Shown here: piece after piece, positions 1-64,000 of the stretch | How positions within the stretch are numbered: position 1 is the stretch's first letter | How the letters are laid out: each line of letters starts with the position of its first letter | From: Rhodopirellula europaea 6C | Lineage (GTDB): Bacteria; Planctomycetota; Planctomycetia; Pirellulales; Pirellulaceae | Assembly (NCBI RefSeq): GCF_000338295.1 | Contig: NZ_ANMO01000011.1 | Coordinates: 62,001 to 126,000, forward strand | Direction of reading: 5' to 3' | Length of the DNA: 64,000 bases | Translations under genes and position numbers: made by a program | Notes under the pieces: generated by a model | Database searches by the model: none | Told to the model about the DNA's origin: nothing | What the model saw: only the letters and a program-made list of their open reading frames with translations

Positions 1-131
1 CCGTGAGCCGTCTCGCCTGGCGTGAACAGGAACGTGTCGAGAGCTTCGTACATTGGGTACGCTTTCTCGAGCAGTCCGCCTTTGGCAAAGAACGGGTGGA
101 CGCTGTCAAATGCGTCACGTAATGCTTTCAT
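1..131 (-). CDS. nqrB: Na+-translocating NADH:quinone reductase subunit B, N-terminal fragment
   Basis: Only the first 43 codons are in the window; the gene continues beyond base 1. The start is ATG at 131, five bases after the nqrA stop. The visible N-terminus (MKALRDAF..., ...HPFFAKGG..., LFTPGETAH) has the soluble leader typical of NqrB, which precedes its membrane helices. NqrB carries a covalently bound FMN and is a core membrane subunit of the sodium-pumping complex. The position directly after nqrA in the same orientation matches the standard nqrABCDEF order, which supports the call. No catalytic residue is visible in this fragment. Confidence 0.8.
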
Positions 132-136
132 ATTCC

Positions 137-1507
137 TTAACCTTCACGCTCAATGGTTGTCAGGTTTTCTCGGATCAAGGATCCATATTCGTATTTACCG
201 GGGCACACGAACGTGCACAGGGCTAAGTCTTCTTCTTCCAGCTCCAGCACGCCGAGCTGCTGAGCCGAATCGGTGTCGCGAACAATCAAAGCTCGCAACA
301 ATTGTGTTGCCAAAATGTCCATGGGCATCACCTTTTCGTAGGTGCCCAGTGGAACCATCGCACGTTCACTGCCGCCGGTCGACGAAGTGAAATCGAACTT
401 GCGATCCGGTGTCATCGCCGATGCAAAAATGCGGCTGACGGAGAACTTGTCGAAGCCCGGTTTTTGCCAACCCAAGAATTCGCGGTGGTCGCCTTCTTCG
501 ATGACCGACACTTGATTGTCGTAGCGTCCCAGGAACTGATGTGGGGCCGTCGCGATGTGTCCGTTGAGAACCGAACCGGAGATCACACGCAACTTGACCG
601 AGGTATCGACTTCGCCGTCAACCAACTCATCAATGCATGCACCGAGACGAGTTTCGATCAGACGAGGCTGGTTGACCTTTGGCCCAGCCAACGAGATCAC
701 TCGTCGAGTGTCGAGTTGACCGGTCTGCAAGAATGAACCGATGGCGATCACGTCTTGGTAACCGATGTACCAAACTGTTTTGTTGAGACTGACGGGATCC
801 AAGTGGTGGATGTGCGTTCCAGGCAATCCGGCAGGGTGAGGCCCGGCGAAAGATGCCGACTGAACACCCGCGACGTCGCCGCCAGGAATCGATGCCTTTT
901 CGGCTTGGCAAAGATGAACGGCACCGTCGGTCAAACGCGTCAACGCTTGAAGACCGATCACAAACTGATCTTTGCGATCCGCCAAAACCACCGCGGGATC
1001 GGCCGCCAAAGGATTGGTATCAATCGCGGTGACAAAGATCGAATGAGGGGCCGATTCAATCGTCGGCACCTTGCCGTACGGTCGAGTCCGAAACGCGGAC
1101 CAAAGCCCAATTTGAACCAATCCGTCGACCAGCTTTTCGCGAGCGATCGATATTGGATCGGATCCAGCGATACCATCGATCGTGGTTGTCTCGGTCGAAT
1201 CATTGTCGACGTCGATCACAATCGCTTCGAACTTGCGTTTGGCACCGCGAACGACATCGGCGACCGTGCCGGATGCGGGAGCCGTGTAGATCACGCCGGG
1301 TGTTTTCTTGTCTTCGAAAACTGGTTGTCCCAAGACGACTCGGTCGCCGGGAGAGACCAACATCGTAGGCTTCATCCCAATGTAGTCGTCGCCCAACAGA
1401 GCCACTTGGCGAATCGCCGGGCCAGCTTCCATGTGCTGTTCGGGGCATCCCGTGATGGGCAGATCGAGACCCTTTTTGATGCGGGTCACGCTTTGAGTCG
1501 TTGCCAT
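137..1507 (-). CDS. nqrA: Na+-translocating NADH:quinone reductase subunit A
   Basis: This 456-residue protein matches the usual NqrA length (about 445-450). NqrA is the peripheral quinone-associated subunit of the sodium-pumping NADH dehydrogenase. The N-terminal motif [11 protein letters not shown] and the later [11 protein letters not shown]-like region (here [19 protein letters not shown] at the C-terminus) are family hallmarks. I place the start at ATG 1507 ([16 protein letters not shown]), because family members begin a few residues before IKKGLDLP; an in-frame upstream start at 1552 would add a 15-residue extension with no family precedent. nqrB follows five bases later, so the two are surely cotranscribed. 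About 255 bases of non-coding DNA separate the start from the next gene and presumably hold the promoter; no clear -35/-10 pair was recognised. Confidence 0.93.
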
Positions 1508-1762
1508 GAATGGGCACTTTGTGAAATTTGTAACAAAGTCGGTTCGAGCCAAAGCCCGCAGCGTTTTTCCGAAAGAAAAGACCGGAAAAAATGTCGCGGG
1601 CCAAGCAAGTGGACACTATTGCATAGCGTCAGAAGATTGACAACGGCAGATCATCGACGTTCGCGGACGGAAATCTGCCACCTGGTTCGGCCGCGTCCGC
1701 CCCAGTAATCGGGGCAGACTTTAAGGGCACGGCTGGGCGCAAAATCGGTCGAAAGAAACGAC

Positions 1763-3598
1763 TCAGTCGAGCTTCACTTCGACAGGTTCGCCACCCACTT
1801 TCGCAGCTTCAGCGACGACCGTCTCAGGTGCGTCCTTCCCAGCTTTCACGACGAACGTTTTTCCCTTCGGAGCCCCTGGCGTGAACTTCGTTCCCGCTAC
1901 ACGGACTGTATAGAGAACCTCATCGGTCGTCGCGTCGACCAATTGGACGACGGGATCTTCCACGTCGAAGGTCATCTCGCCGAGCGTTCCCCACGAAGGT
2001 GGGCTGTAGTTGTCGAACTGCGAAATCGTCAGCGGCCAACCGGGATATTGCTTGGCCGAAGGATCGGTCACATCCACATTTCGCGGCCAACACTCCATCG
2101 TGATATCGCGGGTCCTGGTGTTGAGCCGAACGATGCCAAATCCAGCGGCTCGCGTGTTCAACAAATTGCCCGCAGGTTTCTTCTCTGGATTGGCCGCGGC
2201 GTAGTTGGTGACTTTGTTGGCGAAGCCATCCAGCGAGTCGCCGGTGTACTCAGGAGCCCCCGGCTCACGATTTTCACCTGGCTCAACTGGTTCCCACCAA
2301 CGCAGATACAAGTTGGCGATCGAAGGCACGCAGAACGACCAAATCGAATCGCGGTATTCATCGATCCCGTGATGAAAGATGGTCGCCAAGTGTTGGTCAC
2401 CGGCGTAGTGAAACGCGAAGGCCTTTCGAAGTGCTGCAAGAGCACGGTTGCGTCCAGTTTGAGGCCAGCCGTTGGAATCCATGTCCGCGTGCAAACGACC
2501 GTTTGCCGCCCCGTGAATGTGGGCACCACCACAAAAGATCGTTTGCGACAAAGCGACCTTCATGTCGGCATCGCTCCAATCCTTCGCCCAGTCTTCGATG
2601 AAGTCCAATTGACGCTCACCCAACAGAATCGCACCTTCAACATCGACACTGGCGGGATCGTATTCCGGGTTGCGAATGTGATCAGGACGAGGCCCCTGCT
2701 TTGGCACGCGACCGGCCGGCCCGGTCTTGAACTTGCGGTCTTCTAGAATTGCGAAGTCGATGTTTCCCCAATTGAGATTGGTGAAGTAGACACCGATGCC
2801 TTGTCCGATTTTGTGCGGATCCACCGGATCAGGCAGATGGCTGGTTTGGGCTCGCTCGACTTCTTGAACGTAGACGCCGGGTTGCGAATACCCGCCATCA
2901 GCCGCGCCGCTGAGCGTCGAGATCTTTCCGCTTTCGCCCCACAGGTTGGGTTGGCCGACATCATGATCGTCGGGCAGACAAACCGTCGGCCGATCCTTGA
3001 TGATGTCGCCGAAGTCACGGCCAAATTTCAACCAAGCGGCATAGTGACGGTTGTGGTCGTAGACTTGGTCCCCCGAAAAGAACAACACATCTGCGTCGAC
3101 CTTGTTCACGTTGTCGATCAAGTCCTGACGCGAAATGTCGCCGCCGTGAGCGGGCTGGATCGAGTTGCCGGTGAATCCAGCGACGACAATCTCGTCTTTG
3201 TCGATTGGATTCTTTCGAATCGTGCCTTCGTAGAACGCTTCGGTACCGTGCGCGACACGATACTTGACGGTCTTGGAATCGTCCCAGTTTTCGACTCGGA
3301 ATGGTGCTGTCCATCCCGCTTCGATCACGTTCGCCTTGGCGACCTCGGTCCACTGACCATTCTTTTCGATTTCCAGTCGAGCTACCTTGGGATCACCGCC
3401 TGAAAGCGGATAAAGCTGCGCGGTCAGCTTCAACGTTTTGTCATGAACCGTGTACAGAGCAAAGCAAATGACGTCCTTTTTCGCGACGTTGGGAATGCTC
3501 AAATCCGCTCGCCGACGCCTTCCGGGTTGAGCGGACACAGATTCGGCAGTGACGAGCAGTGCCAAACAGCACAACGCCAAACGTTTCAATAACTTCAT
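1763..3598 (-). CDS. Exported PhoD-like metallophosphatase
   Basis: The 611-residue product has a clear signal peptide (MKLLKRLALCCLALLVTAESVSA, cut about residue 23). An N-terminal beta-rich segment precedes a calcineurin-like metallophosphoesterase core with SGDQVYDH (175-182), PDDHDVGQ (209-216) and AGDQHLATIFHHG further on, the Asp/His ligand blocks of the alkaline phosphatase D family. It probably hydrolyses phosphate esters or diesters in the periplasm or outside the cell; the substrate is unknown. The start is the first ATG and sits at the signal peptide. A membrane-protein gene ends 31 bases upstream on the same strand, so the two may be cotranscribed. The C-terminal ~100 residues form a further beta-rich region with no recognised name. 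Confidence 0.8.
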   Translation of the reverse strand: MKLLKRLALCCLALLVTAESVSAQPGRRRRADLSIPNVAKKDVICFALYTVHDKTLKLTAQLYPLSGGDPKVARLEIEKNGQWTEVAKANVIEAGWTAPFRVENWDDSKTVKYRVAHGTEAFYEGTIRKNPIDKDEIVVAGFTGNSIQPAHGGDISRQDLIDNVNKVDADVLFFSGDQVYDHNRHYAAWLKFGRDFGDIIKDRPTVCLPDDHDVGQPNLWGESGKISTLSGAADGGYSQPGVYVQEVERAQTSHLPDPVDPHKIGQGIGVYFTNLNWGNIDFAILEDRKFKTGPAGRVPKQGPRPDHIRNPEYDPASVDVEGAILLGERQLDFIEDWAKDWSDADMKVALSQTIFCGGAHIHGAANGRLHADMDSNGWPQTGRNRALAALRKAFAFHYAGDQHLATIFHHGIDEYRDSIWSFCVPSIANLYLRWWEPVEPGENREPGAPEYTGDSLDGFANKVTNYAAANPEKKPAGNLLNTRAAGFGIVRLNTRTRDITMECWPRNVDVTDPSAKQYPGWPLTISQFDNYSPPSWGTLGEMTFDVEDPVVQLVDATTDEVLYTVRVAGTKFTPGAPKGKTFVVKAGKDAPETVVAEAAKVGGEPVEVKLD

Positions 3599-3629
3599 GA
3601 CGGTTCCTAAAGGGGCAACAAGTTGTTTT

Positions 3630-4637
3630 TCATGAGGTGAATTCGATCGCCAACGCCGAATGATCAGCGGATGTCGTGGCGGGTTGTTTCGCTGGCTTTG
3701 TCGCTTCAGACGGCACGGCGGATTTTTGCCGACACCACAGAACGAACAGATACAGAGGAATCAGAAAGTGCGGCGCACGCAACACCGCCTCGTGGAGGAA
3801 TTGGTCCGCGCCCCAGTAGTTTAGACTCATCGACATGCCAGCGACGGGCCGAGCCGCGGCGGTGAAGAATCCCCACAGTGTCGCGTATCCGGCCGCCCAA
3901 ATCCTGATCGCCGGAACAAAGATCGCCAAACAAACCGCGAAATCCAGTACGCCGGCGGCTCGCAACAAAGTGTTCGCGGTTTCATATTCGACGCCCAGCG
4001 AAACCGAAATCATGCCGTAGAAGATCGACGGGGTTGGCCACCATCCGATCGCATAACAACCATGACCAGCAAATGTCATGATCATCGCAACCATCGCCGC
4101 GATCATGGTCACTCGATGACGAGCACCAAACCTCAATGCCAACACCAACAATAGCGGTGCGAGTATTTGACCGCCGTGCTCCACAAACATCGGCAACTGC
4201 CGCTGGGCACCGACGTATTTCGCATAACTCAAAACGGTCAACAAACCGCAACTGCCGACCAAGGCAATCATTTGAAACTTGGATTGCCGCCGAACGGTCA
4301 GGGTCAAAATGGTGCAGCCAACATACAACCATGTGATTCGCGACAACCACGTTTGCAGCCAACCATCGTCGGCTCCGGTCCCCACAAACTCGTCCCAGCT
4401 CACACCCAACGATTCGGCGAAGTCATACGTTGCGTCCTGCCAAAGCAGCACTCCGTAAGGAGCTTCCCAGTAGTAGTGCACCCAGGTCCAACCAGCGAAA
4501 CACAGGCACGCCGCCAAGCGAAGGATCATCACCAACCCAAAGTCATTCGCGGCCCCCTCGGCGGCGTCTTCGCTTGCCCCGCGCTGAGCGGAATGGCGTT
4601 TTTCTTCAGCTGCAATTTTAGGTGGGCTGTTTTTCAT
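3630..4637 (-). CDS. Polytopic membrane protein of unknown function
   Basis: The 335-residue protein has a charged N-terminal tail (about 30 residues, KNSPPKIAAEEKRHSAQRG) followed by roughly eight hydrophobic segments, with aromatic-rich turns (FAGWTWVHYYWEAPYG, GHGCYAIGWWPTPSIFYG) and a polar C-terminal tail. I do not recognise the family with confidence; the fold pattern is loosely DoxX/HTTM-like, but no catalytic motif is visible. I chose ATG 4637 because the 39 residues before it in the open frame are arginine/serine-rich and look non-coding. It lies upstream of the PhoD-like gene with a 31-base gap and may share its transcript. Confidence 0.6.
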   Translation of the reverse strand: MKNSPPKIAAEEKRHSAQRGASEDAAEGAANDFGLVMILRLAACLCFAGWTWVHYYWEAPYGVLLWQDATYDFAESLGVSWDEFVGTGADDGWLQTWLSRITWLYVGCTILTLTVRRQSKFQMIALVGSCGLLTVLSYAKYVGAQRQLPMFVEHGGQILAPLLLVLALRFGARHRVTMIAAMVAMIMTFAGHGCYAIGWWPTPSIFYGMISVSLGVEYETANTLLRAAGVLDFAVCLAIFVPAIRIWAAGYATLWGFFTAAARPVAGMSMSLNYWGADQFLHEAVLRAPHFLIPLYLFVLWCRQKSAVPSEATKPAKQPATTSADHSALAIEFTS

Positions 4638-4783
4638 CGGCGAGTTGCCAAGAAAGGCTGTACAGGCGGGCGTTGCTGAATCGCTTCGCGACATCAACGA
4701 GGAGGGACCCACAGTGTAACCCGTCCTCCGCAGCCTGCCAAAACCGTGACTCAAATGAGCCTGGGAATTGCAAACGCAAGCAG

Positions 4784-7186
4784 CTATCCCAACGTCATCG
4801 TCTCGATGCGTTCTTGCGGCGGCGATGAAGCCTGAGGTTCCTCGGCCGCGCGTCGTTCATCTTGGGTTGTCACCCGTCGCACGACCCACCAAAGGAACAG
4901 TGTCATCGCCAGAATGGAAACGATTGCAAACGCTCCTTCGAACAGCAGCGAACGACGAAGCTCCGCCACCGGCCCAAGCACTTCCGACAATCGATACTGA
5001 ACCAACACGAGCAAATCGGTCTGCTCGACCGAAGGAATGGGCAACTGCCCACCAGACACAACTTCTTCACCATGATCTTCAGCAACGTCCGCAGCCCCGG
5101 CCGCGGTGGTTGGCCTTGGCAAGGTGACCGGCTCCATCGCTGCGATCCACTCGCCGCCGAAACCGTTGCCCTCCGAAGCGACTGCCATTGGGTCGCGATA
5201 GCCCACATCGCCGCCTTCGAGCAAACGGTCCATCGTCGCACCATCGACCTGATAGCTCTTGTCCGAAACCGTTTGCCCTTCTTCTCGCAATTGATCCATC
5301 AGCGGATGCTGCAACACGGTTCCACGAAGATCGCCTTCGCGTGCCTCCACCAACACCGCCACCTGACTGGGATTGGCCGTGTCCGACTCATCTCCAGAAC
5401 GCGAACGCTGCAACAATTGGAAATCGCCAAGGTTGATCGTCGCCACAAACACCGCATCAGGATCGCGGTCAGGTGTCTCGCGACGACCGCTGACAATGAC
5501 GCCGCTTTCTTCCAACCAAAGCGGAGTGCTGATCGCGACCTTCCACATCTTTGTCGCCGTACTTTGAAACGCCGAACTCAAGTGAGTGTGGCGAAGCGGC
5601 GACACCGAATCCATCGGAATCGTTGAGGGGTAGTCGTCCTTGCGTCCGGTGAAATAAGTCCGGTAAGCAAAGTTTCGGCCGACGCTGTTTTGTGCTCGCG
5701 GGACTGATTTCCCGTAAACGATCGTCATGATCGTTCCCGCCCCATCGGTCACAAACATCGTCGCCAGTCGCTGGCGAGGCTTGCCCGGTTCGGAAGGCTG
5801 CCGGTACTGCGCCAACCGCTCGGACAAGTATTCATCCAGCCGCAACTGCGCCGGATGCTCCAACAGAATGTCCCGAGCCGCGAGTGCGTCTTCGCGAACG
5901 AGCGCATCGACCGGCGTTGCAGAAGACGCGATGCGATCCAACACCGGCTTGGACGTTTCCCCTTGGATCAAATCGGCCAGCAACGTTTCAAATGTTTCCC
6001 GCTGAGCCTCCTCGTGAACCAAGTCAAAGTAGCGTTGGATTTCAGTTTCCAAAGTTTGCGCGGCCAAACGTGCCGCGAATTGGTTGCTTCCAAACGCTTC
6101 GGTTCGCAACTCTCGCGTTGCCGTCCGCGTCGCCAAATCAATGCTACGCGCACCAAAGAAACAGGTGGCCAACAACAGCAACAACGGGCCGACGATTCCC
6201 AGCAACATCAACGGTCGTCGCGATCGCGCTTTGTCGCGGACGGTCAGATCATCCAAGATCTGTTGAACGTTGCTGTAGCGAGATTCGGGATCAACTTCCA
6301 AACAACGCTGCATGATCTTTCGCAGCGATCGATCAACGTCACGCCGCGACAATTGCTCGGCTGCCGGCGGCGCCAAAGCGATCGCCTCGCGATACCGAGC
6401 CAACCGGCCGGGCAATGATCCCGCCGTATCCAATTGCGACAATAACGCTTGATCGCGATGCGGTGCCGACCCCGCCAACATTCGAAACAAAATCGCTCCC
6501 GCCGCGTAAACGTCCCAACGCGCATCAGGCGACGATTGGAAATCGGCTTGCTCGGGAGCCATGTAAAACAGCGTTCCCATCGCGGGCGTCTGATCGTGCG
6601 ACATTCGGCTTTGGCCAAAGTCAGCCAAGCGTGGTTCGTTGTCCGCGGCCAAAAGAATATTGGCGGGCTTGATGTCGCAGTGCAGCACACCTTTGCCGTG
6701 ACAATGGTTCAAGCCAATCAAGATCTTGCGGAACAAGTCGACCGCTTCGGCTACCGGCAACCGTCCACGGCGGACCAGCATGTCCTCCAGCGAACCACCT
6801 TCGATCAGTTCCATCACGTAGTAAGGCGGATCGGCGTCCCAGCCAACCTCGAGCACTTGCACCACGTGACGGTCAGCTGACAACTGAACCAAGTTCTTGA
6901 CTTCGCGAGACAGCAAAGACCAGTTCACACCACCACGGTGCAAATAGAACTTCACCGCCACGCCGCGACCGGTGTTGATATCACGGCCAACCCAAACCTG
7001 CCCAAACGCACCTGATCCGAGAAAACGTTGCAGCCGAACACCGGGAACTTCCGCGGGCGGCATCGTCGCCCCCAACGACAAACGACGCGCGGCCGCTTGA
7101 CCACCGATCGTTTGCGACTCGGTCATCGGCTCCCTCGAAGCTTCGGGCTGACGAGGCGGTTCCGAATCGGGAGACGGTGGCGGCAT
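4784..7186 (-). CDS. Receptor-type Ser/Thr protein kinase with Cache-like sensor domain
   Basis: The 800-residue protein is laid out as a cytoplasmic Hanks-type kinase (about 50-320), one transmembrane helix (about 325-345, RRPLMLLGIVGPLLLLLATCFFGA), a large extracytoplasmic region of about 400 residues, and a second helix near the C-terminus (FAIVSILAMTLFLWWVV). The kinase shows the glycine loop GSGAFGQVWVG, VAVKFY with the ATP lysine, the catalytic loop HCDIKPANILL, DFGQ and the MAPEQ segment. HCD replaces the usual HRD, which suggests an RD-independent kinase not controlled by loop phosphorylation. The extracellular part carries a Cache-type pattern (DGAGTI..., NSVGRNFAYRTYF, W.VAISTPLW). 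The start is ATG 7186, or GTG 7192, which would overlap the upstream epimerase stop by four bases. Stimulus and targets are unknown. Confidence 0.85.
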   Translation of the reverse strand: MPPPSPDSEPPRQPEASREPMTESQTIGGQAAARRLSLGATMPPAEVPGVRLQRFLGSGAFGQVWVGRDINTGRGVAVKFYLHRGGVNWSLLSREVKNLVQLSADRHVVQVLEVGWDADPPYYVMELIEGGSLEDMLVRRGRLPVAEAVDLFRKILIGLNHCHGKGVLHCDIKPANILLAADNEPRLADFGQSRMSHDQTPAMGTLFYMAPEQADFQSSPDARWDVYAAGAILFRMLAGSAPHRDQALLSQLDTAGSLPGRLARYREAIALAPPAAEQLSRRDVDRSLRKIMQRCLEVDPESRYSNVQQILDDLTVRDKARSRRPLMLLGIVGPLLLLLATCFFGARSIDLATRTATRELRTEAFGSNQFAARLAAQTLETEIQRYFDLVHEEAQRETFETLLADLIQGETSKPVLDRIASSATPVDALVREDALAARDILLEHPAQLRLDEYLSERLAQYRQPSEPGKPRQRLATMFVTDGAGTIMTIVYGKSVPRAQNSVGRNFAYRTYFTGRKDDYPSTIPMDSVSPLRHTHLSSAFQSTATKMWKVAISTPLWLEESGVIVSGRRETPDRDPDAVFVATINLGDFQLLQRSRSGDESDTANPSQVAVLVEAREGDLRGTVLQHPLMDQLREEGQTVSDKSYQVDGATMDRLLEGGDVGYRDPMAVASEGNGFGGEWIAAMEPVTLPRPTTAAGAADVAEDHGEEVVSGGQLPIPSVEQTDLLVLVQYRLSEVLGPVAELRRSLLFEGAFAIVSILAMTLFLWWVVRRVTTQDERRAAEEPQASSPPQERIETMTLG

Positions 7187-7188
7187 GT

Positions 7189-8157
7189 TCACCCGTTTGT
7201 AGCCTGAGAAGAAGTACGATTTTTCGCGGCGTCGATCAGCTTTTCTAGACCGTCTCGCAGCGGCGTGAGTTCGCGGCCCAGAATCTTTTTCATCTTAGTG
7301 ATATCGGGACAACGTCGTGTCATGTCGCCTTCGGGCAGTGGTGGCAAATGCACCACCTTGGACGAACTGCCCGTCATTTCAATCACGGTTTCCGCCAGCG
7401 ACTTGATTGTCATTTCAATGTCGCTGCCAATGTTGATCGTTTCGCAGGCCCAACTCGGGTCGTCCAACACTCGAGTCGTCGTGTCGAGATTATCGTCGAC
7501 AAAGCAAAACGTTCGCGTCTGCATTCCGTCGCCATAGACCGGAATGTCTTCTCCCGCCAGCGCCGCGGCGATGAACTTTGGCACAACGAAGTCGGTGGTC
7601 TGCTTTGGCCCGTACGTATTGAAGAAACGGAAAACGTTGAACTGCAATCCAAACTCTTGGTGATACGACCGAAAGTAAGACTCGCCCAAGTTCTTAATTA
7701 TTGCATAAGGTAATCGCGAATTCAGTGGCGTGGTTTGTTCATGCTGAGGCATTTCCACCGGTTCGCCATACACCTCGCTGCTGCTGGCATAAAAAACACG
7801 ACCGACGCCGGTGTTCTTCGAAAGCGACAACACGTTCCGGATTCCGTCGATGTCTTCCAACACCGCAACGGGGTTTGCCAACGTTCGCTGGACGCCGACC
7901 AGCGCCGCGTAGTGAAACACCGCATCAAACCGAGTCGCCGTCATGATCGGCGACAAATCATCCATCCGGTTCACGTCGGCTTTGATGAACCGAACGTTCT
8001 TGGCCGACGCGGGTGGCAATTTTGATCGATCGCCCGTGACTAGGTTGTCCACCACGACGACTTCGTTGTCAGGCGACTCGGCCAAACGACACGCCAGCGA
8101 TCCGCCCACGTTGCCGGCACCGCCGGTGATCAAGATTTTTCGTTGCGACTGCGTCAT
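7189..8157 (-). CDS. NAD-dependent nucleotide-sugar epimerase/dehydratase (extended SDR)
   Basis: The 322-residue protein has the Rossmann motif TGGAGNVGG near the N-terminus, the conserved VVVDNL, the acidic D-V segment, YAALVGVQ, the SSSEVYGE active-site serine region and the YxxxK catalytic pair (YAIIK), followed by the RFFNTYGPKQ block. These are typical of UDP-glucose 4-epimerase/UDP-glucuronate decarboxylase relatives, so it acts in the cytosol in polysaccharide precursor supply; the exact substrate cannot be read from sequence. ATG 8157 (MTQSQRKILITGG) places the dinucleotide motif at the right distance; the upstream in-frame extension is disfavoured. The stop overlaps or abuts the start of the receptor kinase, so the pair is likely translationally coupled, which is unusual for a kinase. 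Confidence 0.82.
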   Translation of the reverse strand: MTQSQRKILITGGAGNVGGSLACRLAESPDNEVVVVDNLVTGDRSKLPPASAKNVRFIKADVNRMDDLSPIMTATRFDAVFHYAALVGVQRTLANPVAVLEDIDGIRNVLSLSKNTGVGRVFYASSSEVYGEPVEMPQHEQTTPLNSRLPYAIIKNLGESYFRSYHQEFGLQFNVFRFFNTYGPKQTTDFVVPKFIAAALAGEDIPVYGDGMQTRTFCFVDDNLDTTTRVLDDPSWACETINIGSDIEMTIKSLAETVIEMTGSSSKVVHLPPLPEGDMTRRCPDITKMKKILGRELTPLRDGLEKLIDAAKNRTSSQATNG

Positions 8158-8245
8158 GTTGCTGATCAAAGAGAAGAGAAACTCACCCGACAATCATAGC
8201 TTTTCGATGCCCCGCTCGCGACGCGTGACCAACGGGAGCCTCAGA

Positions 8246-8598
8246 GTAGAACAATTGTCTCAATTGTTCCGTTAGGCCAGTTTCCAACACAAAGCCATCC
8301 CCTTCGCCAACTTCACTCGCGATCGCGTCAGGCTGCTCGGTAGCCAGAAGCGTTGCGAGCAGAAACCGCGGCCAACGCCGATCGGCTCACACAGGCGGAA
8401 CCGTCACCCCAGATCTCACGCCCCGTACGATGGACTTCCAAGTCCGTCGACCCACCAGAGTAGAACAATTGCCTCAATTGTTCCGCCGGGCCAGTCTCCA
8501 ACTCCAAGCCATACCCTTCGCCAACTTCACTCGCGATCGCGTCAGGCTGCTCGACGATTTCACCTCGCCACGCAAACAGCTGGGGACAACTGTTCTAC
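8246..8598. repeat. Cluster of three GTAG-hairpin (REP-like) repeats
   Basis: Three hairpins each preceded by GTAG: plus strand 8246..8268 (AACAATTG-TCT-CAATTGTT), plus strand 8460..8482 (AACAATTG-CCT-CAATTGTT), minus strand 8575..8598 (AACAGTTG-TCCC-CAGCTGTT with one G-U pair). The first two head near-identical direct repeats of about 98 bp (8242..8340 and 8456..8553). The second and third form imperfect terminal inverted repeats (8456..8471 and 8587..8602, 15 of 16 bases) of a 147-bp element. The whole gap 8194..8618 between the epimerase and the vWA operon is occupied by these repeats; no gene was seen. The GTAG tetranucleotide before a hairpin is the diagnostic form of REP sequences mobilised by RAYT transposases. 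Confidence 0.75.
8424..8449. repeat. Dispersed 26-bp hairpin element, copy 1
   Basis: This 26-bp stretch is found again base-for-base at 39101..39126. It starts with the palindrome CGTACG and contains a ten-pair stem, CGATGGACTT against AAGTCCGTCG with one G-T pair, around a two-base turn. Here it lies between the two direct repeats of the GTAG-hairpin cluster. Two exact copies 31 kb apart in non-coding DNA mark it as a small dispersed repeat family. Confidence 0.75.
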
Positions 8599-8618
8599 TC
8601 TGACTGACCGAAGCAACC

Positions 8619-11474
8619 TTATGCCAAACGATGCAATCTTCGCGTCACCCATTCGAAAGTCAGAACGGATGCGATCAGCCACATCAGCACCGCATTCCGC
8701 CGCAGCGTGAACGCTGAATCCGGAGTGCCGGCCAGCAATGTGACCTGAGACTGCGGAACGATTGCTTCGGCCAATGTCGCTTTCACCTCGCTCATCGAAG
8801 TCGACTCGTCAACGGGAACGTATTCACCGCGAGTCGTCGAAGCCAAGTTCGACAATTCATCGTCGGCTCGACGAGGCCGTTCGAGCTCGCTGGTGGGCAA
8901 TCGAACTTGCGCACTTTGGCGAAGCAACTGTTCATCGAGTGCGTCTCCCACGGCGAGTTGAATTTCATAGCCACCGCTTTTGGTGACAACAAAGTTGCCT
9001 GTGTAAGTTCCACCGCGTGGCGAGTCGGCCGCGGGGGTGAGTTTGAGATCTTTAATCTTCCCATCGGGCGCCAACAACTTTGCGGTCACCGATGGCTCCG
9101 TCAGCGGTTGAAATTGGTCGTCGACCAAGACAGCCCGCAGCGCAATGTTCTGTCCCACCATGGCTCGGTCCGAATCGACCAACAGCACACCTCGGTTGCT
9201 GTCTCGCAAAAGCCGCCCTTCGCTGACCCAACGAATCAATTTGGTGTAATAACTGTCGAAGTATCGATCGCCACCAGCACGCAATCGCCACACTTCGCCA
9301 CTGCCTTGAAAGAAGACTCGTCCGGCGCCGTAGAACTGACTGGCCATGAAGATTGGCAGACTGCCGCTGACTTCCGTCGTCGGGTCAGAGAAGTATGCGT
9401 AGACCTTCGCACCGGGCTTCGCACTTTTGACTCCGACATAATCGTAGAAGCCACCAAATTCTTGCCAGACTTCAAAGCTCTCTTCGGGTGAATCACCCAC
9501 CCAAAGAAACTCTGCTTGCGAGGCTTCCGGCGTGAACTTCAACGGCCATGCTTCCGATCCACCCTGGCGTCCACCGCCAAGCAAAGGACCTCTCGTCGCC
9601 AGATTCACTGGAAAGAACGCAGCGATCTGACTGGATCGCGGATCGGCACGATCTCCCGAGATCTTCGGATGGAAAACCGGACCAGCCACCAACACCAAAC
9701 CACCGGCTTGCTGAGTCATGAAGCGATCCATCAAGTCAAGCGACGCGGAATCGATCGCCGACCAATCAGGATCGAACATCACCACCGCGTCGTATTCAAA
9801 CAACTCTTCCGCAGTTTCTGGGAACCGAGCCAGCAGCTCGTCCGCGTCTTGGCTCATTCCCTGCATGCCGGTTTGCAGCCACACGTCAAGCTGCACCGAT
9901 TCGTCACGGTAAAACAAGTTTCGGACAAACCGATACTCACGGGTCGGTCCACCGGCGATCGCCAAGACTCGCAGCTTTCGAGCAACCACTTCGTAGCGAG
10001 CCGTTTGCATGTTGTCAGTCGCATTGCGATCTTCCACGGGAGCCACCACGCGAACGGCCAAGCGTCGGCGCCCGACCGTCTGCGGCTCGACTTCAAACCG
10101 AATGTCGGTGAGCGTCGCATCAGGTTCCAACTTCACTCGTTGAGTGTCCAAAACCACGCCGCCCGGCAAACTGGTCGCCGCTTCCGACGAATTGCCATCT
10201 ACTTCGGTCGCCGATCCATCATCGCCAGTGTCCAAGGCATCGACCAATTCGACATCCACTTCCAATGGCGACGTGCCGGTCGCCTGCAACACGGAAGCAA
10301 CCACAAATTTGTCGCCCGGATAAACGCGGCGTGGGACTTCCAAATCAACCACACGGATGTTGGTCGGTGGCTGGCTGCTACCCAAACCAACCGGATAAAC
10401 CGCCACTTCACCGCGGCGAGCCAACGCCAATGCAGACGACAGCGTCGCACCACCATTGTTCTGGCCATCAGTGATCACGATCACGCCCGCCAGTGTCGTC
10501 GGATCGTGGTCGACCAAAACCGATCGCAACGCATCACCAATCCGGCTCTGAGCACCACCTGCAACGATGACTTCGTCCCAATCAACCGCCTTCATCGTCG
10601 GCGAATCCGATTCGTCATCTTCTTCAGTGTCACCTTCGTTTGAATTCGATTCCGTCTCTTCCGACTCTGATTCAGTGGCGACTTCCCAACCAAAAAGCTG
10701 AGCGAGTGAACGGTCCGTATGCACGGCATAAACACCGCCAATCGAAACGATGCCGATAACCAGCGTGATCGCGGCGGCCAACAAAGACCAACCGATCGCG
10801 GAAGCCGATCCAGGCGTCTCGGCACTGGCTGCCTTGGTCAATCGTCTGCCCGATTTTTTGGCTTGTCCGACTCCAAAGACTCCAAGTGCGAAAGCAACCA
10901 AAGACGCAATCGCGAAGACGACCAAACAAAACCCGCCGAACAAAACAAACGGGCTCATTGGTTCGGCAAAGGCTTCTTCGTTCAACGACTGTTCCCTAGC
11001 CGATGTGTCCTCTTGATCGAATTTGGTTTGCACCAACCGAGGCTCGGTCGCCTGATCGAACAGATAAACACTCGTCCGATGTTCTTTCGCGAAGGATTCC
11101 ACCAGCTCCGAATCAGCCACCAACTCTCGGGCCCGCTCGACTCGCGAAGGAGCCTCAATCGAATCACCGGACGGCAGCGACATACTTTGACTGGTGTCGA
11201 CCATCACGATGACTTCGCTCGGCCGCGTCACCCGCCGCTCGGTACGCCGAACCAAATCAAAGAACAAAAACACGAGTGCCGTGACCGCAACCAAACGCAA
11301 CCCGATCAGCGTCCATCGAACCGGACGTCGAAGTTCACCAACATCTCGCTTGTAGTAAAAAATGCATGCCGAGTAAGCGACGGCCAAACCCAAAACCACG
11401 GCGGCCCAAACCCACCATCCGTCCAGGCTGGTCGCTCTTGCGAATTCGTAGACAACTTGTTCTGAAGGGTTCAT
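8619..11474 (-). CDS. Membrane vWA/glutamine-amidotransferase-like protein of the MoxR operon
   Basis: The 951-residue protein has two N-terminal helices (about 20-40 and 52-72), then a von Willebrand A domain with the MIDAS start DTSQSMSLPSG, later VIVITDGQNNGG. It is followed by beta-sandwich repeats, a region resembling class I glutamine amidotransferases (VVMFDPDWSAID..., GGLVLVAGPVF) without an evident Cys-His-Glu triad, and one C-terminal helix. Unusually, two more hydrophobic segments (about 178-205 and 228-254) and a very acidic loop (SESEETESNSNEGDTEED) interrupt the vWA domain. Its ATG overlaps the stop of the upstream BatA-like gene by four bases (ATGA). It is the last gene of the moxR operon and probably a membrane-bound partner in MoxR-assisted assembly or stress tolerance. 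Confidence 0.75.
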   Translation of the reverse strand: MNPSEQVVYEFARATSLDGWWVWAAVVLGLAVAYSACIFYYKRDVGELRRPVRWTLIGLRLVAVTALVFLFFDLVRRTERRVTRPSEVIVMVDTSQSMSLPSGDSIEAPSRVERARELVADSELVESFAKEHRTSVYLFDQATEPRLVQTKFDQEDTSAREQSLNEEAFAEPMSPFVLFGGFCLVVFAIASLVAFALGVFGVGQAKKSGRRLTKAASAETPGSASAIGWSLLAAAITLVIGIVSIGGVYAVHTDRSLAQLFGWEVATESESEETESNSNEGDTEEDDESDSPTMKAVDWDEVIVAGGAQSRIGDALRSVLVDHDPTTLAGVIVITDGQNNGGATLSSALALARRGEVAVYPVGLGSSQPPTNIRVVDLEVPRRVYPGDKFVVASVLQATGTSPLEVDVELVDALDTGDDGSATEVDGNSSEAATSLPGGVVLDTQRVKLEPDATLTDIRFEVEPQTVGRRRLAVRVVAPVEDRNATDNMQTARYEVVARKLRVLAIAGGPTREYRFVRNLFYRDESVQLDVWLQTGMQGMSQDADELLARFPETAEELFEYDAVVMFDPDWSAIDSASLDLMDRFMTQQAGGLVLVAGPVFHPKISGDRADPRSSQIAAFFPVNLATRGPLLGGGRQGGSEAWPLKFTPEASQAEFLWVGDSPEESFEVWQEFGGFYDYVGVKSAKPGAKVYAYFSDPTTEVSGSLPIFMASQFYGAGRVFFQGSGEVWRLRAGGDRYFDSYYTKLIRWVSEGRLLRDSNRGVLLVDSDRAMVGQNIALRAVLVDDQFQPLTEPSVTAKLLAPDGKIKDLKLTPAADSPRGGTYTGNFVVTKSGGYEIQLAVGDALDEQLLRQSAQVRLPTSELERPRRADDELSNLASTTRGEYVPVDESTSMSEVKATLAEAIVPQSQVTLLAGTPDSAFTLRRNAVLMWLIASVLTFEWVTRRLHRLA

Positions 11475-14059
11475 CGCGATGCTCCCGCCGTGGATGAATT
11501 CGCACTGGACGCTGCGTCGCCCGATCCAATTTCGTCATGAGTGGAAGCTCCAACCGTCCGCTTTCGCGAACGTCCCCGCGGTGCCGGACGAGGCAACTCC
11601 GACGCGGAACTGGTTCGCCTTCCGCGACTCCTTCGACTTCCGATGGCTCCATCACTCGTCGGCCGAACGTGATACGAAGCCCACGCCGCCAGAGCTTGCT
11701 CGATTGCCAACATCAAGACCAACAGCATCAGCAATATCAATAGGAATGTTGACATCCCGCCACCAACACCCGAAGCACCCCAATCGCCCGGCGACAGAAA
11801 CTCAACCTCCAAAGGCAGCAAGTCTCGAATCACTTCGGCGCTGGTCACCCGAGCCAGATCCGACTCGCCGACGTTTAGAACAGACGCCACGGGCATCACG
11901 CTGGTTTGTCCGTCCGTCCCGGTCCGCAGCCACTCAATCGTGCCGGGCATCAACAACTCATCCAACCCAGCTTGGTCCGCGACGATTAATTCGCGAGGTG
12001 ACACCGCGATCGTCGATTCGCTGGATTCGGCTTCCAACTCGATTTCCAACCGTGGCGGTTCGTTCGCAGGTGGCAGCAAGACCACAGTCGGCAGATAGTT
12101 TTCACTCGGCACATCAATCTCAGCTACCGAACCAACCATTCGACTGGTCGGTGGAGCCGAGCCGCTGAACAACATCGCGTTGCTTTGCAGCAAGAACACC
12201 ACAAACGTCGGGTCGCCCGGCCAGTTGTTCCAATTGCCATCCAATCCCGTCGTGACCGTCACCACTCGCCCCCGGCCCATCCCATGCAGTGTTGCAACAG
12301 GGGTTTCGTCGGCTCGCGCCAACAACGTTTGAACGTTTGATTGAGCGAGCTCGACTTCCGCTTCGTCGCCAGTCAATTCTTCGCGAAGTTCTTCGGCGGG
12401 CGAAACCGCGGGCACCCATTGCCGACGAATGCTGACCAATCCAAAGATGCCGTTGCCGGCCGAAGCGATCGGGCCCAACAAATCAGCGTTCTTACCAAGC
12501 ACCAACTTTGGCGACTCTTCAGACTCACCACCGAGACTCACTGCTGGGGCGATATCGAACGGCAAAAGCCCGCCGGCTTTGCCGCCGACCAGGTTGTTGT
12601 AGTTGTCCGCATCGACGTCGTCGCCAAGGAACCACGCCAATCCACCACCATCGCTCACGTATTGCGTCAGTGCATCGACGGCGCGTTTCGAAAGCTCAGG
12701 AACATCGATCAAATAAACCGCTCGATAACGTGACAATTGCTCCGTTGTCACATCGCGCAACATCGTGACAGGCTGAACTTCCGGAATCGCACCGATCCGA
12801 ACTTGGCTACCGGGATCCAAAACTGACGCGACGTGGTAGGCACCAATTTCGTCCGAGTCACCACCGTCAATCAGCAAAACTCGCTGAGCATCGACCAACG
12901 GAATTGTGCAAACTCGTGAGTTATCAATCTCCAACGCATCGGTTGGCAAGTCGACTTTGACAACATGCGTTCCAACTTGATTGATAAAAATCTGAAACGA
13001 CTTGGTCAGTTGCTGTCCACCCGGAATCGAGTCGATCAGAATCACTGGCAAATTTTGAACTTCGCCGCTGACGGTAACTGTCGGGTCCGCCGTTTTGACT
13101 TGATCACCGTAGGTGATAACGCTGGCAGACAGCGCCACGTTGGTTGCTTCACGTGGTGAATAGTTCTTGACCGTTACATTGACCACCACGGGAACGCCCG
13201 CGACCCAAACATCCGGCGTCGGGCTCAGATCCGTGATCGCCAAGTTGCGAGTGTTGTTGCCGGTTCGATTTTCAACGCAGTCAATCATCCGGATCTTTGC
13301 GCCGGCTTGATCGACGGATTCCAAGGCCTCGGCCATTCGCCGCGGTGCCGCCCAATCGCGTTGGGAAAAATCACTAACGACATACAGCGTTTGCGTGTCC
13401 GCGGTCGTGGCGGCGATCAAGTCCGAAGCCAAATCAATCGCGGGAACCAAATCGGTTCGCAGCGAAGAGGCTCGCGTCGCCATCAACCGGTCGACTTGCC
13501 TTCCATCGGGTGAAATCGTCTGAGCGGAAAGGTCAGCCGCCACGTCCGCCGATGCATTCTCGCCGGAGGATACCATCGCAGCTCGGCTAGCACGCATCAC
13601 CGTCAACGTGTGATTGTCGCCATCGGCCGCCAGACGTTTGACCAATCCGGACACCGACGCCAAGGCTCGGTCGTAAGCGGTGTTTCCGACAACGCCGGCT
13701 GCATCGGCTTCCGTGCCGCTTTCTTCGGTTCCTCGACGCGAAACAATTTGTTGCATCGAGTAACTGTCATCAAGAATGATCACGTGGTGAGACGTCTGGC
13801 CTCCCAAAGCCCCGATCCATTCGCGTCCGCCAACCAATCCGGCCAGCAACGCGATCAGCAATGCCGCAACAGCCAAACGTGAAAGCAACAGCAACAGTTG
13901 CCGCAGAACGATCCAACGACGTTGCTTGCGATAACTCGCGAGCAAAAATTCCATCGCCGCCCACTTGGTTCGGCGATGCCGAAGCAAATTGATCAGGTGG
14001 ACCAAGAGCGGCACCGCGACGAACGCGAAACCAATCGATAGGGCGGGATAAAGGAACAA
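11471..14059 (-). CDS. BatA-type membrane protein with vWA domain
   Basis: The 862-residue protein begins with the two-helix BatA N-terminal module (FLYPALSIGFAFVAVPLLVHLINLLRHRRTKWAAMEFL..., second helix RLAVAALLIALLAGLVGG). A vWA-like domain follows (VIILDDSYSMQQ, with DDSYS in the MIDAS place), then CARDB-like sandwich domains, a degenerate glutamine-amidotransferase-like part and a C-terminal helix (FLLILLMLLVLMLAIEQALAAWASYHV) with a basic tail (RRSRGRRTSS). Proteins of this layout are characteristic of planctomycete moxR operons. The start is the first ATG. It overlaps the following gene by four bases and lies 134 bases after the DUF58 gene. The exact function is not known; aerotolerance is only an inference from Bat operons elsewhere. 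Confidence 0.78.
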   Translation of the reverse strand: MFLYPALSIGFAFVAVPLLVHLINLLRHRRTKWAAMEFLLASYRKQRRWIVLRQLLLLLSRLAVAALLIALLAGLVGGREWIGALGGQTSHHVIILDDSYSMQQIVSRRGTEESGTEADAAGVVGNTAYDRALASVSGLVKRLAADGDNHTLTVMRASRAAMVSSGENASADVAADLSAQTISPDGRQVDRLMATRASSLRTDLVPAIDLASDLIAATTADTQTLYVVSDFSQRDWAAPRRMAEALESVDQAGAKIRMIDCVENRTGNNTRNLAITDLSPTPDVWVAGVPVVVNVTVKNYSPREATNVALSASVITYGDQVKTADPTVTVSGEVQNLPVILIDSIPGGQQLTKSFQIFINQVGTHVVKVDLPTDALEIDNSRVCTIPLVDAQRVLLIDGGDSDEIGAYHVASVLDPGSQVRIGAIPEVQPVTMLRDVTTEQLSRYRAVYLIDVPELSKRAVDALTQYVSDGGGLAWFLGDDVDADNYNNLVGGKAGGLLPFDIAPAVSLGGESEESPKLVLGKNADLLGPIASAGNGIFGLVSIRRQWVPAVSPAEELREELTGDEAEVELAQSNVQTLLARADETPVATLHGMGRGRVVTVTTGLDGNWNNWPGDPTFVVFLLQSNAMLFSGSAPPTSRMVGSVAEIDVPSENYLPTVVLLPPANEPPRLEIELEAESSESTIAVSPRELIVADQAGLDELLMPGTIEWLRTGTDGQTSVMPVASVLNVGESDLARVTSAEVIRDLLPLEVEFLSPGDWGASGVGGGMSTFLLILLMLLVLMLAIEQALAAWASYHVRPTSDGAIGSRRSRGRRTSSASELPRPAPRGRSRKRTVGASTHDEIGSGDAASSANSSTAGASR

Positions 14060-14193
14060 GACGTTGGTGCTTTAAAGGTTGGACTCAGAGGAATAAAAAA
14101 AGAGTAGGGCATCGGGTGGCAACCTGTGTTTTCGATTCCACAGGCTGGATGCCTATGCCACTGATTGCATTGTTTTCCATGGATGAAAGCAGC

Positions 14194-15096
14194 TCAATTG
14201 CGAAGTTTTGGAAGAGCCTGTCGCGCCGAGAGGAAACGGGCGAGCACGGCATCCAGCGGTTCGCTTGTTCGGACTTGCAAATAATCGATCTTCAACCGGC
14301 CGCAGGCTCGTCGTGTCTTTTCCAAGAAGTCATCGAGTGCCTCGAGGTAGCCTTCCCGAAGCGCGGCTGGATTGCAATTCAGCGCGGACTCGACTTCCAA
14401 TCCTTCGAACCGAGTTGCTCCGGTGAAGTCGAAATCCATTTCGTCATCGTGCAACACGTGAATCAACGCCACGTCATGACCGCGAGCCCGCAAGACTCGC
14501 AAGCCTTCTTGCAACTCTTCCACACCCAGCAAATCTGAGATCACGCACACGACGCCCGCTCGAGGAATGGCCGATGCAAGTTGCTTCGCGACGTGATCGA
14601 GTTTGGTCTCGCCTTCGTGATCGGCGGACGCCAAGCAAGTCAGCATGCGATTGAGTTGGTGCTGGCTCGACTTGGCCGGAACACTGTCGCGAAGTTGCGT
14701 GTCGAACGTGTACAACCCACAAGCATCTTTTTGACGAAGAGCGAGGTAGGCCAGCGATGCCGCGAGAGACGCGGCGTATTCGAACTTGTTCTCGTCGCCT
14801 TCGCCGTACGACATGCTGCCGCTGCAGTCGACCAACAACTGCAATCGCAAGTTGGTTTCTTCTTCGTACTGTTTGATGTGCAGCCGATCCTGACGCGCGT
14901 ACACCTTCCAATCGATGTGCCGCAACTCATCGCCAGCAACATACTGGCGGTGTTGCAGAAATTCGATCGATTGACCGAAGTAGGGACTTCGGTGCATCCC
15001 TGAAAGAAACCCCTCCACCACTCGCCGAGCGGTCAATTCCAATCGGCGAATGCGAGCGGTGACCTCAGGACGCAAATATCTTTTGGAATCGGGCAT
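14194..15096 (-). CDS. DUF58 domain protein (MoxR partner)
   Basis: The 300-residue protein shows the DUF58 core: [23 protein letters not shown], then [29 protein letters not shown], then a vWA-like stretch with the intact [17 protein letters not shown]58 proteins are soluble partners of MoxR ATPases and may act as inserted-domain substrates or adaptors. I take ATG 15096 ([12 protein letters not shown]) because the family starts just before YLRPEV; that start lies inside the end of moxR, a 32-base overlap that suggests translational coupling. Longer starts upstream are possible but would be read entirely within moxR. Confidence 0.88.
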
Positions 15097-16159
15097 CGCG
15101 AGACAATTCGTCCTCGGTCGTCGGGGTGGCATCAATGATTCGGGCGACCACTTCGTCGCTGGTGATGCCTTCGCTTTCGGCGGCAAAGTTCACCACCATC
15201 CGGTGACGCAAAACGGGCGGTGCGAGAGCTTGAATGTCTTCGACTTGCACATGGTGGCGTCCTTGCAGCAACGCACGAGCCTTGCCGCCGAGGATCAGAA
15301 ACTGAACCGCTCGCGGCCCAGCGCCCCAGCCAACCAGATCTTCAACAAAGTCCGGCACACCTTCGCCGCCAACGCGGGTTTGCCGAACCAGCGACAATGC
15401 GTATCGCACGATGTGATCGCTGACGGGAACTTGGCGAACCAGTTGCTGCAATCGAAGAATCTCTTCGCCGCGAAGAACGGGTTCCGCTTCCGCGGTTGCA
15501 CTTCCGGTGGTCCGCCGCGCAACCTCGAACTCTTCGTCGAACGATGGGTAGTCGACGTAGATCTTGAACATGAACCGGTCTTGCTGAGCTTCGGGCAGCG
15601 GGTACGTGCCTTCTTGCTCAATCGGGTTCTGCGTTGCCAACACAAAGAACGGGTCATCGAGTTGGTGGCGTTCGCGGCCCGCCGTGACTTGTCGTTCCTG
15701 CATCGCTTCGAGCAGTGACGCCTGCGTCTTTGGCGGCGTCCGGTTGATTTCATCGGCCAACACCACATTGGCAAACAACGGCCCAGGCATGAATCGCAAT
15801 TCGCGATGCCCCGTTGCACGATCCTCTTCCATGATCTCGGTGCCGGTCACGTCGGCAGGCATCAAGTCAGGTGTGAATTGGATTCGACTGAAAGAAAGAT
15901 CAAGCGTCTTGGCCAGCGTGCTGATCATCAGCGTCTTGGCCAAACCTGGCACGCCTTCCAACAACACGTGACCGCGGCTGAACAGACAAATCAGGATCTC
16001 GTCGATGACTTCTTCTTGGCCGACAATGATCTTGCCCAACTCTTCCATCACTCGCCGGCGAGCGTCATGAAGCAGGTTGAGGTCCGCTTCGCCAATGGCA
16101 GCAGAATTCGATTCAGGTGCATTCATCCAGGATGTCTCAGTCAAGTTCTCTTTGTCCAA
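15065..16159 (-). CDS. MoxR-family AAA+ ATPase
   Basis: The 364-residue protein has the MoxR signature: [35 protein letters not shown] (Walker A GVPGLAKT), [17 protein letters not shown], the Walker B segment [25 protein letters not shown], sensor 1 [25 protein letters not shown], and a sensor 2/lid region. MoxR ATPases act as chaperone-like machines on vWA-domain partners. It heads the four-gene operon moxR-DUF58-BatA-vWA. The start is either ATG 16159 or the nearer ATG 16126 (MNAPESNS); no strong ribosome site separates them. The 260-base gap upstream holds no recognised gene. Confidence 0.93.
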
Positions 16160-16419
16160 AGATCACGCGGCGACGATCATGCGGCCAATCGTACCAGTAT
16201 GTCCTACCAAGGTAGCCCACCGGACAGTGCCAGAGTAGACCGGTCAATCGTGCCTGGATCAGTTGTTACGAGACTCGATCACGTCCAGGCGTCTGGTTTG
16301 GACAACACGATACGGGCGGATGGCCCAGCGACTCCCCCCATGAGCGAAGCTTTGGCGGACGGCCCGCCATTGTGCTGCTGCTTCGCTCGTTCGCACCGGA
16401 CACCTTGAGAAACGTGGCC

Positions 16420-18984
16420 TCAGGGAATCTGAACGACTCCCCAAAAGGGGCGTTCTCGATCCGCTCGAACTCGGACGTCTTCCAACATCACGCCAACGGA
16501 TTGATCAAACGTGAAATCCTTGCGTCGAGAACGGTAGCGGACCGAGATGGGCTCTTTAAAATCCAACGGCATCTGCGGATACAACCATATTTTGAAAGCA
16601 TTCGCGGGAGCTTGGGTGATGATGACTTCGTTGTTGGCCATCACACGAGCCTTCACCGGGGCCGCTTTCAATCGCTCCACCTCATCCCACAGAAATGGAT
16701 TGACAGACAATCCAGGAAGCATCTCATCCCACTCCATCCACCAAAAGAACCGATCGCCATCTCGCATCGAGACCACTTCCAAATCTTCCGGCGGCGCGGC
16801 ACGTCGATGCCCCGGCGTCTTCATCCATTCAAAAATTCGGTCCGCTTCTTCGTAAAAGAAATCCAAACCGCGCCCACGATACAACACGATCATGGTGTCG
16901 TGATCGTAGGTGACATAGCGATCGTAGATGGCACCGAAGTCACGCAGTGGCACACCGTCTTTGTCTCCCTTGACGATGTAAACGGGCATGTACTTTGAGT
17001 TCTCGTTATAGTGCAACAACGTTTTGCCCGGGCGACTGCTGATGCTGATCATGCCAGCCCAAATATCAGGGTGCGAAACCGAAATATCCCACGCCGCTGT
17101 TCCTCCAGATCCGTGACCGGCGATGAAAACACGATCAGCGTCGATCGCAAAATGCCGCATCGCGTGACGCAACGAACTCAGCACCGCGTCATGCTCTCGC
17201 ATGGTGTATTCGTAATCGTTCTGACCACCGCGAGTCCAACGTGGTGCGACCACGATGAAACCATGCCGGATCGAATGGCCCAGCCGCATTGTCGGAGAAA
17301 CCACTTGGGCTGCCACATCGGCGGCGTCATCGCCTGAGCCTTCCTCTGGCTGCGATTCGCTGGTCGAGGACGGCTCGCTAGAGCTCTGCTGCAAGAAGGA
17401 TTTTTGCGGGACGCCCGACCACCAATTGAGCTGTGTCTCCGCGATCGCACCCGCCGCGTGCATTGCCACAACGCACGGATAGGTTCGGTTCGGGTCGTAC
17501 TCCGGCGGCAATTGCACCACATAAGATACCGGCGGAAGCGAACGAGGCTCCTCCGCTTGAGCAGCATGGAAACCGGCTTGGTCCAATCCCACATGCAGCA
17601 TTCCCGCCACCGACGGATCCTCCACAATCGACTCGTCCACTTCAATCGCCTCGATCAAAGGTGGCTTCATCAAAGGCAACATCTTCGCGATGTAGTCCGC
17701 TCGAGCACCTTCCAATGAAGACAAACGTTCGAGGATTTCTTGTCGCTTGCCAGGATCCTGCTCAGCCAAGTATTCGCGAACCAAAACTCGCACGTCAATC
17801 AACGACAACACGATCTTCAGGTTGGTTTCCCCCGAACCGTTGCCGAGCAACCAACCGGCGATCGCGAGTGACACGCGTGTTTCGGAATCCATGGTTGAGT
17901 TGCCGCCCATCCGAATGAAGTCACTCATTCGCGGAAGCGTTGCAGGAGTAAGCTCCGATTTGATCTCAGCGACCACCCCGCCCAACGAGTTTTGCACGGG
18001 CTCCTGAAGTTCGCCAACCAACTCCGTCAGTCGTTGGTGAACGGTATCAATCTGCTTTTGTGTCTCGTCCATCGAGCCGATCATGTCGGCAACTTTGACC
18101 TGCGTGACTCGGCTGACGACTTGGGTCGGAAATTGATCCAAGATCGCTCGTGCCAATTTGGGCTGGCCCGACTCTCGCCGCAACTCAGCTTGCTCGAGCA
18201 ATTGACTCGCTTCGTTCTCGACATACTGTCCCACGATCGGCCTGAGATCCGCACTTTCCGGAAACTCATCGAGCACACGAACCAATTCACGACGTGCGTC
18301 GGCGTAGCGTTCCGATTCGGCAAAGAACCGGACAACGTTCAAACGAGCGTCAACATCTTTCGGATCCGTGTTGCGACGAAAGATATCCCGCAGCTGATCG
18401 CTACTGATACTGGACGTCGCGATCCGCATATCCAGATTGATCGAGTCGTCAGTTTTGAGAGCCTCGACCTTCGCATATTTCGCGGTCAGCTCGGTGATCC
18501 CTTGCAGAATAGGAAACGGCGAACCCGTTGGACCTCGAACAGTCAATCGCCGACGACCGAACTGATTGAACGGTGTCACGCCAAGCGTTTGCCCAATGGA
18601 GGCAACCTGTTCGCCACCATCGGGCACCGGTTGAAAGAATTCGATCCGCTCGTGCAAATCGGGAACATCACGAGGCTCCGCAGCGACCATCCCTCGACGA
18701 TGCACATAGGTTCGCCGCAGACCATCATCGACCACCCAAATCGGTCGGTTCTGAATGCCGCCTTCGTTGCCAGCTGAGAACGCATTTTGATTCATGCTGG
18801 CAACTTCTAGATAGATGCCTCGCAGCACCATTCCGTTGCGCAGTGAAATCAATTGCTCGGCGCGAGCGAGGCTGGCCTGGCCGATATTCAATGTCGCCAG
18901 AACAACGACCAAGATCGCCGTCGTCACTTTTCTCGCCCGATTGGACATTCGCTTGCCAGCCGAGTTGCGAAAGGTGAATCTCAT
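16420..18984 (-). CDS. Large exported protein with C-terminal alpha/beta-hydrolase domain
   Basis: The 854-residue protein has a Sec signal (KVTTAILVVVLATLNIGQASLARA), an alpha-helical middle region (HEAT/TPR-like, about 190-400) and a C-terminal esterase-type alpha/beta hydrolase. The hydrolase part shows YPCVVAMHAAGA, the nucleophile elbow GHGSGG at about residue 620, and a late Asp/His region (KGDKDGVP...). It resembles PHB-depolymerase/esterase D relatives. ATG 18984 gives the signal peptide; a TTG at 19005 would overlap the anti-sigma stop. It follows an FHA-ECF-anti-sigma gene set and is probably their output, acting outside the inner membrane. The substrate is unknown. Confidence 0.7.
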   Translation of the reverse strand: MRFTFRNSAGKRMSNRARKVTTAILVVVLATLNIGQASLARAEQLISLRNGMVLRGIYLEVASMNQNAFSAGNEGGIQNRPIWVVDDGLRRTYVHRRGMVAAEPRDVPDLHERIEFFQPVPDGGEQVASIGQTLGVTPFNQFGRRRLTVRGPTGSPFPILQGITELTAKYAKVEALKTDDSINLDMRIATSSISSDQLRDIFRRNTDPKDVDARLNVVRFFAESERYADARRELVRVLDEFPESADLRPIVGQYVENEASQLLEQAELRRESGQPKLARAILDQFPTQVVSRVTQVKVADMIGSMDETQKQIDTVHQRLTELVGELQEPVQNSLGGVVAEIKSELTPATLPRMSDFIRMGGNSTMDSETRVSLAIAGWLLGNGSGETNLKIVLSLIDVRVLVREYLAEQDPGKRQEILERLSSLEGARADYIAKMLPLMKPPLIEAIEVDESIVEDPSVAGMLHVGLDQAGFHAAQAEEPRSLPPVSYVVQLPPEYDPNRTYPCVVAMHAAGAIAETQLNWWSGVPQKSFLQQSSSEPSSTSESQPEEGSGDDAADVAAQVVSPTMRLGHSIRHGFIVVAPRWTRGGQNDYEYTMREHDAVLSSLRHAMRHFAIDADRVFIAGHGSGGTAAWDISVSHPDIWAGMISISSRPGKTLLHYNENSKYMPVYIVKGDKDGVPLRDFGAIYDRYVTYDHDTMIVLYRGRGLDFFYEEADRIFEWMKTPGHRRAAPPEDLEVVSMRDGDRFFWWMEWDEMLPGLSVNPFLWDEVERLKAAPVKARVMANNEVIITQAPANAFKIWLYPQMPLDFKEPISVRYRSRRKDFTFDQSVGVMLEDVRVRADRERPFWGVVQIP

Positions 18985-19005
18985 GGGGACTCGATGTAGA
19001 AGCAA

Positions 19006-19668
19006 TCAGTAGAAAAGATATGCCGTGCGTTGCAGCGTCCGGCCGAGCGGCGCCACCCCGACACTCAGTTGTGCGACCGTTGGACGAGACTGAGCGATGA
19101 ACTGTGCCAGCAACATATTCTGGCCGGTGGTCTGGTCAGCGTCGTCGCCTTCATTCACCAAACCATCCGAAACGCCCGGAACCGGTTTGCTCGATTCGGC
19201 CATCATGGGTACGCGAATGGAATCGCTTGAGATCGGAACCGTTTGCTTCGCGGATTCGCCCGTCGCACCAACCTGCTTTGGCGAGGAAACAACCTCTTCT
19301 AATTGTACCTCACCGCCAGACAGCTTCACCGGAGAATTCACGTCTGCAACGGACAATTCGTCCGTCGGAACCCGCAAAAAGATCATCGCAATCACACAAG
19401 CTGCGACCGCAACAGAAAAACTCGCGGCGATTCGAACGATCGATGCCTTCGCTCGCGATGCCTTGTCGACACCGGCGGGAGTTCGCATTCCGGCTTCCAG
19501 CTGACGCCAGATCGCCAGTGTCTGTTGGCAGTGATGGCAATCAACCAAATGCCGATCGTCATCAATCGGCAACTCAGCTCCCGTATCGATCCACTCGTTC
19601 ATACGAGCTTCGAACGCATCACAAGCAGCAATCTTTTTCGCAGCAGTGACAGATGATTCGTGGCTCAT
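19006..19668 (-). CDS. Zinc-binding anti-sigma factor
   Basis: The 220-residue protein carries the ZAS motif H40-x3-C44-x2-C47 (HLVDCHHC), a single transmembrane helix at about 78-98 (IAASFSVAVAACVIAMIFL) and a ~120-residue outer domain with low-complexity sequence. This is the standard layout of a membrane anti-sigma factor that holds its ECF sigma until signalled. ATG 19668 overlaps the sigma stop (ATGA), so translation is coupled and stoichiometry fixed. The longer in-frame start upstream would lie inside the sigma gene and is disfavoured. Confidence 0.85.
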   Translation of the reverse strand: MSHESSVTAAKKIAACDAFEARMNEWIDTGAELPIDDDRHLVDCHHCQQTLAIWRQLEAGMRTPAGVDKASRAKASIVRIAASFSVAVAACVIAMIFLRVPTDELSVADVNSPVKLSGGEVQLEEVVSSPKQVGATGESAKQTVPISSDSIRVPMMAESSKPVPGVSDGLVNEGDDADQTTGQNMLLAQFIAQSRPTVAQLSVGVAPLGRTLQRTAYLFY

Positions 19669-20237
19669 GCCGCACCTCCGGTTTCTCGAACCCGACGGAT
19701 CACTTGCAGTCGCGCTCGGTGGACCCATGTCTTGATCGTGCCCGCTGGATGCCCCATCAATGTCGATGCTTGCTCGTACGACATCCCGTCAAAATGAACC
19801 AATTCAAACGCCCGACGTGAGGAAGCCGGCAATGAAGCCATCGCTTCTCGCAGCGTTTGATCAACCTGCACTCCACTCGCTGGTGAATCAACGTCAGCGA
19901 CAATCGCGTCGGTTTCCTCGATCCCAGCCAGCCTGGGCTTGGAACGCTGCTTGGCCAAAAAAGATCGGCAGCGATTGCCAGCGATGGTTGTCAGCCAAGG
20001 CTCGATTGGACGTGAACGGTCCCAAGATTGAATGGAAGCTGCGACCCGGCGGAAAGTTTCTTGGGTCAGGTCTTCCGCGTCTTGATGGTGTCCCAACCAG
20101 CGAACACAAACTCGATAAACCAAATCGCGATGTCGACGAAACAGTTCCGTGAACGCGGAGTCCATGCGAGCGTCACGCCCTAGATAGGCGTCCGCCAAAG
20201 CTTCATTGGACAGCATCGCGAGCGAAATGGTCTTCAT
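19665..20237 (-). CDS. ECF RNA polymerase sigma factor
   Basis: The 190-residue protein has sigma region 2 (FTELFRRHRDLVYRVCVRWLGHHQDAEDLTQETFRRV) and region 4 (LPASSRRAFELVHFDGMSYEQASTLMGHPAGTIKTWVHRAR), the full content of an ECF sigma factor. Its stop overlaps the anti-sigma start by four bases. Its start lies three bases after the FHA gene stop, so the four genes FHA, sigma, anti-sigma and hydrolase form one transcription unit. The target promoters cannot be read from this window, though autoregulation is usual for the class. Confidence 0.93.
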   Translation of the reverse strand: MKTISLAMLSNEALADAYLGRDARMDSAFTELFRRHRDLVYRVCVRWLGHHQDAEDLTQETFRRVAASIQSWDRSRPIEPWLTTIAGNRCRSFLAKQRSKPRLAGIEETDAIVADVDSPASGVQVDQTLREAMASLPASSRRAFELVHFDGMSYEQASTLMGHPAGTIKTWVHRARLQVIRRVRETGGAA

Positions 20238-20240
20238 TAC

Positions 20241-20972
20241 CTAGCGGCCGCTGAAGAAACGCTTCAGTGCATCATCCGCCGCATCTCGAGAATTTTCTTT
20301 CAACGCCTTCTTCGCACCCTCGGGAAGTTTCCCCGGTTTGCTCTTCGGCGGAATGACCCGCGATCCGGTGCTGGTGTCATCATCGGACGACATTTTTGTG
20401 TCGTTGTTTTGCTTCTTGGCGGGAACGTCTTCGATCATGACGGTGCCATCGACCGAAAGATCGTCGCTGTTCTCGCCTTCCTTTTGGTCCAAACGAAACT
20501 GTCGCGTGTCCGGATCAGTCTGCTTACGAACACGATCGATCGCGTCGGCTTCATCCAACCAGGAATCCACATCGACTTCTTCGAAACGACTGTCTTCGCC
20601 GGCACTCTTCTTGGTTCGTGCCGCGGCGTCGGCGACGTCTTTGACTTCGGGTTTTTTCGATGCCTGCAACCCGTGCTCGATCACAAGCGAAAACATCAGC
20701 TTACCAACTCGCAGAAGATCGCCGTCCTTAAGGACTTTGGCTTTATCAGCAGGCAAACGCTTGTCATTGACGAAGGTGCCGTTGCGACTCTTCAGGTCCT
20801 GAACCAAAACTCGCCCATCTTTGATCGCCAGAATGCAATGCCGGCGGCTGACCGACTCGCTCTTTGGGCGAAGCTGGCAGGATTCGCTACGTCCAATCAA
20901 GAATCTCTTGTCCGAGACCTCGATCTCTTTGCCTTCATGGCTGCCCGATTGGACTCGCAGTCTAACTTGCAT
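20241..20972 (-). CDS. FHA-domain protein
   Basis: The 243-residue protein starts at ATG 20972 (MQVRLRV), immediately before a forkhead-associated domain: DKRFLIGRSESCQLRP, then SVSRRHC, then DLKSRNGTFVN (the GR, SxxH and NG residues that read phosphothreonine are all present). The rest (about 110-243) is charged and disordered with a basic tail (KSKPGKLPEGAKKALKENSRD). FHA domains bind Thr-phosphorylated partners, so this may connect Ser/Thr kinase signalling to the ECF sigma directly downstream. An upstream extension of the open frame (to 21362) has non-coding composition and is rejected. Confidence 0.88.
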   Translation of the reverse strand: MQVRLRVQSGSHEGKEIEVSDKRFLIGRSESCQLRPKSESVSRRHCILAIKDGRVLVQDLKSRNGTFVNDKRLPADKAKVLKDGDLLRVGKLMFSLVIEHGLQASKKPEVKDVADAAARTKKSAGEDSRFEEVDVDSWLDEADAIDRVRKQTDPDTRQFRLDQKEGENSDDLSVDGTVMIEDVPAKKQNNDTKMSSDDDTSTGSRVIPPKSKPGKLPEGAKKALKENSRDAADDALKRFFSGR

Positions 20973-21330
20973 CGGTACCCTTCGTTGCGAAAACCAAACG
21001 CACGATTCAACGTCGGTCGTGCGTAACTTAGATGGTCGAACCTGGTGCGTGCTATTGCAAAAGAAGGGCCAACACCGGCCTTTCTGCTTCATGAAAAGCG
21101 AATTGCAAGCAACCTTGCAGCCATGTTCGCCGCCGATCTTATTGTAATTGGCCGAATAGCGGGAGAGTATTAATCGACCTTTCACTGGCGATATCGTGAG
21201 ATTACCCACCACTACCCCTCTGGAGCATAGCGCCACCCCCTCAAAAATAACATCACACACTGGCAAGCACACCCCCGCCGGCGAAGGTTCAGATGGGGAC
21301 GAAGGGTAGGTTCGGGAGCACAGCCTAGGA
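20973..21330. other. Non-coding gap upstream of the FHA-ECF operon
   Basis: About 360 bases between the udp-glucose dehydrogenase stop and the FHA start. It is less GC-rich than its surroundings. No gene, tRNA or clear terminator was recognised. It must hold the promoter of the FHA operon on the minus strand, but I could not single out a -35/-10 pair. Confidence 0.5.
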
Positions 21331-22764
21331 TCAGCGACTGAATCCGATGCCTTGGTAGTCAAACCCGATGTCTTCGAGATTCAGGCCTTTCAGCGTATTG
21401 CGTCCGTCAAACACGAAGGCTGGCTTCTTCATTCGCTGCAGAATCTTCGCAAAATCTGCATTCGCGAATTCGTCCCATTCCGTCAAAACGGCAATCGCGT
21501 GAGCCGAATCGGCCGCCGTTTCAGCATCCGAAACCACTTCGACGTTGTTCTCGATCAATTGCCGCGACACAGCACTGAGCTCTTGATCACCATTCTGAAA
21601 GACCGCCTCGAGATTGGCGACGATTTGAGCCTTGGTGACCTGCGGGTCGTAAATCGACAAACGAGCCTTTTCGAGCAGCAGGTCCCGACAAACATAAATC
21701 GCGGCGGATTCGCGGGTGTCGTTGGTGTCCTTTTTGAATGCAAACCCCCAGATCGCGATCTTCTTGTCTGACACCGTATTGAACATTGTTCGGACCATTC
21801 GGTGTACGAAGCGTCGCTTCTGGTAGTCGTTCATCGTGACGACTTGCTGCCAATAGTCGGCGACTTCGGGCAACCCAAAGTATTCGCAGAGATAAACGAG
21901 GTTCAGAATATCCTTCTGAAAGCAAGATCCTCCGAACCCGACCGATGACTTCAAAAACTTCGGCCCAATCCGCGAGTCCATTCCGATCGCCATCGCCACT
22001 TCATCGACGTCCGCTTCGGTGGCTTCGCACAATGCGGAGATCGAATTGATGGACGAAACCCGCTGAGCCAAAAACGCATTCGCGGTCAACTTCGAAAGCT
22101 CGCTGCTCCACAAGTTCGTCGTCAGCAGACGCTCGGCCGGAACCCATTGAGCGTAGACGTCCACGAGTGCCTGGATGGCAGCTTCGCTCTCGCCACCGAT
22201 CAAAACTCGATCGGGTGCCAACAAATCGTCGATTGCAGTTCCCTCGGCCAAGAACTCTGGATTCGAGAGCACGTCAAATGTCGCACCACTGGTTGCTTCA
22301 GCCAGAATTGCCTTGACCGCTTCGGCCGTTCGGACGGGCAGCGTCGACTTTTCAACGACAATCTTGTGCCCAACCGAGACCTCCGCAATCTTGCGAGCAC
22401 ACTTCTCGATGAACTCCAAGTTGGCTGCTCGCCCGGCACCGACGCCGAACGTCTTGGTCGGCGTGTTTACCGAAATGAAGATCATGTCGGCTTCACGAAT
22501 CGCTTCGTCGACCTCGGTCGTGAAGATCAAATTCTGGCCACGCCGGCCTTTGACAATGTCATCCAGGCCCGGTTCGTAAATCGGCAGCTCGTCACTGTTC
22601 CATTGTGCGATCCGTTCCGCGTTGATGTCCACCACTTTGACTTCGATGTCATGGCACTGGTGAGCGATCATTGCCATGGTCGGACCACCGACGTAGCCGG
22701 CACCGATGCAGCAGATTTTTTTGACAGGTCCGATCGCGGGACGCTCCGATGCGGTAGCAGTCAT
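21331..22764 (-). CDS. ugd: UDP-glucose 6-dehydrogenase, animal-like type
   Basis: The 477-residue protein oxidises UDP-glucose to UDP-glucuronate with two NAD+. The N-terminal Rossmann motif [12 protein letters not shown], the ISVNTPTKT loop, [23 protein letters not shown] and the catalytic cysteine motif [10 protein letters not shown] are intact. Its length and motifs ([61 protein letters not shown]) match the eukaryotic/animal class more closely than the short bacterial Ugd. It likely supplies UDP-glucuronate or derived sugars for envelope polysaccharide, together with the nearby epimerase and O-antigen ligase. The start is the first ATG after a 278-base gap. Confidence 0.93.
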
Positions 22765-22819
22765 AGAGGCAAATCAACGAAGAGCAGGAGACAGAGAAAC
22801 GATTAGCAGGACCGGCACT

Positions 22820-23062
22820 TTAATCCGGCCGAGCATTTTCGTCCTCTGGAAACCTCAGCCCGCGGATTGTTTGCACGACCAGAAATTCGGCCTGTGTGGT
22901 TTGTGCTGGTCGCAGGACTTCCCTCCTGGCACGAAGGATGGCGAATTGCAGCACCGTCCGGGACGTGGATAACGCCTCAAAAACTAGCGAGAACACCTGC
23001 TGAGCCATCCGCTCAACCAGCATTTGCATCCGAAACACGACGTTACCGCCGGCTCGTCGCAC
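22820..23062 (-). CDS. Possible small protein between ugd and the lipase gene (doubtful)
   Basis: An 80-codon open frame whose start overlaps the lipase-like stop by 20 bases. The product is hydrophobic-charged mixed without signal peptide or motif; an alternative start lies at the internal ATG (MQMLVERMAQQVF). It fills the gap between two same-strand genes, which is the only positional argument. I do not recognise it and think it more likely spurious. Confidence 0.2.
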   Translation of the reverse strand: MRRAGGNVVFRMQMLVERMAQQVFSLVFEALSTSRTVLQFAILRARREVLRPAQTTQAEFLVVQTIRGLRFPEDENARPD

Positions 23063-25238
23063 CCGGCGGGCTGCTCATCAATTGGTACACCGATGGACGT
23101 CCCCCAGGCAGATTCGGAGCCACATCGGTGATCATCCCGGAAGCTCCGTCGCTCATCAAAGGCGTCGCGGAATGCGGTGCCCAGGCCAATCGATCTTCCG
23201 AGTCGACTTCCTCCAGATGTTCCAGCAAGATCCGTCGAACTTCAAAGATTGCCTTTCCGGTCATGTGCAGTTTTGTGTGTGTCGCGTCAACAATCAATTC
23301 GCTTTCTGTGTCCTCCATCGTCGCACTGTTGTATTCGACCACACCGTCACCACGATGATGCCGCCCAGCCAAAATAGGCGGGTCTTCTAAGACACCGACG
23401 ATGTTGTGGTACTTCACATTCGCAGATCGCTTGGCTCGCAACATCACGGGAAAAATCGGTGAGTCAGGCGCAAGCGAATCCACCGCATTGGCTTCGGTCA
23501 ACAAACGCGTGTCACGGAAGAACCCTGGGTTCGCGCGAGTCAAACGTGTGCTGGTGGAGACGGCCATTCGAGGAAGCTTGATTACCTTGCCAGCCAACCA
23601 TCGCGTGGTTGTGTTGGCGAGGTTGCTGCCACGATGCGGCGTGCCGATCGTAATCACACGACCGACGGATCGGTTCGGGCGGAACTCAAGTGCACTGACG
23701 AGTTTGTTGATATCTTGCGGCGGACCACGAAGTTTCTCTTTGGGCTTGTCGCTGACCAAGTTCCAAAAATCATCGCCGCTGTCGATGGTCTGCATCCGAC
23801 TGACCAATCCGCCCATGCTGTGCCCGACCAGAACGGTGTGATCCACAGCCCGATCTTGCCCGGCGGGATCGAATGTCTGCCGCATCGCAAAGAGGTCACT
23901 TCGCAATTGAGTCGCGCTGATCCAAAACGGTTGCCCGGATGGATACAGATAAAACCAGAATTGGTAACGTTCCCGAATCTCGGGAAAGCTACGCAAGTCG
24001 TTGAACATGTCCATCCAGGTCAGCGGACTTGACCATAGGCCATGCACCATCAACACCGGAATCCGGTTGGGGTCGTAAGGCTCCAGCATGTACAGCCCAC
24101 GCTTTTGCTGCGCGTCGTCGGGATCGAGCAAGCCTTCTGTTGCTCGATCACGCTTGCGATATTCGTCGCTGTCCAAAAAGTATGCGAGCGGAGTTGTCAG
24201 GTCGGTTTCCAACGGCACCCAGTCGTTGGCCAATTGAATCTGATTGGCTCGCAACGGATCAAAGAACTCCAGCACGCAAACAGCGGTCTCGTCCGCCGCC
24301 CCAAACTCGTTGGTGTGGGAAACTTGTTGGATCGAATGCGAGTTGCCCGATCGCGCCATTCCGCTGTGGATTCCCGTTCCACGACCGCCACGTGAAGGCT
24401 CGGTTGAACATCGCAGCAACGCCGTCACCGCATAGCTCAAGCCTTCCGGATAGTACTCCTCCTCAGGATGCCCTTCGCCACGTGGCTTGCGAACCGCGAT
24501 CAACGGCACGCCGAGCCCGTAAGTTGTGTGACGATTGTTCAGAGTTTTGATGTCGTAGTCGCTCACAAATTCGTAGTGATCGAATTCGTCTTCTTTCCAA
24601 GCACCACGCATCTCCGCCCGAATCACGAACTTCTGATTCGCGGTTTGAATCGTGTATGTCTGACCCGGCCGCAAACGGTTTTCGGCGCACAACAGACGCA
24701 GCAAATCCTCCAGCGACTCGTTGTACAAGTCACAGACGGCTCGAAACTGGGGATCGTATTGGTTGCGGACTTCGCCGAGTTGATCACCGAATAGATAGCG
24801 GTAGCTCGTTGTCAGAGCCACGCCGTAGTGATTCATTGCATCGCTGGACCGACCGTCTCGGTCCGCAATTTTTCCTTCGACGTAGGACAACTCTGACAGA
24901 GCGTAGGCGAGCTCAGTATCCGGGTTTTGGGCATTGAGTGTTTGCAGACGGTGAAGACAGATCTGACTGTCGTCTTGGTAGGTTTCAATCAACCCGTAGC
25001 GACTCAGCGTGTTCTGCGTGCGCTCGCTGATCTCAGGACCGCGCCACCGCAACAAATGCAGCGAATTGGTCAGCGCGTTTTCGCGAATCGATCGGTTTTC
25101 GAGATACCGAGAGGTGATACAACCGGACGAGGTGCAACACAGCAAAACGATCCAAATGGCGCAGCAACGAACGCTCGCCCAAGGAGGCGATTGAGAACGA
25201 AGAATCGGTCGTGCAGACGAACGATTGGAACAGACCAT
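23043..25238 (-). CDS. Large secreted/lipoprotein alpha/beta hydrolase (lipase-like)
   Basis: The 731-residue protein has an N-terminal hydrophobic segment ending CTSSGC at residue 40, a weak lipobox, so it is probably a lipoprotein. An unassigned N-terminal half (about 50-380) is followed by a hydrolase domain with VLMVHGLWSSPLTW at about 396 (oxyanion region HG) and the nucleophile elbow VGHSMGG at about 471, then GTPHRGSNLA. These are features of triacylglycerol lipase/PGAP1-like acylhydrolases. The first ATG (25238) is needed for the signal. Its substrate and partners are unknown; a long gap separates it from the DUF1559 gene upstream. Confidence 0.75.
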   Translation of the reverse strand: MVCSNRSSARPILRSQSPPWASVRCCAIWIVLLCCTSSGCITSRYLENRSIRENALTNSLHLLRWRGPEISERTQNTLSRYGLIETYQDDSQICLHRLQTLNAQNPDTELAYALSELSYVEGKIADRDGRSSDAMNHYGVALTTSYRYLFGDQLGEVRNQYDPQFRAVCDLYNESLEDLLRLLCAENRLRPGQTYTIQTANQKFVIRAEMRGAWKEDEFDHYEFVSDYDIKTLNNRHTTYGLGVPLIAVRKPRGEGHPEEEYYPEGLSYAVTALLRCSTEPSRGGRGTGIHSGMARSGNSHSIQQVSHTNEFGAADETAVCVLEFFDPLRANQIQLANDWVPLETDLTTPLAYFLDSDEYRKRDRATEGLLDPDDAQQKRGLYMLEPYDPNRIPVLMVHGLWSSPLTWMDMFNDLRSFPEIRERYQFWFYLYPSGQPFWISATQLRSDLFAMRQTFDPAGQDRAVDHTVLVGHSMGGLVSRMQTIDSGDDFWNLVSDKPKEKLRGPPQDINKLVSALEFRPNRSVGRVITIGTPHRGSNLANTTTRWLAGKVIKLPRMAVSTSTRLTRANPGFFRDTRLLTEANAVDSLAPDSPIFPVMLRAKRSANVKYHNIVGVLEDPPILAGRHHRGDGVVEYNSATMEDTESELIVDATHTKLHMTGKAIFEVRRILLEHLEEVDSEDRLAWAPHSATPLMSDGASGMITDVAPNLPGGRPSVYQLMSSPPGATSRR

Positions 25239-25380
25239 GGGCGGACACTAGGAAACCCCGTCGAACCGTGTCAACGCGAACATGGCAAGCTGGGCCGCTT
25301 GCGGGCTCTGCAAATACCGATGGTCCGATCAGCTCAATTCAAGGCAACTTGGCAGTGCGGTCTATCCACGAGCGCAAAAG

Positions 25381-25419
25381 AAAACGCCCGTAGCGAAATT
25401 GAATCGCCACGAGCGTTTT
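25381..25419 (-). terminator. Rho-independent terminator of the DUF1559 gene
   Basis: Thirty bases after the gene stop, the minus strand folds into AAAACGC/GCGTTTT plus CGTGGCG/CGCTACG with one mismatch in each half, around a nine-base AT-rich loop. The 3' arm ends in TTTT followed by CTTTTG on the minus strand, the expected U-rich tail. The AAAA on the other side would allow it to work from the plus strand too. Confidence 0.75.
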
Positions 25420-25448
25420 GCGTGCGGTTATCAGAATTCAAGCGACGA

Positions 25449-26603
25449 CTATTCGAGTCCGGCCGTTTCCTTCATGGCCTTGGTACCGAGAGCGCCCCAC
25501 AAACCGTACGGACTTTGCATCCCCGGTAGTGTTGTCGACGATCCAACGGGCCAGTTCGGTGCGTTCGCGTTCTTGTTGCCAGCATCGATCGAGTCGGTGA
25601 TGAAGCGAACCGCTCCGTCACCCATCAACACGTGAGCTCCACCTTGGTGCCGGCTGCCCATAGCCACCATGCAGTCCGAACCGTCACCAGACCAAGAACA
25701 ACTGACGCCATTGGGAGGCATGATCGTTGTCACGCTCGACATGACCGGACGTCCGTCGGCCCAACGCATCCCATGCCGCTGTGAGGCACCCCAGTTATTG
25801 GCATTGGTTCCTGCGACGTGAAATTGAGGTCGAGCCGGATCAATTGTGTCCTCACAAACAGCCGGGTCGCTGAAGAATGCTGCATTGCTGCCGCGGTTGA
25901 TCACAACCGTGTTGATCTCAAGGGTGTTGTTGTCCGTGACAATCTCACCGCACGCGATCGTGTTGCTCAAACCATCCAGGATATCTCTGAAACGAGTCTC
26001 ACGCCGCGTGACAAAGAACCCTCGATCCATCCCGCCACGTCGTGGCGTACACCATCCCGCTTCGGATCCATCTTGGTTCACGCAAGAGTGATTGTTGCTG
26101 GCAATACCGTCGCCGATACACGCCGCATAGTTCGTGAACGCTTCGAAGTTTCCTGGAGGAACATTGGGATCACTCGGGCAGCGGAACGTGCCCACTTGAG
26201 TCAACCAGGGCGTGTAGTTTCGATCCCAAGGCACCGGCCCCATCGGTGGAAACGGAGTCCCGCGGGTCGAACCGTTGTGATTGGTCGCACGAGGATTGGC
26301 AATTTGTTCCCACAAACCTTGCTGTTCAATGAATGGGGTGAGACCAACCAGAAAGCTCAAAAGGTGACGGTTGCCTGGGTTCTCGTACGTCCCACCACTT
26401 TGTGTCGGCAGGCGATTGTAAGCCGAATGATAGTTGTGAAGACCCAAGCCAATTTGCTTGAAATTATTGCTGCACTGCATACGCCGTGCGGCTTCGCGTG
26501 CTGCCTGGACGGCGGGCAACAACAGCCCCACCAGCACGCCGATGATCGCGATCACGACCAATAGTTCGACGAGCGTGAAGCCCTGAGAGGAATTGCGTTT
26601 CAT
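25449..26603 (-). CDS. DUF1559 prepilin-like protein
   Basis: The 384-residue protein has the type IV prepilin N-terminus GFTLVELLVVIAIIGVLVGLLLPAVQAAREAARRMQCSNN and the DUF1559 domain, ending in the H-x9-DG hallmark (HVLMGDGAVRFITDSID). DUF1559 proteins are expanded in planctomycetes and are thought to be pseudopilin-like envelope proteins processed by a prepilin peptidase. The ATG at 26603 is supported by an AAAAGGGC Shine-Dalgarno-like stretch nine bases upstream, and by the prepilin motif starting at residue 8. A longer start at 26714 is disfavoured. It is followed by a terminator and preceded, 121 bases away, by a small lipoprotein gene on the same strand. Confidence 0.93.
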   Translation of the reverse strand: MKRNSSQGFTLVELLVVIAIIGVLVGLLLPAVQAAREAARRMQCSNNFKQIGLGLHNYHSAYNRLPTQSGGTYENPGNRHLLSFLVGLTPFIEQQGLWEQIANPRATNHNGSTRGTPFPPMGPVPWDRNYTPWLTQVGTFRCPSDPNVPPGNFEAFTNYAACIGDGIASNNHSCVNQDGSEAGWCTPRRGGMDRGFFVTRRETRFRDILDGLSNTIACGEIVTDNNTLEINTVVINRGSNAAFFSDPAVCEDTIDPARPQFHVAGTNANNWGASQRHGMRWADGRPVMSSVTTIMPPNGVSCSWSGDGSDCMVAMGSRHQGGAHVLMGDGAVRFITDSIDAGNKNANAPNWPVGSSTTLPGMQSPYGLWGALGTKAMKETAGLE

Positions 26604-26724
26604 TGAAAACGCCCTTTTAAAAAGAAGGGAACGACAGGAGCACTCAACGCGAGTGCTCGAAAGAAATGCTCCAAAACTGGAGACAAATGATTGGAAAGGC
26701 CGGTCTTCGGCCAATCGCGACGAA

Positions 26725-26898
26725 CTACTTGCTCATCATGTCAGCGGCATTGGAGGCTTCCATTTCCGCCATTTGCTCTTCGGTGTGAACAACGCTGTCG
26801 TCAACTTCCGAGACGGTCACGTCGTTGTTGGGTCCACATCCGACAAATCCGCCGAGACAAAATATCAAAGCACCAACGGCAACAAATTTATTCAACAT
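26725..26898 (-). CDS. Small lipoprotein beside the DUF1559 gene
   Basis: The 57-residue product has a short signal (MLNKFVAVGALIFCLGGFVGC) with cysteine at residue 21, followed by a charged acidic tail (PNNDVTVSEVDDSVVHTEEQMAEMEASNAADMMSK). ATG 26898 is chosen over GTG 26907 because GAGGAG lies eight bases before it, one of the few clear Shine-Dalgarno sites in this window. Small lipoproteins next to DUF1559 genes are common in planctomycetes; their role is not established. Confidence 0.7.
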   Translation of the reverse strand: MLNKFVAVGALIFCLGGFVGCGPNNDVTVSEVDDSVVHTEEQMAEMEASNAADMMSK

Positions 26899-27324
26899 CA
26901 AAAACACTCCTCAAATCAAAAGCAAGAAAATTGCGAATTGCATGCCCGACAATGCGCGAGCATGCCCCGCCAAACTAAATCTACGGGCGCGAGGCCGACA
27001 ACAAGAAAAGCCAGTAATTTGATACCGAATCGGCTTTTGACAATATTCATTCCATTTTTCACGCCAGAATATTTCTACGGCCCGACGCAAAACACTCGCA
27101 TTTAGCAATAGATTGCGACAAATGAACATGCGTGCACCCGCAGGGAAGAATCGCCACACCCCGCCTCGGCAAAGCTTCTCAAGGAGATTCACTCCGACGC
27201 AACTGACTGGAATCTCGCCAAGAAAGTGAAGGATCAAACGACCGCTCGCGCGCCGCATTGCCGCCACTAAAATGAACGGGAATCCGTTGCGATGAATTCG
27301 ACCGCTTCCAGAGCCATGGCTAAC
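26899..27324. other. Non-coding stretch, lower GC
   Basis: A stretch of about 425 bases without a supportable gene, lower in GC than the neighbouring genes. It holds the 5' region of the small lipoprotein gene on the minus strand. An open frame on the minus strand covers it but shows no motif and was not accepted. No hairpin with a U-tail was seen. Confidence 0.5.
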
Positions 27325-27437
27325 AGCCTGTTGATTTAGTCGTATACCGAGTGACAACAATAAGCCGATGGGCGTTAGCCCCGGTTGGCGTCTGACTAAC
27401 CGCCGCTAACGCGGTGCGGCTCATTAAATCAACAGCC
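27325..27437. repeat. Structured palindromic element with terminal inverted repeats
   Basis: The 11-bp terminal inverted repeats CTGTTGATTTA (27328..27338) and TAAATCAACAG (27425..27435) enclose about 90 bases. The inside holds a second inverted pair, GCGTTAG (27372..27378) against CTAACGC (27406..27412), with a GGTT/AACC pair between. It has the shape of a small non-autonomous or REP-derived element. It lies upstream of the DUF11 gene and may contribute to its leader. Only one copy is in this window, so repetition is inferred. Confidence 0.45.
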
Positions 27438-27612
27438 CGCTAAGGACGGACCTCCGGCCGGAGAACCAAGGCATGTGAATGCCTGGACCATGAATTCACT
27501 GCTCCGACTATTTTCTGGGCTTGTTTCATAGCTGCGTGATTTGATACCCCGACATGCCTGGAACCAGACTTTCGCCAGGATGAAGCGAAAGACACGCAAA
27601 GGAATGCGAACG

Positions 27613-30339
27613 ATGGAAATTTTTGGCAAACGAATTGGCTACCGGCTAACCGGTGGAGTCGCGACGATTCTTCTCGGAGCTTTTGCTGCCGCGCAAGCTC
27701 AACGCAGCGAGCTTCCCAGCGACACAGAACTGGCCGATCAAAACGTGCCGGCCCTGGACGCTCCTCGTTGGCAATCCGAAATGCCAGCACCGATCTCGAT
27801 GCCGGGCACCGAAGAGACCGGGCCTCAAAACTTCCTCGCGGCCTTCGATGATTCGTCTGATCCAGGTGCGATTCAACAAGCGGCTTACTCAGATGAGACA
27901 TACGTGTCTCAGCCTGTCGAAATGGCGAGCCACAATGAATCGTTTGACGGTCCTACGCCGATGACGATTCCAGAACCCGCTCCTCAAGCGGTACCACAAA
28001 CATCCGCACAAGACGCTGGACCTAGCAACGCTGGACCAAGCAACGCTGGACCAAGCAACGCTGGACCAAGCAACGCCGGTCCGAACATGGCACTGCCAGC
28101 GATGGCAATGGACATGCCCGCGATGGACATGCCTCCAGCCGATGCGCCCGTTAACGCGATGCCGGAAGCCGACCTTTCGATGCCGGGCGGTTTTGATATG
28201 CCCGACATGAGCATGTCGATGACGATGCCACCTCAACCTGAGGCCACCGCACCAACCGAACCGCAACAAGACGCCGGCCCAGCAATGGACATGTCGGCTA
28301 TGTCATTCGGTGGCATGCCCGCACCTGATCAAACCATGGCCAGCGAAGGTCCCTCGGACATTCCTGTCAATGACATGCGAATGAATGACGGTCCGGCGCG
28401 GATGCCTGAGCCTGCACAAATGGCGAACGACTCATTGCCAAACCTACCGGCTCCACAGCAACCGGGCGCTTCGGTCGCACAACCTGCCGACGCATCGTTC
28501 GGCGCGATGCCAAACGACATGGCATACGAGCAACCAAGCCAAAACAATCAATCGTCACCCTACGGCCAACCCGAACCAGCGAATGCGAACAGCATGCGTT
28601 CCGGCGGCGATGCAAATTTCAACAACGACCTTCGTTCCGCACCGGCCGCTGCTCCCTATGGTGCTCCCGACCAGTTTGCCAATGCCGACCCAACCACCGG
28701 TTCCGATCAGTTTGGCGGAGGCAACCAATTCGGTTCGCCTGAACCATCGGCCTATGGCGGCAACGCCCCCAACAACAACTTCGCCAACAGTAACCCTGGA
28801 TACGAAAACCCTGGATACGAAGAACCTGCTCCCGCAGCTTCGACTCGTTTCGCCAGCCAGCGTGGGCTTCCCGCGCCAGGCTACGCTGCTCCGGGAGCCG
28901 GCAACAATTACGCCAGCAACGCACCGACGGCGGCGCAAGCAGCCGCTTATGCGATGCCGGGTGAACGTCGCTTGGAAGGAATGCAAACACCAAGCATCGT
29001 CATTCACAAAGAAGCACCAGCGGAAGTCAAAGTCGGCCAACCCGCCACGTTCAAACTCAACGTCCAAAATGTCGGAACCGCGGAAGCCTTGGGCGTTCGA
29101 GTTCACGACACTATTCCTGCTGGAATGCGTTTCAACGATGCGTCCGGCAACCCTGTCATGCAAGGCGACGCATTGATGTGGGAACTGGGTGCCTTGCCCG
29201 CTGGCGAACAACGCATCATCACGATGAACCTGACACCTGTCGAAGAAGGCGAACTCGGAAGCATCGCTCGCGTGACGTTCGAGGCCGCTGCCTCGGTGCG
29301 AACTCGCAGCACACGCCCCGAACTCAAAGTCACCCAGCACGCACCGGCAAAGGTCTTGATCGGTCAACAACTCGAAATCGAACTCGAAGTGTCCAACGTT
29401 GGCTCGGGTGCCGCAACAAACGTCGTCCTTCGTGAAGATGTTCCTGAAGGCATGGACCACCCCGGTGGCCGCGAACTCGATTCGTTCTTGAACACACTCC
29501 GTCCCGGCGAAGTCCGTCGCGAAGTGCTGCGGATGCGAGCGGTTGAACCAGGCGTGATTCGCAACACCGTTGAACTGGTGTCCGACGACGCCGAACCGAC
29601 CAGCCACACAGTCGAAGTCGAAGTCGTTGCTCCGGCGATCGATGTTCGCTTGACCGGACCAGGCCTGCGTTTCTTGGAACGACAAGCGACCTACGAAGTT
29701 GAACTGATCAACCGCGGCACCGCACCAGCGACCAATGTTGAAATCATCGCTCGCCTCGACCGCGGATTCACTTTCGTCGGAACCGAGAACGCTGGCTACT
29801 ACGATCCCAACCGTCACGCCGTCCTTTGGTCGGTTGCGTCCTTGCCACCGGGCAAACCCGCCAAGGTGCCGTTGACGTTGCTGCCAGTCGAAGAAGGCGA
29901 ACAAGCGATCCAGTTGGAAGCCGCCGCCGATCTCAACACTCGAGCAACCAGCGAAAGCACGGTTCGAGTGGAATCGCAAGCGGAACTCAGCTTCAGCATT
30001 TCGGACTTGGCCGACCCAATCGAACAGGGTGCCGAGACGACCTATGAAATCCGTGTCCAAAACACCGGCTCGCGAAACGACTCCAACGTCCAAGTTCGTT
30101 TGATGGTGCCACGCGGCATGGAAGTCCTGGGAGCCGACGCGGAAGTCCGTCCGGACGGCCAAGGCGGAATGATCTTCGCACCTGAAAACGAACTTCCCGC
30201 CGGATCGGAACTGACCTACCGCATTCGTGTTCGCGGTGACGCCGCCGACACGCACTTGGTAAAAGCCATCGTGACGAGCGATCAGTCGCCCAAACCGGTG
30301 ACCAAAGAAGAGTCAACGATGGTTTACGCGGACCGCTAA
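27613..30339 (+). CDS. Secreted DUF11-repeat protein with Ala/Pro/Met-rich low-complexity region
   Basis: The 908-residue protein has a signal peptide (RLTGGVATILLGAFAAAQA) and a low-complexity region of about 400 residues rich in Ala, Pro, Met, Asn and Gln. This is followed by four DUF11/CARDB-like beta-sandwich domains, each with an N-V-G or similar turn (for example VKVGQPATFKLNVQNVG, VLIGQQLEIELEVSNVG). DUF11 repeats are common in large planctomycete surface proteins. The start is ATG 27613, with AAAGGA about ten bases upstream; an ATG at 27604 is too close to that site. A tandem 15-bp repeat codes for AGPSN units. It probably belongs to the cell surface or extracellular matrix; no enzyme motif is visible. 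Confidence 0.8.
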   Translation: MEIFGKRIGYRLTGGVATILLGAFAAAQAQRSELPSDTELADQNVPALDAPRWQSEMPAPISMPGTEETGPQNFLAAFDDSSDPGAIQQAAYSDETYVSQPVEMASHNESFDGPTPMTIPEPAPQAVPQTSAQDAGPSNAGPSNAGPSNAGPSNAGPNMALPAMAMDMPAMDMPPADAPVNAMPEADLSMPGGFDMPDMSMSMTMPPQPEATAPTEPQQDAGPAMDMSAMSFGGMPAPDQTMASEGPSDIPVNDMRMNDGPARMPEPAQMANDSLPNLPAPQQPGASVAQPADASFGAMPNDMAYEQPSQNNQSSPYGQPEPANANSMRSGGDANFNNDLRSAPAAAPYGAPDQFANADPTTGSDQFGGGNQFGSPEPSAYGGNAPNNNFANSNPGYENPGYEEPAPAASTRFASQRGLPAPGYAAPGAGNNYASNAPTAAQAAAYAMPGERRLEGMQTPSIVIHKEAPAEVKVGQPATFKLNVQNVGTAEALGVRVHDTIPAGMRFNDASGNPVMQGDALMWELGALPAGEQRIITMNLTPVEEGELGSIARVTFEAAASVRTRSTRPELKVTQHAPAKVLIGQQLEIELEVSNVGSGAATNVVLREDVPEGMDHPGGRELDSFLNTLRPGEVRREVLRMRAVEPGVIRNTVELVSDDAEPTSHTVEVEVVAPAIDVRLTGPGLRFLERQATYEVELINRGTAPATNVEIIARLDRGFTFVGTENAGYYDPNRHAVLWSVASLPPGKPAKVPLTLLPVEEGEQAIQLEAAADLNTRATSESTVRVESQAELSFSISDLADPIEQGAETTYEIRVQNTGSRNDSNVQVRLMVPRGMEVLGADAEVRPDGQGGMIFAPENELPAGSELTYRIRVRGDAADTHLVKAIVTSDQSPKPVTKEESTMVYADR
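28018..28080 (+). repeat. Four tandem 15-bp repeats coding GPSNA
   Basis: The unit GGACCAAGCAACGCT occurs four times in tandem with small changes (first unit GGACCTAGCAACGCT, last ending GCCGGT). It keeps the reading frame of the host gene and adds five residues (GPSNA) per copy. Such in-frame units may vary in number between strains. Confidence 0.85.
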
Positions 30340-30369
30340 GATCCGCGGGTCAACCACACGCCTCCTATC

Positions 30370-30394
30370 TCGGGTGGTTTCATCACCCGAGACG
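30370..30394 (+). terminator. Possible terminator hairpin after the DUF11 gene
   Basis: A perfect nine-pair stem, TCTCGGGTG against CACCCGAGA, with a seven-base loop, 31 bases after the stop codon. No U-run follows, so termination without Rho is doubtful; it may instead be an RNA-stabilising hairpin. Confidence 0.35.
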
Positions 30395-30467
30395 GCGACC
30401 TACAGTATCTATCGACGGGTGATTGGCATCCGTCCACTGACTGTTTGTTTGCCGCGGAGGATCGCCC

Positions 30468-31424
30468 GTGAGTGATCGCGTCCTAATTGTCGAATCCGAT
30501 GCTGATGCACGCGATGAATTGGTGCGCATCCTGGATGACGATTCTCGCGAAGTCTTCGCGGTGAAAAGCTGCGATCAGTCACTGAAGGAACTGGAAGTCG
30601 CCTCCTTCGACTTGATCATTACCGAGCTGCCGAAGTGCAAAACACTTTCCGCGGATTCCGGTGATGCCAGCTCCCCGTCCAGCGACGCAGGCACCGCCGC
30701 GATTCGCTGGGTCGAAAAATTGCGAGCCGCGGCCCCGCGAGTTCCCATCATCTTGATCACACGAGAGGGGGCCGAACCAGTCGCCGGCGAAGCCCTGATG
30801 CGAGGAGCCGCGACCTACATTCCGTTGCATTTAGCCCAAGAAGGCTTGGTCGAAACGGTTGAGCAAGTTCTCAAGGTCAGCCGCTCGGCATCGCAGGCCA
30901 CCGACATCGATCAGTGCGTTTCGCGAATCAAGCTGGAGTTGGTCCTGCCCAGCCACGAACAACTTGTTCCCGCCGTGATCGCCCGACTGGAACAAGAGCT
31001 GGAACAACTGCATCTGTTCGACGAAATGACGTGGACGCAAATCGCGATGGCGCTCGACGAAGCCATCCTCAACGCGATGATCCACGGCAACCTGGAAGTC
31101 GAATCGGCTCTGCGTGAGGTCGACGAGGGCGAAGCCTACCAAGAAAAGATTCGCCGACATCGCGAACTGTCGCCCTATGCCGAACGTCGTACCTACGTGA
31201 CGCTGACCGCCACCCGCAGCCAAGCCGTCTTTGTCATTCGTGACCAAGGCCCCGGCTACGATGTCTCGGCACTTCCCGATCCAACCGACCCGGCCAACTT
31301 GGAATCGATCGGTGGACGAGGGCTCCTGTTGATCAGTGCATTCATGGACGAAATCCATCACAATGAGATTGGCAACGAACTGACGATGATCAAACGCAAG
31401 CGATCCGACAGTTCCGCGTCGTGA
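30468..31424 (+). CDS. Degenerate receiver fused to HATPase (anti-sigma-kinase-like)
   Basis: The 318-residue protein starts with GTG at 30468, preceded by GCGGAGGATCGCCC, a good GGAGG site seven bases away. Residues 1-140 follow the CheY fold pattern (VLIVES...; FDLIITELPK; PIILITREG; AATYIPLH), but the phosphoacceptor position is Glu (E53) and the expected lysine is replaced by Leu. Residues about 150-310 are a HATPase_c_2 domain: N-box DEAILNAMIHGN (about 197-208), G1 DQGPGYD (about 258), G2 GGRGLLL (about 281), as in RsbW/SpoIIAB kinases. So this is a pseudo-receiver linked to an ATP-binding kinase-like module, probably controlling a partner by binding or serine phosphorylation. It sits before an M50-like pseudo-protease and an HD-GYP gene. 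Confidence 0.8.
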   Translation: MSDRVLIVESDADARDELVRILDDDSREVFAVKSCDQSLKELEVASFDLIITELPKCKTLSADSGDASSPSSDAGTAAIRWVEKLRAAAPRVPIILITREGAEPVAGEALMRGAATYIPLHLAQEGLVETVEQVLKVSRSASQATDIDQCVSRIKLELVLPSHEQLVPAVIARLEQELEQLHLFDEMTWTQIAMALDEAILNAMIHGNLEVESALREVDEGEAYQEKIRRHRELSPYAERRTYVTLTATRSQAVFVIRDQGPGYDVSALPDPTDPANLESIGGRGLLLISAFMDEIHHNEIGNELTMIKRKRSDSSAS

Positions 31425-31464
31425 TCATCCGTCGTTCAACTTCCCATCTCGCTTTGTATCTGCC

Positions 31465-32652
31465 ATGACTCCGGTCCACCCCGGCGATCGATCTTCCGCG
31501 GCAATGCTGCGCAAGCAAGAAGCCATCGAACAATCGATGTGCTTTGGTCGATCCATCCGGTGGCCCGTTCTTCGAATCGCCGGCGTCGAAGTCTCCGTCG
31601 CGATGTCATTGCCGCTCGGTCTGTTCGCTGCCATCGCATTTGGTGTCTCGGCTTACTTGACCGACACCACCGCTTCGGCCAATTGGCAATCGCACGCCCA
31701 CTGGATGGCTTGGCTGATCGGCTTCTGGTTGCTGGGTCTGCTGATTCAAACGTCCATCGCGATTTGGCATCAACGAAACGCCGGTGTGCATCGCGGCGGT
31801 TGCATCGTTTCAATCGGAGGCGTTTGGACCGCCCCGACTCAGCGTCCGCACGGAATCTCGGTTGCCGGCGTCCTGATGATTTGGTCGCTCTGCATGCTTG
31901 CACTTGGACTCGGATCACTCTCGTTGATCGGCGTATCCTTGTTCACCATCGACGCCCCCATGAAAGGCGGCCCGATCGTTTGGCTGGATGATCCGTGGGC
32001 GGCCGTCGCTTGGTTGTGGTGCCTGCAAGGCATTTGGAATCTGCTGCCTTTGCCACAATCGCTTGGACGAGTCGGCTGGGCACTCGTGTTCGCATTATTT
32101 GGTGGCGGGCCAAACCATGATCCTCGTGTTTGCCTCCGGACATTGCGAGCTTGGATCATCGCGATGGCCTTGCTGACTTTGGTGACCGGCAACTTGCTGC
32201 TCAGTACCAGTGGAGTGACTTCGCAAGCGGGCGGATTGGCTTGGCCGGCCGTTGCAGGCGTGATTGCTTTGTCGCTTTGGCTGTTCACTTCAGCTGGCTC
32301 GCCCGATTTGACCGCGATCTACGAATCGATTGTTCGCAGAGCGGAATACATCGAGGTCGGTGAGCAAAATCCGATCGGCCGTTTTCGTGGACGGTTCGGC
32401 CCCGTCGCCACATGGCGTCGATACAAAGCCCGCCGAGAAGATGTCGCCAAGCAACAAAAGCTTCGCGAAACGATGGAGCGTGAACATCGCGAAGCCGACG
32501 ACGCGTCGCGGGTCGATGAAATCTTGCAGCGTTTGCACCAGGATGGGGCCGAGTCGCTGTCGCAAGAAGAGCGAGAGCTGCTTCAAAGAGTCAGCGAAGC
32601 GCTTAAGAATGAGCGTCAGAACATCGCACGTGACATCGACTCCAACGGCTAA
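31465..32652 (+). CDS. Site-2-protease-like membrane protein lacking HExxH
   Basis: The 395-residue protein has six or so transmembrane segments and the outline of a bacterial M50 (site-2) protease: an N-terminal RIAGVEVSVAMSLPLGLFAAIAFG start and a later WNLLPLPQSLGRVGWAL block that corresponds to the NLLPxxPLDGGR motif of active members. The zinc-binding HExxH is absent; the equivalent helix reads LIQTSIAIWHQRNAG, and the Asp of the second motif is replaced. The C-terminal tail (RVDEILQRLHQDGAESLSQEERELLQRVSEALK) is the helical DUF6576-type tail found on membrane peptidase relatives. I infer a catalytically dead member. The start may instead be ATG 31504. It follows the HATPase gene by 40 bases. 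Confidence 0.6.
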   Translation: MTPVHPGDRSSAAMLRKQEAIEQSMCFGRSIRWPVLRIAGVEVSVAMSLPLGLFAAIAFGVSAYLTDTTASANWQSHAHWMAWLIGFWLLGLLIQTSIAIWHQRNAGVHRGGCIVSIGGVWTAPTQRPHGISVAGVLMIWSLCMLALGLGSLSLIGVSLFTIDAPMKGGPIVWLDDPWAAVAWLWCLQGIWNLLPLPQSLGRVGWALVFALFGGGPNHDPRVCLRTLRAWIIAMALLTLVTGNLLLSTSGVTSQAGGLAWPAVAGVIALSLWLFTSAGSPDLTAIYESIVRRAEYIEVGEQNPIGRFRGRFGPVATWRRYKARREDVAKQQKLRETMEREHREADDASRVDEILQRLHQDGAESLSQEERELLQRVSEALKNERQNIARDIDSNG

Positions 32653-32751
32653 TTGTTAAAGGCGGAGCAATCGCACGGGGGGAGCACGCATCCACCGCCT
32701 CCTAAATCGTTTGAATGACGACCAAGTGTCATCGAAGTGGTACGGTTTTGC

Positions 32752-34038
32752 ATGACCGTTACATCAACCAACACATCGAACACCGACATCGATCCGCTGC
32801 ACGCCAGCGTATTGGCTGGCGTGTGTGTCGCCGAACGTGCCGCAGCCGAAGCGGCTCGTGTTGGCACCGCGACGGAAGATGCGATGGAACGCGTCAATCA
32901 AACGCTCGTCAATGATATTGAGCAGCTTTCAATTTCTCTCTCGGACAAGTTCGAAGAGATCCGGCTGATTCACGACCTGACGGCTAACCTGGAACTGGAA
33001 AGCGATGCAGATGACATTTGCATCGACATGCTGAATCAGCTTTCTGTCTGTGTTCCTTGGAAGACAGCCATCGTCGAACTGTGCCCGGCCGATGCCGAAT
33101 GCGTCGTCGACGAACCCGATCGCTTGATCGTCGGCGAGCCAATCAGCACACAAGCATTGGACTCGATGATCGCCGCCTCTTGGCGACACGCGGCGAAGAC
33201 CGATGGCATCGTTCGCGATATCACGATCGTCAACCAAAGCGACGAACCAAGACTCGACAACCATCGGTTGATGATCCTGCCAATCCACCGTGGCGGAACC
33301 CATCTTGGGCGGATGATATCCATCCGCACGCTCGATCAACCTGAATTCACCACTGTCGATATCGATCTGGTGCGATCAGTTCTGATGATGTTGTCCATGC
33401 ACTTGGTCAACCAACGTCAGTACATCGAAATGCAGTCGATGCTGGAAGGCATGGTGCGTTCTCTCGCGTCGGCTCTGGACGCGAAAGATGCTTACACGTG
33501 CGGTCACAGTTCTCGCGTTGCAGATCTCGCCGTCGCACTTTCGCGTCGACTTGGAATGACGCAACAAGATTCCGACTCGCTGCAACTGGCCGGTATCCTT
33601 CACGACATCGGCAAGATCGGCATCGATGACTCGGTACTGAAAAAACCCGGCGCACTGACGGACGAAGAGTTTGACCAAATCAAACGACACCCGGTGCTGG
33701 GATATGAAATCCTGAAAGGCATCCGTCCGTTCCGACACATCTTGCCCGCCGTTCGCCATCACCACGAATCGTGGGACGGCCGCGGGTACCCGGACGGATT
33801 GTCTGGCGACAACATCCCACGTGCCGCACAAATCTTGGCCGTCGCGGATTCATTCGACGCCATGGTGAGTGACCGCCCGTATCGCCGAGGCATGCCACTT
33901 GATAAAGTCCGCAAGATTTTCCGCGAAGGTCGCGGGAAGCAGTGGGCATCCGATGTCGTCGACGCCCTGCTCAGCAACGAAGAATTGATGATTCGATTCG
34001 CTGAAAACTATCAAGCTCCACCGGAAATTGATCCTTAA
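32752..34038 (+). CDS. GAF-like and HD-GYP domain protein (predicted c-di-GMP phosphodiesterase)
   Basis: The 428-residue protein has a GAF-like sensory region (about 65-235) and a C-terminal HD-GYP domain: CGHSSRVADLA, the HD pair LHDIGKIGID (about 282), KRHPVLGYEIL, HHHESWDGRGYPDGL (about 336, the GYP triad in GRGYP) and ILAVADSFDAM. HD-GYP proteins hydrolyse c-di-GMP to GMP. All metal ligands appear intact. The start is ATG 32752; GTG 32737 in the same frame is less likely. Three genes (HATPase, M50-like, HD-GYP) run in one direction, so they may be a signalling cluster. The next gene begins two bases after its stop. Confidence 0.88.
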   Translation: MTVTSTNTSNTDIDPLHASVLAGVCVAERAAAEAARVGTATEDAMERVNQTLVNDIEQLSISLSDKFEEIRLIHDLTANLELESDADDICIDMLNQLSVCVPWKTAIVELCPADAECVVDEPDRLIVGEPISTQALDSMIAASWRHAAKTDGIVRDITIVNQSDEPRLDNHRLMILPIHRGGTHLGRMISIRTLDQPEFTTVDIDLVRSVLMMLSMHLVNQRQYIEMQSMLEGMVRSLASALDAKDAYTCGHSSRVADLAVALSRRLGMTQQDSDSLQLAGILHDIGKIGIDDSVLKKPGALTDEEFDQIKRHPVLGYEILKGIRPFRHILPAVRHHHESWDGRGYPDGLSGDNIPRAAQILAVADSFDAMVSDRPYRRGMPLDKVRKIFREGRGKQWASDVVDALLSNEELMIRFAENYQAPPEIDP

Positions 34039-34040
34039 GC

Positions 34041-35063
34041 ATGTTCTTGATCGCGGTTGATGAAGCCGGCTATGGCCCGAAACTCGGACCGCTGGTAATC
34101 GCCGCAACACTTTGGGAAGGCCCCACCGAATCGTCTCAGTGGAATGACACGATTGCCGAGATGTGGGATGTGATGAAGACGCCCGTCTCCATCGATGGCC
34201 AACGCATTCGAGTCGATGACTCCAAACGCGTTTTTCAAAGTCGCACTCAGCGACGCGGTGACACATCACCGCTTGGCAACCTGCATCGAGCGATCTCGTT
34301 TGCCCATCGCTCGATGGGCCGCCCGGAATCAAACTGGCAAGATCGCCTTTCGACACTGATTCCGGATGACCTTGATTGCGTGGCATCGATCCCGTGGTTG
34401 GCCGACATGCTGAAGCCGGGACGCTGGCTGCGCGAGCTTCCTGATCAGTGGCTGTCTGAGGAATCCATTGCGCGAGCCACTCAGGCTTGGGCTGTTCCCG
34501 ATTGGAAAATCACCGACGCGCGAGCCCGCATGGTTACGGCGAAAGCTTTCAACGCGTTCTGCGAACCAAACGCTTCGGGAACTTCTGCCAACAAGAGCGA
34601 CCTGCTCGGCGAAACCAGCCTTGGACTGGTCGCCTCGATGCTGAATTCGCAACGACTAGAGTCCCACAAGCACGGGCAGATCTTCTTTGACCGTCACGGC
34701 GGACGACGCTACTACGCCGGAGTCATCGCGGCGACCTTCCCAGACGCGATTGTTCGCGTGGTGGATGAAACCAGTCGCTGCAGTGTTTACGATGTTGAAA
34801 CAGCGACCCATCAACTGAGAATGCATTTCGCTGTCAAAGGTGATTCGTTCGTTCCCGTCGCCATGTCATCGCTTCACGCCAAATGCCTTCGCGAAATTGC
34901 GATGGCGTTTTTCAATCATCACTTCGAAGACCGATGGCTCGGACCAGAACCATACCAACCCACCGCGGGCTACCCCGTCGACGCCGACCGCTTTCTTGCC
35001 GCGGCCACCGCGACACTGAACTCGCAGTCCATTGCGACGTCCGATTTGATTCGATGCCGTTGA
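34041..35063 (+). CDS. RNase HII-like nuclease of a divergent, long type
   Basis: The 340-residue protein has the RNase HII start DEAGYGPKLGPLVIAA (D7, E8) where the family has DExGRGPLAGP, a DDSKRVF block near residue 59 (family DSKKL), FFDRHGGRRYY near 215, and SSLHAKCLREIAM near 276 (family SIIAKVTRDRIM). The key acidic residues thus appear conserved. It is about 120-140 residues longer than canonical RNase HII (about 200-220), with an insertion between the second and third blocks (about 70-210). It may process RNA-DNA hybrids or another nucleic acid. It starts two bases after the HD-GYP stop and overlaps the next gene by ten bases. Confidence 0.6.
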   Translation: MFLIAVDEAGYGPKLGPLVIAATLWEGPTESSQWNDTIAEMWDVMKTPVSIDGQRIRVDDSKRVFQSRTQRRGDTSPLGNLHRAISFAHRSMGRPESNWQDRLSTLIPDDLDCVASIPWLADMLKPGRWLRELPDQWLSEESIARATQAWAVPDWKITDARARMVTAKAFNAFCEPNASGTSANKSDLLGETSLGLVASMLNSQRLESHKHGQIFFDRHGGRRYYAGVIAATFPDAIVRVVDETSRCSVYDVETATHQLRMHFAVKGDSFVPVAMSSLHAKCLREIAMAFFNHHFEDRWLGPEPYQPTAGYPVDADRFLAAATATLNSQSIATSDLIRCR

Positions 35064-36064
35064 TTCGATTCACCGCCGCATTGCTTCTCACCGTTCTTGG
35101 CGGGCTCAACTTGTCGTGGTGCGATGAACCACGACGAACAGAAACGACCGACTCCAATCCTCCCAAACTTCTTCGGCCGGATCTGATTCTTCAATCGCTT
35201 GAGTCACCCGACGCATCCGAACGTCGCCAAGCAGTGCTCGACCTCGGTCAGTACCACGCCAAACATCCGGACTTGGTCCCCGGTGCGATGCAGCTGCTTC
35301 GGAGATGTGCCAACGATTCGGAATTTGATGTTGCCATGGCATCCATCGAGGCTGCGGCAACGATCGGCAACCTTGAGTCATTCGGTGCGGTCGTCGATGC
35401 GCTGCGAGGCGATCACACCTCATCGGAAGCAGGAAGAATTCTGGACGCGATCGATGTTCCGTCGCTTCGGCGATTTTGGAGAACCTCCGATCCGTTCCGT
35501 GTTGGCGACATCGTCAAAGACCTGCAGCAGAAGGCGACGCGGCAACACACAATGGCTTCCTTGTCTGCAATCGAAATCCCCGAACCGTCCGCCGGCGTGA
35601 TCGCATCCGGTCGCGAAGCATTCATGATCGCGCGATGCGACGCGTGTCATCAAGTCGCTGGATACGGCCGAGCCGCCGGCCCCGATCTTCGAGGCATTGG
35701 AATGTGCTACTCCAACACGGAGCTCATTCGACACATTCTTCAACCGTCGCTCGATCTTCACGACACCGGACGATTCGAGAAATTCCTTCTGACCGATGGC
35801 CGAATCATCACCGGCCGCACGGTCACCAATCAATCCACAACGACCGATCGATCGAGCGTTCAAATCCAAACGGACCTCTCCAACCCCGATGCGATTCAAT
35901 CCATCAAACTCAGTGACATCGAACAACGCCAGCCATCGCCCGTCTCACCGATGCCGGTCGGCCTGTTGAATTCATTGACGCCGACCCAGGTCGCGGAACT
36001 GGTCGTGTATTTGCGCAGCGACGGCGGACGGCTCGCCCCACCAGACGCCAGCCACGAACATTGA
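35054..36064 (+). CDS. Exported haem-binding protein with HEAT-like region (Pirellula/Verrucomicrobium type)
   Basis: The 336-residue protein has a signal peptide (MPLIRFTAALLLTVLGGLNLSWC), a HEAT-repeat-like alpha region (about 45-140) and a C-terminal putative haem domain: IARCDACHQVAGYGRAAGPDLRGIG with CxxCH at about 195, then ILQPSLDLHDTGRFEKFLLTDGRIITG. This matches the Pirellula/Verrucomicrobium-type haem-binding domain (TIGR02603), usually on multi-domain secreted proteins. Start at ATG 35054, overlapping the previous gene by ten bases; a longer frame upstream is a shadow. The haem is presumably covalently attached in the periplasm. Its redox partner is not known. Confidence 0.83.
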   Translation: MPLIRFTAALLLTVLGGLNLSWCDEPRRTETTDSNPPKLLRPDLILQSLESPDASERRQAVLDLGQYHAKHPDLVPGAMQLLRRCANDSEFDVAMASIEAAATIGNLESFGAVVDALRGDHTSSEAGRILDAIDVPSLRRFWRTSDPFRVGDIVKDLQQKATRQHTMASLSAIEIPEPSAGVIASGREAFMIARCDACHQVAGYGRAAGPDLRGIGMCYSNTELIRHILQPSLDLHDTGRFEKFLLTDGRIITGRTVTNQSTTTDRSSVQIQTDLSNPDAIQSIKLSDIEQRQPSPVSPMPVGLLNSLTPTQVAELVVYLRSDGGRLAPPDASHEH

Positions 36065-36207
36065 CCGACACGGCGATTGCGAGCATCGGGCCGATGCCAT
36101 CCATCCGGCACCCAATGCGCAGAAAAAACGGCAACCCAAAATGGATTGCCGTGGCGTGTTTTCAAGTTCGGCGAAATTCAAATTCGGCCGATGTGAGCGG
36201 AGTGATC

Positions 36208-36669
36208 TCAGCCCGACTTGCGAACGGGTTCACCGCTCATCGATGAGTGCGAAGCCGGCGTGTCACGCAGCAACTTTGTATACTCGTCGACGCCTTCCTG
36301 CTCTTCCTTCAGGATGTCTTCCAGGAAGACGACCAAGCTGCGTTGCGGCTCGGCCAATTCGATCGCCTGGGTGTACATCTCGACAGCCTTGGCTTCGAAG
36401 TCACGGCTGAACTCGAGAACTTCAACCAGGTTCTTGCTCTGCTTGATCTCATTGCGAGTCGCGACAGGAACCCCGCCGAGAGCCGAGATCTTCTCTCCGA
36501 CGAGCTGAGCGTGACCGAAGGATTCCTTCGCGTCGCCCAAAAATTTGTCGGCGTAAACTTCTCGCCAAACGCCTTCGATGATGAACGAAGCCTGGGAGTA
36601 CTGAGCGACCCCGGTCCATTCGTGCTTGAGAATTTCGTTGAGCTGATTGATCAGTGCTTCGCTGGCCAT
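36208..36669 (-). CDS. Ferritin-like (bacterioferritin-type) diiron protein
   Basis: The 153-residue protein is a four-helix ferritin-like protein: HEWTGVAQYSQASFI (helix A), DAKESFGHAQLVGEKI (E and H ligands of the ferroxidase site), FEAKAVEMYTQAI and FLEDILKEEQEGVDEY. The length and pattern fit bacterioferritin or a relative. A suitable Met for axial haem binding is not evident. ATG 36669 is preceded by AAAGGAAATGCG, a usable ribosome site. It stands alone, convergent with the haem-domain gene. Confidence 0.82.
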   Translation of the reverse strand: MASEALINQLNEILKHEWTGVAQYSQASFIIEGVWREVYADKFLGDAKESFGHAQLVGEKISALGGVPVATRNEIKQSKNLVEVLEFSRDFEAKAVEMYTQAIELAEPQRSLVVFLEDILKEEQEGVDEYTKLLRDTPASHSSMSGEPVRKSG

Positions 36670-37162
36670 CGCATTTCCTTTGAGTGGTCGGTGTGGGATT
36701 AGGTGGACCGAAAAATCCAATTCGGTATCTCAACCAAAGCTTCCCAAAATTCTTTCACACCGCACACCCCGAGACGCCCAGCCGACCTCAAACACTCGTC
36801 GAATTCCTCACCCGCGGACAGCGCCACCGCGGCCATCAACCACCACCGGATGACTCGCGGAACCATCCGGCAACCAGGCCGACACAGAACACCGCCAATT
36901 GATTTAGGAAAAAAATTGTTTGGCAAATTCTGGACACGCAATCGAGATGGACACTTCCAATTCAACCACTTTTCACACGCACAAAAAACAGGCAGCCTCG
37001 CCGACCCCCGCCACATCAGGGCTTGCTCAAAAAACACGCAGCCTCCAAGCGGCGACGTAAGTCCCATTGCTAGCAAAGGTTCCGAAGGCACGTTTGATCG
37101 GCCTCGAGGATAGCACCACGTCCCAAACGACCCGTGCACCCTCAGCCCAACTCACTCCTGAC
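36670..37162. other. Non-coding gap between ferritin-like and RHH genes
   Basis: About 490 bases separate the divergent ferritin-like (minus) and ribbon-helix-helix (plus) genes. No gene, tRNA or strong repeat was recognised. A run of A/T-rich sequence around 36905-36925 may mark a promoter, but no convincing -35/-10 pair was found. Confidence 0.45.
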
Positions 37163-37918
37163 ATGACGTCATCGCCTTCGCACCGAACCGAATCCACTGA
37201 CTCCCGACAAGTCTCTTCGTCACGGATGAACGAAAATTCAGTGGAGCAAACCGCCGCGAGCGATGATGCCCCAGCCGTCTACGCTAGTGACTTGGCTCGG
37301 CCCACCGGTTCGACCAGCTCTTCCACCAAGACCAAAGCTCCATCGGTTGCCGCAGCAACGAGCCCCATCAAGCTGTCGCCGTTCGACCCAGACATGCCCT
37401 ACGAAGATCGCCCGGAGATGGTCCTCAAACTGGCCGCCGAAGCCTTCGCTCAAACCGGAAGCTGGGTCGTCTTCTATCGCGAGATCATGGGCTGCGACGG
37501 CGTCGTTTGGAAACTGTTCCCCGAAGCCCCCCAACGCCGCCACTTCGAGTCCAGCCCCGAGTTCGCGGAACTGCTCGAGATCATGACCTCGATCCGCAGC
37601 CAGGACAATTCGAAGACCAGCTTGCACGAACCCGAACGAATGATCACCGTTCGCCTGCCACGCTCGATGCACTCGACCGCGGTCAAGGAAGCCTCCGAAC
37701 TGGGCCTGAGCATCAACAGCTACTGCCTGACCAAACTGCTTCAACCGATTAACAAACGCTTCACCCCGCTAGAAGCTGGCCCCCGCCGCGGACGTCGCCC
37801 CGGACCTCAAATCCAAGTCGAAAAAACCGCCACCGGCGAGATCTCCATGCAGCGTATTCGCGTACCATCGAAGTCGACCAAATCGACTCCCAAGTCTGGC
37901 CGGAAATCCCAGAAGTAG
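37163..37918 (+). CDS. HicB-like ribbon-helix-helix protein with disordered ends
   Basis: The 251-residue protein has a serine/threonine-rich N-terminal region (about 1-75), a middle part with FAQTGSWVVFYREIMGCDGVVWKLFP, and near 185-225 a ribbon-helix-helix DNA-binding motif of the HicB type (ITVRLPRSMHSTAVKEASELGLSINSYCLTKLL). The C-terminus is basic (GPRRGRRPGPQ..., KSTPKSGRKSQK). No HicA-like toxin is visible next to it, so it is not an obvious toxin-antitoxin pair. ATG 37226 (MNENSVEQ) is an alternative start; no strong Shine-Dalgarno separates the two. It precedes a WYL regulator by 102 bases. Confidence 0.6.
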   Translation: MTSSPSHRTESTDSRQVSSSRMNENSVEQTAASDDAPAVYASDLARPTGSTSSSTKTKAPSVAAATSPIKLSPFDPDMPYEDRPEMVLKLAAEAFAQTGSWVVFYREIMGCDGVVWKLFPEAPQRRHFESSPEFAELLEIMTSIRSQDNSKTSLHEPERMITVRLPRSMHSTAVKEASELGLSINSYCLTKLLQPINKRFTPLEAGPRRGRRPGPQIQVEKTATGEISMQRIRVPSKSTKSTPKSGRKSQK

Positions 37919-38020
37919 TCGCGAACCTGATCCGGATCACGACGTCCTTCCGGAGCGCAACCGATCCATCTCGCGCAACCGCATCTTGCTCCCGACCACC
38001 TGACCCCAGGCATCTTCGAA

Positions 38021-39046
38021 GTGGCACGCAACGAACAACTGATTCGCCAACACAAACTCCTGCAGCTCCTCGAAGATTCACGCTTTGGCCGAACCCTGGA
38101 TGAACTGCGCGGCGACCTGATCCTGGACCTGGGACTGTCGACGCTGCACACCCGCACGGTCCGCCGCGACGTCGAGGCTCTGCAAGGCGCAGGCTACGAT
38201 ATTCAAAACGAGGTCCTGGAACGCGGCCGCATCTACCGCCTTGGTCGCAACCACACCGCGGTCCACGAAATCGCGTTTTCGGCGACCGAGCTGATCGCGC
38301 TGTCGATCGGCCGTGAACTGCTTTACCCGCTGATGGGCACCCAGTACTGGCAAGGCATCGAGACGTTCTGGAACAAAGTCCAAGAAGCGATTCCCGAAGG
38401 CGTCTACGAACACTACCAGCGATACCGAAAAGTCCTGTACGTTTCCGGAACCCCCAGCAAAACGTACGAAGCTCAATCGGGAATGCTGAAGACGATTAAC
38501 CGAGCAATCCTGGAACACCGCGTCGTCGAGATCAAATACAAACCGATCGGCCGCGAAGCATCCGTGCGTCAGATCGAACCCTATGGTTTGGCCGTTCATC
38601 AAAACAGCATCTACGTGGTCGCCGCAGCCCCCGAGGTCACCGACGAGTCCGAACGACTTCGCAACTGGAAGCTCGATCGATTCACACAGGCCACCGTACT
38701 GGACGACTACTTCAAACCCGACCCGAAGATCAACCTGAATGAGTTCCTGGGAAAGAGCATCGGCATCTTCTCGGGCGACAGCAGCACACCGGTCAAGATT
38801 CGGCTGGGCAACCGATCCGCGTCGTACCTTCGCGAAGACCCTTGGCACCCGGAACAAAAATTGGAACCGGTCGACGCCGACGATCCGGCATCCGACACGA
38901 TCCTAACCGTTCCCGCGTCACATCCTCGCGAACTACTTCCGAAGGTGCTCGCTCTGGGAAGCGACGCGGAAGTTTTGGAACCGGCGGAATACAGACAAGC
39001 CGTCGCGGACGTCATTGAAAAGCTCGCCCAAACCTACAACGGCTAG
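38021..39046 (+). CDS. WYL-domain transcriptional regulator
   Basis: The 341-residue protein has an N-terminal winged helix-turn-helix (about 5-80, RQHKLLQLLEDSRFGRTLDELRG...TVRRDVEALQGAGY) and a central WYL domain (about 150-250, RVVEIKYKPIGREASVRQIEPYGLAVHQNSIYVVAAA...), followed by a C-terminal extension (WCX). WYL regulators sense nucleic-acid or nucleotide ligands and often control defence or DNA-damage genes. The start is GTG 38021. It is preceded by the HicB-like gene in the same direction, and the two may be one unit. The DNA target is unknown. Confidence 0.85.
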   Translation: MARNEQLIRQHKLLQLLEDSRFGRTLDELRGDLILDLGLSTLHTRTVRRDVEALQGAGYDIQNEVLERGRIYRLGRNHTAVHEIAFSATELIALSIGRELLYPLMGTQYWQGIETFWNKVQEAIPEGVYEHYQRYRKVLYVSGTPSKTYEAQSGMLKTINRAILEHRVVEIKYKPIGREASVRQIEPYGLAVHQNSIYVVAAAPEVTDESERLRNWKLDRFTQATVLDDYFKPDPKINLNEFLGKSIGIFSGDSSTPVKIRLGNRSASYLREDPWHPEQKLEPVDADDPASDTILTVPASHPRELLPKVLALGSDAEVLEPAEYRQAVADVIEKLAQTYNG

Positions 39047-39100
39047 TCACATAAGCTCGCCCGAGTAGACGCGGCAAGCAAGTCTCACGCATGAAACGAC

Positions 39101-39126
39101 CGTACGATGGACTTCCAAGTCCGTCG
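39101..39126. repeat. Dispersed 26-bp hairpin element, copy 2
   Basis: Exact match to 8424..8449, lying between the WYL regulator and pyrK, which converge here. It could form a strong stem-loop at the ends of both transcripts. See the first copy for the stem structure. Confidence 0.75.
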
Positions 39127-39136
39127 GGCCAACACC

Positions 39137-39994
39137 TCAGTCCCAAACGATCTTGCAGGCGTCGAAGATTGGGCCTTCCACGCAAGTGCGTTTGTAATCC
39201 CACTCGCCATCGTCTTGCTTGACTTTGGCGACACACGAGAAACAAATCCCGATCCCGCACGCCATCGGTGTTTCCATCGACACTTGGCAATCAACACCCA
39301 GCCGCTCGCAGACCTCAGCCGACTTTTCCATCATGATCTCCGGCCCGCAGGTGATGACGCGGATACGAGTCTCGGGACTTTCGCTTTGAAGCGACTGCAA
39401 ACGGTCGGCCAACACATCGGGCACGCGTGCGGCGCGACCTTCGGATCCATCGTCCGTGCAGGTCGTCACCTCAAATTCAGCCGATCGAAAATCGTCGACG
39501 CCCGCTAACAAAGAAGCACGACGAGCTCCGTAAATCAACTCGACATCCTTGGCCCAACCACGCTGCCTCGCATCGCGTCCCGCGGCGAGCATTGGGGTTT
39601 GGCCGATTCCACCAACCGCCATGATCAACCGATCACACGGCCGATCATCAAAACCATTTCCGAGCGGTCCCCATACCGTGACCATCGTTCCGACGGGAGC
39701 TTCCGACAACGGAAGCGTGAGCGCCCCTTTGCGCAGATAGATCAGATCGATCGACTCGGGCTGGCCATCAACGCCCGCGTGCACGTCATAAATCGCGAAA
39801 GCTCGCCCGATCAACGGTGCGTTGACGCCCGTCATTCGAATCATGACAAACTGCCCGGGGCGGAAAGACCGTGCGATCTCCGGTGCCGCCACGCGAAGCA
39901 AATACGTGTTCTCCGCGATGGCTTCGTTGCGGATCAGCGGTGCATCGACACGCACCATCGCGTCGGCGTAGTGGGCAGCGTGCAAGTTGGACAT
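39137..39994 (-). CDS. pyrK: Dihydroorotate dehydrogenase electron transfer subunit
   Basis: The 285-residue protein has the ferredoxin-reductase FAD domain (RPGQFVMIRMTGVNAPLIGRAFAIYD), the NAD(P) part (IMAVGGIGQTPMLAAGRDA...) and a C-terminal [2Fe-2S] cluster with four cysteines, C246-x4-C251-x2-C254-x16-C271 (MACGIGICFSCVAKV...YKRTCVEGP). This is PyrK, which passes electrons from dihydroorotate dehydrogenase to NAD+. The pyrD gene is not adjacent, so the partner must lie elsewhere. The start is ATG 39994. It lies near, but oriented away from, the Tat-exported transglutaminase gene. Confidence 0.9.
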   Translation of the reverse strand: MSNLHAAHYADAMVRVDAPLIRNEAIAENTYLLRVAAPEIARSFRPGQFVMIRMTGVNAPLIGRAFAIYDVHAGVDGQPESIDLIYLRKGALTLPLSEAPVGTMVTVWGPLGNGFDDRPCDRLIMAVGGIGQTPMLAAGRDARQRGWAKDVELIYGARRASLLAGVDDFRSAEFEVTTCTDDGSEGRAARVPDVLADRLQSLQSESPETRIRVITCGPEIMMEKSAEVCERLGVDCQVSMETPMACGIGICFSCVAKVKQDDGEWDYKRTCVEGPIFDACKIVWD

Positions 39995-40075
39995 GTGCTC
40001 AAGGGGTCAAGACTCGAAACGATTCATTCGGCCCGAGAAGTGTACCGCCACTTCGTTTGCACCTCTAGGACGCCC

Positions 40076-41143
40076 TCAAACGGGCTTGCGAATAAACTCC
40101 ACCCGCGGCGCCTTCGATCCCTGTCGGTCGCACCTGAAAAACTCCGCGACGTATCGGACCGGGGTCCGCTGCTCGGGCACGCGGAATCGATCCCCCTTCT
40201 GCAAAACCGGGCGTGCTTCCAACATCCCGCCAAATTGTTCGGTCCCAGCGGCCTGACATGGGTACCAAGTCCCCGCCAATTCGCCGCGCTCAGGCTTGGC
40301 ATCCTTCGGCTCCAAATAGAACTCCGGATAGCAGTGCCCCGGAATCCAAACCATCCGCGCCGGAATGCCGGCGTTGCGACACAACGCGACAAACAAACTG
40401 GTCATGTCTTCACAATCACCCACGCCGGCTTTGAGAGCATCCGACGCGTCGCGAATCGGGCCTTCTTGATAACGCACCTTGTCCCGGACCACGTCATAGA
40501 TCTGACGCACTTTTTCCCAATCACTCTCCGGCGCATCGCCAGCCAACTCACGAGACAAAGCTCGGATGGAAGGATGCGAAGAATCGATCATCGGGCTGTT
40601 GCCCATGTAAGCCCGCATCTCGCGAGGCAACCTCGCTGGAACAATCAAATTGTCCGTTTCCGTGGGAGCCACAATCGGTTGCCGAACGACCTCCATTTCC
40701 AATTCGACTTGAATCGAACCTCCCGATGTCAAACGCGGAATTGCAACGACAACTTGCCGTGCCCCATCCAATTCGCGGACGGCGACATTGCCAACACGTC
40801 CATCCACCATGCGATCCTTGATCGAAACCGTTTGCTCCGGCCAATCCATGAACACGGGGAAAGTCGCCAGCCCCGAAGTAAACGTCACCGGCGTGTCGAT
40901 GTTCACGCCCAAACGCCAACGCGTGGTCTGAGGAACAGTCAAATCGAGCTGCGTCGCTGCAACGGGAGATGCATCCAACTGCGACTGCGCCGCGTTTTCG
41001 CCAGCAGCGTTCGACAAGCCTTCTTGCCCAAACACGCTGCCAATAGGCAGAACCGATCCGGCAACGACAAAAGCGCCTGTTCCCGAGCCAACAAGAGATC
41101 GCAAACACGCGCGACGAGTCATTTGTTTCTTTGATTCAGTCAT
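40076..41143 (-). CDS. Tat-exported transglutaminase-like protein
   Basis: The 355-residue protein has a twin-arginine signal (MTRRACLRSLVGSGTGAFVVAGSVLPIG), about 150 residues of beta-rich sequence, then a transglutaminase-like core: AGVGDCEDMTSLFVALCRNAGIPARMVWIPGHCYPEF with the catalytic Cys in GDCED and the His in GHCYPEF. It probably acts as a peptidase or crosslinker in the periplasm. ATG 41143 is preferred to GTG 41149. The Tat signal suggests folding before export. Confidence 0.8.
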   Translation of the reverse strand: MTESKKQMTRRACLRSLVGSGTGAFVVAGSVLPIGSVFGQEGLSNAAGENAAQSQLDASPVAATQLDLTVPQTTRWRLGVNIDTPVTFTSGLATFPVFMDWPEQTVSIKDRMVDGRVGNVAVRELDGARQVVVAIPRLTSGGSIQVELEMEVVRQPIVAPTETDNLIVPARLPREMRAYMGNSPMIDSSHPSIRALSRELAGDAPESDWEKVRQIYDVVRDKVRYQEGPIRDASDALKAGVGDCEDMTSLFVALCRNAGIPARMVWIPGHCYPEFYLEPKDAKPERGELAGTWYPCQAAGTEQFGGMLEARPVLQKGDRFRVPEQRTPVRYVAEFFRCDRQGSKAPRVEFIRKPV

Positions 41144-41361
41144 ACCCACATTCTAACTCCCGCGGGTCTCGATCCCAAAGATTTTCCGCCGCCTCGTGCC
41201 GCTCAAACCCTCCAACCTTCCATCCAGAGAGGTTGTGCAGTTTTGAAGTGCCGTGCTCGCAAGGTTGAATTCACCCTCCTGAACGCAGTTGGGGAGGGTC
41301 GGAATGCGAGCGTTCAGCGAGAATTCCGGGGAGGGTAGTGCGCGACGTTTCCCATGCTCGG

Positions 41362-41433
41362 GTCGCGGTAGGGACGACCGTTTCCGGTCGCCCCCCGCAC
41401 AGATCCGTACGTGAGTGTTGTCTCATACGGCTC
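41362..41433 (-). ncRNA. Group II intron domains V and VI
   Basis: Domain V covers 41402..41433: it starts GAGCCGTATGAG and ends CTCACGTACGGATC, with the AGC triad and the CG bulge before TACGG. Domain VI (41362..41400) has the stem GGGCGACCG-GAAA-CGGTCGTCCC with a bulged A in CTACC, the branch point. The tip of domain V (ACAACA) lacks the usual GNRA loop. Confidence 0.75.
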
Positions 41434-42916
41434 CTGCCTTGATTCGGGCGCGAAATCTTTGATCTGGATACGGGTGGCTGACTTTGGCTGGAGGCAAGTA
41501 GATCCGCAGCAGACGCTTCATCCGCGACCACGGCCAGCGATGACGCTGGCTCCGACGCCGCAGCGCACGCAACCACAGACGGCTGACCTCGTCACGAAAT
41601 CGACGCAGTCGGCTCACGTTGCCCGGGACGGCATAATAGGCCATCCAACCACGAACCACCCTGCCAAGCCAACGGCCTTGCTGGCCGATCCCCTGGTGGC
41701 GCCGACGATGAAGTTTCGCTTTGATTGCCGAGAGGGTATGAGCCATCCGGCTCGCGATCGTCTCGCGGCGAATCATGAACCAACCCTTCTTCGCGCTGGT
41801 ATCACAGCGATGTGTGAAGCCGAGAAAGTCGAACGTTTCCGGTCGACCTTCTCCACGCTCGGACCGTCGTTCGATCGCGTAACGACCGAACTCGATCAAG
41901 CGTGTCTTCTCGGGATGAAGCTCCAGGCCAAACTTCCCAAAACGCTCCCGGAGTGCTTCCAGGCACATTTCAGCCTCAGCCTTGCTCTCAAACCCGATCA
42001 CGAAATCATCGACGTACCGAACCACAACGACGTCCTTGCGGCCGCGTTGCTTTCGCCAGTGGTCGATCCACAAGTCCAACACATAGTGAAGATAGATGTT
42101 CGCTAGCAGCGGCGAGATCACCGCTCCTTGCGGAGTCCCCACCGTCGTCTTGGACCATTCCCCGTCTTCGCTGACACCGGCTCGAAGCCATTTGCCAATC
42201 AGACGGAGAATCCGCTTGTCGCTAATGCGATGCTCGATGAACTTCATGAGCCACTTGTGGTCCACGTTGTCAAAGAAGCCTTTCACATCGGCGTCCAGAA
42301 TCCAGTTCACTCTTTTCCTGCTCACGCCAACACACAACGCATCGAGTGCGTCGTAAGCGCCGCGACCAGGACGGCCGCCATAACTGAATCCGAGAAAATC
42401 CTGCTCGTAGATGCACTGCATCACCCACGCAGTGGCCTTTTGGACAATCTTATCCTCCAGGGCCGCGATGCCGATCGGACGTTGCCGTCCATCGGCTTTG
42501 GAAATGTAGATTCTCTTGGAGGGTTTCGCTCGGTAGGCGCCCCGGTGAATGCGACCGTGGAGAGCCTCGATCGAGGCTTCCCGGTCTTGCTCGTACAGTT
42601 GCCAAGTCACTTCGTCGATGCCAACCGCGGCAGACTTCTTCAAAGCATCGAAGGCCTCGTGCAGCAGCGGAACGTTGATGTGATGCAACAGGTTCTCGAA
42701 CTTCAGCGTGGGACGATCCCTCGCTGTTTCGCGCACACCCGACAGCCCGCGTGAACGACGCTTGGTCCGACTCGAAGTTCGGGGTCGATCGTGCTGCAAG
42801 GTGTTCATCTTGGCTGAGTCCCTTTCCTCGACGGACTCCGCGACCGGTTCAGTTCCGGCGTTGTTCGCCCGCGTCGGCGGTACTATGGACTCATCCGACT
42901 TCCGATCAGCGTTCAT
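41423..42916 (-). CDS. ltrA: Group II intron reverse transcriptase/maturase
   Basis: The 497-residue protein has the RT domain: KSAAVGIDEVTWQLYEQ, PSKRIYISKADGRQRPIGIAALEDKIVQKA, the thumb and palm with VVVVRYVDDFVIGF (YVDD active site), TPQGAVISPLLANIYLHYVLD, and a C-terminal group II maturase part (WFMIRRETIASRMAHTLSAIKAKLH). No HNH endonuclease domain is visible at the C-terminus. ATG 42916 (MNADRKSDESIVPP) is preferred to GTG 43018; GGGAAAGG lies a few bases upstream of it. The stop TGA (41425) falls inside domain V, so the last codons (AGAV) overlap the catalytic RNA. Confidence 0.9.
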   Translation of the reverse strand: MNADRKSDESIVPPTRANNAGTEPVAESVEERDSAKMNTLQHDRPRTSSRTKRRSRGLSGVRETARDRPTLKFENLLHHINVPLLHEAFDALKKSAAVGIDEVTWQLYEQDREASIEALHGRIHRGAYRAKPSKRIYISKADGRQRPIGIAALEDKIVQKATAWVMQCIYEQDFLGFSYGGRPGRGAYDALDALCVGVSRKRVNWILDADVKGFFDNVDHKWLMKFIEHRISDKRILRLIGKWLRAGVSEDGEWSKTTVGTPQGAVISPLLANIYLHYVLDLWIDHWRKQRGRKDVVVVRYVDDFVIGFESKAEAEMCLEALRERFGKFGLELHPEKTRLIEFGRYAIERRSERGEGRPETFDFLGFTHRCDTSAKKGWFMIRRETIASRMAHTLSAIKAKLHRRRHQGIGQQGRWLGRVVRGWMAYYAVPGNVSRLRRFRDEVSRLWLRALRRRSQRHRWPWSRMKRLLRIYLPPAKVSHPYPDQRFRARIKAGAV

Positions 42917-43203
42917 GGCAGCCTTTCCCGCTGGACGGTTCGCTGCCCGTGCAGCCAGCGAGCAAGCTCGCCGCCGCAACTGATCGGATCTCCCGGTTCT
43001 CGCGATTGAGATTTCCACGCATGCACAGGTTCCCCAGACTCCGCCGTGTCCGCGCCGCTCTCGCCATACGCGAGCGTCGCGATTTCGCCTTCCCCGTAGA
43101 GGGACCAGGTCGGCACACGGAAGTTCAGATTTCGGAGCTCAATAGCTGGCCTGCGTTTCCCCCTTGCCGGACGCTCAGCGCGGATCGGTTACCCTCTCCG
43201 CAC

Positions 43204-43528
43204 CTCCGGTGGAGGCCATAGCAGTTGGCTAAACTTTCTACGTAGGACACTTTCATTCCCTATCTCAATCCGGTTTATCCCGGCACTCCCCTCACCCTCG
43301 CGTACGCCTGAACGGCGTCACTCGACCTCTCCCCAAACTTCGTTTCGGGAGAGGTACGCCGTGTAAAAATCTGCCGAAAAGCGGTATTAGAAAACTGCAC
43401 GACCTCCAGATTGGGCACGATCGTCACAGCCGGACCAGGAACCAACTTGGCTCGGCCTTCCTGCTAAACTGTTCGCCCCCCGCCAATGCTGGCGCCCCAT
43501 CCTCGCCCTACCTGCTCCACATCCCACC
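43204..43528. other. Non-coding DNA upstream of the sulfatase with hairpins
   Basis: About 325 bases from the intron 5' end to the sulfatase start. It contains a perfect eight-pair hairpin, CCTCTCCC/GGGAGAGG (43326..43354), and one half of the flanking inverted repeat at 43391..43406. No gene was accepted; the plus-strand promoter of the sulfatase may lie between 43400 and 43528. Confidence 0.5.
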
Positions 43529-45409
43529 ATGTCTTGGATCCACTCCGACCTCGGCGACACATTCCTTCGGACCACCTCAATCGCGGTCGCGATCACTGCT
43601 CTTCTCATTGCGTCCCCACAACCGATCAATGCGACTTCGCCCAACGTGATCGTCGTCATGACCGACGACCAGGGATACGGCGACTTCTCCTTCAACGGCA
43701 ACCCTTACACGCAAACGCCAGCGATCGATCAACTGGCATCTGAAAGCGTTCAGCTCACGGATTTCCATGTCGCTCCGATGTGCACGCCAACTCGCGGGCA
43801 ATTGATGTCTGGCCTAGACGCGTTTCGCAACGCCGCGATCAACGTCAGCAGTGGGCGAACACTGTTGCGACATGATTTGAAAACGATGGCCAATGTCTTC
43901 CAAGACGCTGGTTACCGGACCGGGATCTTTGGAAAATGGCACCTCGGCGACAACTATCCCTTCCGCCCCGAAGACCGAGGATTTGACGAAGCCTTGTGGT
44001 TCCCTTCGTCGCATATCAACAGCGTTCCCGATCACTGGGACAATGACTACTTCGATGACACTTACATTCACAACGGAAAACGTGTCGCGTATTCCGGCTA
44101 CTGCACCGACGTGTTCTTTGACGAAGCGATCAAGTGGTCAAAGCAATCCAGTTCGAATGGCTCACCCTTCTTCGCATTCATCCCGTTGAACTCCGCACAC
44201 TGGCCTTGGTTCGTTCCTGATCAATATCGCGACCGAGTCCGACAGATACTCAGCCGTGACAAAGCTCTGCAAGAAGAACTCCAGCAGAAACTCGACACCA
44301 CGCCCAGCAATCTCGAAGACCTGATCAGCTTTCTGGCGATGGGTTTGAACATCGACGACAACGTCGGCAAGCTGACTCAGTTCCTGAATGAATCCGGACT
44401 CGCCGAAAACACAATCCTTGTTTTTTTGACCGACAACGGCAGCACGTTCGGACACCACTACTTCAACGCGGGCATGCGAGGCAACAAAACCAAACTATGG
44501 GAAGGCGGTCACCGTGTTCCTTGCTTGATCCGCTGGCCCAACCAACTCGCCGCTCAAAAGATCGACGACCTGACACATGTGCAAGACCTTCTGCCGACGC
44601 TCGCTGATCTGGCCGATTGCGAGGAACACCTGCCCGGCTCACTGGATGGAACCAGCCTCGCGTCAAGGCTTCTCGGCACTACCGATTCTTTGGCCGATCG
44701 GATGCTGGTGATCAACTACAGCCGCATGCCACAGTTCAAAGTCACCTACACCAAAGGCAACCCCGCCATTCCTCGTCGCAACGGCGCCGCGGTGATGTGG
44801 AAGAAGTGGCGATTGCTAGAGAACCGACGTCTTTACGACGTGGAACAAGATCCTCACCAAGACCACAACGTCGCGCAAGATCACCCCGAAATCGTCGCGA
44901 AAATGCGAGAGCACTTGGCGACATGGTGGGACGGCGTGAAAGATGATGTGATGACTCCCGAACGCGTTGTGATCGGCAGCGAACAAGAGAACCCAAGCTT
45001 GCTGACCGCTTGCGAATGGCTGGATATCTTCGTTGATCAACAAGTCCAAATCCGCCGGGGTGTGCTTAAGAACGGAGTGTGGCATCTGATCGCCGATCAA
45101 CCCGGAACCTATGAATTCGCGCTGCGTCGTTGGCCCAAAGAATCAGGCTTGAAACTTGACCAAGCTATTCCGATGAAGCAAGTCACTGACGGAACATTTC
45201 CCGCTGGTGCCGCCCTGCCAATCAAGGCCGGCCGACTCAAGATCGGCGACTTCGATCAAACCAGCCTGGCGGATTCATCTGGCGAATCGATCACGTTCCG
45301 AACGCAACTCAGCGCCGGCCCAATCGAGATGCAAACCTGGATGCTCGACGGCAACCAAGATTCCATCTGCGGTGCTTACTACGTCGACGTTCAACGCGTC
45401 GAAGATTGA
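43529..45409 (+). CDS. Exported arylsulfatase-type sulfatase
   Basis: The 626-residue protein has a signal peptide (FLRTTSIAVAITALLIASPQPINA) and the sulfatase core: DDQGYGD (46-52, metal ligands), the formylglycine signature MCTPTRGQLMSG with C85 (CxPxR type), and GKWHLGD (135-141). Cysteine at this site must be converted to formylglycine by a sulfatase-modifying enzyme, which is not in this window. The C-terminal part is the usual four-stranded domain plus an extension. It probably removes sulfate from a polysaccharide outside the cytosol. Planctomycetes carry many such genes. It has no operon partner; the next gene is convergent. Confidence 0.9.
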   Translation: MSWIHSDLGDTFLRTTSIAVAITALLIASPQPINATSPNVIVVMTDDQGYGDFSFNGNPYTQTPAIDQLASESVQLTDFHVAPMCTPTRGQLMSGLDAFRNAAINVSSGRTLLRHDLKTMANVFQDAGYRTGIFGKWHLGDNYPFRPEDRGFDEALWFPSSHINSVPDHWDNDYFDDTYIHNGKRVAYSGYCTDVFFDEAIKWSKQSSSNGSPFFAFIPLNSAHWPWFVPDQYRDRVRQILSRDKALQEELQQKLDTTPSNLEDLISFLAMGLNIDDNVGKLTQFLNESGLAENTILVFLTDNGSTFGHHYFNAGMRGNKTKLWEGGHRVPCLIRWPNQLAAQKIDDLTHVQDLLPTLADLADCEEHLPGSLDGTSLASRLLGTTDSLADRMLVINYSRMPQFKVTYTKGNPAIPRRNGAAVMWKKWRLLENRRLYDVEQDPHQDHNVAQDHPEIVAKMREHLATWWDGVKDDVMTPERVVIGSEQENPSLLTACEWLDIFVDQQVQIRRGVLKNGVWHLIADQPGTYEFALRRWPKESGLKLDQAIPMKQVTDGTFPAGAALPIKAGRLKIGDFDQTSLADSSGESITFRTQLSAGPIEMQTWMLDGNQDSICGAYYVDVQRVED

Positions 45410-45411
45410 CG

Positions 45412-45741
45412 TCACCGCCGGGTCCCAGGCAATTTCCCCAGCAAACCAAGCACAAGCCCGATCACACCAATCACCTGGGGTGCGAGCATCCAAACGATGC
45501 TGAACCAGGCACTTGGATTCGCCGGGGGGCTGCCCGCGGAATAGCGAACCGAAAAGTAAATGCCCGTCAAAAAACCAAGTACCATTGCCGAGACAAAAAA
45601 GTAGACGACCATCCAAACGATCGAAACCAAACCAACTCGCACAAACACCAAAAGGCTATGCCAGAACGTCCTGGGTTCCTCGGCGACCGAATGGTTGTCC
45701 GCACCGTCACCGACAGAATAAGGATTGAATTCGGGCGACAT
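45412..45741 (-). CDS. Small two- or three-helix membrane protein
   Basis: The 109-residue protein has a polar N-terminus (MSPEFNPYSVGDGADNHSVAEEPRTF) and three hydrophobic segments (LLVFVRVGLVSIVWMVVYFFVSAMVLGFL, AWFSIVWMLAPQVIGVIGLVLGLLG). I do not recognise it. ATG 45741 is preferred to TTG 45744. Its stop is three bases from the convergent sulfatase stop. Confidence 0.6.
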   Translation of the reverse strand: MSPEFNPYSVGDGADNHSVAEEPRTFWHSLLVFVRVGLVSIVWMVVYFFVSAMVLGFLTGIYFSVRYSAGSPPANPSAWFSIVWMLAPQVIGVIGLVLGLLGKLPGTRR

Positions 45742-45827
45742 CAATGAACTTTTCTAAGAGGTGCAAAACGAATCATCAATAGATCATCCACAAACCAACG
45801 ACACCCTGTGGCCCTGCGTCACTTTCT

Positions 45828-46679
45828 TCACTCCCCAACCGGCAGGTTCACCACGCAAACTTCGCGATCCCGGTCAGCTCCCTGCGCCAGAACTCTGGCT
45901 TCCGGAGTGACAGCGTAGCTCTGACCACCGTAGATCATTCCCCGCCACGGCCCGCCGCTGATACTGCCGACCACATTCGTCCCAACAATCGGACATCCTA
46001 TCGTTTTGGCCGCGCGGGCGATGGTGTCTCGAAGAGAGGTACCATGCTGTGGCCAATCACCCGCGTTCGCAGCCCATCCATAAGGAACCAGCAATAAATC
46101 GGGTTGTTTGCCAGCCATCCGCTGCACCGTCTCGTCATGAAAAGTGTCCGCGCAAATCAACATGCCGATTCGCCCAAACTTCGTCTCGACGACATCAACT
46201 GTTTCACCTCGCGTGTACGGAGGACTCATCAAATGAGTCAGCACATTCATCTTGCGGTGTTTGAGAATCAACTCGCCTTCATCGTCGATCAATACGACTG
46301 AGTCGAACAACTGATCGCCTTCCTTTTCAGACAATCCAACCGACAGAAACACGCGGTTCTTCCGAGCGATCTTCGCCAATGCATCAGTGTCTTTCCCGGG
46401 AATCGGATGGGCCAGCTCATGTGCTTTCGCGTTCGCCCATCCGTACAAGCAAGTTTCCGGCAGACAGACGATCTCGGCTCCCTTGGCCGAGGCTTCCTCG
46501 ACGGCGTTTTCAATGCGTCGCAAGTTGCCTTCGCGATCGCCATCGATGCAGTAGATCTGGGCCATCGCCACTCGGCAAACTTTCTCGGATTCTGCCGCGT
46601 CCGTCGCATAAGCCAATGAGCTTATACCGACGCAGAGAAACAAGGCAATTGCGCGTACCGAATACCGAGCAGAGTTCAT
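45828..46679 (-). CDS. Exported nitrilase-superfamily amidohydrolase
   Basis: The 283-residue protein has the carbon-nitrogen hydrolase fold with its catalytic triad: Glu in CLPETCLYG, Lys in LILKHRKMN, Cys in IGMLICADTFHD. Uncommonly for the family it starts with a signal peptide (MNSARYSVRAIALFLCVGISSLAYA), so it should work in the periplasm. It likely cleaves an amide or nitrile bond of an external substrate. ATG 46679 gives the signal; ATG 46694 or the longer start 46784 are alternatives. The closest branch (ureidopropionase/amidase-like) is not certain. Confidence 0.8.
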   Translation of the reverse strand: MNSARYSVRAIALFLCVGISSLAYATDAAESEKVCRVAMAQIYCIDGDREGNLRRIENAVEEASAKGAEIVCLPETCLYGWANAKAHELAHPIPGKDTDALAKIARKNRVFLSVGLSEKEGDQLFDSVVLIDDEGELILKHRKMNVLTHLMSPPYTRGETVDVVETKFGRIGMLICADTFHDETVQRMAGKQPDLLLVPYGWAANAGDWPQHGTSLRDTIARAAKTIGCPIVGTNVVGSISGGPWRGMIYGGQSYAVTPEARVLAQGADRDREVCVVNLPVGE

Positions 46680-46796
46680 CGCGGAACAATCCATCTGAGT
46701 GAGATACTTCGAAAACGGGCGGGAAGTCCGCCCGCAGTTTGCTCGAGCGCAGACATTGCGTGATAACTCAGACCATCTGGGCATTCCTCAATCAGG

Positions 46797-47660
46797 TCAG
46801 CCAGTTGCACCCGCCTCTTGCAACCGTGCCATCACGCGTTTCCAACCTAAGCACTTTGCCAAAGTATACGGCGTCATGCCGTTTTCAGCGACGCCGTTCG
46901 GATCCGCACCGTGATTCAAACAGACATCCACCCCATCGAGCGACCCTGCCAACGCGAGTTGATGCAGAAACGTATAGCCGTTGTCATCGGCCTCATTCAA
47001 AAGGTCTGAATTTTCCGTCAACGTCTCGTCGAGTGACTCACGCATGTTAATTGACATGGGGTGCTCGTTCTCAGCAACCTTCGCATAGTCCTGAGGTTTC
47101 ACTTCGGGATGGCTGAACCGAGCAAACAGCCCTTTCTTTTTCGCCGTGGTCTCACCGATGTAGTCGGGTGGAACCAAATTCACCATCCCGACTTCACCAA
47201 AGTCGAATCCCCATGCCTGATCGTGTTGTTTGCGCTCCACGTTGCTCATCCGCGACCGCATCAGATCAACGGTGAATCCGCCATACACTTCGCCCAACGT
47301 CACATACATCCAGTCGCACAGTTGGCGTCCTGGGATCCTAACGCGATCGCCTTCATGAACCGACTGCAACGAACTCGGCGCGTTGATCAACGTGCCTTCG
47401 ATTTTGCGGCCATCAAAATCAACATCCATCAGCCACATGTGTTCGCATTCCAACGCATCAGGATCCTCTGACCGAATTTCCGGCGGATCGGTGAAGGTAG
47501 CCTTCACCGCCGACAACTCCAATCCTGGGATAATCCGACGGCGTTCCCAGGACATCTCACGCCAAAAGTAGCGAAACGTCTTGCGAGCCTTGGCCGCCGC
47601 TTCCTTCATCTCGGAATCATTTCCAGGTGTATGGAAAACAGGAGATGCTTGTGATGACAT
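46797..47660 (-). CDS. DUF2314 and ankyrin-repeat protein
   Basis: The 287-residue protein has two DUF2314-like parts: MKEAAAKARKTFRYFWREMSWERRRIIPGLELSAVKATF near residue 18 and the DGRKIEGTLINAPSSLQSVHEGDRVRIP block that binds as in YegJ relatives. The C-terminal ~80 residues form ankyrin-like repeats (NEADDNGYTFLHQLALAGSLDGVDVCLNHGADPNGVAENGMTPYTLAKCLG). It has no signal peptide, so it is cytosolic. The function is unknown; DUF2314-ankyrin fusions suggest protein-protein contact. The start is ATG 47660. Confidence 0.75.
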   Translation of the reverse strand: MSSQASPVFHTPGNDSEMKEAAAKARKTFRYFWREMSWERRRIIPGLELSAVKATFTDPPEIRSEDPDALECEHMWLMDVDFDGRKIEGTLINAPSSLQSVHEGDRVRIPGRQLCDWMYVTLGEVYGGFTVDLMRSRMSNVERKQHDQAWGFDFGEVGMVNLVPPDYIGETTAKKKGLFARFSHPEVKPQDYAKVAENEHPMSINMRESLDETLTENSDLLNEADDNGYTFLHQLALAGSLDGVDVCLNHGADPNGVAENGMTPYTLAKCLGWKRVMARLQEAGATG

Positions 47661-48011
47661 TGCTCAACCCCAACCTTGCTGATCGAAAGAAACTTGCACA
47701 CGACAACGCACGAAGGCGAATTGACGGACAAACCGATCGCCAACGTGGATACTCGTCCAAGCTTCGAAGCTCTCTCACCAACACACCACGCGGTTTGCAA
47801 AGTTGGCATCGATCAGTGCCAGGGCGAAGTTGCTTGGAACGCCTTAGCATACCCCAGATGGCGCCCGCAATGGGCCGCTACAGCGGAATCCGCCCCGCCG
47901 GACTGGCGTACAGCGACACCACGCCCCGTAAGACCTTCGTCTGAATCGCACGATCAGCGACTCTTACCAGTCCGCGATTTGTGAGTGAGAAGTTCGATCG
48001 GTGTCGCAATT
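47661..48011. other. Non-coding gap
   Basis: About 350 bases between the start of the DUF2314 gene and the stop of the DUF1206 gene. No gene, RNA or repeat was recognised. Small open frames on both strands lack start signals and motifs. Confidence 0.5.
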
Positions 48012-48869
48012 TCAACTGGCGACGTTGAATCTTCGGTAGCAACCGAGCAAGAACATATGCACCGCATAGGCCATCAAACCAAACCCGACGATGCCCAATA
48101 GAATTCGACCGTATATCTGGCCGGCGATCGCAGAAAGAGCGTCACCCATGCCCGCAATCTCACCGTTGGCAGTCCCCTGCCAAGCCGACTGGGCCAAAAA
48201 GAACCCGATGATCGCAAAGGCAATTCCACGCGTGATCAAACCAATTCGACCCGCATGAAGTGCCGTCGTTCGAAACGTGTCACCCATTTCGGCCAACTGA
48301 TACTTCGTCATGAACTTGGCGTAGTAGCCCTTCACCATGAAGTAGATTCCAACACCGATCGTGACAGCGCCCGCGACACCAAGGATGATCCGTCCCGGCG
48401 TACTATCGAGCAAGAAAGATGCACCGGACGAATTGCCGCCAGATGACCCACCGACAAAACCAAGTGCCAGCGATCCCGCATAGCAACCGAGCACCAAGTA
48501 GGCGAGGCCACTGATCGCGTATCCGGTTCGCTTCACCAAGCCCTTCGCTTCTGTTCCCGCACCCTCGGTGTCCTTGATCGCCTGGACCCAACGCCAAGCG
48601 GTGTAGCCAAGCAAACCAATCGCCACCAATCCCAACAAGAATTTGCCGTAGGGTTGCTCGCCAATTTCGCGAATTGCGTTGCGAGACCCACCGACCTCAC
48701 CACCGGCGCCGATGGTAACGCGAAAGGCGAGGAAGCCGACGATGAAATACACCACGCCCTTGGCGATGTGTCCCGCACGACCAAGCGTCTCCACCCAAGA
48801 GGGAACTTGTGGTAAACGAGCTTCTTGAAAACCGCGCCAAGAGAAACGGGAAGTGGCGTCAGCGGACAT
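48012..48869 (-). CDS. DUF1206 membrane protein
   Basis: The 285-residue protein has three internal repeats of a two-helix unit, each with the form 'GR.GhiakGvvYfivGflafr', as in DUF1206: LGRAGHIAKGVVYFIVGFLAF, VKRTGYAISGLAYLVLGCYAG, LHAGRIGLITRGIAFAIIGFFLA. Six transmembrane helices are expected. It probably forms an inner-membrane protein of unknown role. ATG 48869 is preferred, because the earlier in-frame start (48974) would add a stretch without hydrophobic or family character. Confidence 0.83.
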   Translation of the reverse strand: MSADATSRFSWRGFQEARLPQVPSWVETLGRAGHIAKGVVYFIVGFLAFRVTIGAGGEVGGSRNAIREIGEQPYGKFLLGLVAIGLLGYTAWRWVQAIKDTEGAGTEAKGLVKRTGYAISGLAYLVLGCYAGSLALGFVGGSSGGNSSGASFLLDSTPGRIILGVAGAVTIGVGIYFMVKGYYAKFMTKYQLAEMGDTFRTTALHAGRIGLITRGIAFAIIGFFLAQSAWQGTANGEIAGMGDALSAIAGQIYGRILLGIVGFGLMAYAVHMFLLGCYRRFNVAS

Positions 48870-49151
48870 GGATCGGACCTCGATGGTACACAGTGGAAGC
48901 AAATGAGCAGATTGGATCCCACAGTGGCAAAGTTCCATGAGATCGACTGCTTGCAGATGGTTCGCAAACCCCATGCCGATTAGCCATCATTCCGACACCA
49001 TTGCGCATCCCCGCCCCGCGATTGAGCTGTTTCAAGGTCGACGCTCGTGGTCGGTCGTCGAGCAGGTTCCACGCAGGATAACAATGCCAGCAATCGCACT
49101 GGCCGTTGATCGTGCCACACAACCACGCGAAACAGCTCGCCCCTACATCAA
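48870..49151. other. Non-coding gap with no recognised gene
   Basis: About 280 bases upstream of the DUF1206 gene. Together with the 77 bases that follow (terminator region) the gap before the DUF11 gene is about 360 bases. It presumably carries the DUF1206 promoter. No clear motif was found. Confidence 0.4.
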
Positions 49152-49183
49152 ACAGGTCCGCGACCCGAAGGCCGCGAACCTGT
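49152..49183 (-). terminator. Possible terminator of the second DUF11 gene
   Basis: Minus-strand hairpin about 46 bases after the stop: ACAGGTTCGCG pairs with CGCGGACCTGT (10 of 11), with a ten-base loop, followed by TTTGATG. The U-tract is short (three), so this is only a candidate. Confidence 0.45.
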
Positions 49184-49228
49184 CTTGAAATCAATCGTGA
49201 TTCACCAGTCAAACTGGCGTTTATTCAC

Positions 49229-50908
49229 TCAGCGTTTGAAAATTCGCGTAGGCTCTTCCGCGGTAATTTTCGACGAAAGCGATTGGCTGGCCAATTGAGT
49301 CGTCAATCGTACCGAACCTTCCCCGTCACCCTCGGCTTTCACGGTGTAGGTCACTTCGTCACCAGGCTGCATCTTTTTAATGGGAGCAAACTGGATTGAC
49401 TGGCCTTCTTCCTTCAATTCCGTTGGCCCATCAGCGGAGACGAACTTCAAACCGTCTGGCAGTTCAGCGGTCAGACGAACATTGTTATCAAGCGCATCCC
49501 CTTCATTCCAAACCTTGATTGTGTAGGTCACTTCGCTACCGTTGTTCACTGGATCTTCGTCGTCCACAACAGTGAGCTGCAATGCGGGTAGACGAACCAC
49601 TTTCGCACGAGTCATCGCGGTCGCGATGGCGCGAGTCGTCGCCTTCTCTTCGTCTTCGGCGACATCGACGGTGCAAACGCTCGTTGCCTGCACTTTGGTT
49701 GGAATCTCTTCCAACTCACCAGTACGAATGGCATAGTCAATCGTGGCACTCTGACCAGGCTTCAACGCATCAATCGTCAGCGTTTTCTCTGCCATCTTGG
49801 GCATATCCTTTTGCTTGGACTGCTCGTTGTCATTGCTGCCTTCTGATTGATTCGACGCCGACTTCTGTTCCGAGTCCGCTGGTGTAGGCTGACCATCCGA
49901 CTGGTTCTTCGAATCGTTCTTTTGCGACTGACTCGATTTCATTTGCGGCTCGCTCATATCAGCCAAGTTGGCTGCTTCCGGCCACATTAAATTCACTCGC
50001 ACGTCTTCGGCCGGTGCGTTGCCCTGGTTCGTGATGGTCGCAGTGAATTGCGCCAAGTCATTGCCATACAAACGATTGGGGCCCTCGACCTTTGCGACCA
50101 AGTCAGCGGAAACGACTTTCGTTTGAGTTTCCTTGCTTCGTGAACTCAAATCACTCTCGGTCGCTTTGGCTTCCGCACGGCTACCAAATTCGCCGCTCTT
50201 CGATGCGTACACACGAGCGATGAACTTGCGGGTTTCGCCTGCTTCGAGTCCGTCGATATCGAACTTCAATTCGTTGTTTCCTTCGATCGTGGCCAGACCG
50301 TCACCAAGAGAATCCTTGATCGTGATTGGCCCGACATCGCCACTCCCGCCGTTTTTCAGCGTGTACTCCATCTTGATGACGTTGCATCGATTGGCTTTCT
50401 TGGGCGCAACTTTGGTCAGCTCGAGCTGAGGCTTGACCGCCTCGCTGGTCAGGCAGATTGCGGGTTTGTAGCTGACCACTTCCAGGCAACTGCGAATCTC
50501 ACCTTCCTGATCAGCAACCGCTTGAACATCAAACGTTCGCGATTCACCGGGCTTCAGCATCTGAATCAACATTTGATTCTTGTTGCTGTTCTTCTTTTCT
50601 TCGGCTTCGGATTGAGATTGCTGCTTGTTTGCCTTCTCACCCTGCTGAGAAACTGACTCGATGGACAATCCCTCTGCCTTCTTCTGGGCCAACTTCACTC
50701 GGTGCAAAGTGACTTGGTCAGAGATATTTGAAACTTCAACCGTGTAGTTGAAGCTTTCGCCGAGCCGAACCTCCTCCGGCATCTGGCTGGTTACCTTCAA
50801 TAGTCCGTCGCCTGTCGACAAAGACGTTTGGGCTTGGGCGGACGAGAGCAACGACGCGGAACATACGGCGGCTGCTGCGAAGAAGAGACTTCTTCCAAAT
50901 GAAGTCAT
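49229..50908 (-). CDS. Secreted DUF11-repeat protein (second copy type)
   Basis: The 559-residue protein has a signal peptide (MTSFGRSLFFAAAAVCSASLLSSAQA) and four DUF11/CARDB-like domains, each with the same N-G or N-x-G turn (VRLGESFNYTVEVSN, APKKANRCNVIKMEYTLKNGGSGDVG, LYGNDLAQFTATITNQGNAPAEDV, NGSEVTYTIKVWNEGDALDNNV). The third is interrupted by a highly charged Ser/Gln/Asp linker (QMKSSQSQKNDSKNQSDGQ). It is a distant paralogue of the protein at 27613..30339. Likely outside the cell. ATG 50908 is right at the signal; frames upstream are not coding. It diverges from the DUF4173-like gene. Confidence 0.8.
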   Translation of the reverse strand: MTSFGRSLFFAAAAVCSASLLSSAQAQTSLSTGDGLLKVTSQMPEEVRLGESFNYTVEVSNISDQVTLHRVKLAQKKAEGLSIESVSQQGEKANKQQSQSEAEEKKNSNKNQMLIQMLKPGESRTFDVQAVADQEGEIRSCLEVVSYKPAICLTSEAVKPQLELTKVAPKKANRCNVIKMEYTLKNGGSGDVGPITIKDSLGDGLATIEGNNELKFDIDGLEAGETRKFIARVYASKSGEFGSRAEAKATESDLSSRSKETQTKVVSADLVAKVEGPNRLYGNDLAQFTATITNQGNAPAEDVRVNLMWPEAANLADMSEPQMKSSQSQKNDSKNQSDGQPTPADSEQKSASNQSEGSNDNEQSKQKDMPKMAEKTLTIDALKPGQSATIDYAIRTGELEEIPTKVQATSVCTVDVAEDEEKATTRAIATAMTRAKVVRLPALQLTVVDDEDPVNNGSEVTYTIKVWNEGDALDNNVRLTAELPDGLKFVSADGPTELKEEGQSIQFAPIKKMQPGDEVTYTVKAEGDGEGSVRLTTQLASQSLSSKITAEEPTRIFKR

Positions 50909-51378
50909 GACATACCTCTTGTCTAGGTTGGAAATCGGATTGGAAACAACGTGCGTCATTGAGAGATGACGGAGGCGGCTTCGTGCAAGGGCTATGCCAG
51001 CGGCTCGCTTTCTCCAATGAAGATTCCAAGAATGCAAACTCTTGGGTGCATCCCGTGGTTGATACACGGCATGCTGGTTCGTCAGATCAAAAATTTGAAC
51101 GTTCACGACGCACCGTGTTCGTGAATTGAACAAACGGATTGGTCTTTCTGGCCGTGCCATCTCATCCATCGGTTGTCTGTGATCGACCAAGCCGATCGAC
51201 CTTCTCTCAAACGCCGGCCGAGCACGCTGGACCGCGTCGATTGGCATCGGGCGATCGCTCCGGTCTATACTGGAATTGGCCACGGCAAGATGGATTGAAC
51301 GTGGTCTGCAGCCTGATGGTCACGAGCATGATGAGTTCAATGCTTTGGCCGTTCTTTTCTCAACAAAGGCGAATCGCG
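50909..51378. other. Divergent promoter region
   Basis: About 470 bases between the divergent DUF11 (minus) and DUF4173-like (plus) genes. Open frames reaching into it on both strands are start-site extensions without motifs. No clear promoter or operator was singled out. Confidence 0.4.
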
Positions 51379-52971
51379 ATGTCCGGCAACTTGAATCCCC
51401 CGATCGATCCATCTCCCGATGCGACCGCAACGATCGCTGCCAAAGACCACGGGATCCCCATTGGGCTGGCAACCCGCGAAATCACAGCGGCCCTGGTCTG
51501 GACCTTTGCCGCGGACGTGCTGATTTTTCGCCTCGCTACCTACCTCTCCGTGGCGATCTTCTTGGTTCTGACGCCTATTCTCTTCCGGTACGCGGCGACC
51601 AGCCGACCTCATAGTCGGTCGCTCGCGGTCTGTGGTATGTTGTCCGCTCTCGTTGCTTTGCGTTTGCTTTGGCAAGGCTCACCGCTTGCGATCGGTTCGG
51701 CGATCTTGTTGATCGTGGCGATGTCGATGGCCGCCAGCGGCGTCGTCCCTTTCGTGCTAGAAGGGTTTCTTTGGTTCGGACGCAGTTTGGGCGACGGAGC
51801 CAACCGCATTTCCCGCTACCGGATGACTCATCAAGCGATCGACCAAGTCCGCAACCACCACCGTCTGGCGTCGATCCTGCTGCCGGCCGCCGCGGTCTTG
51901 GCGTTTGGCGGGATTTTCGTGATGGCCAACCCCGATTTGGTTTCTTGGGTTGGGACCCACGTTCGCTCCGCTTGGAAGTTCACCTTCAACTGGCTGAGCA
52001 ATTTCTCGGTTTGGGAAATCCCGTTCTGCGTCTTGGCGTTGACCATCGGTGTTGGATTGATTCGCCCCCTTCGTCCTTTCCTTCGATTCGGTAGCACCAC
52101 CGAAGACGAATCGATTTCCACGACTGCGGAATCGGGACTGTACTCCGCCTATCGCAACACGCTGATTGCGGTGACCAGTCTTTTCGCCGCCTACCTCTGC
52201 TTCGAATTCTGGACGCTTTGGCGGCGAGATTTCCCCGAAGGGTTCTACTACGCGGGATACGCTCATCAAGGCGCAGCGTGGTTGACCATCGCTTTGGGCC
52301 TGGCGACCGTTTCGTTGTCGATCATTTTCGGACGCAGTCTCTTGGCCGACCCTCGCATGCCGCAAGTTCGACGATGGGCATGGATCTGGTCGGCAGAAAA
52401 CCTGTTGCTCGCCTTGGCGGTTTACAACCGGTTGATGATTTACATCGGCTACAACGGAATGACTCAACTGCGGATGGTCGGGTTGTTCGGAATCACTGCC
52501 GTCGTGATCGGATTCGCTTTGGTTGTCTACAAGATCGCCAAGACCAAGAACTTTTGGTGGCTGCTCCGATCTCAGATGCTGGCTTTGACCATCGTCGTGA
52601 TCGCCTACAGCGTCACGCCCGTCGACTATCTCGCCCATCGATACAACGTTTTGCGAGTCAATGCCGGGTACTCAGCACCATCAGTGATGCTGGCTGTCAA
52701 ACCGATCAGCGACGAAGGTTTGCTGTCGACGTTCCATCTGCTCGAACACCCCGATCCGATTATTCGAGAAGGCGTTCAAGCTCGCCTGGCAATTCGCGAA
52801 GCAGAGCTGTCCGCAAAGTTGACGACTCAATGGAGTGAACAACAAGGAGCCACCCGAATGCTCGCGTCTCGATTGGCCGATCACCCGGAGCTCTCCACGC
52901 GATTCGCCAATCCCGCCGAACGCCGGTCCACCCTGCAACGTTTCAAAGACTACGCCATGCAGTGGTATTGA
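51379..52971 (+). CDS. DUF4173-like polytopic membrane protein
   Basis: The 530-residue protein has about ten to twelve hydrophobic segments and the DUF4173/DUF4153 type motif WRRDFPEGFYYAGYAHQGAAWLTIALGLATVSLSI, which sits in the fifth or sixth segment, as in the family. The C-terminal 80 residues (HLLEHPDPIIREGVQARLAIREAELSAKLTTQWSEQQ) are a soluble alpha-helical tail. The function is unknown. ATG 51379 is preferred to 51316, because AAAGG lies ten bases upstream and the sequence before it does not look coding. The gene is followed by the REP array. Confidence 0.7.
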   Translation: MSGNLNPPIDPSPDATATIAAKDHGIPIGLATREITAALVWTFAADVLIFRLATYLSVAIFLVLTPILFRYAATSRPHSRSLAVCGMLSALVALRLLWQGSPLAIGSAILLIVAMSMAASGVVPFVLEGFLWFGRSLGDGANRISRYRMTHQAIDQVRNHHRLASILLPAAAVLAFGGIFVMANPDLVSWVGTHVRSAWKFTFNWLSNFSVWEIPFCVLALTIGVGLIRPLRPFLRFGSTTEDESISTTAESGLYSAYRNTLIAVTSLFAAYLCFEFWTLWRRDFPEGFYYAGYAHQGAAWLTIALGLATVSLSIIFGRSLLADPRMPQVRRWAWIWSAENLLLALAVYNRLMIYIGYNGMTQLRMVGLFGITAVVIGFALVVYKIAKTKNFWWLLRSQMLALTIVVIAYSVTPVDYLAHRYNVLRVNAGYSAPSVMLAVKPISDEGLLSTFHLLEHPDPIIREGVQARLAIREAELSAKLTTQWSEQQGATRMLASRLADHPELSTRFANPAERRSTLQRFKDYAMQWY

Positions 52972-53061
52972 GGTTTGGAAACTGAATCATTCGTTCAAAC
53001 CGAGCTTTGGTCGTGTTTTGGAAGGCTTTTGATGGTGCAAAGTTTCCGGCCAGCGACCATC

Positions 53062-53225
53062 GCCAGGTACAACCTGGCCTACGCTAGAGCAACGCCGTAG
53101 GCCATGTTCCACATGGCATCCGAGCCGATGCTTTGGAACAAAGCGAGGCGTGATCGCGACCGAACATCCCATCGGTGTGGTGAGTGATCCGGCCAGCAAC
53201 CACCGCCAGGCTGGGCCTGGCCTAC
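53062..53225. repeat. REP array left of the RAYT gene
   Basis: REP units: minus 53062..53082 (GTAG plus GCCAGGT-TGT-ACCTGGC); plus 53097..53117 (GTAG plus GCCATGT-TCC-ACATGGC); minus 53205..53225 (GTAG plus GCCAGGC-CCA-GCCTGGC). The plus and minus units at 53097 and 53205 bound one exact 129-bp unit (53097..53225) also seen twice on the other side of the RAYT gene. The minus unit at 53062 is the tail of a truncated unit; the 14 bases before 53097 match the inter-unit spacer on the other side. Between the REPs lies a GCTTTG-GAA-CAAAGC hairpin. Confidence 0.88.
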
Positions 53226-53245
53226 GTGTGTCTTCGTGGCGAACC

Positions 53246-53806
53246 TCACGGTTCGCCCCAATTGGTTTTGTTGGCTCGCCCAAACTCCGGATCCGTTCCG
53301 CCCCAATCCAATTCATACTGGCCTTCTTCCACAAATCGATGAAACCTCGAAAAAGGATAGTCGCCCACTCGACTGACCAACCCGTGCTTGCGAGGGTTCC
53401 AGTGAAGGTAGTCCACGCATCGTTCTAAATCTTGTTCGTCTCGAACGGTGTGTTCCCAAAACCGAGATTGCCAGATCCCTTTCCTGTTCTGGCGTCGCTC
53501 GCCATCCGTAACGGGCAAGTCCACTCCGCCACCATCTAGGTAACGCTGCGTGAAGCACTTCTTAATCACTTGCCACCGAGCCGAGTAGTCCGAATCCCCA
53601 CGCGGCAGAATCCAGACGCAATGCAAATGATCGGGCAACAGGCAAATCGCAAACAGGTTGAACGGATGCGTCCGGATCTGCTCTTCCATGGCTTGTCTCA
53701 AACAATTCCTTGCGAGACCAGATCGAAACAAAGGACGACGTCGGTAGGTCACCAAAGTGAAGAAAAAGGTTCCGCCCGGAAGATGCTTGCGACGAAAGTT
53801 TGACAT
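53246..53806 (-). CDS. REP-associated tyrosine transposase (RAYT, Y1/HUH type)
   Basis: The 186-residue protein carries the RAYT N-terminus FRRKHLPGGTFFFTLVTYRRRPLF, the HUH motif LLPDHLHCVWILP, a conserved RxxWQSRFWEHTVRDEQDLERC and the catalytic tyrosine region CVDYLHWNPRKHGLV. It should nick and join single-stranded DNA at REP hairpins. ATG 53806 (MSNFRRKHLPGG) is the family start. The gene stands between two REP arrays, its expected substrates, and is the only transposase-like gene here besides the group II intron. Confidence 0.92.
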   Translation of the reverse strand: MSNFRRKHLPGGTFFFTLVTYRRRPLFRSGLARNCLRQAMEEQIRTHPFNLFAICLLPDHLHCVWILPRGDSDYSARWQVIKKCFTQRYLDGGGVDLPVTDGERRQNRKGIWQSRFWEHTVRDEQDLERCVDYLHWNPRKHGLVSRVGDYPFSRFHRFVEEGQYELDWGGTDPEFGRANKTNWGEP

Positions 53807-53888
53807 CCCAAATTCATAGCAGGTTTGCAGAGGCGATTCCATTTGCAAATTTGAACCACCCCGCCCGACACCAGTGGTCGTTCACGCC

Positions 53889-54160
53889 GTAGGCCATGTT
53901 CCACATGGCATCCACGCCGATGCTTTGGAACAAAGCGAGGCGTGATCGCGACGGAACATGCCAACGGCATGGTAAAAACCCCGGCCAGCGACCATCGCCA
54001 GGTACAACCTGGCCTACGCTTGAGCAACGCCGTAGGCCATGTTCCACATGGCATCCATGCCGATGCTTTGGAACAAAGCGAGGAGTGCTCGCGACCGAAC
54101 ATCCCATCGGTGTGGTGAACAGTCCGGCATACCACCATCGCCAGGTGGAACCTGGCCTAC
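53889..54160. repeat. REP array right of the RAYT gene, two 129-bp units
   Basis: REP units alternate: plus 53889..53909, minus 53997..54017, plus 54032..54052, minus 54140..54160. They form two exact-length 129-bp units (53889..54017 and 54032..54160) separated by 14 bases. Each plus REP is GTAG plus GCCATGT-TCC-ACATGGC; each minus REP is GTAG plus GCCAGGT and a 3-base loop. The second minus loop differs (TCC against TGT, read on the minus strand). The array ends 15 bases before the dnaB stop. Confidence 0.9.
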
Positions 54161-54174
54161 GGGAGAAGCAGGAT

Positions 54175-55623
54175 TTAGAAGCCGCCGGGGCTGGTGAATT
54201 CGCGGTAGTCGTCGAATTCGCTGTGATGTTCCGCGGCGCGATTGCTGAATCGAGTGAAGTCGCCTTCCCAGGTCAGCTCGACATCGCCGACCGGACCGTT
54301 CCGTTGTTTGGCGATGATGATTTCGGCTTGTCCAGCGAACTGAGCCTTGTCTTCGCCGCGGTGATAATACTCCTCACGGTGAACAAACATCACAACGTCG
54401 GCATCCTGCTCGATAGCACCCGACTCACGAAGGTGAGACAGCTTCGGACGGTGATCCTTGCCATCTTCCGCTTGCCGGTTGAGCTGAGACAAACACAGCA
54501 GTGGGACTTCCAATTCCCGTGCCATCCCTTTCAAACGACGAGCGATCTTTGCAACCTGCTCCTGCCGAGGGTCACGTGAGTTGTCCGGTTCAATGAGCTG
54601 CAAATAGTCAATCACAATCAGCCCAAGACCGTCTTCTTTCCGCTTGATCCGACGAGCCGCTGCGGCGATTTCGCTGACCGTTCGACTGGGCGAATCATCC
54701 ACGAAAAGCGGAGCTTGGCTGATGTCGTTGGCTTTGGAAACCAAGCGGTCGCGGTCGTCGGAACTGATCGTCCCGTTTCGCAAACGGTGACCGTTCACGC
54801 GAGCCAAACTACAAAGCATCCGGTCAGCCAATTCGATCGCCGACATTTCCAAACTGACGAACAAGACCGGTTCACGTTGAACGATCGCACAATGTTCGGC
54901 GATGTTCATGGCCAGTGCCGTTTTGCCCATCGAAGGACGAGCGGCCAAAATGATCAGCTCACCGTGGTGCAAACCGCCAGTCATTTGGTCAAAGTCCGTC
55001 AGACCGGTTTCCGCACCGCCTTCGACGTAATCATCACGCATCCGTGCTTCCATGCGATCCATCGCTTGGTGCAGCACGTCGCTGATCGCCCAAACCGAGT
55101 TACCCGACCGGCCTTCCATGATCGCGAAAACTTTTTGTTCCGCTTGGGCACACAGTTCCTTCGCGGTACCGGTTTGCTCGTAGGCGTCACGCAGGATCTC
55201 GGTGCCGGATTCGATCAAGCGACGGAACATCGCCTTTTCACGAACGATCTCGCCATAGAAAGCCGCGTGCGCCGCATTGGCAACGCTGCCACCAAGCTGA
55301 GCCAGATATGCAGCCCCGCCGACTTTTTCAAAGTCGCCCGCGGTACGCATCCGAGACACCAGCAACGTAATGTCGATCTTTTCCCCCGAGTCAAACATGT
55401 CTCGAAGGTGGCGATAGATGATCTGGTTGGCTTCGTCGTAGAAGTCATCCGCTTTCAACGACGCGATCTCGTCGCAGATATCGGGCATCAGCAAAACGGA
55501 ACCGATCACGCCCATCTCAGCTTCGCGATCGAACGGTTGCTGCCGAGCAAGGATCTCGCTGGTCGAAGCTTCTTTCTTCTTCTTGCCGCGATGAGGTCCG
55601 TCGAATTTGTTGTCTGCGATCAT
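54175..55623 (-). CDS. dnaB: Replicative DNA helicase DnaB
   Basis: The 482-residue protein has the N-terminal DnaB domain (QQPFDREAEMGVIGSVLLMPDICDEI) and a C-terminal RecA-like motor: Walker A AARPSMGKTALAMN, the VSLEMSAIELADRML block, Walker B LIVIDYLQLIEP, and the DnaB-type LSQLNR and LRESGAIEQDADVV motifs. It unwinds DNA at the replication fork. Length is normal (about 450-480). ATG 55623 is the first codon. The dnaA gene ends 104 bases upstream on the same strand, and dnaB may be transcribed with it. Confidence 0.95.
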   Translation of the reverse strand: MIADNKFDGPHRGKKKKEASTSEILARQQPFDREAEMGVIGSVLLMPDICDEIASLKADDFYDEANQIIYRHLRDMFDSGEKIDITLLVSRMRTAGDFEKVGGAAYLAQLGGSVANAAHAAFYGEIVREKAMFRRLIESGTEILRDAYEQTGTAKELCAQAEQKVFAIMEGRSGNSVWAISDVLHQAMDRMEARMRDDYVEGGAETGLTDFDQMTGGLHHGELIILAARPSMGKTALAMNIAEHCAIVQREPVLFVSLEMSAIELADRMLCSLARVNGHRLRNGTISSDDRDRLVSKANDISQAPLFVDDSPSRTVSEIAAAARRIKRKEDGLGLIVIDYLQLIEPDNSRDPRQEQVAKIARRLKGMARELEVPLLCLSQLNRQAEDGKDHRPKLSHLRESGAIEQDADVVMFVHREEYYHRGEDKAQFAGQAEIIIAKQRNGPVGDVELTWEGDFTRFSNRAAEHHSEFDDYREFTSPGGF

Positions 55624-55726
55624 CCGTGAAGCTGCCGTTGGGGTCGGATGGATGGTTCAAAGAAACGATTCCATTCAATCAGAATGGATGGCGATGAGAA
55701 TGCAAGGCGTTGAGTCATCCGGCGAC

Positions 55727-57463
55727 TCAGCCAACTCGCAAACGTGATTCCACGCGAGCGATGGCGTCTTGCGCCGACATGGCACCGTCGCCGGCGCCGA
55801 TGGGTTTGCCGCTGGACAACCAAGTCTCCACTTTACTGATTGCGGAGATCGCGTTGGAGTGGCTGCGTCGACCAAAATGCTTGGCAATTTCCGTGAACGC
55901 ACTGCCGGTGTGTTGTCGAGCCAAGTACATCGCGAGGGTGCGAGGTTCGCTGACCCGTCTTGTTTGAGCTTTGCCGCGAAGACCGTCGCCTTCAAGTCCG
56001 AATGTTTCGCAGACAGCTTTTTCAATGCTCCGCAGCGTCGGTGCCACCTGGGTACTTCGCAGCAAATCGCCCCCGTAGCGACGAATTTCGTCGATCGTGG
56101 GTTCGCGGCGGAACATTCGCTGGAGCATGCCGATCAGGTTCGCGATTCCGCCGGCCGCGCGAGCGTCGCCGCCAATCAATTCGCTGACTTCTTCCAGCAA
56201 TGTGTTGTCACATCCCAGCACACAGCGGGTCGCCACCATCCGCTGCAACAACTTGAAACGTGTTTCTTGGTCGAGCGCCGCCAGGGGGCAAACCAGCCCC
56301 GATGCCATTCGCCCGGCCACTTCGCCGGTCAATCCGCGAATGTCGCTGGGCGGCAGGTTGGCGGAGAAAACCAGGGGCTTGCCCGCCGATGCCAAGGTTT
56401 CGACGGTGTACAAAGCTTCTCGCAAGGTCGCCGTTTTGGCGGCCAAGAAATGGACGTCATCAATCAACAACGCATCCACGTCACGATATCGACGCCGGAA
56501 GGCGGGCAATCCGGTCGAGCCCACCGACACGACAAAGTCATTGGTGAATTGTTCCGCGGTCAGCAAAACAACGCGACGCATTCGGCGGCGAGTGCGAAAT
56601 TCGTTCGCAAGCGCGGCCAGCAAGTGAGACTTGCCCGTTCCAGTTGGACCGTGCAAGAAAAGCGGTGTGGCAACGGAGGGTGTCGCGACCGCCATCATCG
56701 CCGCGGAGAACGCGAACTCGTTGCAGGGACCGGTGATGAAACTGTCGAGCGTTCGGCCGCCGGTCGGTTGTGATTCGGGAAGCGGTGGAAGTTTGGACTT
56801 CGACGACCGAGGCGTTGAGACGGCGACTTCTTCGTCTTCCAACTCTTCGTCATCGAAGCGTTCCTCGGCTGGCAATTCCGACGCCGCGATTGGGTCGTGT
56901 TCAACGCGACCGCGCGAGCGACCTTTCCCACCGCTAGAGCCACCGGGTTTTTCGCTGCCCGTTGCGGTCGATTGAGCCAGAAGACTGGCGAGACTGTTTG
57001 CTGATCCGCGACGGCCAGTCGATGAGCGTCCACCGGATTGCCGGCCTGCTGTCGCACGAGCGCTGGTTTGACGTGCCGTTGATCGACGGCCACCGCTCTT
57101 CGTTGTCGCTTTCTTTTCAGCAGCAACCTTTGCGGCGCGAGTTCGTTTCTTTGGTGCGGGTTGTTCCGCTTCTTCCACGTCGATGCGATAGCGAGCTCGT
57201 TCACCGCAAGCGATCATTGCCGCGGCGCGCAGTTCGGTCGCAAAGCTGTTGCCCATCCGCTGTGCCGCGAATGGACCGCTGGTGCGGATGACCACCACCA
57301 CGGTTGGCTTGCCATCATCGGGTGAATCGCCGACCTCCAAGTCGAAGCCAACCCCATGGGTGAACCACAACCGGTATCGGTCAGCGCCGATGCGTTGATG
57401 CAAAGCCTCGGCGAACCGCTCAATGGCTTCCTGCGTCTCGATGCTACCTTGCGTCGACGACAT
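55727..57463 (-). CDS. dnaA: Chromosomal replication initiator DnaA, divergent type
   Basis: The 578-residue protein has an N-terminal domain I-like part (AIERFAEALHQRIGADRYRLWF), a long Lys/Arg/Ser/Gly-rich linker (about 115-215), an AAA+ core (Walker A LHGPTGTGKSHLLAA near 271, Walker B ALLIDDVHFLAAK) and a C-terminal domain IV (PRTLAMYLARQHTGSAFTEIAKHFGRRSHSNAISAISKVETWL). The box-reading GGRDHTTV of classical DnaA is GRRSHSNA here. The linker is longer and more basic than usual. ATG 57463 (MSSTQGSIETQEA) gives the family N-terminus. Its promoter lies about 130 bases upstream. Confidence 0.9.
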   Translation of the reverse strand: MSSTQGSIETQEAIERFAEALHQRIGADRYRLWFTHGVGFDLEVGDSPDDGKPTVVVVIRTSGPFAAQRMGNSFATELRAAAMIACGERARYRIDVEEAEQPAPKKRTRAAKVAAEKKATTKSGGRRSTARQTSARATAGRQSGGRSSTGRRGSANSLASLLAQSTATGSEKPGGSSGGKGRSRGRVEHDPIAASELPAEERFDDEELEDEEVAVSTPRSSKSKLPPLPESQPTGGRTLDSFITGPCNEFAFSAAMMAVATPSVATPLFLHGPTGTGKSHLLAALANEFRTRRRMRRVVLLTAEQFTNDFVVSVGSTGLPAFRRRYRDVDALLIDDVHFLAAKTATLREALYTVETLASAGKPLVFSANLPPSDIRGLTGEVAGRMASGLVCPLAALDQETRFKLLQRMVATRCVLGCDNTLLEEVSELIGGDARAAGGIANLIGMLQRMFRREPTIDEIRRYGGDLLRSTQVAPTLRSIEKAVCETFGLEGDGLRGKAQTRRVSEPRTLAMYLARQHTGSAFTEIAKHFGRRSHSNAISAISKVETWLSSGKPIGAGDGAMSAQDAIARVESRLRVG

Positions 57464-57592
57464 ACCGGTTGCGCAGACCTCCCTCATGGATTTTGTTAAC
57501 ACGGGCGACGAATCGGGCGGCCAGCGTGGCTGCGATTCTTCGAAGCGATGAGTGTCGCCGAGTGATGTGCTCCCTCACGACGTTGGGGCAGA

Positions 57593-57619
57593 TTCTAGGT
57601 TTGCTAGCAAACAAGTCAA
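57593..57619 (-). promoter_or_regulatory. Sigma70-like promoter of dnaA
   Basis: On the minus strand TTGACT (-35, 57614..57619) and TAGAAT (-10, 57593..57598) are separated by 16 bases. Each hexamer matches the consensus at five and five of six positions. The expected transcript would start near 57586 and have a leader of about 120 bases before the dnaA ATG. Confidence 0.65.
57599..57612. promoter_or_regulatory. Perfect 14-bp palindrome inside the dnaA promoter spacer
   Basis: GTTTGCTAGCAAAC is a perfect 14-base palindrome filling all but one base at each end of the -35/-10 spacer. A dimeric repressor bound here would block polymerase. It may be an operator for dnaA control. No second copy was seen in the window. 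Confidence 0.5.
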
Positions 57620-57756
57620 ATAGATTGAGTGAAGTTTTGGAGCGTGGAGGCCGACATGGCGAGAGGTCATCCGGCGGGGTCGGGAAATCCCGACTCGTTC
57701 GCGGTCCGAGATCATGACGGAGTCTCTTCAGTGTCGGCAAGGCGAGTTTGGTGACT

Positions 57757-57787
57757 CGTGGAAAATCTGTCGGTAACCTTTTCCACA
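57757..57787. promoter_or_regulatory. DnaA-box-like sites upstream of dnaA
   Basis: TTTTCCACA at 57779..57787 (plus) fits the relaxed TTWTNCACA; TTTTCCACG at 57757..57765 (minus) is one base off. Since the DnaA box-reading residues are altered, these may not be true sites. No origin-like AT-rich repeat was seen beside them. Confidence 0.35.
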
Positions 57788-57938
57788 CAAAACCTTCTTC
57801 AAAATGTCATCCGCGTAAACGACTGCGTGTCAGTCACTTACGAACCACAAACCGTGTTGATAAGAATTTTGGTGCCGAAATCGCCGTTTCGGCACTCCCC
57901 GGGAAGACGCCTCGCCAGCATCCGATAAACTGGTTGTC

Positions 57939-58643
57939 ATGACGAAAGACCTTCCCTTAATGACCGACCTTCCGCGAGCGGAATTGCCTGGCTCGGCATC
58001 GCCAAATCCGGAATCTTTGATCCTGGCTAGCGGCTCCCCGCGACGGGCACAACTGCTCTCCGCGGCCGGATACGAATTCTCGGTTCAACCGGCCGCCGAC
58101 TCCGCCGAGTGTGGAATCTGTAGCCGAGAGACCGCCCCCGAAATGGTGGCACGTCTGGCGTACCGAAAAGCCGCCGATGTGGTCGCACGTATCGACGATG
58201 GTTTGGTGCTGGCCGCCGACACAGTTGCTTCTTGCGTGGGAAACATCCTGGGCAAACCCCACAACCGAGATCACGCCGAAGAAATGCTGCGTTTGCTCAG
58301 CGGACGCAATCACGATGTCTTTACCGGTATCTGTCTTTGGTCACGTCGGCACGAGAAGTTTGTTGTGGATGTCGTTCGAACCCGATTGCAGATGTCGGAA
58401 CTGACGGAGGAGCAACTGAACGAACACCTGGACAGTTTGCGTTGGGAGGGCAAGGCCGGTGCTTTCGGATATCAAGACGGAAACGACTGGTTAAACGTCA
58501 TTGGGAACGATAGTGAAAGCAACGTTGTCGGATTGTCGATGGAACGACTGGCGGAATTGTTGGAAAACTTTGAGCAAAATGCCGAAAAGATAACCACCCC
58601 GACGATCGATTCGATTGAATCATCCGATTCAAGCTGTTCCTAG
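57939..58643 (+). CDS. maf: Maf-family nucleotide pyrophosphatase
   Basis: The 234-residue protein has the Maf motifs LASGSPRRAQLL, VLAADTVA, LGKPHNRDHAEEMLRLLSGRNHDVFTG and EGKAGAFGYQDGNDWLNVI. It hydrolyses non-canonical or methylated NTPs to NMP plus pyrophosphate, and affects septation when overexpressed in other bacteria. The N-terminal ~25 residues before LILASGSPRR and the ~25-residue tail are extras. The start is ATG 57939 (ATG 57960 also possible). It diverges from dnaA. Confidence 0.88.
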   Translation: MTKDLPLMTDLPRAELPGSASPNPESLILASGSPRRAQLLSAAGYEFSVQPAADSAECGICSRETAPEMVARLAYRKAADVVARIDDGLVLAADTVASCVGNILGKPHNRDHAEEMLRLLSGRNHDVFTGICLWSRRHEKFVVDVVRTRLQMSELTEEQLNEHLDSLRWEGKAGAFGYQDGNDWLNVIGNDSESNVVGLSMERLAELLENFEQNAEKITTPTIDSIESSDSSCS

Positions 58644-58783
58644 GTCGGACGACCTCAGCGAGCAGAGGCGGCGAAGGACGGCGTCGACGAATTGAATGTC
58701 CCATTGCCCACCCGATATCCTCGTGCGAACGCCCCAGCGTTGCTGCTGTGCCAGAATTCGCCCTAGCCTGATGGATTTGTTTG

Positions 58784-59797
58784 ATGATTGGATCACTCGT
58801 CCGTTCCAGCCTGACCGGTTGCATCGCTCTGCTCTCTTTGATGTCGCTGGCTTCTTCAGCCAACGCTCAAAACTGGGCGGAGAAAATGTTCACTGAGACC
58901 AACCACGATTTTCGAGTCGTCGGTCGCGGAACCAAGGCGGAATACAAATTCGAGTTTCGCAATCTTTACGAAGAGACTGTCCACGTCCAAGGCGTCCGAA
59001 GCAGTTGTGGTTGCACCACGCCGACCGTTTCCGACGACACCCTGGAAACGCACGAAACCAGTTCCATCGTTGCGACACTGAACACGAGTACCTTCATCGG
59101 TCAAAAGGCCGCGACGGTGACGGTCGTGTTTGACCAACCGTACTACGCCGAAGTTCAACTGAAAGTCAGCGGCTTCATTCGCACCGACGTCACGTTTGAT
59201 CCACCCGAAGTCGATTTTGGTCAGTGCAAGAATGGCGAAGTCAAAGAGAAAGACATCACGATCACGCACCGCGGCAATTCGAGCTGGCGTTTGACCGACG
59301 TCCGCAGCCACTGCGACGACTTTGCGGTCAAGTTGGAACAACCAATCATTCAGCCGAACATGGTTCAGTACAAAATGCGTGTTCGCATGAAAGACACCAT
59401 GGAAGAAGGCGAAATTCGCGAACGATTGACGTTGGTCAGCAACGACGCCAAATTCCCAACCATTGAAATGTCGATCGCGGGAATGATCCGTCCAACGATC
59501 AGCGTTTCTCCCGCCGCCGTCAGCCTGGGCACAACCGAGTCGGGCAAAACGGTCAGCAAACGGTTGTTGGTGCGTGGTGAAGAGGCATTTGAAATCAAAG
59601 AAGTACGATGCCCGGACGATCGCTTCCAGTTTGAAATTCCCGAAGGCAAAAAAAAGCTGCACTTCGTGGAAATGAAATTCACCGGTGGCGATGAACCTGC
59701 CCGCGTCGCTCAACGAATCGAAATCGTGACGGATCTGCCGGGCAACAAGACCGCTGAATGCGTCGCGACGGGTACGGTAAAGCAGCCCGCTCGCTGA
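58784..59797 (+). CDS. Exported DUF1573 protein
   Basis: The 337-residue protein has a signal peptide (MIGSLVRSSLTGCIALLSLMSLASSANA) and DUF1573: HDFRVVGRGTKAEYKFEFRNLYEETVHVQGVRSSCGCTTP with the CGCTTP motif, then two further beta-sandwich domains (about 135-230 and 235-335) of similar type. DUF1573 proteins are envelope proteins with unknown roles, common in Bacteroidetes and planctomycetes. The ATG at 58784 is used; TTG 58781 is directly before it. It lies upstream of the DHPS-related gene by 65 bases, probably independent. Confidence 0.83.
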   Translation: MIGSLVRSSLTGCIALLSLMSLASSANAQNWAEKMFTETNHDFRVVGRGTKAEYKFEFRNLYEETVHVQGVRSSCGCTTPTVSDDTLETHETSSIVATLNTSTFIGQKAATVTVVFDQPYYAEVQLKVSGFIRTDVTFDPPEVDFGQCKNGEVKEKDITITHRGNSSWRLTDVRSHCDDFAVKLEQPIIQPNMVQYKMRVRMKDTMEEGEIRERLTLVSNDAKFPTIEMSIAGMIRPTISVSPAAVSLGTTESGKTVSKRLLVRGEEAFEIKEVRCPDDRFQFEIPEGKKKLHFVEMKFTGGDEPARVAQRIEIVTDLPGNKTAECVATGTVKQPAR

Positions 59798-59862
59798 TCT
59801 CGCACCGACGGGATCGATTCTGTTGATTTGGGGCGAACGCCCTTCGCCCACATCGCTACCGC

Positions 59863-61344
59863 ATGCCTTCTTCGCCTCCCAAGCTGACCGCCGACTCGCA
59901 CGTTCATTTCTTGACCGGGCGATTGGCGGAAGCTGCCGTGAGCGAAGAGGCAAATCGCATCGCAAAGACGTTTGGTTGCGAGCACAGCGTCGGCGTGGTT
60001 CCGATCACCGTGGCAGCATTGATCACGCCCAAGTGGCTGTCGCGTCACTGGGAAATCCCCGATTGCGCCACCCACGTGATCCTGCCTGGATTTCTGGAGG
60101 ACAACCTGGAAGCGGCCGGCGATTTGGCAGCTCCATTGCTCAGGCTGATCCAGCAGACTTCTGCTGAAGTGTTGTGTGGTCCGAAAGATTGCCGAGACCT
60201 GCATGCGTGGACGACCGGTCGTCAAGAAGCCGTCGACTTGTCGGCTCACTCGATCGAGATCATTGCTGAGATCAATCACGCCCCGCGATTGTCGATCGAA
60301 GAGGTCGTGCGAATCGCGAATCAATTGCGTGAACAGGGAGCAGATCGAATCGACGTGGGATGTGATCCTTCGCGTCGTTGCCAAACGATCGGAAACTACG
60401 TTTCGGCTCTCGTCGACTCCGGCCACACCGTCAGCATCGACACGTTTGATGGCGAAGAAGCTGGCGATGCAATTCGCGCGGGTGCCACGTTGGTGCTGTC
60501 CGTCAACTCATCCAACCGCGAGGCGGCGCGTCACTGGGGATGCGAAGTGGTCGCGATTCCCGATGTGCCAGACGATTTGTCCAGCCTCGATGAAACGATC
60601 GACTTTCTCTCACAACACAATGTTCCCTTTCGAGTCGATCCGATTCTTGAGCCCATCGGATCGGGCTTCACCAACAGCCTGCTCCGCTACGCTGAGGTTC
60701 GGCGGCGGTATCCCGACATTGAAATGATGATGGGAATCGGCAACCTGACTGAATTGACCGATGTCGATTCGGCGGGCGTTAATTTTTTGCTGCTCGGAAT
60801 CTGCCAAGAGCTGTCCGTCCGAAGTGTCTTGACCACGCAAGTCATCAACTGGGCGAAATCGTCGGTCGCGGAATGCGAAATCGCTCGACGATTGGTCTAC
60901 CACGCGGTTTCGCGAGGCGTGCCGCCCAAACGGCTGTCCGATCAACTCGTCACTCTTCGCGATCCGAAACTGCGACCACATTCGGACGCGGCACTCGCGG
61001 CGCTCGCCGACGGCGTTAAAGACAACAATTACCGTTTGATCGCTCAGAATGACACAATCCATTTGATCAGTGCCGGTTTGCACCTGGTCGGCAAAGACCC
61101 GTTTGAGTTGTTCGCTGAATTGATGCGGCAACCGCAATCGGACAACGTCGACGCATCGCACGCGTTTTATTTGGGTTATGAAATGGCGAAAGCCAACATC
61201 GCACTGACGCTGAGCAAACAATACGAACAAGACCAAGCGTTGCACTGGGGGCACCTCACGGTGGAGGAAGATTCGCACCGGATCGAGCGAACCAGTCGGC
61301 ATGCACGCAGTCCGCAAAAACCAGACGATCCGTCCAATTCCTGA
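59863..61344 (+). CDS. Dihydropteroate-synthase-related protein (tetrahydromethanopterin-type C1 pathway)
   Basis: The 493-residue protein resembles the DHPS-related family of archaea and methylotrophs (TIGR00284/DUF6513): N-terminal FLTGRLAEAAV...VVPITVAALITPKWL, a central TIM barrel with IIAEINHAPRLSIEEVVRIANQLREQGADRIDVGCDP, TVSIDTFD and DPILEPIGSGFTNSLLRYAEVRRRYPDIEMMMGIGNLTELTDVDSAGVN. The family belongs to the tetrahydromethanopterin cofactor pathway, which planctomycetes use for formaldehyde oxidation. It acts in the cytosol; the exact step is not shown. ATG 59863 is used. No other gene of the pathway is in the window. Confidence 0.82.
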   Translation: MPSSPPKLTADSHVHFLTGRLAEAAVSEEANRIAKTFGCEHSVGVVPITVAALITPKWLSRHWEIPDCATHVILPGFLEDNLEAAGDLAAPLLRLIQQTSAEVLCGPKDCRDLHAWTTGRQEAVDLSAHSIEIIAEINHAPRLSIEEVVRIANQLREQGADRIDVGCDPSRRCQTIGNYVSALVDSGHTVSIDTFDGEEAGDAIRAGATLVLSVNSSNREAARHWGCEVVAIPDVPDDLSSLDETIDFLSQHNVPFRVDPILEPIGSGFTNSLLRYAEVRRRYPDIEMMMGIGNLTELTDVDSAGVNFLLLGICQELSVRSVLTTQVINWAKSSVAECEIARRLVYHAVSRGVPPKRLSDQLVTLRDPKLRPHSDAALAALADGVKDNNYRLIAQNDTIHLISAGLHLVGKDPFELFAELMRQPQSDNVDASHAFYLGYEMAKANIALTLSKQYEQDQALHWGHLTVEEDSHRIERTSRHARSPQKPDDPSNS

Positions 61345-61557
61345 CCTGGCCTCGGTCAATCGATTCCGCCGGCCGCCGCACCTGTGTTCGGTTTGACGTC
61401 GTCGTAAAGGATTCAATCGCTGCAGCACGCACGGTTGAACGGCGACCGGACACTCCAAACGTTTTAACATTTCGTCAAGACGGTCTTGTCCTTCGTAGCA
61501 ATCGGGTAAAACCTAACCAGAGATGTCCTTCTTGGTTCTTTTGGTTCGGTTGCCCAC

Positions 61558-64000
61558 GTGTCAGTTCTACGCACCACGTTGCTATGGATCTCCGCCTCGA
61601 TTCTGGTCCTAATACCGTTGTGTTTGGCAGCGGATTTCGGCGGGATCTTGCACTGGAGTCAATACGTTGCGGCCACCGGTATCTTGGTCGCGATGCTGTT
61701 ATCGCTGGTCGGTTTGACGGACACGACCGCGTCCAGCGGTCTGCGCCAACACAAGTTGCTGATCCCGCTGGGATTGTTGGTGCTGCTCGCATGGATCCAG
61801 ACCATGCCGCTGCCGTCCAGCCTCGTTGGATTGCTCAGCCCTGGGTCCCAAGATGCCTATTCGACTTGGCTGGACGGTTTGGTGCCCGCGGAGGAACAAC
61901 CTTCGATCCACGCGATGTCGGTGTCGCCGTTTGATACCCATCACGTCGCAATGTTATTGACGTTGTTGCTGCCACTTTCCTTCGCGGCATCGATCGTCTT
62001 CCACGCTCGCAACCGATTGACGATGTTGCTCAGCGCGATCGCAATCACGGGTGCGTCCGTTGCGATCATCGGCTTCTACCGCAAACTGGACCCGACGGCG
62101 GACATCTGGTTCTTTCAAACGAGGTCCAGCGGGTTCGCCGGATTCGTCAATCGCAACAACGCTGCGTTGATGTTGAATTTCGGTTTGGCCGCCAGCCTCG
62201 GGTTGTTGTCTTGGCGGATGATGGCTTTGCACAACATCGAATTGGATGATCCCGATTTCGAATTCAACGATCTTTTGGCACTGATCTCGGACCGAGAGTC
62301 ACTGATCGGTTTGCTTTCATCAATTACCTGTGTTGCCGGTTTGCTTCTGAATGGTTCGCGAGGCGGTGTGGTCGCGGCGTTGTTTGGATTGGTTTTCGCT
62401 TTCGGATACGTTCGCCCAAGACGCGGGTTGATCGGTTTGCCTGTGTTGGCAGTTGTGATCGCAATCTCGGTCGCGATTTTGACAGTTCCGATGCAGCTCA
62501 ATCTCGAATCCATCACTCGGCTCGAGATGATTTCCGCAAACGCGGACACTTTGCAAAAAGACGGCCGGTTGCTGCACTGGCAAGATGGATGGAATGCCGC
62601 GATGGCTTACCTCCCGATGGGATCCGGCATCAGCACCTACGGATATTCCTACTTGCCGTACCAATCGCAAAGTCCGGGACCATGGTTTGAACACGCCGAC
62701 AACTTGTGGTTGGAAATGCTGGTCGAGACCGGATTGCCTGGCGTAGTGATTACGGTGCTGCTGTTTGTGATCTTGCTTCGGTCACTGCGGCGGTTGTCGA
62801 CATCAGCTGACCCCGTTGATCAAGGCGTTCGGGTCGCGGCGTGGTATGCGATCGCCGCGGTTGCCGCGTCGCAATTCTTTGACTTCGGTTTGATCATGCC
62901 CGCCAACCTATTCGTTGCCGTGGTGCTGGCGACCGCTGTGGTTTCGCGACAGGTTGCTGGCGGTGGACTGCAAGCTCCAATGCCCGAGGAAGAAGACGAT
63001 CCTTATCACGCGATGGCGATGGCGGATCCCGAATACGCCATGGCGATGGCTGCGGCGGAACGGGAAGAAGAAGCCGCTGCCGCAGACCTCGAACCAGAAT
63101 CCACAACCGACAACACGAAGTCCGCTTCGGGCGGTGCGAAGATCAAATTGAAATCCACTTCCAAGTGGGGCCGCCTGACATCATCCGTCAGTGTCGGTGC
63201 CATCGCGGTTGGGATCATCTTGCTGTCCTTGCTAGCAATTCCTGGTTTGAAAAACGACGCCGAATCAGAATCGCTGGTCCGCCGCATCCAAAGCGAATAC
63301 GCGGGAATGAAGTTTCAACCTGAGGTTTTGGAACAAGTCGAATCGTTGCTAGCCGAGAACCTGGACTATAACCCGTTCCCCGAGACCCGCACTTTGCTCG
63401 CTGCGACTCAGCGTGATCGCGGACGCTTGGCGGAGACGTTGGAATGGCGGCCGACCACGATTGAACAGGCAGGTGAGATTTACGCGAAAACGAATCTGAA
63501 TGAGCGTGAACTGAATTACCCGCCGCCATTGGCTGCGATGACGCGAGATCCACTCAAGAGCATTCTGCATTACGAAGACGCTTGGAACACGTCCTTGGCT
63601 GGCGTGGTGACTTGCCCGCTCGGACAAGCCTCGCGAGCATCGTTGGTGCAATTGCAATCTGTTCTGGAACCCCAACCCGAAACAAACGTCGCGGTCAAAC
63701 ATCTTGCGAAGTTCTACTCGACCGAACCCATTCGTTTGATGCGATTGGGGCGACGCGCTTTCATGATCGGCGACTACGATTCAGCCGTATCGACGTTTCG
63801 AGATTCGCTGGCTTTGCGTCCTGGCCTGGCGTCTCAGTTGATGCCTCTGTTCCGAGTCAACCAAGACAAGCTTCCGCTCAGCAGAGTCATTCCGGAACAA
63901 TCGCAAGCGATCGAATTAGCGGCGGCCGATGTGATGTTGTGGGATGAACCCGATCAACCGTTCCTTCAGTACGCTGCAAGTTCGATCGATTGCAGTCGCG
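61558..64000 (+). CDS. O-antigen ligase/polymerase-type membrane protein, truncated by window end
   Basis: The open frame starts at GTG 61558 (in-frame stop at 61507..61509 above it) and runs without stop to the window end, 814 codons. It has about twelve hydrophobic segments, the Wzy/WaaL signature LLNGSRGGVVAALFGLVFAF and HADNLWLEMLVETGLPGVV, after SGFAGFVNRNNAALMLNFG. A charged loop of about 60 residues and another helix (SVGAIAVGIILLSLLAIPG) are followed by a C-terminal TPR-like region (FMIGDYDSAVSTFRDSLALRPG). It links lipid-borne sugar chains or polymerises them at the outer face of the inner membrane. A stop codon is not visible. Confidence 0.85.
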   Translation, partial: MSVLRTTLLWISASILVLIPLCLAADFGGILHWSQYVAATGILVAMLLSLVGLTDTTASSGLRQHKLLIPLGLLVLLAWIQTMPLPSSLVGLLSPGSQDAYSTWLDGLVPAEEQPSIHAMSVSPFDTHHVAMLLTLLLPLSFAASIVFHARNRLTMLLSAIAITGASVAIIGFYRKLDPTADIWFFQTRSSGFAGFVNRNNAALMLNFGLAASLGLLSWRMMALHNIELDDPDFEFNDLLALISDRESLIGLLSSITCVAGLLLNGSRGGVVAALFGLVFAFGYVRPRRGLIGLPVLAVVIAISVAILTVPMQLNLESITRLEMISANADTLQKDGRLLHWQDGWNAAMAYLPMGSGISTYGYSYLPYQSQSPGPWFEHADNLWLEMLVETGLPGVVITVLLFVILLRSLRRLSTSADPVDQGVRVAAWYAIAAVAASQFFDFGLIMPANLFVAVVLATAVVSRQVAGGGLQAPMPEEEDDPYHAMAMADPEYAMAMAAAEREEEAAAADLEPESTTDNTKSASGGAKIKLKSTSKWGRLTSSVSVGAIAVGIILLSLLAIPGLKNDAESESLVRRIQSEYAGMKFQPEVLEQVESLLAENLDYNPFPETRTLLAATQRDRGRLAETLEWRPTTIEQAGEIYAKTNLNERELNYPPPLAAMTRDPLKSILHYEDAWNTSLAGVVTCPLGQASRASLVQLQSVLEPQPETNVAVKHLAKFYSTEPIRLMRLGRRAFMIGDYDSAVSTFRDSLALRPGLASQLMPLFRVNQDKLPLSRVIPEQSQAIELAAADVMLWDEPDQPFLQYAASSIDCSR

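Follow-up and report, generated by a model that had tools for sequence, protein, structure and literature searches.

Results

A RAYT gene lies among inverted REP pairs beside dnaB

The DNA analyzed here, hereafter called the window, is a stretch of 64 kb, wherein positions 53046 to 54160 hold one RAYT (REP-associated tyrosine transposase) gene, three REPINs of 129 bp each, and one half REPIN (Table 1). A hairpin scan recovered seven GTAG hairpins with 7-bp stems and 3-nt loops, in the order minus, plus, minus on one side of the gene and plus, minus, plus, minus on the other. An identical scan of the rest of the window returned a single further match, a 6-bp stem at position 56075. An earlier, sequence-only reading of the window had described the seven hairpins in this order, and both the scan and direct inspection of the sequence bear it out. 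Each 129-bp unit is an inverted REP pair, with a plus-strand hairpin facing a minus-strand hairpin, and all three units carry the inner hairpin GCTTTG-GAA-CAAAGC at 33 bp from the unit start; that reading had already noted a shared inner hairpin.

Table 1. Features of the RAYT locus and its borders (window coordinates).
Feature	Position	Strand	Basis
DUF4153 protein gene bordering the locus opposite dnaB, with uncertain start codon	51139..52971	+	Pfam, 1.8e-20
Half REPIN (3′ part) with complete B-type GTAG REP hairpin 53062-53082	53046..53083	-	Repeat family and hairpin scan
REPIN 1: A-type REP 53097-53117 (+), inner hairpin 53130-53144, B-type REP 53205-53225 (-)	53097..53225	+	
RAYT/TnpA-REP gene, 186 aa	53246..53806	-	NF047646; phmmer with 4er8
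REPIN 2: A-type REP 53889-53909 (+), inner hairpin 53922-53936, B-type REP 53997-54017 (-)	53889..54017	+	
REPIN 3: A-type REP 54032-54052 (+), inner hairpin 54065-54079, B-type REP 54140-54160 (-)	54032..54160	+	
dnaB replicative helicase gene, neighbor anchoring the locus in relatives	54175..55623	-	Pfam DnaB_C, 340 bits, 7.8e-102

Other details of the earlier description needed revision. The three units had been called exact, and they are indeed equal in length, but their sequences are only 84.5 to 86.8% identical to one another. The argument from symmetry is wrong, because the units flank the RAYT gene as direct repeats rather than as mirror images: positions 53046-53226 and 53981-54161 are 90.7% identical over 182 columns. 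The hairpin at 53062-53082, which had been taken for a truncated REP left over from a lost fourth unit, is itself whole, and it is the REPIN around it that lacks its 5′ part. Half units also end arrays in two relatives (G121 and G123); therefore, the half REPIN need not be a recent loss, and a recently truncated fourth unit is not favored.

The neighboring gene had been correctly named as dnaB, which is matched in all 13 genomes of the genus, and the DUF4153 gene adjoins dnaB in the window and in five sub-clade relatives. Also kept in these five relatives is a block in which dnaB, a gene for a DnaA-domain protein (591 aa), and maf are adjacent (window positions 54175-58643). The observation of a RAYT gene with its REPtron at 53046-54160 is confirmed as genuine. 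Elsewhere in the window, parts of a group II intron spanning about 1.9 kb end to end lie on the minus strand at 41362-43253, with matches to RF02005 at 43028-43253 (134.5 bits) and to RF00029 at 41362-41435 (40.6 bits, cut-off 40).

The RAYT protein retains the motifs of TnpA-REP enzymes

By profile search, the RAYT gene product matches NF047646 with 172.2 bits, well beyond the cut-off of 80, and phmmer aligns it with E. coli TnpA-REP (PDB 4er8) over nearly its whole length (1.8e-40), so the assignment made from the sequence alone stands. Translation from the ATG of MSNFRR gives 186 aa, and the open frame reaches back to a TTG at 53848. The motifs HLH, YLHWNP, and WQSRFWEHTVR are intact. HLH and DYLHWNP align with HMH and DYIYINP of 4er8, which represent the HUH motif and the catalytic tyrosine, respectively, and both are likewise intact in the RAYT proteins of the window genome (G000), G123, and G120. 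The stretch WQSRFWEHTVR aligns with WQPRFWEHAIR, thereby matching W94, Q95, E100, H101, and R104, the residues through which the E. coli enzyme is reported to contact GTAG (PMC6006769).

The general IS200 profile, Y1_Tnp, scores 22.5 bits on the protein, just below its cut-off of 23. Insertion sequences of the IS200/IS605 kind carry a TnpA-IS200 type transposase and usually occur in several copies. The RAYT gene does not fit such an insertion sequence, given this profile score and the one group copy in the window genome. In the window genome, one of five NF047646 matches lies above the cut-off and is the single group copy; G123 has a second, distant match above it (83.3 bits). For the one pair compared, G000 and G123, dN/dS is 0.115, and the RAYT gene looks to be under purifying selection.

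REPINs form a dispersed family with a conserved structure

The REPs are dispersed through the window genome. Searches with the 21-nt REP and up to three mismatches gave 70 matches, and a hairpin pattern with 14 fixed bases gave 89, with none for the reversed control in either case. A blast search with a 133-bp unit gave at least 48 matches, with 40 of 79 candidates scored. Note that the window genome is a draft of 273 contigs, and its REP counts may therefore be too low. The 89 pattern matches contradict the idea that the units occur only at this locus, which the earlier reading had named as an outcome that would speak against it.

Loci fetched from five genomes contained 59 inverted REP pairs of 112 to 130 bp. 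The inner hairpin, as searched, was found in the 55 that were aligned and was absent from the other four, and 34 of the 55 carry both an A and a B end. Each REPIN opens with a REP hairpin, followed by the conserved inner hairpin and some 50 nt of variable sequence, and closes with a second REP hairpin.

Alignment of the copies, which had been proposed as a check, revealed a structure kept with compensatory changes. Among the 55 REPINs, 97.4% of cells were paired, compared with 21 to 41% in slid versions. Several stem positions were preset in the search patterns, which biases pairing percentages upward, and the evidence comes from the free positions. Five structure measures were used in all. 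Cells changed on both sides numbered 74, compared with 20.5 in shuffles, and none of 500 shuffles reached this value. Two measures failed to exceed the shuffles. Pairs that had changed on both sides numbered 7, compared with 5.2, and 53 of 500 shuffles got as high as 7; the number of further pair types was 10, compared with 11.3. The outer helix of the inner hairpin (30-33/54-56) has just 82% of its cells paired. Within this hairpin, the pair 41-47 is UA in 37 copies, CG in 15, and GC in 3. A compensatory pair also separates the two REP end types, A with an ATG stem and B with an AGG stem, and a further compensatory stem change, from C:G to U:A, is present in each of the five G122 copies. The aligned copies thus show the REPIN, as a predicted structured element, to be kept by compensatory changes.

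When the flanks of 31 REP loci of the window genome were compared with those of 35 loci of G120, 21 had a flank match, one more was matched through the RAYT gene only, and the remaining nine of the 31, several of them at contig ends, had no match among the 35. A dense cluster of eight REPs lies on contig C113 of the window genome (L218:2079-2632), and the corresponding place in G120 has one REP.

RAYT and REPs share one sub-clade

The hairpin pattern was matched 89 times in G000, 76 in G120, 139 in G121, 20 in G122, 125 in G123, and 81 in G127, and the other seven of the 13 genus genomes had zero or one match. A sample of 119 genomes of the family included nine with any match, the highest count outside the window genome being 3. 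Because the reversed control also gives single matches in other genomes, counts of 1 to 3 are background.

The group RAYT gene is intact in G000, G123, and G120 and split into two frames in G122. A protein search did not find it in G121 or G127, each of which is a single contig. The best NF047646 match is 69 bits in G121, and in G127 it is 84.3 bits, narrowly above the cut-off (80); G123 shares this match (83.3). Sub-clade REPs were not found near the distant RAYT-like genes of G127 (L163) and G123 (L168), nor near the best match of G121. Within the sub-clade, they flank every group RAYT, four in all (G000, G120, G123, and the broken copy of G122), but they adjoin none of the 28 other transposase stretches that were fetched, which represent 25 distinct genes and include the group RAYT of G125, from outside the sub-clade. 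We conclude that this comparison shows the RAYT gene and the REP family to share one sub-clade, and the functional pairing proposed from the sequence, that of a REPtron, is supported by the association.

Among 24 further RAYT loci from this bacterial family, six (L088, L091, L095, L100, L102, and L104) have a different GTAG hairpin of their own repeated on both sides of the gene. This observation bears on the reading that REPs are regulatory or terminator hairpins of the host that cluster here, with RAYT adjacency being coincidental. The persistence of REPs in two genomes without a group RAYT would fit such hairpins. However, we consider this reading very improbable, because the GTAG foot and covarying stems argue against it, as do the different hairpins on both sides of those other RAYT loci and the placement of sub-clade REPs beside four of four group RAYT genes but none of 25 other transposase genes.

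The occurrence of the same units in genomes without any RAYT had been named as a second argument against pairing, and this holds in part: G121 (139 matches) and G127 (81) lack the group RAYT, but distant family matches remain in them. We examined whether other tyrosine transposases serve the REPs there, and this is not favored, given that no sub-clade REPs were present at the two loci examined in each of G121 and G127, out of nine and 18 family matches, respectively. In two trees, G000 is the sister of G121 and G123 the sister of G127, with full support, and each pair has one member with RAYT and one without. Given that both G121 and G127 have a RAYT-bearing sister, we read their state as loss of RAYT with REPs remaining, and REPs left after RAYT loss are likewise reported for E. 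coli (PMC8049555). REPs are as numerous in G121 without the group RAYT as in genomes with it, which gives no support for a present dependence of REPs on RAYT.

REPIN direct repeats bound the RAYT gene at the dnaB site

The dnaB site differs among the six genomes. In G000 and G123, a REPIN array, the RAYT gene, and a second REPIN array follow one another. G122 has arrays, with the compensatory change in their stems, together with an M48 peptidase gene and the frame-split RAYT (L147:4557-7907). G121 has two REPIN arrays as a direct repeat in an equal layout, but around a gene for an HD-domain response regulator and without RAYT (L146:5188-7880). The closest relative of this regulator is in G122 (55%) and has no such REPs within 5.5 kb, so a REPIN-borne cassette that also occurs elsewhere is not favored. 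G127 has one B-REP only, and G120 has no REP but two short frames without a Pfam match.

The single B-REP of G127 joins the two outer flanks known from G123, one on the dnaB side and one on the DUF4153 side, and the sister relationship of these two genomes has a support of 100. Flanks that meet at one REP are expected if an array collapsed between its direct repeats. The genomes compared show the presence or absence of the RAYT gene to be bounded by REPIN direct repeats.

These data lead us to lean, with limited confidence, toward gain and loss of RAYT by RecA-type homologous recombination between direct REPINs, with the transposase having no part in moving its own gene. Looping out would leave a single REP or REPIN behind, and re-entry, of a circle or of a transferred fragment, would take place by a crossover in a resident REPIN. 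Direct repeats suited to such an event flank the gene in the window genome (182 columns, 91%), and G127 retains the outer flanks of G123 joined at one B-REP. Moreover, the genes between like arrays in G121 (response regulator) and G122 (M48 peptidase) are unrelated to RAYT, which makes RAYT specificity unnecessary.

G120 carries its RAYT gene at a second site between two copies of a REPIN

The RAYT gene of G120 lies about 62 kb from dnaB, between two REPINs that are 98.4% identical to each other. At the orthologous place in the window genome, which is on contig C11 near 52014-52136 and outside the window, there is one REPIN and no RAYT. The flanks of this second site align on both sides, and the REPIN alone aligns twice, with positions 6008-6137 of the window-genome locus (L213) matched on either side of the RAYT gene in G120 (L145). 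In G120, GTAG and CTACG mark the two ends of the doubled stretch, outside which about 6 bp adjoining one copy still match the resident flank. In their variable part, the two G120 copies are 0.875 and 0.917 identical to the window-genome REPIN, whereas other aligned REPINs reach 0.57 at most.

The other sub-clade genomes have no such arrangement at the second site. G121 has half of the corresponding REPIN and no RAYT, G122 an array of another REP type, and G123 and G127 are rearranged and without sub-clade REPs. A further GTAG repeat type of G122 (GTAGGTCCGG...), with all copies in one orientation, is found at the second site and nearby (L246:2124-7052). By parsimony, a gain of RAYT in G120 is the simplest reading, with loss elsewhere being possible. 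The G120 RAYT is saturated in dS, compared with values of 0.43 to 1.46 at four neighboring genes, a greater divergence than a move from the dnaB site would predict. It may thus be an import or an ancient paralogue and not the dnaB-site gene transferred to a new place. The position of the genome G120 differs between the two trees.

The recombination account has a difficulty here. A single crossover with a foreign REPIN predicts that one copy carries the donor's variable stretch, but both G120 copies are of the resident type, and a later gene conversion must therefore be added. Integration of a simple circle with a foreign REPIN is not favored without such a conversion.

The same features would suit an insertion by RAYT of its own gene beside a resident REPIN, which would be doubled as a target duplication of about 123 bp through single-strand cutting at GTAG hairpins. 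The doubled stretch from GTAG to CTACG with about 6 bp of resident flank outside it fits this mechanism, as do two nearly identical copies that both have the resident variable part. Nevertheless, we regard self-insertion as rather unlikely, since only one such case was found here and earlier publications describe no evidence that the RAYT gene is mobile (PMC8266576, PMC6006769, PMC2817692, as far as their available text extends).

A different history would place two old REPtrons in the ancestor, at dnaB and at the second site, with G120 keeping one paralogue, the others keeping the other, and the apparently empty site being an excision scar. The unusual divergence of the G120 RAYT speaks for this history, but it requires several lineages to have undergone loss at the second site and predicts that G120 falls outside all dnaB-site RAYT genes. 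Instead, the G122 fragment falls outside G120, albeit with weak support (82/71 and 73/72). Two ancestral REPtrons thus also seem to us an improbable explanation.

The earlier suggestion that the gene was inserted into an existing array draws support from the second site of G120, and at the dnaB site such an insertion may have occurred.

Discussion

We consider it highly probable that the locus is a REPtron, comprising a single RAYT gene for a predicted HUH tyrosine transposase of the TnpA-REP kind and its cognate REPIN family. By analogy with the enzymes from E. coli and Stenotrophomonas, RAYT would bind the GTAG foot and hairpin of a REPIN when single-stranded and would cut nearby via its tyrosine, from which spread of REPINs at a low rate could result. 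The RAYT gene itself might be lost by recombination between flanking REPINs, and it might also be able to enter a resident REPIN and double it.

More tentatively, RAYT genes, though regarded as domesticated transposases that stay in place, may change places in just this manner, by entering and doubling a resident REPIN whole and by departing when the REPINs on either side collapse into one REP. In that case, REPIN arrays would act as docking sites for the exchange of RAYT and of other genes, such as those for the response regulator of G121 and the M48 peptidase of G122. We find this general picture possible but doubtful. If RAYT genes do move in this way, the REPIN population would constitute landing sites for them. 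The patchy distribution of RAYT calls for transfer or repeated loss, and filled, empty, and lone-REP sites within one closely related sub-clade provide a concrete case of REPINs bounding gain and loss. The species of this sub-clade also form a small set for testing recombination against the transposase as the agent.

As far as the available text of three reports goes, there is no evidence, or no typical sign, of RAYT gene mobility (PMC8266576, PMC6006769, PMC2817692). One second-site case cannot overturn this reported immobility, and repeat recombination would explain the case without action of the transposase. A pair of filled and empty sites with the resident REPIN doubled around RAYT was not found in the portions of the cited literature available to us. 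No publication on empty RAYT sites was found either, which is weak evidence because the literature search covered few subscription journals.

Much of what is described here has precedents. REPtrons, REPINs, REPtron deletion, REPs without RAYT, novel RAYT loci, REP heterodimers, and spacers with hairpins are already in print (PMC3733652, PMC8266576, PMC6006769, PMC3686654, PMC2817692, PMC8049555, PMC3116915). R. baltica is named as having several REP families and as one of three cases with "a plethora" of tyrosine transposase genes bordered by repeats; REP dimers in general, according to the same source, may be heterodimers and may have a small hairpin at one end of the spacer, and REPtron deletion in E. 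coli strains is cited there (PMC3733652). GTAG REP families are known from many phyla through that survey, but a comparison of filled with empty RAYT sites was not found in its accessible text.

The E. coli REPtron, with TnpA-REP (4er8) and y and z REPs in BIMEs, resembles the locus in having a RAYT gene beside inverted GTAG REP pairs, in its HUH and tyrosine motifs, and in the aligned GTAG-contact residues. It differs in that the stems here are short and perfect, with 7 bp and without the stem bulge described for E. coli (PMC8266576), and in that the host here is a planctomycete. Closer in REP form are the group 3 REPtrons of Stenotrophomonas and Marinomonas (Mb), for which short perfect palindromes close behind GTAG and a gene bordered by REPs are reported (PMC8266576). 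Unlike in those systems, the REPs here lie in REPINs of 112 to 130 bp, of which 34 of 55 have an A and a B end.

Pseudomonas REPINs consist of two inverted REPs with a spacer and are dispersed through the genome. The present family shares this plan, but half of its spacer is conserved and holds a hairpin. Pseudomonas also provides reported cases of RAYT at novel chromosomal loci, possibly by horizontal gain, and of REPs that remain where RAYT is absent though related strains have it (PMC3686654). Both situations resemble those found here, whereas the available part of that report is silent on any resident REPIN being doubled. Set beside these systems, the locus is an ordinary REPtron, with a well-supported pairing of RAYT and REPs and with informative relatives.
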